This document shows positions 1-26,422 of a stretch of 26,422 nucleotides of DNA, piece by piece (the first letter of the stretch is position 1; each line of letters starts with the position of its first letter). Position numbers and translations under genes: made by a program. The stretch comes from a virus: positions 1 to 26,422 of the IMG/VR virus record IMGVR_UViG_3300042923_000955. One strand, written 5' to 3'. The notes beneath the pieces are model-generated. The model was not told where the DNA came from and ran no database searches. It saw only the letters and a program-made list of their open reading frames with translations.

Positions 1-27
1 AACTTCAAATTCAATATTGTTCGCCAT
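1..27 (-). CDS. 5' end of a minus-strand gene running off the window
   Basis: Read on the minus strand, an ATG at 27-25 follows a good ribosome site (AAGGAGTG at about 34-41) and opens a frame MANNIEFEV that leaves the window. Only nine codons are visible, so no function can be given. It diverges from the plus-strand genes that start at 147. Confidence 0.5.
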
Positions 28-146
28 AGAATCACTCCTTTTAAATAAAATACCATAATAAACAAACAAAATAAATAAATACTATAAATGTTTGTAGATA
101 TGAAAATTTAGTAACGACAGATATTACCAACTAGGAGGGATTAATG

Positions 147-550
147 ATGAATGAAGAAATAATCTATGTAGCGGTCAAAGAAGATAATGGAATTGAAAAA
201 ATTCAAGCGACTGGATCGAAGGAAACGGCTTCTAAGTGGCTTGATGACTGGGTAAAGTCTAAACGAAGTGATGGTTTTGATGCAGAGGTCAATCATGAAT
301 ATCTAGATTATGGACTAAAGGCGGTAGTGATGGAGACAGAAACTTTCAAGGGGTCTGTCTCTATCATGAAAATACAATTCAAGTTCTTGATTCATTGTCT
401 GAGTCTCGAAAAGAACAAACTTTTGTACATGAGCTGACACACGCTATTTTTTATGAAGCGGGGTTTGAAGAGCAAGACGAAGACATGATAAACCGAGTGT
501 CCTTGGTTCTACATCAAGTTTTAAAGGATCGTCATTTAGAGGTGAAATAA
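147..550 (+). pseudogene. Disrupted small zinc-metallopeptidase gene (HELTH protein), two frames
   Basis: A frame starting at 147 (ATG after AGGAGGG at 133-139; another ATG at 144) runs to 437. Its first 65 or so residues, including KETASKWLDDW, look like an ordinary small acidic phage protein, but the tail after residue 70 is poor in character. A second frame, one base back, is open from 299 to a TAA at 548-550. It encodes FQGVCLYHENTIQVLD, then the zinc motif HELTHAIFYEAGFEEQ and a helical end DMINRVSLVLHQVLKD. This is the typical core and C-terminus of small phage-borne HExxH metallopeptidases. That frame has no ATG, GTG or TTG upstream of its core. The frames could be joined near the GGGG at 350-353 by a -1 shift, or a deletion may have fused the start of one gene to the end of another. 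The metallopeptidase part is clear; how, or whether, it is translated is not. Confidence 0.7.
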
Positions 551-623
551 TGGAAGAATAACAATTTTACATGAAATATACTCGTGGTTACCTATACAAT
601 TGATGAATTAGTGAGGGGAACAG

Positions 624-815
624 ATGAAAAGTAAATACGTGATTTATATCTTGTTAGCAATGCTTGCAGTGTCTTGTTGGGGATCAACGTACGTAATTTG
701 GTCCCAATCAAAGCAAACTGAGCAGTTACAAGAACAGCTGCAGCATGAGCAGATGAAGTACAAGATTATTATCAATGATCCGCTAGTGCGAGATGCGATG
801 GAAAGTGGAGGATGA
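624..815 (+). CDS. Small single-span membrane protein with coiled-coil tail
   Basis: 63 aa, ATG preceded by GAGGGGA. Residues 5-26 form one hydrophobic segment after a short basic start (MKSKY), so this is a signal-anchored protein. Residues 28-46 (KQTEQLQEQLQHEQMKYK) are a Gln/Glu-rich helix that could form a coiled coil outside or along the membrane. The next gene starts right after its stop, so the two are probably translated together. No family is recognised. The arrangement resembles small early-region phage membrane proteins of unknown role; a spanin-like role is not supported, since the lysis genes are 20 kb away. Confidence 0.7.
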   Translation: MKSKYVIYILLAMLAVSCWGSTYVIWSQSKQTEQLQEQLQHEQMKYKIIINDPLVRDAMESGG

Positions 816-817
816 AG

Positions 818-994
818 ATGTCAGTTGCAGTACTAGGTACAACGGCTTTTGTTGTGATTATGTTTCTATGCGTTGTGATAGGGAAGGCTACTGACAAAAA
901 GGAGCAAGATTATGGAGGAAGCTATTTTATGGAACAAGATGGCTTTGATCATCGAAGTGATCGTCACAGAGCAGTTAAAAGAGATCGAAAGTAA
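818..994 (+). CDS. Small membrane protein, basic C-terminus
   Basis: 58 aa from the ATG at 818, chosen because GGAGG at 807-811 is 6 nt away; the ATG at 812 overlaps the site. One hydrophobic stretch (VLGTTAFVVIMFLCVVIG) is followed by a charged tail ending RHRAVKRDRK, so N-out/C-in is likely. It follows the previous membrane gene almost without a gap. Function unknown. Confidence 0.65.
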   Translation: MSVAVLGTTAFVVIMFLCVVIGKATDKKEQDYGGSYFMEQDGFDHRSDRHRAVKRDRK

Positions 995-1015
995 AACAAA
1001 ATAAAAAGCATTAAG

Positions 1016-1092
1016 CAATCGCCCAATGCCCCCAAAATAATGATTTTGTCCCCGCCAAGGTAACTTCATTATACCAAATAAAGGGGCGATTG
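1016..1092 (+). promoter_or_regulatory. Inverted repeat that includes the arpU ribosome-site region
   Basis: CAATCGCCC at 1016-1024 is the exact reverse complement of GGGCGATTG at 1084-1092, with a 59-nt loop. The second arm overlaps the only plausible ribosome site of the next gene (AAGGGG, 1081-1086; start at 1097), so folding of the mRNA would hide it. It could equally be a DNA operator. The repeat is visible; the role is inferred. Confidence 0.45.
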
Positions 1093-1096
1093 AGCA

Positions 1097-1513
1097 ATGA
1101 TGCTATTACTAAGAGAAGTTGATTTCTCGCAAACGAGAAAAAATGCACGATATGTTTTGAAGAACTACCGTCGGTTGGAGCGGATTGCAGGTCGTTCAAA
1201 GATCGATGTCCGCTCACCGATTATTACTGATATGCCTAGAACACCTAGTAATGGAAATAAGTCTGAAGATGCTTTTATTCAAAGATTGGATGCAGAGGCA
1301 GAAAGAGATGCAATAATCGTGGCACTTATGGCTTTGAAGCTAACAAGCAGACAGATACTTCATTATAGCTTCTGCTTACAAGATCAGTATTCTAATCTAA
1401 GGATCGCAGATGAGATGGGATATTCAGTTCGGCAAATTGAGCGAATGAAATCAGATGCATTGGTTGAATTTGCTGAAAGTTATCGTCGTGGCAAGCTTGT
1501 CGCTTATCGTTGA
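1097..1513 (+). CDS. arpU: ArpU-family late transcription regulator
   Basis: 138 aa. The protein has the family pattern: an N-terminal basic helix (DFSQTRKNARYVLKNYRRLERIAG, given here split: DFSQTRKNARY + VLKNYRRLERIAG), then RSPIITDMPRTPS, NKSEDAFIQRLDAE, and a C-terminal sigma-70 region 4-like helix-turn-helix, LRIADEMGYSVRQIERMKSDALVEFA (residues about 99-126; recognition part YSVRQIERMK). ArpU-type proteins sit between the early and late regions of Gram-positive temperate phages and activate packaging, structural and lysis genes. The position here, just upstream of a repeat-bearing promoter and terS, fits that job. The start is ATG at 1097 or 1100; the ribosome site (AAGGGG) is mediocre and lies in an inverted repeat, which suggests translation is controlled. 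Confidence 0.9.
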   Translation: MMLLLREVDFSQTRKNARYVLKNYRRLERIAGRSKIDVRSPIITDMPRTPSNGNKSEDAFIQRLDAEAERDAIIVALMALKLTSRQILHYSFCLQDQYSNLRIADEMGYSVRQIERMKSDALVEFAESYRRGKLVAYR

Positions 1514-1517
1514 AAAA

Positions 1518-1546
1518 TGGCGGTTTTTTGGCGGTATAATGGCGGT
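1518..1546 (+). promoter_or_regulatory. Putative ArpU-dependent late promoter with three 11-bp-phased repeats
   Basis: TGGCGGT occurs at 1518-1524, 1529-1535 and 1540-1546, each start exactly 11 bp after the last, i.e. one DNA turn on the same face. A perfect TATAAT (1535-1540) links repeats two and three. At the -35 distance (1512-1517) there is only GAAAAA, so the promoter should need an activator. The array begins 5 bp after the arpU stop codon. Confidence 0.7.
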
Positions 1547-1744
1547 TTAGTGTCAATAATCCATAGTAAGATAGTATTATCAATTATTGTAAATAACAGG
1601 GCGCACTCCTTTAAGATACGTTGGCAGACCTCCTTTCTGAAAGTTATTCCCAGCGCCCTGTATTTAATTAAGACGGCGACAAAAAATCTATTATAGAATG
1701 GAGTTGAATTCACTCCTTTTCTTCATTCGCTAGCCGTCTTTTTT
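1547..1744 (+). ncRNA. Structured late leader RNA with CU-rich loops
   Basis: No protein is encoded. Two long-range stems are visible: CAGGGCGC (1597-1604) with GCGCCCTG (1653-1660), and AAGACGGC (1670-1677) with GCCGTCTT (1733-1740) followed by T's. Within the second, GGAGT (1700-1704) can pair with ACTCC (1712-1716). Three CU-rich segments occur: ACTCCTTT (1605-1612), ACCTCCTTTCT (1628-1638) and ACTCCTTTT (1712-1720). The middle one is identical to the anti-Shine-Dalgarno tail of Firmicute 16S rRNA. A transcript from the 1535 promoter to the 1740 terminator would be about 195 nt. Whether it acts as an sRNA or as a leader is inference. Confidence 0.45.
1670..1744 (+). terminator. Intrinsic terminator of the late leader
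   Basis: Eight-base stem AAGACGGC / GCCGTCTT enclosing a smaller hairpin, followed by a run of six T's (1739-1744). It lies between the late promoter and terS, so late transcription must pass it. Confidence 0.6.
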
Positions 1745-1748
1745 CAGG
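1694..1748 (+). repeat. Dispersed bipartite repeat, left copy
   Basis: TAGAATGGAGT (1694-1704), then 33 unrelated bases, then CTTTTTTCAGG (1738-1748). The same two 11-mers with the same 33-base spacing occur at 22863-22917. Both copies lie just upstream of a tRNA or tRNA-like element. Confidence 0.5.
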
Positions 1749-1817
1749 AATTGGCTCAGTTTGGTAAAGCGCTACTTTTGGGAGTAGAGGCCGTAGGTTC
1801 AAATCCTACATTCCTGA
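1745..1817 (+). tRNA. tRNA-like element, possibly tRNA-Pro(UGG), with defective anticodon loop
   Basis: 73 nt fold as a cloverleaf. Acceptor stem CAGGAAT (1745-1751) pairs with ATTCCTG (1810-1816), discriminator A1817. The D arm is GCTCAGTTTGGTAAAGCG with only three pairs. The anticodon stem is CTACT/AGTAG (1772-1776, 1783-1787). The variable loop has 5 nt. The T arm GTAGG-TTCAAAT-CCTAC (1793-1809) is perfect. The anticodon loop has only 6 nt (TTTGGG), one short of normal; UGG is the likeliest anticodon. CCA is not encoded. The first base directly follows the T-run of the upstream terminator. It could be a degenerate phage tRNA or a structural mimic; decoding activity is doubtful. Confidence 0.6.
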
Positions 1818-1868
1818 TTGGGAGTTGTCGATTGGATTACTCACACGATCTTTGATACCTCCTACTTG

Positions 1869-1891
1869 ATCAGTCCTTCGGGGCTGATTTT
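1869..1891 (+). terminator. Intrinsic terminator with TTCG tetraloop
   Basis: ATCAGTCC (1869-1876), TTCG loop, GGGCTGAT (1881-1888), then TTT. The stem has 8 pairs with one G-U. The T-run is short. It lies between the tRNA-like element and the moron gene, making it the second stop signal between the late promoter and terS. Confidence 0.6.
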
Positions 1892-1917
1892 AGCCATAAT
1901 TTTCCTCTTTTTTTTGA

Positions 1918-1928
1918 TATAATATAAT
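1918..1928 (+). promoter_or_regulatory. -10 region of a private promoter for the moron gene
   Basis: Two overlapping TATAAT hexamers (1918-1923, 1923-1928) lie about 20-30 nt before the moron start. No good -35 is seen; the upstream DNA is a T/C-rich tract. Confidence 0.45.
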
Positions 1929-1948
1929 CAAGAAATGAGGTGGAAAAG

Positions 1949-2500
1949 TTGGAAAGTGATTTGCAAAATGCAGTTCGAAAATTATCTGATTTTTTTGAGG
2001 ATCCTAAAAAAAGGATTATTCTTATCAAAGGGTATGATGATGAAGCAAAACTATTAGCATCGTTAAAGGCGACCAATAGCGCATTCAGAAAATGCATTTT
2101 TTTAGTTAATGTCATGAGTGAAGCTGCAAGATTTGTTAATAATGCAGTTAAAAAGAGAGTTTTACCGAGTTCAATTAATTCCAATAAAAAATATCCGGTG
2201 GGAAAAATGGAAATGGTTTTTTATAGTTATGCAACGACTTCATCGGTTGCTTACTCAGGAAATGAAGATACTTGTACTATAGTTTATCCTATACAAAGTG
2301 TTTTGGATGATAATAGATATGAAAAATTTGTTGCGGAATTAAAAAGAATTAAATCAAGAAAGATTATTTTAATAACAACAAACGAGCATTCTATTGAAAA
2401 CTGGGATATTGAAAAGTATGCAGATGAAATATATTTTTATTCTGTATTAAATGATAATCCGAAACTTATGAATAACATAAAAAATCATGGGATTTTATGA
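1949..2500 (+). CDS. Stand-alone AT-rich moron protein, unknown alpha/beta fold
   Basis: 183 aa from a TTG start at 1949, preferred over GTG at 1940 because GAGGTGG (1936-1942) is 6 nt upstream of the TTG. The product alternates strands and helices like a Rossmann-type domain: KRIILIKGYDD (near residue 20), CIFLVNV, MEMVFYSYA, TCTIVYPIQSV, RKIILITTNEHS, DEIYFYSVLND. No Walker A loop, zinc motif, nuclease motif or membrane segment is seen, and no family is recognised. It carries its own -10 sequences and its own terminator, is visibly richer in A/T than the structural genes, and interrupts the path from arpU to terS. These are the marks of a moron expressed in the lysogen. A defence, exclusion or regulatory role is possible but unproven. 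Confidence 0.8.
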   Translation: MESDLQNAVRKLSDFFEDPKKRIILIKGYDDEAKLLASLKATNSAFRKCIFLVNVMSEAARFVNNAVKKRVLPSSINSNKKYPVGKMEMVFYSYATTSSVAYSGNEDTCTIVYPIQSVLDDNRYEKFVAELKRIKSRKIILITTNEHSIENWDIEKYADEIYFYSVLNDNPKLMNNIKNHGIL

Positions 2501-2521
2501 CCTCAACTGAGGTCTTTTTTT
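2499..2521 (+). terminator. Intrinsic terminator of the moron gene
   Basis: GACCTCA (2499-2505) and TGAGGTC (2508-2514) form the stem, followed by seven T's (2515-2521). The moron's TGA stop (2498-2500) overlaps the 5' arm. Late transcripts must also pass this site to reach terS. Confidence 0.75.
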
Positions 2522-2565
2522 ATACATAGAATTACAAAACAAACACAGATTGCGAGGTGAGAGTA

Positions 2566-3018
2566 GTGAAATTAACTGAAAAACAACGTAGGTTTGCGGA
2601 TGAGTACATTATCAGCGGTAATGCTACTCAAGCCGCTATTTCTGCTGGGTATAGTAAACGAACTGCTAAGTCTGTAGGTAGTGAGAACCTGACAAAACCT
2701 GACATTAGGCAATATATAGACGAAAGACTCGAGCAGCTGCAGTCTGAAAAGATTGCTAGTCAAGAAGAGGTCCTGGAATATTTGAGTAAGGTTATGCGAG
2801 GAGAAGAAACAGATCAAACGATAGTCTTTCAAGGATCTGAATATGGCTCAACGATAGAAGATGTGCAAGTAGCTAATAAAGATCGTATAAGAGCAGCTGA
2901 ACTTCTTGGCAAAAGGTATAGCCTATGGACTGACAAAGTGGAGCTGGATGGCAATATGGATCTGAAGGTGGTGGTTGATTATGGTGATGGCGAAAACGAA
3001 GCGCCAAATGATAGTTAA
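2566..3018 (+). CDS. terS: Terminase small subunit
   Basis: 150 aa from GTG at 2566 (GAGGTGA at 2554-2560; an upstream in-frame GTG at 2557 lies inside that site). The start MKLTEKQRRFADEYIISGNA and the motif ATQAAISAGYSKRTAKSVGSENL (first part ATQAAISAGYSKRTA) are the helix-turn-helix N-domain of the Terminase_2 family (XtmA-like), which recognises the packaging site. Residues 55-85 are a helical oligomerisation region (DIRQYIDERLEQLQSEKI) and the C-terminus is acidic, where it probably contacts TerL. It overlaps terL by 38 nt and heads the head-gene operon. Confidence 0.92.
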   Translation: MKLTEKQRRFADEYIISGNATQAAISAGYSKRTAKSVGSENLTKPDIRQYIDERLEQLQSEKIASQEEVLEYLSKVMRGEETDQTIVFQGSEYGSTIEDVQVANKDRIRAAELLGKRYSLWTDKVELDGNMDLKVVVDYGDGENEAPNDS

Positions 3019-4276
3019 GGTACAATTTAACCGGAATTTCCAAACCTATAACACCACTAGGAAAAGATATCGATTAGCTAAAGGATCAGCGGGTTCTGGT
3101 AAATCCGTAAATACTGCGCAAGACTTTATCATAAAACTTGGAGATCCAAAATATAAAGGAGCAAATCTTCTTTGTGTTCGTAAAGTCGCCGAGTCAAATA
3201 AAGATAGTACGTATGCTGAATTGAAATCTGCTATTTATAAAATCTACGGATCTGATTACCACAAATATTGGTCGATTAAATCATCGCCTATGATGCTCGA
3301 ATCAAAAATTACTGGCAATCAAGTGATATTTCGTGGAATGAAAGATGACGGACAGCGAGAAAAAGTAAAATCTATTACTTTTGACCGTGGTAAACTCACT
3401 TGGATATGGATTGAGGAAGCGACAGAACTTTATGAAGCCGATGTAGATATTCTCGATGACCGTTTACGTGGTAATTTGGATTTTAACCCATATCTTTACT
3501 ATCAAATGACATTTACTTTTAACCCAGTATCAGCTACTCACTGGATTAAGGCAAAGTACTTTGATGTAACGCATCCAGACATTTTTACTCATCAATCTAC
3601 ATATCTGCAGAATCGATTCATTGATGAAGCCTATCACCGGCGGATGATGATGCGAAAAGAGCGTGATCCTGATGGATATCAAATCTATGGGCTCGGCGAA
3701 TGGGGTGAGTCAGGTGGGCTTATCCTTACCAATTACATTGTAGAAAACTTTAACACAGATCCAGAACGTTTTGACTACATGGTTAACGCTCAAGACTTTG
3801 GATTCAATCATGCCAATGCTATTGGTGAGATTGGATTTAAAGATGGTGAGCTTTTTTTGTGCCGCGAAATCTACGAGTTCGAAAAAGATACGAGTGAACT
3901 TATTACGATCGCCAATGAAAAAAGAATCAATAAAAAACTGGTTATGTGGTGTGATTCTGCCGAGCCGGATCGAATTAAAATGTGGCGCAAAGCTGGCTAT
4001 CATGCTGAACCTGTTGTAAAAGAACCCGGAAGTGTGTCAGCGCAAATCGATTATTTGAAGCAGATGCGCATCCATATCCATCCAAGTTGTACAAATACAA
4101 TCAAAGAAATACAACAATGGAAGTGGAGAAAGGACGAGAAATCCAATACCTTTACGGATGAACCAGTGAATTTCTTTGATGATGCAATGGCTATGCTACG
4201 ATACTCTATTGAGCTGGAAAGACGAAAAGGTCAGCAAGCCAAGAAAAGACGCACAAATAGAAAAACAGCATTTTAG
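2981..4276 (+). CDS. terL: Terminase large subunit (ATPase and nuclease)
   Basis: 431 aa from ATG at 2981 (GAAGGTGGTGG at 2964-2974); an ATG at 2987 is the alternative. The N-terminal ATPase has Walker A KGSAGSGKS (about 34-42) and Walker B WIWIEEATE (about 141-149). The C-terminal RNase H-like nuclease shows acidic residues at QDFGF (D about 272), CDSAEPD (D about 325) and FFDDAMAMLRY (D about 400). This is the PBSX/Terminase_3 family, which packages DNA into proheads and cuts the concatemer. Length and motifs are complete, so it should be functional. The start overlaps the end of terS. Confidence 0.96.
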   Translation: MVMAKTKRQMIVKVQFNRNFQTYNTTRKRYRLAKGSAGSGKSVNTAQDFIIKLGDPKYKGANLLCVRKVAESNKDSTYAELKSAIYKIYGSDYHKYWSIKSSPMMLESKITGNQVIFRGMKDDGQREKVKSITFDRGKLTWIWIEEATELYEADVDILDDRLRGNLDFNPYLYYQMTFTFNPVSATHWIKAKYFDVTHPDIFTHQSTYLQNRFIDEAYHRRMMMRKERDPDGYQIYGLGEWGESGGLILTNYIVENFNTDPERFDYMVNAQDFGFNHANAIGEIGFKDGELFLCREIYEFEKDTSELITIANEKRINKKLVMWCDSAEPDRIKMWRKAGYHAEPVVKEPGSVSAQIDYLKQMRIHIHPSCTNTIKEIQQWKWRKDEKSNTFTDEPVNFFDDAMAMLRYSIELERRKGQQAKKRRTNRKTAF

Positions 4277-4287
4277 GAGGTGGTTTC

Positions 4288-5820
4288 TTGACATCGAAAA
4301 TTATTAGTGGCGGATCGTCTGGATCTGTTCCTAAAGAATATATCAAAAAGAATGTGAGCATTGAGAAGAAAAGAACTCTAAAGTTTAAGTCTGCAGGAGG
4401 TTTTGATCAAAGAAGAGATTTGACCCAATTATCTCCACCATATGACATTGCTACTTTACGATCAATCACAGATATATCTGACATTCTGAATCAGTCAATT
4501 GAAGCATACGTAACAAACGTGGCTGGATTTGGTTTTGGTATACGTTACAAGGTTGACGACACCGAAGAAACAGCAGAAATGAAGGCGGAATGGAATCAAT
4601 TGGATACCCTTCTCAAAGAATTGTCCTTTGAACGTCCGCCGAAAGAAGTGATTGAGGAGGTCATTCGACACGTTGAAGAATGTGGGAATGGCTATATTGA
4701 AGTTATTCGTAATCTTAAAGGTGATGTTGTAGGAATTGATTCTGTAAAGCCTGAGTACATGACTGTTACCAAACTAAATAGAGTTATAAATGCGGACGGA
4801 TCAGAGATTAAGGTCCGCTATTTTGTTTTTCGTGATTCTATGGATGATTCTGTTAAAGAATCTGGAACGTGGTATAAAACCTATGGTGACCCTACTCCGT
4901 TGAATTCAAATGGAAGCGTGGGTTCTGAGGGGCAAGGAACAGCTACTGAAATAATTCACCTTAAAAATGGAGATTTTCAAGATCCTTATGGCAAGCCTCG
5001 CTGGGTAGGACCATTGATTAAAATACTCGGAAATCGCAAAGCTGACGAATTGAATTATCGATATTTTACTCAGGGAAGACATATTCCTCTTGCCATCACG
5101 CTAGAGAATGCGCAGCTGACTGAACAATCCGAAGCCACGTTACAGGCATATGCTAATGCAATTGGTGGGGAAGAAAATCAGCATAAGTTTTTATTGCTAG
5201 AAGCTGAAAAAGTAAGTCCTGCAGAAGAAGGGTTAGGATATGGGGAAGATAAATTCAAGCCAGCCATTAACATTGAGAAGCTAGCTGACATCTTACAAAA
5301 AGATGCTCTATTTCTTGAGTATGATGAGAACGTCATTGAATCAGTCCTCGGAGCATTCCGTTTGCCCCCAATTTATGTAGCAAGATCAAGCGACTATACA
5401 AGAGCTACTGCTGAGACTGCTAAAGAACTGACGGAAGAGCAAGTGTTCCAGCCTATGCGAGAATCTTACGATTGGCGTATTAATTCGCTTTTTAGGGAAT
5501 ATGAATTCAGGTATGTAGAAGTGTTTCTGAAATCATCCAATCTTGTAAATATGGAGGATGTTAAAGCGATTCTCACACCAGCTATCCAAGCAAATGCAGT
5601 CGCGCCAAATGATTTGAGGGATATTCTTTCAAAAGCCCTCAATAAGCCGCTAGAAGCTTTTGATGGAGAAGAGTACAATTATCCGCTTAATAGACAATCA
5701 TCGTCATCAGCATTTAATCTTGGTGAATTGGACATATCTAAAGCATACGGCGAAGGAGAAGTTAGTGAAGTTGCAGCAAGTATTCGTCGTATGATCCGGA
5801 GTGTGAAGGCAATTGAATGA
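4288..5820 (+). CDS. Portal protein, PBSX family
   Basis: 510 aa from TTG at 4288, supported by AGGAGGT at 4275-4281, 6 nt away. The family core is recognisable: DISDILNQSIEAYVTNVAGFGFG (near residue 62; key part NQSIEAYVTNVAGF), GNGYIEVIRN, IIHLKNGDFQDPYGKPRW, YFTQGRHIPLAI and LPPIYVARSSDYTRATAE around residue 357. The portal forms the dodecameric ring at the capsid vertex through which TerL pumps DNA and to which the connectors bind. It ends ATTGAATGA, and the next gene begins inside that sequence. Confidence 0.95.
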   Translation: MTSKIISGGSSGSVPKEYIKKNVSIEKKRTLKFKSAGGFDQRRDLTQLSPPYDIATLRSITDISDILNQSIEAYVTNVAGFGFGIRYKVDDTEETAEMKAEWNQLDTLLKELSFERPPKEVIEEVIRHVEECGNGYIEVIRNLKGDVVGIDSVKPEYMTVTKLNRVINADGSEIKVRYFVFRDSMDDSVKESGTWYKTYGDPTPLNSNGSVGSEGQGTATEIIHLKNGDFQDPYGKPRWVGPLIKILGNRKADELNYRYFTQGRHIPLAITLENAQLTEQSEATLQAYANAIGGEENQHKFLLLEAEKVSPAEEGLGYGEDKFKPAINIEKLADILQKDALFLEYDENVIESVLGAFRLPPIYVARSSDYTRATAETAKELTEEQVFQPMRESYDWRINSLFREYEFRYVEVFLKSSNLVNMEDVKAILTPAIQANAVAPNDLRDILSKALNKPLEAFDGEEYNYPLNRQSSSSAFNLGELDISKAYGEGEVSEVAASIRRMIRSVKAIE

Positions 5821-6631
5821 TGAAGAGTTAATCAAAGCCGCTTTACAGCTAAAAAAAGAAGAGGATGATGAACTGGCTAAGCTTCTAGAAAAAGCAGGCT
5901 TTTTATTTGTCCCAATATTGCTTACGTTCATCTTAAATTCAGAGGATAAGATGGATGAGACCTTGCAAATTGATTACGAGGAAGTATGGGAAAAGGTAAA
6001 AAAATTCGTAGAGAATCGGAAAAATAAACCTACCAAGTTATCTATAAAAATTATGCTCCGTGGACGATCATTCAAATCAAACATGGAAGAAAGTGTTATC
6101 CCAGAACTGAGAAAAGCTTTTTTTGGATTGTTTGATGAATTTAATGCCAAGTATGACGGATCAGAGGATTTTGATTATCAGACTAAACACTACCGAGACA
6201 TCGAAAAATGGCTTAGGAAGCTACCAAAAATAATGAACGTTACTACAGAGAACGCTCTTGTAGGAGTGATTCAAGAATCTTTTGATGAAGGTAAAGGCAT
6301 CCGATGGTTAGAAAGTAAGCTGTCTTCACTCCCTGAATTCTCTCGCAATCGTGCCAGAACAACTGCGATCACTGAGGGATTAAGGATGTACTCTGGCAGC
6401 CAGTATGAAGCGTTCATGCAAAACGATGCTGTTATAGGTATGACCTGGCGCCATACTCATGGCATCAAAGAACCGAGAAAAGGTCACGAGGCAATGGACG
6501 GTCAAACCATCGCTAAAGGCGAGTACTTCATCGTTAATGGTGAAAGTTGCCGCTATCCTCGTGACCCTATGTTATCTGCTAAGGAGTCGATACGTTGTCA
6601 TTGTTTAGTAGTGCCAGAAATCAGAATCTAG
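5813..6631 (+). CDS. Minor head protein, SPP1 gp7 / Mu F family
   Basis: 272 aa from a TTG at 5813 that overlaps the portal stop; GAAGG lies just upstream. The ATG at 5817 is out of frame. Residues 1-120 are charged and helical. The C-terminal MuF module (about 165-270) has ARTTAITEGLRMYSGSQYEAF, WRHTHGIKEPRKGHEAMDGQ, then YPRDPMLSAKESIRCHCLVV, with the usual final Cys-x-Cys-like pair (CHC). Such proteins bind the portal inside the prohead and may be ejected with the DNA. Its 3' end overlaps the 3' end of the antisense membrane gene by 27 bp. Confidence 0.9.
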   Translation: MNDEELIKAALQLKKEEDDELAKLLEKAGFLFVPILLTFILNSEDKMDETLQIDYEEVWEKVKKFVENRKNKPTKLSIKIMLRGRSFKSNMEESVIPELRKAFFGLFDEFNAKYDGSEDFDYQTKHYRDIEKWLRKLPKIMNVTTENALVGVIQESFDEGKGIRWLESKLSSLPEFSRNRARTTAITEGLRMYSGSQYEAFMQNDAVIGMTWRHTHGIKEPRKGHEAMDGQTIAKGEYFIVNGESCRYPRDPMLSAKESIRCHCLVVPEIRI

Positions 6632-6811
6632 TATTCTTTGAAAAACAAATTGTATTAACCCTATAAATAGAGTTAATAACAGGTTCTCAGGGCAATAATA
6701 TCCTATCGTGATAGGAATTAGTATTACGAGTAAATTTGCAATAAACAAATAGATGCTCATTCTTAATCTACTTTGTTTACGTTTACGCATTCTATGCCTG
6801 GTCAATCTCAT
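6605..6811 (-). CDS. Antisense 68-aa two-span membrane protein inside the head operon
   Basis: ATG at 6811-6809 on the minus strand, preceded by TGGAGGTGA at an ideal distance; TAA at 6607-6605. The product begins MRLTRHRMRKRKQSRLR (nine Arg/Lys in 17), then two hydrophobic spans, SIYLFIANLLVILIPITIG (19-37) and LLLTLFIGLIQFVF (44-57), ending DSDFWHY. It fills the only gap in the head operon (6632-6890) and opposes it. The ribosome site is locked in an 8-bp hairpin (6815-6836), and a 10-base segment upstream pairs with codons 41-44 (6839-6848 with 6683-6692). This layout resembles type I toxin mRNAs such as hok and fst, with late-operon RNA as a natural antisense partner. No family is recognised; a holin-like or superinfection role is also possible. 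Translation is inferred, not proven. Confidence 0.6.
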   Translation of the reverse strand: MRLTRHRMRKRKQSRLRMSIYLFIANLLVILIPITIGYYCPENLLLTLFIGLIQFVFQRILDSDFWHY

Positions 6812-6848
6812 GCTGTCACCTCCACTTAGAGGTAACCCCCCTGAGAAC
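6683..6848 (-). promoter_or_regulatory. Nested inverted repeats controlling the antisense gene
   Basis: GTTCTCAGGG (6683-6692) and CCCTGAGAAC (6839-6848) are perfect 10-bp complements that bracket most of the antisense gene. Just inside, GAGGTAAC (6829-6836) pairs with GTCACCTC (6815-6822) over a 6-nt loop; on the minus transcript this hides the GAGGTGA ribosome site. Because the sequence is also in the plus-strand leader of the protease gene, it can fold in both transcripts. Confidence 0.55.
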
Positions 6849-6890
6849 GAGTGGGGTGTCCCATATAAAAATTTGAAAGGTGGTGAGAAA

Positions 6891-7940
6891 ATGCGAAAAC
6901 TAGAAAACGTTCTTGTAACACATGTTTCATATGTGGATAAGGCGGCCAATAAGAAATCATTCTTTCTTACTAAGTCTGCCGAAGACCTAAAACCAAATTT
7001 TGAAACCGAAGTTAAGTTGGTTACTAAATCAGATGATCCACAAAAACTTGTATATGGTGTTGTTTATGAGCCTGATGTGGAAGATGTTCATGGAGATTTC
7101 ATGGATGCTGACACAATCGAGAAGGCTGCACATGGATTCATGGCGGATTATCAACAGATTGACAAACAGCACGATTTCACCACGAATGCTGGAAAAGTAG
7201 TAGAGAGTTATGTTGCCCCTGTTGATATGACTATCGGCGAAACCACAATCACAAAAGGAACTTGGGTGCTTGTCACTAAAGCTACTGACGAAATGTGGGA
7301 GTCAATCCAGAAAGGTGATTTCACAGGCTATTCATTAGCAGGAACCGCTCAGGTCGAAGATGTTCAGAAGCAGACTGCCGATAACTTTGAAAGAGGTAAA
7401 ACCTACCGGGATGTTAATGCGGCGATTGATGCATTCAGATCGGCCACTTGGTCAATTTTGGACAACTACACAGACAGCGATGCGGATAAAGTCGCCAGCA
7501 TTCAGTCGGAAATCGGCGAGTTATCCACACTTATCGGCACAATAAATACAACTAAATCAATTACCAAACAAGGACTAATCGAAACGGTTAAGTCCTTTTT
7601 TAGTACAAGTAAATCCGAGGAGGATGAAGAAATGACAGAAGAACAGTTAAAAAAAGCGCTCGGCGAAGCGCTGAAACCAGTAAACGATCGTTTATCAGCT
7701 TTGGAAAAAGGCGATAAATCAGATGAAAAACCAGAAACAGCGAATTCAGAAGCTAGCATTGAATTAGATTCTGATGCTATTGCTAAGGCTGTATCAGAAG
7801 CCGTGGCACCTTTGAATGCGAAGATTGAGAATCTTGAAAAATCTCGAATCAGCAACAATGCAGAACAAAATTACACAGAAACAGTTGAGAAATCGGTTGT
7901 ACCATCTTATGTGGACGCTGCTTTCCCAATTTCTGAATAA
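6891..7940 (+). CDS. XkdF-like prohead protease fused to scaffold
   Basis: 349 aa from ATG at 6891 (GGTGGTGA upstream); the longer open frame from 6753 is rejected because no ribosome site supports it. Residues 50-155 match the phage serine protease XkdF type: VYGVVYEPDVEDVHGDFMDAD (split here as VYGVVYEPDVE + DVHGDFMDAD), KQHDF with His94, and GDFTGYSLAGTA with Ser148, a plausible His/Ser pair. Residues 170-240 form a linker. From Met248 the protein is a Glu/Lys-rich helical scaffold (TEEQLKKALGEALKPVNDRL) that can also be made alone. It sits just before the major capsid gene, as prohead proteases and scaffolds do. Confidence 0.88.
   Translation: MRKLENVLVTHVSYVDKAANKKSFFLTKSAEDLKPNFETEVKLVTKSDDPQKLVYGVVYEPDVEDVHGDFMDADTIEKAAHGFMADYQQIDKQHDFTTNAGKVVESYVAPVDMTIGETTITKGTWVLVTKATDEMWESIQKGDFTGYSLAGTAQVEDVQKQTADNFERGKTYRDVNAAIDAFRSATWSILDNYTDSDADKVASIQSEIGELSTLIGTINTTKSITKQGLIETVKSFFSTSKSEEDEEMTEEQLKKALGEALKPVNDRLSALEKGDKSDEKPETANSEASIELDSDAIAKAVSEAVAPLNAKIENLEKSRISNNAEQNYTETVEKSVVPSYVDAAFPISE
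7632..7940 (+). CDS. Nested scaffold protein from an internal in-frame start
   Basis: ATG at 7632 is in frame with the protease (codon 248) and has GAGGAGG (7617-7623) 8 nt upstream, as strong as any ribosome site in the window. It would give a 102-aa acidic helical protein with SDAIAKAVSEAVAPLNAKIENLEK typical of a coiled-coil scaffold. Nested protease/scaffold genes are known, for example lambda C/Nu3. Internal initiation is inferred. Confidence 0.6.
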   Translation: MTEEQLKKALGEALKPVNDRLSALEKGDKSDEKPETANSEASIELDSDAIAKAVSEAVAPLNAKIENLEKSRISNNAEQNYTETVEKSVVPSYVDAAFPISE

Positions 7941-7954
7941 AGGGGGAAACACAA

Positions 7955-8893
7955 ATGACAAACGTTTTATCGAACGAAACATTGATCAAACAAATGAACG
8001 CAATCTTGAAAGCTGGTAACAACGTTACCTTACGTGAAGACAATGCTCGAGCGTTCTTCTTAGATGCAGTTGCAACTGCAGGAACTATCGGGAAATTATT
8101 TGTCCATTTTGCCAAATCAGGTACAGGATCTTTGGATAAATTAGGTGTTAAAAAGCGTACATTGAAAAAACATCTAGGTATTAACACTGAAGATACTGGC
8201 ACGGATATCAAAGAAGAAGACACAGTACCATTCTCTCTTGTTCCGGTTTACTTGGATACATGGATCGAGAACAGCAATACATTTTATACCGCTCGTACTC
8301 GTGGACAAGATGTCCGTCAAGCGTTGCTTTCACTAATGCAAGCCCAGTATGCAGCGGATTTACAAGATCTAGCTTTTAATGGTGATGAATCTTCATCTGA
8401 TGCATTCGTGAAGTTAAATGATGGGTACATCAAAATGGCTAAAGCATCTGCTGAAGTAAAAATAGAAGGTGCAAAATTGCCGACTATTCAAGAACTAACT
8501 GCTGCAACTGCTAGAATTGAACCGAAATATTTGCGTCAAGGAACATTTAAGTTCTTTATGTCTCAAGCGACAGCTACGAATTACGTTGTTGAACTACAAA
8601 ATCGCACTACTGCTTTGGGAGATGCAGTATTAGTGGACGGTGCCCTACGCAATATCGGTGGATTTGGTGTCGAAGTTGTTGAGTCTATGGAAAACAATGT
8701 AATTCTGTTCACTCCTTATGAAAACCTTGCTGTTGTATCTGGTTTGACTGTTACTTTGACAACCGCTGCTCAAGACAGCCGTGCCGTTGCAAAACAGGCA
8801 ACATATCACTTCATGCTTGATGATATTGACTTCATCATTCGTGAACCTAAAGCACTAGCTTACTTCGGTATTGACGCTACTCCAGAAGGATAA
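7955..8893 (+). CDS. Major capsid protein, P2 N-like HK97 fold
   Basis: 312 aa, ATG preceded by AGGGGGAA. The protein has an N-terminal helix (MTNVLSNETLIKQMNAILKA), an E-loop region around KKRTLKKHLGIN, the marker DLAFNGDESSSD near residue 135, and NVILFTPYENLAVV near residue 250, all in line with P2-gpN/XkdG type major capsids. It assembles the icosahedral shell on the scaffold encoded just upstream. Codon use is the most regular of the window, as expected for the most abundant virion protein. Confidence 0.93.
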   Translation: MTNVLSNETLIKQMNAILKAGNNVTLREDNARAFFLDAVATAGTIGKLFVHFAKSGTGSLDKLGVKKRTLKKHLGINTEDTGTDIKEEDTVPFSLVPVYLDTWIENSNTFYTARTRGQDVRQALLSLMQAQYAADLQDLAFNGDESSSDAFVKLNDGYIKMAKASAEVKIEGAKLPTIQELTAATARIEPKYLRQGTFKFFMSQATATNYVVELQNRTTALGDAVLVDGALRNIGGFGVEVVESMENNVILFTPYENLAVVSGLTVTLTTAAQDSRAVAKQATYHFMLDDIDFIIREPKALAYFGIDATPEG

Positions 8894-8913
8894 GAAAGGG
8901 AACGGTGAAAAAC

Positions 8914-9120
8914 ATGGAAAAATACAACGTTTTAAAAAAATTCCGTGATAAAGAAACTAAAGAAGTTTATGAAGCAGGGACGGTCATTGATATGACCGTT
9001 AAACGTGCTGAAGAAGTTGCTGTAAATCTAGATGATTCTTTCTTAGAACGCGCTGAAGAAAAGAAAGATGACAAGAAAGCCGGCAAAGACGATCAGAAGG
9101 AAGACAAAAAAGAAAAGTAG
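8914..9120 (+). CDS. Small charged phage protein after the capsid gene
   Basis: 68 aa from ATG at 8914 (GGTGA at 8904-8908); a GTG at 8905 would add three residues. Residues 1-50 form a compact domain (YNVLKKFRDKETKEVYEAGTVIDMTVKRAEEV) of the kind found at this place in many Gram-positive siphophages. The tail is a Lys/Asp/Glu tract (KKDDKKAGKDDQKEDKKEK). A capsid-associated or connector role is suggested by position only. Confidence 0.75.
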   Translation: MEKYNVLKKFRDKETKEVYEAGTVIDMTVKRAEEVAVNLDDSFLERAEEKKDDKKAGKDDQKEDKKEK

Positions 9121-9129
9121 GTGAAGATC

Positions 9130-9537
9130 ATGTCTGAACCTTATGTTGATGAAGTCTTTTATAAGGATGATTACGAGGGAACACCTGTTGAAGCTGGGGA
9201 CTTCTCTCGTCTATCCAAAAGGGCTTCGGACATTATTGATTCTTTAACAGAATATCAAGTGCCTAAAATTGGTTTGGATAAATTTTCCGAACATGTACAG
9301 CTGCTGATTAAAAAAGCATGTTGTGCTCAAATAGAATACTATCAAGTTGAAGGTATAGATCTTGATGTTACAGGAAATACTTTGAGCGGTCAGAGCGCTT
9401 CTATTGGTGGGTTTAGCTATTCTGGCGCAACAACGTCAACGAGTAAGCAAGCTAATCGGGTCGCTCCGAGTTGTCTCTCATATTTAGAGGGAACCGGTCT
9501 TTTGAGAAAAAGGAGTGTGAGGCTCGGTGTCATTTAA
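9130..9537 (+). CDS. Head-tail connector (adaptor) protein
   Basis: 135 aa from ATG at 9130; AGGTGA at 9119-9124 overlaps the previous stop. The helical pattern is that of gp6/gp15-type adaptors: DFSRLSKRASDIIDSLTEYQVP, then VQLLIKKACCAQIEYYQVEG, then a Ser/Gly-rich GGFSYSGATTST loop and a short helix APSCLSYLEGTGLL. It probably binds the portal below the capsid. It overlaps the next gene by 11 nt. Confidence 0.82.
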   Translation: MSEPYVDEVFYKDDYEGTPVEAGDFSRLSKRASDIIDSLTEYQVPKIGLDKFSEHVQLLIKKACCAQIEYYQVEGIDLDVTGNTLSGQSASIGGFSYSGATTSTSKQANRVAPSCLSYLEGTGLLRKRSVRLGVI

Positions 9538-9871
9538 GCCAATACCTAAGCACTTGTTGATTCATGAGGTTATCTATCAGGCTCCAAAGCCTGATGATGA
9601 TGGCTCAATGGGAAGTGGTGAACTACCTAACCCACAGAAGATTGAACATGTAAGGTTTACTCCTAAGCGAAAAAGAATTATAAAAACGGATAATACAGAA
9701 GTTTTGACTAACGGCATTTTGTACGTCGATGCTGTTAATTCAAAACCTTTTGTAAATCCTAGCGAGGACGGAACAATTACATTTCAAAACCGCAAACTAA
9801 AAATCGTTGAATGCTATGAGGTGTTCACGGACCAGTTAATTCCACATCATATTGAGGTGATGTTGCAATGA
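9527..9871 (+). CDS. Minor capsid protein 1 (head closure)
   Basis: 114 aa from GTG at 9527 with AAGGAGTG about 10 nt upstream. It begins FKPIPKHLLIHEVIYQ and has the beta-rich body VRFTPKRKRIIKTDN and FQNRKLKIVECYEVF typical of the Minor_capsid_1 family (head-closure, SPP1 gp16-like). It is translationally coupled to the next gene, which starts 4 nt before its end. Confidence 0.87.
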   Translation: MSFKPIPKHLLIHEVIYQAPKPDDDGSMGSGELPNPQKIEHVRFTPKRKRIIKTDNTEVLTNGILYVDAVNSKPFVNPSEDGTITFQNRKLKIVECYEVFTDQLIPHHIEVMLQ

Positions 9872-10197
9872 GCGGGAGATTTGAAGGTAATTTCGATCGT
9901 ATTGAGAGAGCTATCGAATACGCTCTGAATCCGACATCAATCGCATTTGCTAAAGCGGCTAATCAGTATGTTAAGAAAGACACTGGTGCAACCGAAGCTA
10001 GTGTTTGGGTTGATAGTGATTTCCCAAAAGGAAAACTGGTATGGGGTACAGAGTATGCTGGGTACGCATATTATAGGGGAACTCCATCTAAAAACCACAA
10101 TCCTCAAGCATCCATACGATGGGCTGAGATTGCGAAAGCTCAAGATATGGATGAAGTACTGGATGTGGCAGAAAAAGCAATTAAGGAGGCTCTGTGA
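9868..10197 (+). CDS. Minor capsid protein 2 (tail completion)
   Basis: 109 aa, ATG overlapping the previous stop as ATGA. The pattern AFAKAANQYVKKDTGATEASVWVDSDFPKGKLVWGTEYAGYAYYRG (key parts YVKKDTGATEAS and TEYAGYAYYRG) and RWAEIAKAQ match Minor_capsid_2, the neck/tail-completion protein seen in A118-like phages. It lies in the connector cluster. Confidence 0.88.
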   Translation: MSGRFEGNFDRIERAIEYALNPTSIAFAKAANQYVKKDTGATEASVWVDSDFPKGKLVWGTEYAGYAYYRGTPSKNHNPQASIRWAEIAKAQDMDEVLDVAEKAIKEAL

Positions 10198-10631
10198 TGG
10201 ATTTATTTGCACGAATTGCTGATCACTTACGCTTATTAGGACTTGAAACACCAAGAGTAACAAGCACTGGGAAGCAAATAATTCAAGAAGACAAACCTCC
10301 TCAGGACAATGAGCGAGATCTATCTATACAAGGGATTGCAACAGGACAAGGGAAGCAGGACTTGGCTAGAAACAGGCAAATTCCGTTCATGGTTCAAATC
10401 ATTATCAAAAATACAAACCAATCACAAGCTTTTAATGATGCTTGGAAGATTGCAGATAGCTTTGATAAATTGCCAAGAAAAGAAAATGGTGAATGGGTCA
10501 CACTTCGCTCGAGTGATGGCTCATTTTTGTTTGATTCGAGCGAAGTTTACACACAACCTAGAAATTTAGGAATTCAAGAACATGATGCATATCTTTATGT
10601 ACTAACTGTTCGATTAAATATAAGTAAATAG
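10197..10631 (+). CDS. Minor capsid protein 3 (tail terminator)
   Basis: 144 aa from ATG at 10197; AAGGAGG at 10183-10189 fits this better than the GTG at 10194. The motifs DLFARIADHLRLLG, RNRQIPFMVQIIIKNTNQ and LGIQEHDAYLYVLTVRLNI are those of the Minor_capsid_3 family, which caps the tail tube and joins it to the head. An 11-bp inverted repeat lies inside the gene (10502-10546). Confidence 0.88.
   Translation: MDLFARIADHLRLLGLETPRVTSTGKQIIQEDKPPQDNERDLSIQGIATGQGKQDLARNRQIPFMVQIIIKNTNQSQAFNDAWKIADSFDKLPRKENGEWVTLRSSDGSFLFDSSEVYTQPRNLGIQEHDAYLYVLTVRLNISK
10502..10546 (+). repeat. Intragenic 11-bp inverted repeat
   Basis: ACTTCGCTCGA (10502-10512) and TCGAGCGAAGT (10536-10546) are perfect complements with a 23-nt loop, inside the minor capsid 3 gene. 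No T-run follows, so it is not a terminator. The Ser/Arg-rich protein sequence alone does not require it. Confidence 0.55.
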
Positions 10632-10642
10632 GAGGAAATTTC

Positions 10643-11149
10643 ATGAGAATGAATTTACAGTATTTTGCAGCTGGTGAAGGCTATTCACCTAACTGGATGA
10701 ACAAATATGAAATCGGTGTAGCTGCAACGGTTGGTGAAAACGGAAAACTTGTGCCACCCACGACCGTTCACGAACTAGCAGATGGTATTCAGGAAGCAAC
10801 ACCTTCCCAAGATGAATCATCTGAAACATATGAATATTACGGTGATAAGGGTGGATCAAACACCGATATCACACGTGTTACTGGTGTTTATGCTTTTACA
10901 GGTCATCGAAAATATGCCACTGATGCAGCGCAAGAATTTGTACGCGATCGCTTAAACAAAGCTGGACAAGATCGAATTGTTTTCTTCCGTCATACTGAGC
11001 CAGATGGTCGTGTAATTCAAGGTAATGCTACCTTGTCAGGTATCGTTCATACCGGCGGGGGACCAAACAACCGTGGTAACTTTGAAATGCAAGTATCTTT
11101 CAATGGTGTTCCAGAAGATACCAAACCAGATACAACCCCAGAAGGCTAG
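10643..11149 (+). CDS. Major tail (tube) protein
   Basis: 168 aa, ATG after AGGAGG. It starts MRMNLQYFAAGEGYS; the MNLQYFA opening is a common start in Gram-positive phage structural genes. The body (YEIGVAATVGENGKLVPPTTVHE, DITRVTGVYAFTGHRKY, QGNATLSGIVHTGGGPNNRGNFEMQVSF; key ends given) is the phi13/A118-type tail tube. A strong ribosome site and a terminator at its end fit high expression of a tail subunit. It precedes the tail chaperones, as expected. Confidence 0.88.
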   Translation: MRMNLQYFAAGEGYSPNWMNKYEIGVAATVGENGKLVPPTTVHELADGIQEATPSQDESSETYEYYGDKGGSNTDITRVTGVYAFTGHRKYATDAAQEFVRDRLNKAGQDRIVFFRHTEPDGRVIQGNATLSGIVHTGGGPNNRGNFEMQVSFNGVPEDTKPDTTPEG

Positions 11150-11172
11150 TCATTGTACTAGCCTTTTTCTTT
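11142..11172 (+). terminator. Terminator after the major tail gene, overlapping its stop
   Basis: AAGGCTAGT (11142-11150) and ACTAGCCTT (11157-11165) form a 9-bp stem over a 6-nt loop, followed by TTT, C, TTTT. The tail gene's TAG stop is inside the 5' arm. It probably lowers, rather than ends, transcription into the chaperone and tape-measure genes. Confidence 0.75.
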
Positions 11173-11199
11173 TACATAAAAAAATAGGAGGAATTACAA

Positions 11200-11604
11200 A
11201 TGTCAAAAAACAATTTAATCGAGGTAGGTTTTAAGAAGCAGGTTCAACCAGTAAGAATTGCGGGTTTAGATTTCGGTATAAAAACAGGTAAGAAATATCG
11301 TGATCAGTATTTGTCAGAATTACCCAAAATGCTTGAAGTTATTCAAGAGCAAGAAAAGGTTATTAAAATAGCTTCTGAATCAGGTGATTACGAAGCAATC
11401 GTTGAAGCTAATAAGAAGGTTGAGTCCGTTGTCAAAGACGTTATTGATCTAGTGTTAGGTGAGGGGGCTTTCGATAAGCTGATGGATGCTGCAGATGATG
11501 AAATTGATTTAGTTGTCGGGGCATTCCTTGAAGTTGCCGATCAATACAAAAAGCTTCAAACGAAACAAAAAGCACAATCCTATATCGACGGTAAAAAGAA
11601 ATAG
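11200..11604 (+). CDS. Tail assembly chaperone
   Basis: 134 aa, ATG after AGGAGGAATT. It is a mainly helical acidic protein (LPKMLEVIQEQEKVIKIASESGDYEAIVEANKK, partly shown; then VVKDVIDLVLGEGAFDKLMDAADDEIDLV) between tail tube and Gp15, the standard position of the lambda gpG-like chaperone that coats the tape measure. Two stop codons separate it from the next gene in the same frame and no classic slippery heptamer is seen, so a frameshift fusion is not evident here. Confidence 0.8.
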   Translation: MSKNNLIEVGFKKQVQPVRIAGLDFGIKTGKKYRDQYLSELPKMLEVIQEQEKVIKIASESGDYEAIVEANKKVESVVKDVIDLVLGEGAFDKLMDAADDEIDLVVGAFLEVADQYKKLQTKQKAQSYIDGKKK

Positions 11605-11616
11605 AGGTGATGCTTT

Positions 11617-12312
11617 ATGGCATTATCTCTTGCTTGGGGTATTGATGATTCGGTCGTAATCAATGAAAACACTTATGAATTAAATCTAGAATTTTCTCGT
11701 GTTCTCCGATGGTACGAAATGTGGAAAGATCCCGAATTATCTAAAGAAGGAAAAGTACTATATTCCATTATCCTAATTTTATTTCATGATTGGGGTGAAG
11801 AACTTCCCGAAACGATTGAAGAATTAGCAGAAATTATTCCGCAAGATGATTTAATTCCCTTATCAAACGCTATTATCAAAAGGATTGCTGGGAATCAATT
11901 TGAAAGCACAACAGTCAAACGTGACCTAAAAGGAAATATCTTAGAAGACGAGGAAAAGAAGTGGTATGAATTCGAACAGGATTCTGGCTACATCTATTCC
12001 TCTTTTTTGATGGATTATGGGATGGATTTGATGGTGGAAAGAAGCAAGGGAACACTGCATTGGGATAAGTTCAACTATTTATTAGCTGGTTTGTCTGATA
12101 ATACCAAGTTCAAAAATGTCATCAAGATTCGCATGATGGAATACCCAGAAAAAGCCACACCAGATGAAATTGAAGAAATAAGAAAAGCAAAATTAGCGGT
12201 GGCTTTGAAAGAAGATCGAGCAAACTTGGAATTTGAAATGATGGATCTTAAGCAAAAACGTGAATACATGTTGAAAAAACAAGAAGAAAGAGGTGAGGTG
12301 AAGGATGAATGA
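11617..12312 (+). CDS. Gp15-family tail protein (second tail chaperone)
   Basis: 231 aa, ATG after GAGGTGATG. The pattern NTYELNLEFSRVLRWYEMWKD, HDWGEELPETIEELAEII, YSSFLMDYGMDL, LHWDKFNYLLAGLSDNTKFKNVI and IRMMEYPEKATPDEIEEIRKAK is the Phage_Gp15 family, found just before the tape measure. It probably works with the preceding chaperone. It ends in charged helix (LKQKREYMLKKQEERGEV) and overlaps the tape-measure start by 8 nt. Confidence 0.88.
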   Translation: MALSLAWGIDDSVVINENTYELNLEFSRVLRWYEMWKDPELSKEGKVLYSIILILFHDWGEELPETIEELAEIIPQDDLIPLSNAIIKRIAGNQFESTTVKRDLKGNILEDEEKKWYEFEQDSGYIYSSFLMDYGMDLMVERSKGTLHWDKFNYLLAGLSDNTKFKNVIKIRMMEYPEKATPDEIEEIRKAKLAVALKEDRANLEFEMMDLKQKREYMLKKQEERGEVKDE

Positions 12313-15300
12313 TGGTTCCGTAATCATTGATGTCGAATTTAATACCGACAAAGCACGAAAGCAGTATCAAGATTTTGGTAATGAAGCGGCTCAACAGTTA
12401 GACAACAAGATTGGGAAGTCCAAAGCCTTCAACTCACTTTCTGAACAATCTGTTGAGTTTGCCAAAAAAGCTAGCTTGAGCATTTTAGCTGTCGGTACTG
12501 CTGTTGCCGGTTTTTCAATTAAATCAGCAGCTGATATGCAAGCTATGGAAGCGCAATTCTCGCAAGTATTCGGCAATTTGGAAAAGAATGCTCAAAGTAG
12601 CATTGATTCAATCTCTAAAGAAACAAATATTCTGCCTAATCGTTTGAAACCAGCCTTCACTTCTATGGCAGCATTTGCAAAAACCACTGGGATGGATACA
12701 GCAGATGCATTAGATTTAACTAGCCGAGCAACTAAAGCGGCAGCCGACAGCGCTGCTTTTTATGATAAATCAATTGGCGAAGTCTCTGAGAGTTTACAGT
12801 CGTATTTAAAAGGAAACTACGAAAACGATGCAGCACTTGGTATTTCATCTACTGAAACAACACGAAATGCAGCTGCAAATAAGCTTTACGGCAAATCATT
12901 TAACGACTTATCCGAAGCCCAGAAGCAGTTAACGCTTTTGCAAATGGTTGAGGATGGTAACAAGTTATCAGGAGCATTAGGGCAAGCTGCACGTGAAGGT
13001 GGCGGTTTAGAGAACGTTATCGGAAATATGAAACAAGCCATCACGGATTTAGGGGCAGCTTTTGGTGCGCCATTGCTTGATCCATTTCTTGCAATTGTTC
13101 AAAAAATTAGTGGAGCGATGGCAAAACTAGCAGAAGTGTTTAGAGAAAATCCTGCGCTAGTTTATGTCGTAGTAGGTTCCATAACTACTTTAGCTGCAGC
13201 GTTTGGGGCTGTTTGGTTAAAAGCAGTTGGCTTTGCCAAGATCGGTTCGATGATAAGTACTGCTTTATCTGTTTTAGCGAGCCCGATATTTCTTGTTATT
13301 GCAGCAATAGGTGCATTGGTAACTGCATTTATCTATTTTTACAACACGAGCGATACCTTTAGAGAAAAGGTTAATGGGGCGGTCAAGACCTTACAATCTT
13401 TTATGGCTCCTGTTGGAGATGTTATCGAAGGCATTAAGTTGCTGGCGCAAGCTTTTAAAGCGATTGTTTTCAACGACTTCAGTGTAAGTCTTTCTGATTT
13501 ACATGATCAGTTCGTCAAACTATTCCCCGAATCTCTGTGGAACGGTATGACATCGTTCGCACAAAGTACTAAAGGAATAGTACAAGGGATTTCAACTCTG
13601 GCAAAAGCTTTCAAAGCAATAGCACTTGATGATTTCTCGATGAGTGTTACCAATTTAAAAGCAGATTTTTTAGAGGTATTTCCTGAAAGCCTATGGAACG
13701 GAATGACCAAAATCGCTTTAGGAATTCGCTCATTGATTAACGGATTCAAAAGCGGTGAAAAATCAATAGATCCATTTGGAATTGCTCTAAAAATATTGCA
13801 GTCAGTTTTTCTTGGATTGCTTGGACCTATAGGATTGTTCATCAAAGCGTTTGAACTAATTGCAAAGGCTCTAGGAGGCGGAGATGTTTCTAAAGGAATC
13901 GATAAAATTATCGATGCTTTTGATTCTCTTGCATCGGGTCTAGAAAGCAATGGACCAAAAGTGGGAAGTTCTGCTGGCAAAGCAATTGAGGGTATTCTCG
14001 CTGCTATTGCTTCTGCATTACCTGGTATTATCTCAGGAGGATTGCAAATAGTTGCTGCTATTGTATCTGGAATTGCACAAGGTCTACCTTCACTAGCAAT
14101 GTCCGCCAGTCAACTAATTATGGCGTTCACCGCAGCTATGCTTATTCTAGTACCGCAAATCGCTTTATCAGCAACAGCAATCATTGTGGCTTTATTAGCA
14201 GCTTTAACAGCAGGGCTACCACAAATCATTGTTGCCGGTGGAGCATTGATTCTGACTTTACTAGATGGCATCACTGAGCAACTACCAGCCTTGATAGAAT
14301 CGGCAGCGACTTTGATAGTAACATGGTTAACTGCATTGACAGAGCACGTTCCAGAAATAGTTGTAGCTGGGATGTCTCTAATAATTGCTATTCTTGATGG
14401 TATTGCCCAAAAGCTTCCTGATCTAGTAGCTGCTGTTGGCACACTGATCGTGACGTTCCTTACGGCATTATCAGGACAGTTGGCAAGTATAGTAGCTGCA
14501 GGAGCGGACCTTTTAATTAATTTCTTGAGTGGTTTAGCTTCCAAGATGCCTGATATCGTTTCTGCAGCTCTAAATTTAATTGTTCAGTTCATAAATGGAT
14601 TGGCTTCAAAAGCTCAAGATGTAATTAATGCAGGTGTAAATCTAATTGTTCAAATTTTAAAAGGTATCGCTAACAACATTGATCGAATCGTCAGTGCAGG
14701 TATGGATATTGTAGATGCCACTGTTAGAGGAATCTTAAGAGCACAGGATCGATTATTTAAAGCCGGTATTACATTGGTAAATGGGCTAGCTAATAATATT
14801 CGTAATAACCAATCAGCTATGAGAGAGGCAGGCGGCAATCTATTAAATGCTTTAATTGGCGCATTACCAGGTGGTGCGTTGATTAACAATGGTATTGCAT
14901 TGGTTGATGGTTTACTAAGTGGATTGATGTCTGGATTTGAGAATGTAAAAAGAACTGTGTCCGGATGGGCGGATACGATAGCAAGTTTAAAAGGACCTAT
15001 TCCATACGATAAAAAAGTTCTTATTAAAAATGGGTTAGCCTTGGTTAGTGGCTTAAAAGAAGGACTTATAAACGGTTTTTCTGAAGTTAAGTCAGATGTC
15101 TCTACCTGGGCTAATGAGTTGCAAAAGGGTATAGAATCCGAGTTTGATTCAAACTATTTTAACGATTTAATAGCAAATATACCTAGTGAAATACCAGCAA
15201 TGGATGCATTGATAAATGGAAGACTGACACCGGAGCTAGTATCTAATATTGGAAAAAGTTCATCATCTTCAAATGCTGCTAATCAAATTATTAATAATAA

Positions 15301-15490
15301 TTACCAGTCAAGTGACTTTGAAAATAAAATGGTTGATGCCGTTATAAAATTGGCCAATCGTCCCGCAATATTCAAACAGGAAGTTGATAAGCGGGAATTT
15401 TCCAGAATCTTTGCTGAGCCAATTAACGAAGAACAAGCGACATCCGAATCTTTTAAAAATATGTTGAATGGGGTGAAACCAAAACGATGA
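12305..15490 (+). CDS. Tail tape measure protein
   Basis: 1061 aa, ATG after GAGGTGAAGG. It sets tail length and is ejected with the DNA. Residues 1-280 are helical with the typical SIKSAADMQAMEAQFSQVFG start and the TSMAAFAKTTGMD segment. Residues 285-350 hold hydrophobic spans (VYVVVGSITTLAAAFGAVWL, SPIFLVIAAIGALVTAFIYF). Residues about 380-483 are a 52-residue tandem duplication. Residues 572-857 are 13 copies of a 22-residue hydrophobic repeat. The C-terminus is polar (NNYQSSDFENKMVDAVIKL). No lysozyme or peptidase motif was seen. It overlaps Dit as ATGA. Confidence 0.96.
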   Translation: MNDGSVIIDVEFNTDKARKQYQDFGNEAAQQLDNKIGKSKAFNSLSEQSVEFAKKASLSILAVGTAVAGFSIKSAADMQAMEAQFSQVFGNLEKNAQSSIDSISKETNILPNRLKPAFTSMAAFAKTTGMDTADALDLTSRATKAAADSAAFYDKSIGEVSESLQSYLKGNYENDAALGISSTETTRNAAANKLYGKSFNDLSEAQKQLTLLQMVEDGNKLSGALGQAAREGGGLENVIGNMKQAITDLGAAFGAPLLDPFLAIVQKISGAMAKLAEVFRENPALVYVVVGSITTLAAAFGAVWLKAVGFAKIGSMISTALSVLASPIFLVIAAIGALVTAFIYFYNTSDTFREKVNGAVKTLQSFMAPVGDVIEGIKLLAQAFKAIVFNDFSVSLSDLHDQFVKLFPESLWNGMTSFAQSTKGIVQGISTLAKAFKAIALDDFSMSVTNLKADFLEVFPESLWNGMTKIALGIRSLINGFKSGEKSIDPFGIALKILQSVFLGLLGPIGLFIKAFELIAKALGGGDVSKGIDKIIDAFDSLASGLESNGPKVGSSAGKAIEGILAAIASALPGIISGGLQIVAAIVSGIAQGLPSLAMSASQLIMAFTAAMLILVPQIALSATAIIVALLAALTAGLPQIIVAGGALILTLLDGITEQLPALIESAATLIVTWLTALTEHVPEIVVAGMSLIIAILDGIAQKLPDLVAAVGTLIVTFLTALSGQLASIVAAGADLLINFLSGLASKMPDIVSAALNLIVQFINGLASKAQDVINAGVNLIVQILKGIANNIDRIVSAGMDIVDATVRGILRAQDRLFKAGITLVNGLANNIRNNQSAMREAGGNLLNALIGALPGGALINNGIALVDGLLSGLMSGFENVKRTVSGWADTIASLKGPIPYDKKVLIKNGLALVSGLKEGLINGFSEVKSDVSTWANELQKGIESEFDSNYFNDLIANIPSEIPAMDALINGRLTPELVSNIGKSSSSSNAANQIINNNYQSSDFENKMVDAVIKLANRPAIFKQEVDKREFSRIFAEPINEEQATSESFKNMLNGVKPKR
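13442..13753 (+). repeat. 52-codon tandem duplication in the tape measure gene
   Basis: Two units start at 13442 and 13598, exactly 156 bp apart. Each encodes LA(Q/K)AFKAI..(N/D)DFS.S...L...F...FPESLWNGMT. The FPESLWNGMT block is identical in protein but different in codons, so the duplication is old. Confidence 0.8.
14018..14875 (+). repeat. Thirteen 22-residue repeats in the tape measure protein
   Basis: From codon 572 the protein repeats every 22 residues (66 bp): a start like LP.IV.AG, a core like LI...L.GL, and a short polar end. Copies begin LPGII, LPSLA, VPQIA, LPQII, LPALI, VPEIV, LPDLV, LASIV, MPDIV, AQDVI, IDRIV, QDRLF, QSAMR. The copies shift from hydrophobic to polar toward the C-terminus. 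Confidence 0.85.
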
Positions 15491-16977
15491 CATTTTCTGT
15501 AAATTTTAATGGGTATGAACTTGGAGAATATATTGAAGTGTTAAGAGGGTTCACTCCATTTATTGGTGCGAATTGGCAGCCTTCATTGTCAGATACAGAA
15601 GGAACCCCAAGAGGATCTGATTTTGAATACACAACATACAAGTCTAAAGTTATACCAATGCCATTTCTCATGAGAAATGATTTAGGTGAAAAGTATGATG
15701 AGTTACAGCGTATTTTAAACGTATCTGAACCCAAACCTTTGATTTTCGGCAATCTCCCAAATAGAGTTTTCTATGCAATCCCCAAGGAAACAATCAGCTT
15801 TGATGAAATAGTTTTTTTAGGTAAGGGTACTATTAACTGGGTTATTCCTGAGAGTATTGCCCGATCAACTATCGTACAACAGTTTCCAGCTACACTCAAC
15901 TCGGATGGTATTCTTGAAGCAATTGTAACGAACAACGGATCAGAATCCGCTTGGTTAGACTATGATATTCATATGAACCATGAAAATGGTTATATTGGAG
16001 TTGTTTCTGAGTATGGTGCTATTCAGCTTGGAAAAATTGATGAAACGGATACTGTACCGGCTGAAAAGTCGGAGTGGTTGGTTAATGCAATTGGTTTTGA
16101 GGCATTGAATACTTGGACAACAAATGCTGGGTTCGTACCATTTAAACCATCAGATTTTGTCAAAGTCGGTTCTTGGAAATCAGAGATTAACAAAGGACAA
16201 ACCTATCTTAATTGGTCAAATCTTGGAACAGGGACTAAGTATCATGGTGTAACCAAACAGTTACAACTGCCTGCCGATAGTCATGGAGAGGTCGGAGTTA
16301 GTGACAAGTGGGCTCTCCAATTTAAACCTTGGTTTGCGAATACACAAATTGAGGGTGGAGGAGTACAGGCAATTATCTTAGCTACTGCAGATGGTAATTA
16401 TCGAACAGGCATTATGATTCAAAAAGATCGACGATGGAACAATAATTTCAAAATGATTGTGTTTGATGGTGGTTTATCAAACGAAGGAGCCGCAACTACA
16501 AAATTTACTTCCAAGTATTTTGATTTAGCTGAAGCTAACAATAAATTTACAGCTTGGGATAGTGGTATGTTCGAAATTTCCAAAAAAGGAAAGCAAATTG
16601 TTATTAAGTTCCCAGATGGTGGTTCACACACTGTAAATGATTCAGATGACACTAAAGTTTATACAAACGTAACAATCATGTCTGCCGCACATGGAACCAG
16701 TACTCCTTTACGAAATATGGGGTGGCTTTATGTCAAACTAAGAAAAGATAACGTGTATTATGACAAAGATGTTCCAAACCGTTTTGCAAAGTCAACGGAT
16801 ATCTATATTGATGGTGAAGCGGGAAAGGCTTATGAGAATGAGAAACCAATTGCACATGTAATCGGTAGCAATTTCTTTCTTGTGCCACCAGGAGAAACAA
16901 AGATTCAGTTTTCTTATTCAGACTTCAGCGATCCAAGACCTGATGTTGTAGTAAGTATGCGAGAGGTGTATGGATGA
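15487..16977 (+). CDS. Distal tail protein (Dit) with inserted carbohydrate-binding-like domain
   Basis: 496 aa, about twice a classical Dit; ATG overlaps the tape-measure stop (ATGA). Residues 1-125 are the Dit ring domain (VNFNGYELGEYIEVLRGFTPF, KVIPMPFLMRNDLGEKYDELQRIL, PLIFGNLPNRVFYA). The galectin-like half starts near 135 (FPATLNSDGILEAIVTNNGSE) and is closed by NEKPIAHVIGSNFFLVPPGETKIQF near 455. Between about 205 and 440 lies an inserted beta-sandwich (YLNWSNLGTGTKYHGVTKQLQLP, WALQFKPWFANTQIEGGGVQAI, MIVFDGGLS), resembling carbohydrate-binding modules. It forms the hexameric hub of the baseplate and probably adds weak cell-wall sugar binding. Confidence 0.87.
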   Translation: MTFSVNFNGYELGEYIEVLRGFTPFIGANWQPSLSDTEGTPRGSDFEYTTYKSKVIPMPFLMRNDLGEKYDELQRILNVSEPKPLIFGNLPNRVFYAIPKETISFDEIVFLGKGTINWVIPESIARSTIVQQFPATLNSDGILEAIVTNNGSESAWLDYDIHMNHENGYIGVVSEYGAIQLGKIDETDTVPAEKSEWLVNAIGFEALNTWTTNAGFVPFKPSDFVKVGSWKSEINKGQTYLNWSNLGTGTKYHGVTKQLQLPADSHGEVGVSDKWALQFKPWFANTQIEGGGVQAIILATADGNYRTGIMIQKDRRWNNNFKMIVFDGGLSNEGAATTKFTSKYFDLAEANNKFTAWDSGMFEISKKGKQIVIKFPDGGSHTVNDSDDTKVYTNVTIMSAAHGTSTPLRNMGWLYVKLRKDNVYYDKDVPNRFAKSTDIYIDGEAGKAYENEKPIAHVIGSNFFLVPPGETKIQFSYSDFSDPRPDVVVSMREVYG

Positions 16978-19900
16978 TGACAGAGATCCCAATCATAGCG
17001 GTAAAGAGTCAGTACGATCAAGTACTGACTTTTTTTAATAATGCGGCACCAAAGGCGATGCATTTCAAAAACGATCGTCTCCACGAATATGTCAAAGGAA
17101 ATGCTAGCCAGTTCACATTTAAAACTGCAGCAAAACATCCGGATTCTCAATATCTTATCGAAGGCAATAAGCTGGCTTTTCGATGGAAAAATAAAGACTA
17201 TGACTTGAATATTGTCAAAGTTGTTAGAGACGAAAAAGTCGTTGAGATCACAGCTTATTCAACTATGTTTGAACTTCTGTACGAGACTCGGAGAGAATAT
17301 ACCGGAAATTCAATGACTTTCGAACAGTATCTAAATGTTTTTGATCCAGAGCATGTTCTTGTTGTAGGAGTAAATGAAGTTTCTTCAGCTAAAATTTCGA
17401 ATAAGTGGGAAGGGACCCAAACAATCCTTGCCAGATTGTTTTCTTTAGCAACTGTATTCTCAGCAGAGCTTGAATTCGTAACCGAATTGAATGATGACTA
17501 TACCCTGAAACAAGTTACCTTGAATGTATATAAAGAATATTCAGATGGACTCAATCAAGGGATAGGTCAAAATCGTTCAGATGTCATATTAAAGTATGGT
17601 AAAGGAATAACAGGTATTACTAAAACCTCTGATATCAGTGATGGTATCTATACCGCTATATTGGCTTATGGAAAAGACGGTCTTTCAATCAACGACATCG
17701 AACGTAATTGGTATAACGAAGATGGCAATCTGGAATATTTCACACGAAAAGGACAACCAAGAATTTATGCCCCATTAGCTAGAGATAATTTTCCGTCCAA
17801 CTTATTTGCCAGTGAAAATGAGCGCTATATTGGTTATGAAGCAGAAGATACCGAGTATACTTCGCAAGAAGCTTTACTAGGATATATGCTTTCTGAACTC
17901 AAAAAGCTGAGTGTGCCAGAAGTGACTTATGAAATTGATGGTAAATTCGATGTGGATGTTGGGGATACGATCATAGTTGAGGATGACGGCTATAATCCTA
18001 CATTATATTTATCTGTACGTGTGGCTGAAACTGAAAAGAGTCTGTCCAATCCATCTATCCGTAAAGCAGTTATTTCAAATGTGAAAGAATTAAGCTCTGA
18101 AATCGATGCTTCGCTGTTGGCTCAGGTTCAAGCTTTAATTGAAGCGAACAAAACATACACCTTCGAAATCCTTACAAGCAGCGGAATCGTATTTAAGAAT
18201 GGATTCGGAAGTACCACATTAACTGCTCGTGTTAGAGATGGTATCAAGGATGTAACAGATACCTTTAGTCTGAAATGGTATAAAGATGGCACTTTGTTTT
18301 CAAACACCAAGACAGTGACAATCAATGCTGCGGATATCGAAGAAAAGGCAGTCTTTCGTTTTGAAGTAGCAGACGATTCGGGGAATGTGCGTGGTGGTGC
18401 TGAGGTGACGGTTACCAATATTGATGATGGTAAAAAAGGAGAACCAGGCGAAACATATCATCCGCATCGTGGATATTTGATGGCAGACGGTACCTTTACC
18501 AAGGTTTATCCGAATGAGAATTTACTTTCAATTTCTAGATTCGAAAAAACTGCTTCTAGGGAATTTGTAAATGATTCAAGATGGGATTTAGCTCCGATAT
18601 TTGAAAAATATGGTATCGGGATCGAATATACAATATCGTTTGATTTGAAATCTGCTGTTTCAGGTCCAATACAAGTTTATTCTCAAAATGGATCTGGAAC
18701 TAAGTACAACATTGGAACAACTACAGTCCAAGCAACAACTGAATACAAACGCTATAGTGTGACGGTTACTCCACAACTACAAACAGGAACAACTATGACC
18801 CAAGCGCTCTTGGCATTTTACGGGGTATACGATAGTGGACGTATACCAACTATTAAGAATGTTAAGGTTGAGTTGGGGAGTCTTTCTACTGTGGACATAC
18901 CTTCGCCGAATGAGAATTATAGCGAAGCCTATCCAAAATATGAAGGATTCTATTCAGATACGAATCAAGTTGGGTCTGATAATCCTGACGATTACAAACC
19001 ATGGACACCCTTCATGGGACCACAAGGGGGACAAGGCCCCAAAGGAGATTCAGCACCACTCATTTCTTTATCAGGAGCAACCCAAGCAATCACAGTTGAT
19101 AAAGATGGAAAGATCACTCCAGCTTCTAGTTTTGCGGTGACCGGAACTGCAGTGAACACCGCTATCTCAAATTGGACGTATAGTCTAAACGGTGGGAATT
19201 TTGGTTCAGCTGTTCCGACAGGAGTTACCCGATCAGGTAACATTGTGACGATCGATCCTACAAAAACTGTATTTGATACGCTAACCATCAAGGCGGCAGA
19301 TGCGACTGTGAGCGATGTATTCACCATTTCTAGAATCAAAGACGGTGGCGAAGGTCCTTCTGGCGCAGATGCCTATACTGTATTTCTTACGAACGAATCC
19401 TACACCTTTGTGGGATCAACGACTGCAGCATTGGCTGGATCAACAACAACACAAATTGTGATTTACAAGGGAATCAGTAAAATAAATCCTACTGCGATAT
19501 CTGTCGGAACTATGCCAACAGGAATGACTTCTACAGTTAGCGGACTTGGTACAGCAATCATTACATTTACAGTCACTACGGCTATGACAAGTAAGAGTGG
19601 TACTGTGCCAATCACAATCACAGCTGATGGCAAAACATTCACGAAGCAGTTTTCTTACGCTCTATCTTTACAAGGGGCAACAGGGAACACTGGCAAAGGG
19701 GTTGCTGCGGAAGAAATCAGCTATGCTATTTCTCAAGATGGAACAACTCCGCCAACGTCTGGATGGTCAGGGACAAGACCCACACCTAAAGCGGGCTGGT
19801 ATATGTGGACACGTACCAGATTCAAATATACGGACAATACCTACAGTGCTTATTTCTATCTTGTCGCTCAACAAGGCAAAGATGCGATTATTATTTCTGC

Positions 19901-20687
19901 AACACCACCCACTAATCCATCAAAAGAAGACTTGTGGCAGGATCCAAATGATGCAACAGGCACTGTGTATAGATGGGATGGTACGTCATGGGTTCATTGG
20001 GGAGTGTCAATTGATAATCTGATTGTAAGTAATGTTCAGATTGAAAATGGCGTGTTCAAACGTGTAGAAGGTACTGTAATTGTTGGATCAAAGTTTGTTA
20101 ACAGCTTCAGTTACAATGATGGCGGCGTTACCTATACAGGAAGTACCACTATTGAAGATGGTAACGTGATTATTGAAAGAAATGGTTCAGATGGATCTAC
20201 GTGGAAAACGAGCTTGGATCGTTCTTTAGGTTTCCAAGATACCTACAAATCTGGTCCTTCAGCACCTTCTAGAGTTACTCAATTAGGGCAAGGTAAATTA
20301 TATATGGTGGAAGCTGGTGTGGGGGGCTACCTGCCTGCAGCAGCTTTAAATCCTGCAAGTTGGACAAATTTATCTTATGCATCAGGATTTACAACAGCAG
20401 AAAATAACCCATGTCAGTATCGGAAAGTTCAATTGGTGGACGGATCTTGGGAGTTGCAGCTAAGGGGGCAGATCAAGCCAACGTCTGGTGATTTTAGTAC
20501 AACTGCTTCACCAACAGGAGGTATATTGCCTGCTGGATTTAGACCAATAAGAAATGAGCTAGTGACAGCTGCTGATAGCACCAAAAAAGGTGCTCGGGTA
20601 GTTGTTTTGGCAACTGGGGAAATCCAAATCAATACACCAAATGGAGGGAACTATGTTTCTTTTGGTGGTATAAGGATCGCATTGTAG
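16974..20687 (+). CDS. Tail-associated protein (Tal) fused to receptor-binding modules
   Basis: 1237 aa, overlapping Dit as ATGA. Residues 1-375 are the Prophage_tail/gp44-like hub (FTFKTAAKHPDSQYLIEGNKLAFR, TMFELLYETRREYTGNSMTFEQYL; VTYEIDGKFDVDVGDTIIV near 325). Residues 395-485 are Ig-like (FSLKWYKDGTLFSN). Residues about 520-650 are a beta-rich binding module (YTISFDLKSAVSGPIQVYSQ). Short collagen-like links follow: GPQGGQGPKGD near 682, GPSGAD near 795, QGATGNTGKG near 902. The C-terminus (LDRSLGFQDTYKSGP to GEIQINTPNGGNYVSFGGIRIAL, ends shown) is a receptor-binding-type head. No lytic catalytic motif is evident. An intrinsic-terminator sequence lies only 33 nt into the gene. Confidence 0.9.
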   Translation: MMTEIPIIAVKSQYDQVLTFFNNAAPKAMHFKNDRLHEYVKGNASQFTFKTAAKHPDSQYLIEGNKLAFRWKNKDYDLNIVKVVRDEKVVEITAYSTMFELLYETRREYTGNSMTFEQYLNVFDPEHVLVVGVNEVSSAKISNKWEGTQTILARLFSLATVFSAELEFVTELNDDYTLKQVTLNVYKEYSDGLNQGIGQNRSDVILKYGKGITGITKTSDISDGIYTAILAYGKDGLSINDIERNWYNEDGNLEYFTRKGQPRIYAPLARDNFPSNLFASENERYIGYEAEDTEYTSQEALLGYMLSELKKLSVPEVTYEIDGKFDVDVGDTIIVEDDGYNPTLYLSVRVAETEKSLSNPSIRKAVISNVKELSSEIDASLLAQVQALIEANKTYTFEILTSSGIVFKNGFGSTTLTARVRDGIKDVTDTFSLKWYKDGTLFSNTKTVTINAADIEEKAVFRFEVADDSGNVRGGAEVTVTNIDDGKKGEPGETYHPHRGYLMADGTFTKVYPNENLLSISRFEKTASREFVNDSRWDLAPIFEKYGIGIEYTISFDLKSAVSGPIQVYSQNGSGTKYNIGTTTVQATTEYKRYSVTVTPQLQTGTTMTQALLAFYGVYDSGRIPTIKNVKVELGSLSTVDIPSPNENYSEAYPKYEGFYSDTNQVGSDNPDDYKPWTPFMGPQGGQGPKGDSAPLISLSGATQAITVDKDGKITPASSFAVTGTAVNTAISNWTYSLNGGNFGSAVPTGVTRSGNIVTIDPTKTVFDTLTIKAADATVSDVFTISRIKDGGEGPSGADAYTVFLTNESYTFVGSTTAALAGSTTTQIVIYKGISKINPTAISVGTMPTGMTSTVSGLGTAIITFTVTTAMTSKSGTVPITITADGKTFTKQFSYALSLQGATGNTGKGVAAEEISYAISQDGTTPPTSGWSGTRPTPKAGWYMWTRTRFKYTDNTYSAYFYLVAQQGKDAIIISATPPTNPSKEDLWQDPNDATGTVYRWDGTSWVHWGVSIDNLIVSNVQIENGVFKRVEGTVIVGSKFVNSFSYNDGGVTYTGSTTIEDGNVIIERNGSDGSTWKTSLDRSLGFQDTYKSGPSAPSRVTQLGQGKLYMVEAGVGGYLPAAALNPASWTNLSYASGFTTAENNPCQYRKVQLVDGSWELQLRGQIKPTSGDFSTTASPTGGILPAGFRPIRNELVTAADSTKKGARVVVLATGEIQINTPNGGNYVSFGGIRIAL
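17003..17036 (+). terminator. Terminator-like hairpin inside the Tal coding start
   Basis: AGTCAGTAC (17007-17015) pairs perfectly with GTACTGACT (17022-17030) over a 6-nt loop, followed directly by T's to 17036; AAAG before it extends the stem with those T's. It encodes SQYDQVLTFF. As a structure it is as good as the real terminators in this window. Confidence 0.55.
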
Positions 20688-20700
20688 AGGAGGAGAGACT

Positions 20701-20904
20701 ATGTTTCGATGGACCAGCATTACCCCCGTTTACTCAGCTGACGGAACAATTTTGGAATACAACATTGCTGTAGATGCACAAAATGATCAAAGGGAATCTG
20801 CGTATGGACAAATTACTGTTAAACCAGAAGATCTTGATCTAAGTGAAATCAATCGTGTTTCTAAAGCAAAACTCATAGAAATGTTAACAGAGGAGCAAGC
20901 ATAG
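20701..20904 (+). CDS. Small conserved-type protein after the receptor-binding gene
   Basis: 67 aa, ATG after GAGGAGGAG. It begins MFRWTSITPVYSADGTILEYNIA, has DLDLSEINRVSKAKLIEMLTEEQ as a final helix, and no membrane segment. Proteins of this size are usual between tail fibre and holin genes, and may be baseplate accessory or fibre chaperones; the role here is unknown. Its stop codon sits in the loop of the following terminator. Confidence 0.75.
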   Translation: MFRWTSITPVYSADGTILEYNIAVDAQNDQRESAYGQITVKPEDLDLSEINRVSKAKLIEMLTEEQA

Positions 20905-20918
20905 CGCTTGCTCTTTTT
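20893..20918 (+). terminator. Terminator between tail and lysis genes
   Basis: GAGCAAGC (20893-20900), loop ATAGC that includes the stop codon, GCTTGCTC (20906-20913), then TTTTT. Confidence 0.8.
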
Positions 20919-20959
20919 ATGTTGCTAACTGTCAAAAATAGAAAAGGAAAGTGAGATAT

Positions 20960-21403
20960 ATGGATATGAAAATGTTGTTATGGGCACAGGAAATGATGAA
21001 GGATGAATATGGGAAAATTGTGATTTGGCTGGTATTTATTTTGGTTCTAATGGCGATTGATGTATTAACTGGTTTTATCCAAGCTTATACCAATCATGAC
21101 TTGAAGTCTGGAAAGATGAGTACTGGTTTGTTGAAGAAATTCGCCTTGCTCTTGGTTATGGTAGCAATCGTTCCTTTGACAGTGGTATTGCCTGGTATTG
21201 TTTCTGTCACCGTGATTATTAGTGTTTACACCTTAGAAATGGTAAATGAATTGATCAGTATCTTGGAGAATTTAAACAAGCTAGGTGTTGGCACAAATAT
21301 CTTTGATCCTATTATGAAACGATTAAAAGTAAATAATGAAACTCCGACTGAAGAAAAACCAGACTATGGCGATGGTCAGGAGTTTACAGAAAAGAAAGAG
21401 TAG
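20960..21403 (+). CDS. Holin (Phage_holin_4 / toxin-secretion lysis holin family)
   Basis: 147 aa from ATG at 20960 (AAAGGAAAGTGA upstream); GTG at 20951 is less likely. The family signature LMAIDVLTGFIQAYTNHDLKSGKMSTGLLKKF is clear (core IDVLTGFIQA and KSGKMSTGLLKK). Hydrophobic spans are at about 18-40, 65-80 and 83-100, followed by an acidic soluble tail (EEKPDYGDGQEFTEKKE). It opens the membrane to release the amidase at the end of infection. A terminator overlaps its stop. Confidence 0.93.
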   Translation: MDMKMLLWAQEMMKDEYGKIVIWLVFILVLMAIDVLTGFIQAYTNHDLKSGKMSTGLLKKFALLLVMVAIVPLTVVLPGIVSVTVIISVYTLEMVNELISILENLNKLGVGTNIFDPIMKRLKVNNETPTEEKPDYGDGQEFTEKKE

Positions 21404-21422
21404 CCTATAAGTTGCTCTTTTT
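21398..21422 (+). terminator. Weak terminator overlapping the holin stop
   Basis: GAGTAGC (21398-21404) and GTTGCTC (21411-21417) pair with two wobble pairs over a 6-nt loop, then TTTTT. The holin TAG is in the 5' arm. It probably attenuates transcription into the amidase gene. Confidence 0.6.
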
Positions 21423-21442
21423 AACATGAAGGGATGATGAAT

Positions 21443-21697
21443 ATGAGAAACAAAGAGAATTTTATAAGTGACTTTGAAAAAGTTGCTAACGAGCAAACAC
21501 TTCGAACGGTTGATCCAGTAGAAGATGCTTCACATGCAATGAATCAATCAAATGAACTTAAATATGTACTTCCAAATGAGTTCAGCAAAACAGGCAAGGA
21601 TGAATCCTTCATATTCGAGAAGAATCTGCGTGAAAAGACGGGGGCTGATTTAGGCGAAGTATTAGAAGATTATTTTTATATAGGAAGAGGTGAGTAG
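21443..21697 (+). CDS. Unknown 84-aa protein in the lysis cassette
   Basis: ATG at 21443 chosen for its spacing from AAGGGATG; ATGs at 21434 and 21437 are in frame. The soluble acidic protein begins MRNKENFISDFEKVANEQTL and ends GADLGEVLEDYFYIGRGE. No membrane segment or motif is seen and no family is recognised. It lies between holin and endolysin and ends 1 nt before the amidase start, so it may affect lysis timing; this is positional inference only. Confidence 0.7.
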   Translation: MRNKENFISDFEKVANEQTLRTVDPVEDASHAMNQSNELKYVLPNEFSKTGKDESFIFEKNLREKTGADLGEVLEDYFYIGRGE

Positions 21698-21698
21698 A

Positions 21699-22514
21699 AT
21701 GGCGTTTAAAGATTCACATGGTGGTCATTGGGGATTAAATATGATGGATCCTGGTGCTTTAGGCTGCGGATATAAAGAAGCTGAAATAGCACATAAAATA
21801 AACGAATTGATGCGCTCTTATACTGGCGTACCAGATACTTCAGATTATAAAGCGACCTCAGTCAATCACAACTTGGGGAATATTGTAACGAATATGAACA
21901 ACTTTCCGGGAGATTATCATATTAGTAATCACTTGAATGCTTTTAATGGTACTGCGAAGGGTGTCGAAGTTTGGTATTGGGCGGGCGATGAATCGGCTAG
22001 ACAAATGGCAGAAAAAGTTTCTGCTACTATTGCCAAAGTAACTGGGCTATTTAACCGAGGTGCAAAAGCAACTACTAGCTTGTATGTTATTCGCAACTCA
22101 AACGGGCGCACATTACTTATTGAATGGGGCTTTATTGATAATCAGGGCGACATGAATAAGTTGCTTCCAAATCTTGATAAGGCAGTTCAAGAAGTTGTTA
22201 AATTATTTGGATATACGATCAATTCAAATAATCAAGAATCAGTAATCAAAGACACACCAGAAATCGAAAAAATCTTAGGGGGAATTGGCATGTTTATTTA
22301 TTGGCAACCACAAGCAAAAGGAAATATCAGTGATGGATATGGCGTATGGGGGAATAAACGATTTCATCTGAACAATGATGAAAAAGTCAAACACTTCAGA
22401 GCGATGGTGAGTAATGCAACAGGTGCAGCTTGCAGGGAATATCGTTGGCCTCGTGGGAGCGAACAAATCAAAACTGTAGAAAGTTTTACGGATCTTCAAA
22501 AAACAGTTATTTAG
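21699..22514 (+). CDS. Endolysin, N-acetylmuramoyl-L-alanine amidase (Amidase_3)
   Basis: 271 aa from ATG at 21699 (GAGGTGAG upstream; GTG at 21690 overlaps that site). The catalytic domain (1-172) has the zinc set H7 (DSHGGH), E27 (GYKEAEIA) and H78 (HISNHLNA), and the catalytic Glu E142 (LIEWGFIDN). A linker (173-192) leads to a C-terminal wall-binding domain (198-271: YWQPQAKGNISDGYGVW, VKHFRAMVSNATGAACREYRWP). It cleaves the amide between MurNAc and the stem peptide after the holin opens the membrane. An internal start at codon 198 would make the binding domain alone. Confidence 0.94.
   Translation: MAFKDSHGGHWGLNMMDPGALGCGYKEAEIAHKINELMRSYTGVPDTSDYKATSVNHNLGNIVTNMNNFPGDYHISNHLNAFNGTAKGVEVWYWAGDESARQMAEKVSATIAKVTGLFNRGAKATTSLYVIRNSNGRTLLIEWGFIDNQGDMNKLLPNLDKAVQEVVKLFGYTINSNNQESVIKDTPEIEKILGGIGMFIYWQPQAKGNISDGYGVWGNKRFHLNNDEKVKHFRAMVSNATGAACREYRWPRGSEQIKTVESFTDLQKTVI
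22290..22514 (+). CDS. Wall-binding domain made separately from the endolysin gene
   Basis: ATG at 22290 is in frame (codon 198) and has AGGGGGA (22277-22283) 6 nt upstream. The product (74 aa) is exactly the C-terminal binding domain. Enterococcal phage endolysins are known in which extra binding domains made from an internal start join the full-length enzyme. The signal is clear; its use here is inferred. Confidence 0.55.
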   Translation: MFIYWQPQAKGNISDGYGVWGNKRFHLNNDEKVKHFRAMVSNATGAACREYRWPRGSEQIKTVESFTDLQKTVI

Positions 22515-22521
22515 AAAAAAT

Positions 22522-22539
22522 AGCCCGCTTCTGCGGGCT
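22522..22539. terminator. GC-rich hairpin after the endolysin
   Basis: AGCCCGC (22522-22528), TTCT, GCGGGCT (22533-22539). In plus direction it is followed by only TG; in minus direction by A then TTTTTT. It could stop minus-strand transcripts well and plus-strand transcripts weakly. Confidence 0.6.
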
Positions 22540-22617
22540 TGTACATAGAGTATTCTCTTTCCTTGCTTTAAAGATGCTTCTAATGTAGAATTTTTGTGGC
22601 GACATTAAATCGTCAAT

Positions 22618-22679
22618 GAAGAGTATTAGGCGGTGGAAGCTTGGGGAAGTGTGCCTAATACTCTTCTTCTTTATTTTAG
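22618..22679 (+). terminator. 14-bp stem-loop with T-rich tail
   Basis: Perfect arms at 22618-22631 and 22653-22666, loop of 21 nt, followed by TTCTTTATTTT. It probably ends the late operon. Confidence 0.6.
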
Positions 22680-22807
22680 CATCATTTCTATTTAATAGAT
22701 ATTATTGATTAGAAAATCGTCATAAATTGGTTGAGTTTGATTAATAAAAGTTGTAATGTAGACTCATACCAACCAATCCAATTTTTCATTTGTTTACTCT
22801 CTTTGGG

Positions 22808-22838
22808 TCCACTCTATCATAACTAGAGTGGATTTTTT
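22808..22838 (+). terminator. Intrinsic terminator
   Basis: TCCACTCTA (22808-22816), 7-nt loop, TAGAGTGGA (22824-22832), TTTTTT. It lies immediately upstream of a promoter, so it separates the late operon from the tRNA unit. Confidence 0.8.
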
Positions 22839-22839
22839 G

Positions 22840-22868
22840 TTGAAATAAAAACTATGTTCTTGTAGAAT
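22840..22868 (+). promoter_or_regulatory. Promoter reading toward the tRNA gene
   Basis: TTGAAA (22840-22845), 17-bp spacer, TAGAAT (22863-22868). A transcript would start near 22875, pass two hairpins (22875-22894 and 22918-22938) and enter the tRNA at 22946. Confidence 0.65.
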
Positions 22869-22917
22869 GGAGTCATAGCCTTGACCGGGGCTATTTCATT
22901 TTATATCTTTTTTCAGG
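22863..22917 (+). repeat. Dispersed bipartite repeat, right copy
   Basis: TAGAATGGAGT (22863-22873), 33 bases, CTTTTTTCAGG (22907-22917), matching 1694-1748 in both 11-mers and in spacing. Here the first 11-mer contains the -10 box. Confidence 0.5.
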
Positions 22918-22944
22918 CCCACTCTCCTTGAGGGTGGGTTATTT
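22875..22944 (+). other. Two hairpins in the tRNA leader
   Basis: ATAGCC (22875-22880) with GGCTAT (22889-22894), followed by TTCATTTT; and CCCACTCT (22918-22925) with AGGGTGGG (22931-22938), followed by TTATTTT. Both look like weak terminators ahead of the tRNA. Confidence 0.5.
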
Positions 22945-22945
22945 T

Positions 22946-23019
22946 GTACCTTTAGCTCAGTTGGTTAGAGCAGACGGCTCATAACCGTCCGGTCGTAGGT
23001 TCGAATCCTACAAGGTACA
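22946..23019 (+). tRNA. tRNA with CAU anticodon (tRNA-Met, or tRNA-Ile2)
   Basis: 74-nt full cloverleaf: acceptor GTACCTT (22946-22952) with AAGGTAC (23012-23018), discriminator A; a normal D arm; anticodon stem GACGG/CCGTC around CTCATAA, anticodon at 22980-22982; T arm GTAGG-TTCGAAT-CCTAC. CCA is not encoded (A is followed by TAG). CAU could be elongator Met or lysidine-modified Ile. It may be phage-borne or a host tRNA beside the prophage; the missing CCA leans toward the former. Confidence 0.93.
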
Positions 23020-23028
23020 TAGAAGAAT

Positions 23029-23051
23029 CCCTTACTCTTTTTGAGTAGGGG
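23029..23051. terminator. Bidirectional terminator between tRNA and minus-strand operon
   Basis: CCCTTACTC (23029-23037), loop TTTTT, GAGTAGGGG (23043-23051), one wobble. It overlaps the last codons and stop of the convergent HEPN-like gene. Confidence 0.7.
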
Positions 23052-23628
23052 TATTTATATTAATTAGATGTGACGCATGGCTCATCAATTCTTTAGCAAA
23101 ATCCTTTTTGTTTATATTGATATTCACAGTCTTAAATTCATCATAATTGTTTGTAGAAAAGCCGTAAGAAGTAGAGTATTTTTCAAATGTAATATTAATT
23201 ATAAGCTTATCATCTTCAATGCCTACTAAGTTTTTATACTTAGTATTTATTTTTTCCTCTACAGTTCGATGTAAAATACTTCCTTGGTGGAATAATTTAC
23301 ATCTGATATTATATATAATGAAACCATCAAGTTGATTTATGTTTTGAAAAACATCATCATCGTCAATACCTTCAATATGAGGATTCTGATATTTAAATAT
23401 ATATTCGTTATACCACTTTATATATCTTTTACCTACAACACCTTTGTTTTTTTCTGTATCTTTTCGAAAATAAGGATAGTGATACTGTCCCATTAAATCA
23501 GGTATTGAAAGACTGCAAAAGAAAGCTGCGTCAATTGCTTCTTTTGCAAGTGCATCTTCAATAATGGATGCTAATTTTTTTATAGATTCTAATATCTCAA
23601 TGTCTTTAGAAGTCTTGGCTTTTTTCAT
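23032..23628 (-). CDS. HEPN-like protein with RX4H motif, candidate abortive-infection effector
   Basis: 198 aa, ATG after TAAGGAG, which overlaps the TAA of the lipoprotein gene, so it is translated in tandem with it. The N-terminal half is helical (DIEILESIKKLASIIEDALAKEAIDAAFF, shortened: DIEILESIKKLAS), with FFCSLSIPDLMGQYHYPYF and GKRYIKWYNEYIFKY. IIYNIRCKLFHQGS carries Arg109-x4-His114, the RX4-6H pattern of HEPN domains, many of which are toxin or defence ribonucleases. The C-terminal half is beta-rich (KLIINITFEKYSTSYGFST). It is AT-rich compared with the late genes. The HEPN call rests on one motif and its helical context; catalysis is not shown. Confidence 0.75.
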   Translation of the reverse strand: MKKAKTSKDIEILESIKKLASIIEDALAKEAIDAAFFCSLSIPDLMGQYHYPYFRKDTEKNKGVVGKRYIKWYNEYIFKYQNPHIEGIDDDDVFQNINQLDGFIIYNIRCKLFHQGSILHRTVEEKINTKYKNLVGIEDDKLIINITFEKYSTSYGFSTNNYDEFKTVNININKKDFAKELMSHASHLININTPTQKE

Positions 23629-23638
23629 AATAATCTCC

Positions 23639-24808
23639 TTATTTCACTCTTAAAGTATCGCCCGGGTACAACATGTAATTGTTCGGATCGATGCCGTTTA
23701 ATTCATAAAGTGTTTCCACTGAAATACCAACACGTGCAGCTATTTCTGGAGGACCTTCACCAGCTTGTACGGTTGTATATTCTTCAACAGATTGAGATGG
23801 AGCACTATAACTCTCGTATGTTTGTTCCTGACTACTTACTGGAGGTTCAGCAGGTTGGACGCTTTCTTCCGAATAGACAGCAACACTTTCTGATGAGTAA
23901 GTTTGCGATTCTGCGGCAGTAGAACCAAATGGTGATTCTGTTAATTCCAAAGAAGCCGCCTTAGCATATTTTTCCACCAATTCTTGCGGTAGTTGCCCAT
24001 TAAATTGCATCAACACTAGTTCATCTTCGTTAACAGCAGTGTAGGAGAACAGCATTGCTGAATCTTTTCCAAGATCATCATAATATTTTTTAGTCGCTTT
24101 TAAGTCATCTACATTATCAAAAGTTAGTAAGCGAGCGTTTTGCTGCTCTTCTTCGATATCAGTTTCAATTAAAGAAAATATTTTCGCGCTTGTAGCCGAC
24201 ATAGGGGCAATGCCAAAATCTTCTTTAGTCATATCCCGTGGGTTGTAAACTACAAGTGATTGCTGAGTGAATGTCTCAATGATATCATCCAAATCAGTGG
24301 CTGCTTGTTCAGAGGATGAAGTTGTTTGCTCTGTGGATGATGAGCTTGATTCTGGTTCCTTATTCTTCGTGTATGGCTTCAAAATAAGCTTTTGCGCATC
24401 TGAATCGTCTTTATTCTTTTTTTCGTCCGGTGTGAACACTATATTTTCATCGTCTTTTGAAACAATGTAATAAACAAAAGCGTCTTCATCATCTGTATCT
24501 TGAATTTTGATCGTGTCTTCTTCTAAAACGTACTCAAGTTTATAGCTCATTTGATCTATGAGTTGTTTTGCTAAATCCTCACCTAATTGTTCCCATTCAT
24601 CTTTTGCATTCGATGTCATGCTGTCAGTATCAACAGATACAGACATTATGTGATCAGAGAAAGATAAAATTAAATTTGGTTCATCTTCGCTCGAAGATTC
24701 TGCAATCCAATCATTTGCTTTCAAATCTTCTGTTGTAATCTTTTTGCCACAAGCGGTTAGAAAGAAAATAGCAATTACAGCAAAAACACCTAAACTAATC
24801 TTTTTCAT
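23639..24808 (-). CDS. Surface lipoprotein with C-terminal LysM
   Basis: 389 aa, ATG after AGGGGGAT. A lipoprotein signal peptide (MKKISLGVFAVIAIFFLTAC, lipobox LTAC, Cys20) anchors it outside the membrane. Residues 22-145 form an acidic beta-rich domain (NLILSFSDHIMSVSVDTDSM). A Ser-rich linker (about 148-168) precedes a second domain with KIFSLIETDIEEEQQNARLLTF and ELVLMQFNGQLPQELVEKYA. A second Ser/Glu-rich linker (300-340) leads to a LysM (VQAGEGPPEIAARVGI, LYELNGIDPNNYMLYPGDTL) that binds peptidoglycan glycans. Lysogen-expressed lipoproteins of Gram-positive phages (Ltp of TP-J34) block DNA entry of related phages; that is the leading idea here, not a proven one. Confidence 0.88.
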   Translation of the reverse strand: MKKISLGVFAVIAIFFLTACGKKITTEDLKANDWIAESSSEDEPNLILSFSDHIMSVSVDTDSMTSNAKDEWEQLGEDLAKQLIDQMSYKLEYVLEEDTIKIQDTDDEDAFVYYIVSKDDENIVFTPDEKKNKDDSDAQKLILKPYTKNKEPESSSSSTEQTTSSSEQAATDLDDIIETFTQQSLVVYNPRDMTKEDFGIAPMSATSAKIFSLIETDIEEEQQNARLLTFDNVDDLKATKKYYDDLGKDSAMLFSYTAVNEDELVLMQFNGQLPQELVEKYAKAASLELTESPFGSTAAESQTYSSESVAVYSEESVQPAEPPVSSQEQTYESYSAPSQSVEEYTTVQAGEGPPEIAARVGISVETLYELNGIDPNNYMLYPGDTLRVK

Positions 24809-24824
24809 GTTTATCCCCCTAAAC

Positions 24825-25025
24825 CTATTTGAAAATATCCCATATACTAAACGTTGTTTTTCTATAAATCTTTGTTTTTGTTGATTTTATAGGTGATTTA
24901 GCAAATCCCATACCTTTCTTTCCATAACCGGTGATTACCGCTTTTTTGATTTTCCGTTTTGCTTTCCCAGTAGTTCTAGCCTTAAAACTTTTCTTAACAC
25001 TCGGTTTTCTAAGACCTACTTTCAT
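24825..25025 (-). CDS. Small very basic protein (KARTTGK type)
   Basis: 66 aa, ATG after AGAGGTT. About one third of residues are Lys or Arg; it begins MKVGLRKPSVKKSFKARTTG and contains GYGKKGMGFAKSPIKSTKTK and a hydrophobic end FSIWDIFK. Similar basic sequences occur as free proteins or as N-termini of larger proteins in low-GC Firmicutes and their phages; the function is unknown to me. It is 16 bp upstream of the lipoprotein gene in the same direction and is probably the first gene of that operon. RNA or DNA binding is possible from charge alone. Confidence 0.75.
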   Translation of the reverse strand: MKVGLRKPSVKKSFKARTTGKAKRKIKKAVITGYGKKGMGFAKSPIKSTKTKIYRKTTFSIWDIFK

Positions 25026-25054
25026 TTTTTAACCTCTTTTCATATTTTTATTCT

Positions 25055-25060
25055 ATTGTA
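25055..25060 (-). promoter_or_regulatory. -10 box of the lipoprotein-HEPN operon
   Basis: On the minus strand TACAAT lies about 30 nt before the 66-aa gene. The -35 is not convincing, and the upstream sequence is the terminator of the previous operon. Confidence 0.35.
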
Positions 25061-25062
25061 TC

Positions 25063-25096
25063 AAAAAAGCCCTATCATAAGATAGAACTTTTTTTC
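25063..25096 (-). terminator. Terminator of the SOS-type operon
   Basis: On the minus strand AAGTTCTATC, loop TTAT, GATAGGGCTT, then T's; the stem has 10 pairs with two wobbles. T's also follow on the plus strand. Confidence 0.7.
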
Positions 25097-25137
25097 TGTG
25101 GTGGCTATACTGTTCTTGCACGATATAAGGTAGTCAA

Positions 25138-25422
25138 TTATTTTGAAGAGCTAGGCCCGACCACCGAGTTATTATTTAGTGATTCAAATTCTATCATGAT
25201 TTTTGTCTTACCAATCACCGAATACTTACGGACTACAAACTGTTTCCTACAATTATATTCACCAGCAACGACAATTCTCATATCTTCATCGACATCTGCT
25301 AAAAAGTTCAAACTATGTGCAACAATTAAGCAGTTCACTCCATCAAGCGAGAATCGCACCAAAGGGGTCTTGCTCATCTCCAATATACGTATCTTTGATA
25401 CATAACCTTTCATCGATTTCAT
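25138..25422 (-). CDS. Small OB-fold-like protein, last gene of the SOS-type operon
   Basis: 94 aa from the ATG at 25422, chosen because TGGAGG lies 8 nt upstream; a longer frame to 25449 lacks such a site. The beta-rich run KGYVSKIRILEMSKTPLVRFSLDG, NCLIVAHSLNFLADVDEDMRIVVAGEY and FVVRKYSVIG looks like a five-stranded OB fold, as in small single-strand-DNA-binding proteins; this is a judgement from strand pattern only. It overlaps the preceding gene by 80 nt in another frame, so the two are surely co-expressed. Confidence 0.7.
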   Translation of the reverse strand: MKSMKGYVSKIRILEMSKTPLVRFSLDGVNCLIVAHSLNFLADVDEDMRIVVAGEYNCRKQFVVRKYSVIGKTKIMIEFESLNNNSVVGPSSSK

Positions 25423-25609
25423 AACAATCGCCTCCATAGCGTTGTACATAATAGTAACAATCTGTTTTGCCTAAAGTGATAGCAACATAAAACTCGACAC
25501 ATTTTCCGCCGAATAATGCTTCCTGTGATTCAGAAATAGAGTCAGGAAATTCATTTATAAACTCGGAATAGGATAAATAGCCTTGCTCGTATTGGCTGAT
25601 GATATTCAT
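25343..25609 (-). CDS. Unknown 88-aa acidic protein of the SOS-type operon
   Basis: ATG at 25609-25607 shares its A with the TGA of the YolD-like gene, so translation is coupled. A helical N-terminus (IISQYEQGYLSYSEFINEFPDS) is followed by CVEFYVAITLGKTDCYYYVQRYGGDCYEIDE. Three Cys residues are present but no zinc pattern. The last 80 nt overlap the next gene. No family is recognised. Confidence 0.65.
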   Translation of the reverse strand: MNIISQYEQGYLSYSEFINEFPDSISESQEALFGGKCVEFYVAITLGKTDCYYYVQRYGGDCYEIDERLCIKDTYIGDEQDPFGAILA

Positions 25610-25962
25610 CACACATCAAACCACTTTTTCTCATAATAGAAATCTATATTTCGAATTTCACCATATTCTATGAGGGTAGATCCGATATAGATTCCCAAAT
25701 CATTATGACCAGACAGAAATCCAGTTATATCAGGCATAAATTTCCCTAACAGAGTGTAATTTAGTTGTACCGCTAACTTTTTGTGTTTCATAAGCGCTTC
25801 TTGAAGAAACTTTCCTATTTCTTCTTCATCCATTTCTGGTTTAGGAGGGCATACATAAGCTAACTCTTTGTCAACTCTATCAATATCGGTTGTATGTTCA
25901 GACAAGAAGAATCCTATCCACTTTAATTTTTTGCGATCCTCATAAGGTTTAATCATTCCCAT
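25609..25962 (-). CDS. YolD-like protein, DNA-damage inducible
   Basis: 117 aa from ATG at 25962 (TAAGGAGTGAT upstream); GTG at 25971 lies inside that site. It begins MGMIKPYEDRKKLKWIGFFLSEHT, the YolD opening (DR..KW..F.L.EH), and has AVQLNYTLLGKFMPDITGF and IEYGEIRNIDFYYEKKWFDV in place of the family's second half. YolD-like proteins usually accompany UvrX/UmuC-like Y-family polymerases under LexA control. The LexA-type box in the promoter fits, but no polymerase gene follows here. Confidence 0.75.
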   Translation of the reverse strand: MGMIKPYEDRKKLKWIGFFLSEHTTDIDRVDKELAYVCPPKPEMDEEEIGKFLQEALMKHKKLAVQLNYTLLGKFMPDITGFLSGHNDLGIYIGSTLIEYGEIRNIDFYYEKKWFDV

Positions 25963-25983
25963 AATTATCACTCCTTACGAAAA

Positions 25984-26012
25984 AGTATACGAACGTTCGT
26001 TCTCTTTGTAAA
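25984..26012 (-). promoter_or_regulatory. SOS promoter: TTTACA-17-TATACT with LexA/DinR box in the spacer
   Basis: On the minus strand TTTACA (26012-26007) and TATACT (25989-25984) are 17 bp apart. The spacer carries GAACGTTCGTTC (25991-26002), i.e. GAAC-N4-GTTC, the core of the Gram-positive LexA box. The YolD-like gene starts about 22 bp downstream of the -10. Confidence 0.85.
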
Positions 26013-26276
26013 GCGAACAGAATTATAAATTTAAAATTAGAATGGATAGAAACATCTAAAATTTCTGGTGATAGTTTTGGTGATAGTGAATCTAAATATA
26101 AGAAAAGTTAGAAACAAAAAATACTAATGAAAGTACTGATATTAAAGGGTTTTGGTAAATGGGAAACAATAGGAAATGGGGAAGAGGTACAAGAAAAACA
26201 TGTTCGCCTTACTTGGCAAACCAGGTTTTGAAGATCTTGCAAAAGAATTGAACGAACGTCTATAATTCGATAAAGA
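26013..26276. other. Non-coding or remnant region at the right end
   Basis: No full gene is seen. TGGTGATAGT occurs twice (26066-26075, 26078-26087) inside an open frame ISGDSFGDSESKYKKS that has no start and could be the end of a lost gene. A 34-codon frame (26127-26231, [20 protein letters not shown]) and a short frame ending [12 protein letters not shown] (TAA at 26263-26265) overlap in different phases, as in a decayed gene. Confidence 0.45.
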
Positions 26277-26320
26277 AACGCCTTGAGCCAGTCTGATTGG
26301 CTCAAGGCGTTGTTTTATTT
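26277..26320. terminator. Strong 14-bp terminator
   Basis: AACGCCTTGAGCCA (26277-26290), 7-nt loop, TGGCTCAAGGCGTT (26298-26311), then GTTTTATTTT; TTTCTTTAT follows in the other direction. It may serve both strands. Confidence 0.8.
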
Positions 26321-26358
26321 TCGTATTTGTTGTGCTACTAGATCGTTGGGCCAATAAA

Positions 26359-26422
26359 TCAGCGGTCTTCTTTTAATCCCCAAAGCAACGCAGCAGACAA
26401 TAGTCCAAAGATACAGGTTTGA
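26359..26422 (-). CDS. Possible 3' end of a minus-strand membrane-protein gene
   Basis: In one minus frame the last 64 bp read TCIFGLLSAALLWGLKEDR and stop (TGA at 26361-26359), like the end of a hydrophobic protein, followed 48 bp later by the terminator. A second minus frame stays open to 26315 (ending LVAQQIRK). The window ends before either can be judged. Confidence 0.3.
   Translation of the reverse strand, partial: QTCIFGLLSAALLWGLKEDR

Follow-up and report, generated by a model that had tools for sequence, protein, structure and literature searches.

Why should a phage head operon carry, on its opposite strand, a gene for a small membrane protein? The window studied here is the whole of a 26.4-kb virus record whose sequence relatives are Enterococcus phages and prophages, among them by name phage EG-TP1 (E. 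gallinarum) and relatives from E. avium; lactococcal phages are more distant. Its plus-strand genes between 2557 and 22514 encode the small and large terminase subunits, a portal, a head morphogenesis protein (Phage_Mu_F), an XkdF-type protease, a virion structural protein, a tape measure, a holin and an endolysin. Between the head morphogenesis and protease genes runs an antisense frame of 68 codons (Table 1), the last five codons and stop of which are contained in the head-morphogenesis gene.

A first-pass annotation had described this frame as encoding a two-span, Arg-rich membrane protein directed against the head operon. The description is confirmed by the open frame itself (6811..6605), and the membrane topology is supported by hydropathy, which places the hydrophobic spans at about residues 18–39 and 43–61, and by a structure model of low-to-moderate confidence (pLDDT 75), a helical hairpin that agrees with the two spans. 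The same annotation had suggested, as an inference, that the gene works as a type I toxin. From the analysis below, the 68-aa gene looks like optional cargo for a dormant prophage rather than a proven toxin.

Table 1. Features at the head-morphogenesis/protease junction of the window, and antisense cargoes at the same junction in close relatives.
Feature	Position or record	Strand	Remarks
Head-morphogenesis gene (Phage_Mu_F)	5813..6631	+	Runs towards the antisense frame and overlaps its end
XkdF-type head maturation protease gene	6891..7940	+	ATG at 6891
Insert, 245 nt	6622..6866		Head-morphogenesis/head-protease junction; from BLAST boundaries, junction sequences and collinearity with G436
68-aa antisense frame	6605..6811	-	ATG start, 68 aa and stop; Arg/Lys-rich N-terminus, two hydrophobic spans
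Downstream arm CCCTGAGAAC of long-range pairing	6683..6692	-	Third base of codon 40 through codon 43
Ribosome-site hairpin	6815..6836	-	8 pairs, one G.U; opening cost 9.9 kcal/mol
Ribosome-binding site GGAGGTGA	6816..6823	-	4 nt before ATG of the 68-aa frame
Possible 12-codon leader frame (MGHPTRSQGGYL)	6826..6864	-	3' part of 6960..6826 frame; read from sequence
Upstream arm GTTCTCAGGG of 10-bp long-range pairing	6839..6848	-	
Weak promoter-like pair, TTCTCA (6889-6884) - 16 nt - TATATG (6867-6862)	6862..6889	-	Not above chance in consensus scan
Antisense cargo, 173 aa	L014, L015, L023		
Antisense cargo, ~200 aa	L012		
Antisense cargo, 140 aa	L018		
Antisense cargo, 72 aa, and possible 54-aa frame	L021		

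An optional insert at the head-morphogenesis/protease junction

In BLAST comparisons, homology to relatives ends sharply at 6621 and resumes at 6867. The 17.7 kb between 711 and 18461 of the window are collinear with one relative, G436, at 95–96% identity, and the insert is the only length difference within them (245 versus 4 nt). An empty junction of 4–7 nt was found in 14 close relatives, which are mostly database contigs, some of them near-identical. Antibiotic induction had yielded one of them, EG-TP1, and the insert is therefore dispensable. At the same place, six further close relatives hold four unrelated inserts, each of which contains a gene running against the head operon, so that close relatives have the junction either without an insert or with an unrelated one. 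With 14 empty junctions and six that hold four unrelated antisense inserts, we regard the junction as a hotspot for antisense accessory genes. This comparison among relatives, drawn from sequence, is the key new fact about the locus. Among less closely related phages, the junction is either short or occupied by small sense frames having ribosome sites. Taken together, the filled and empty relatives and the distant sense frames make the junction a general insertion point, whose enterococcal cargo is antisense.

Three of the four other insert types encode a predicted membrane span. A PADLOC search of these other cargoes gave no credible match to a defence family. The cargo of L012 has a relative in phrog_9607, which in phage Cormatin lies in a cluster opposite the replication genes and beside a transcriptional regulator; we have taken this cluster as the lysogeny side of that phage.

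A transposon or MITE was considered as the source of the insert and rejected: the ends carry no inverted repeats (there are internal ones only), and the flanking edges vary among the inserts. Separately, two of the unrelated antisense inserts have an inverted repeat in common, GGCAAGTNNTCTGCC (minus strand, L018:4230-4300 and L021:380-450), placed downstream of the -10 box and ahead of the ribosome site in one copy per record, and it looks like an operator for a common regulator. As an operator common to all the antisense genes it was discarded, being found in L018 and L021/L053 only and in none of five other records searched. It is not visible by eye in the insert of the window, which lay outside the records of the motif search.

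Two further observations concern variable sequence. Three of the more distant phages, two of them apparently lactococcal (L057 and L060), have at the junction a related sense gene of 59–60 aa with its own ribosome site (L057:1619-1798, L060:1619-1798 and L074:1619-1801). In the window itself there is a second variable region at 22722-25171, about 2.4 kb long versus 86 nt in G436, and its minus-strand genes include one for a LysM-ended protein (23639-24808, phrog_37326).

The 68-codon frame as a probable gene

Does the frame encode a functional protein? The insert might instead be a structured RNA, or imported DNA in decay that contains the frame incidentally, and we hold this to be possible but rather unlikely. 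In synonymous codon usage the frame is foreign to the phage: its value of -0.078 is lower than in any of 148 windows taken from the phage's own genes (mean 0.048), and the other antisense cargoes are likewise low. The stop is outside the insert, in host-gene sequence, and needs A6607, which is T in 12 of the 12 relatives compared. The minus RNA is strongly folded, and much of the extra stability resides within the frame itself, where one of 300 synonymous shuffles was as stable.

Searches for homologues of the frame returned weak matches only, many of them with internal stops, which we took as chance; the searches comprised tblastn against phages and plasmids, a peptide-pattern scan of viral contigs, and a survey of 20 nearest-genus and 395 order genomes. 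No Pfam, PHROGs, NCBIfam or PADLOC family was assigned to the protein, known exclusion families included, and a fold search of its model against viral structures gave nothing at E <= 0.001. The lack of a homologue fits decaying or non-coding DNA. A structured RNA, on the other hand, finds no match in Rfam.

Against an incidental frame stand the length of the open stretch (shuffle p = 0.004), a perfect and ideally spaced ribosome site, and a coherent membrane topology; every other filled junction, moreover, carries an antisense gene. A real gene is favoured by the openness, the well-spaced ribosome site and the hydrophobic spans. As to the stop, the T-to-A change at 6607 (window 6605-6610) creates it and at the same time exchanges a Phe of the head protein for Leu; the substitution may be a passenger.

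Folding of the minus-strand RNA

That the ribosome site is enclosed in an 8-bp stem, as had been annotated, was borne out. The arms are GTTACCTC (6836-6829), just upstream of the ribosome site, and GAGGTGAC (6822-6815), and the bases of GGAGGTGA have an unpaired probability of about 0.1% each, save for the first (12.5%). The pattern of this closed site, GGTTACCTCNNNNNGGAGGTGAC, had no match in viral contigs. The long-range pairing that had been described between the 10 bases upstream and codons 41–44 is likewise present as a perfect 10-bp complement of GTTCTCAGGG, but its real partner at 6683-6692 covers the third base of codon 40 and all of codons 41–43. Shuffling dinucleotides produced a perfect leader-frame match of at least 10 bp by chance in 9 of 2000 trials, and shuffling codons did so in 2 of 2000. 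For the whole minus RNA, folding gave z = -4.1 to -4.3; the 22 sense genes of the window have a mean of -0.93 and a minimum of -2.63, and the four other antisense inserts range from -0.9 to +0.75.

Could this be a type I toxin-like cassette, in which a 68-aa membrane toxin is translated from an mRNA kept inert by its folded leader, and an RNA of the opposite strand, either read-through of the late operon or a small local transcript, serves as antitoxin? Its attractions are the closed ribosome site, the leader-frame pairing beyond chance, and an RNA that is a structural outlier with respect both to the phage's genes and to the other junction inserts. Prophage type I toxins are known, such as txpA and yonT (PMC3531473), and a plus-strand TTGAAA-18-TATAAA at 6638-6667 could start an antisense RNA. 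We nevertheless consider this explanation improbable. Membrane type I toxins are generally shorter than 60 aa with one helix (PMC8309996), and the present protein has 68 aa and two spans. The plus-strand promoter is a consensus match only, and none stands out from chance as a promoter for an antitoxin RNA; a search of both strands of 6300-7300 gave no intrinsic terminator. The other inserts at the junction have no such structure, and two ordinary late genes of the window have ribosome sites as tightly closed as this one.

These two are the sense genes 11617 and 15487, with opening costs of 9.4 and 13.0 kcal/mol, and their sites are possibly opened by translational coupling. Since they match or exceed the 9.9 kcal/mol of the antisense gene, closure of the ribosome site alone is nothing unusual, and in a phage mRNA it is by itself no sign of a toxin.

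The lock also behaves otherwise than in the toxin mRNAs. The ribosome site is equally closed in every prefix from 90 nt to the full-length RNA, which indicates that the lock is local and is not switched by the long-range pair. Because the lock forms without the 3' part of the RNA, 3' processing would not open it. The distal arm of the long-range pair lies in the middle of the frame, away from the mRNA 3' end. Of the features expected of a type I system, then, the closed site is present; a product below 60 aa with one helix is not, nor is a 5'-3' pairing that 3' processing opens. The claim that exactly the two devices of hok and fst are used here is not supported, given a local lock, a mid-frame distal arm, the missing terminator, and a protein of more than 60 aa with two spans.

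A strong local lock needs an opener, because in aapA3 the toxin is no longer made when mutations render such local hairpins more stable (PMC6733600), a result that also counts against the toxin reading. One candidate opener is the 12-codon leader frame (6864-6826). Its UAA forms the loop of the ribosome-site hairpin, so that translating it would unwind the upstream arm of each structure. The leader frame has no ribosome site of its own, and we therefore treat its translation as a possibility only. A bolder variant makes the late operon itself the antitoxin or off-switch of a self-locked, membrane-active peptide gene. Such a gene would be active in the lysogen or once the prophage is lost, and translation of the leader frame might unlock it; we think this very improbable.

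Proposed expression in the lysogen and comparison with known systems

The explanation that we favour, and think probable, is that the insert is an accessory ('moron') cassette at a recurrent hotspot, with a two-span membrane protein that is expressed in the lysogen and opposed by late transcription. The cassette is present or absent among collinear relatives, and unrelated cargoes of the same orientation are found at the junction. With no terminator in 6300-7300, we claim the position and behaviour of a moron and not the classical promoter-gene-terminator unit. A published prophage transcriptomics study describes a position antisense to lytic genes as characteristic of moron loci (PMC7067206).

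How might such a cassette work? The weak promoter-like pair at its right edge would allow a low level of transcription while the late operon is silent, as it is in the lysogen; the insert of L012 has a better pair, TTCTCA-16-TATAAT, at the same offset. The tightly folded leader would keep translation low. The protein would act at the cell membrane, and its most plausible role is superinfection exclusion or another membrane function that protects the lysogen. Once the prophage is induced, late transcription running across the cassette would oppose the gene through polymerase collision and antisense RNA; in phage noncontiguous operons, reciprocal control through collision and double-stranded RNA has been described (PMC11087260). 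Small membrane proteins for superinfection exclusion are known in long-tailed phages, namely HK97 gp15, Sie2009 and TP-J34 Ltp (PMC10883804), and superinfection exclusion is our leading guess for the 68-aa protein, one made without any homology.

The first-pass view that the gene is silenced in the late phase and available in the lysogen thus survives in part. The antisense arrangement fits it, and it is strengthened by the fact that every filled junction in close relatives carries an antisense gene; the toxin-antitoxin part is not established. More generally, unrelated antisense genes have repeatedly been swapped at one precise head-operon junction of enterococcal phages. Such genes tend to be missed by annotation pipelines since they are short and antisense, and the junction offers a simple route to candidate lysogen-expressed (exclusion or defence) genes.

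With txpA/RatA, hok/Sok and aapA3/IsoA3 the locus has in common a small hydrophobic product, a closed ribosome site and long-range pairing in the mRNA. It differs from them in a product of 68 aa with two spans, a pairing arm inside the frame and a lock that forms without the 3' part; neither a terminator nor a dedicated antitoxin RNA was recognised at the frame. HK97 gp15, Sie2009 and TP-J34 Ltp (PMC10883804) are also small membrane morons of long-tailed temperate phages, whereas the protein of the insert is only predicted and no sequence relation to them was found. The tha/ith locus of S. aureus phage 80alpha (PMC11087260) also has an antisense gene nested in an operon, with opposition by collision and double-stranded RNA. 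There, however, induction raises ith, which lies in a cI-controlled operon; the present gene is nested in the late operon and should be lowered. Closer in arrangement are the antisense moron loci such as STMMW_20121 of ST64B (PMC7067206), which are likewise optional, directed against the lytic operon and absent from close relatives; the present junction, by contrast, holds at least five unrelated cargoes in close relatives, and expression here is predicted. The defence hotspots of P2 and P4 (PMC9122126) also place unrelated cargoes of a single or a few genes at one conserved junction. The enterococcal cargoes differ from those in that they match no defence family, they lie in the head operon of siphoviruses, and all of them are antisense to it.
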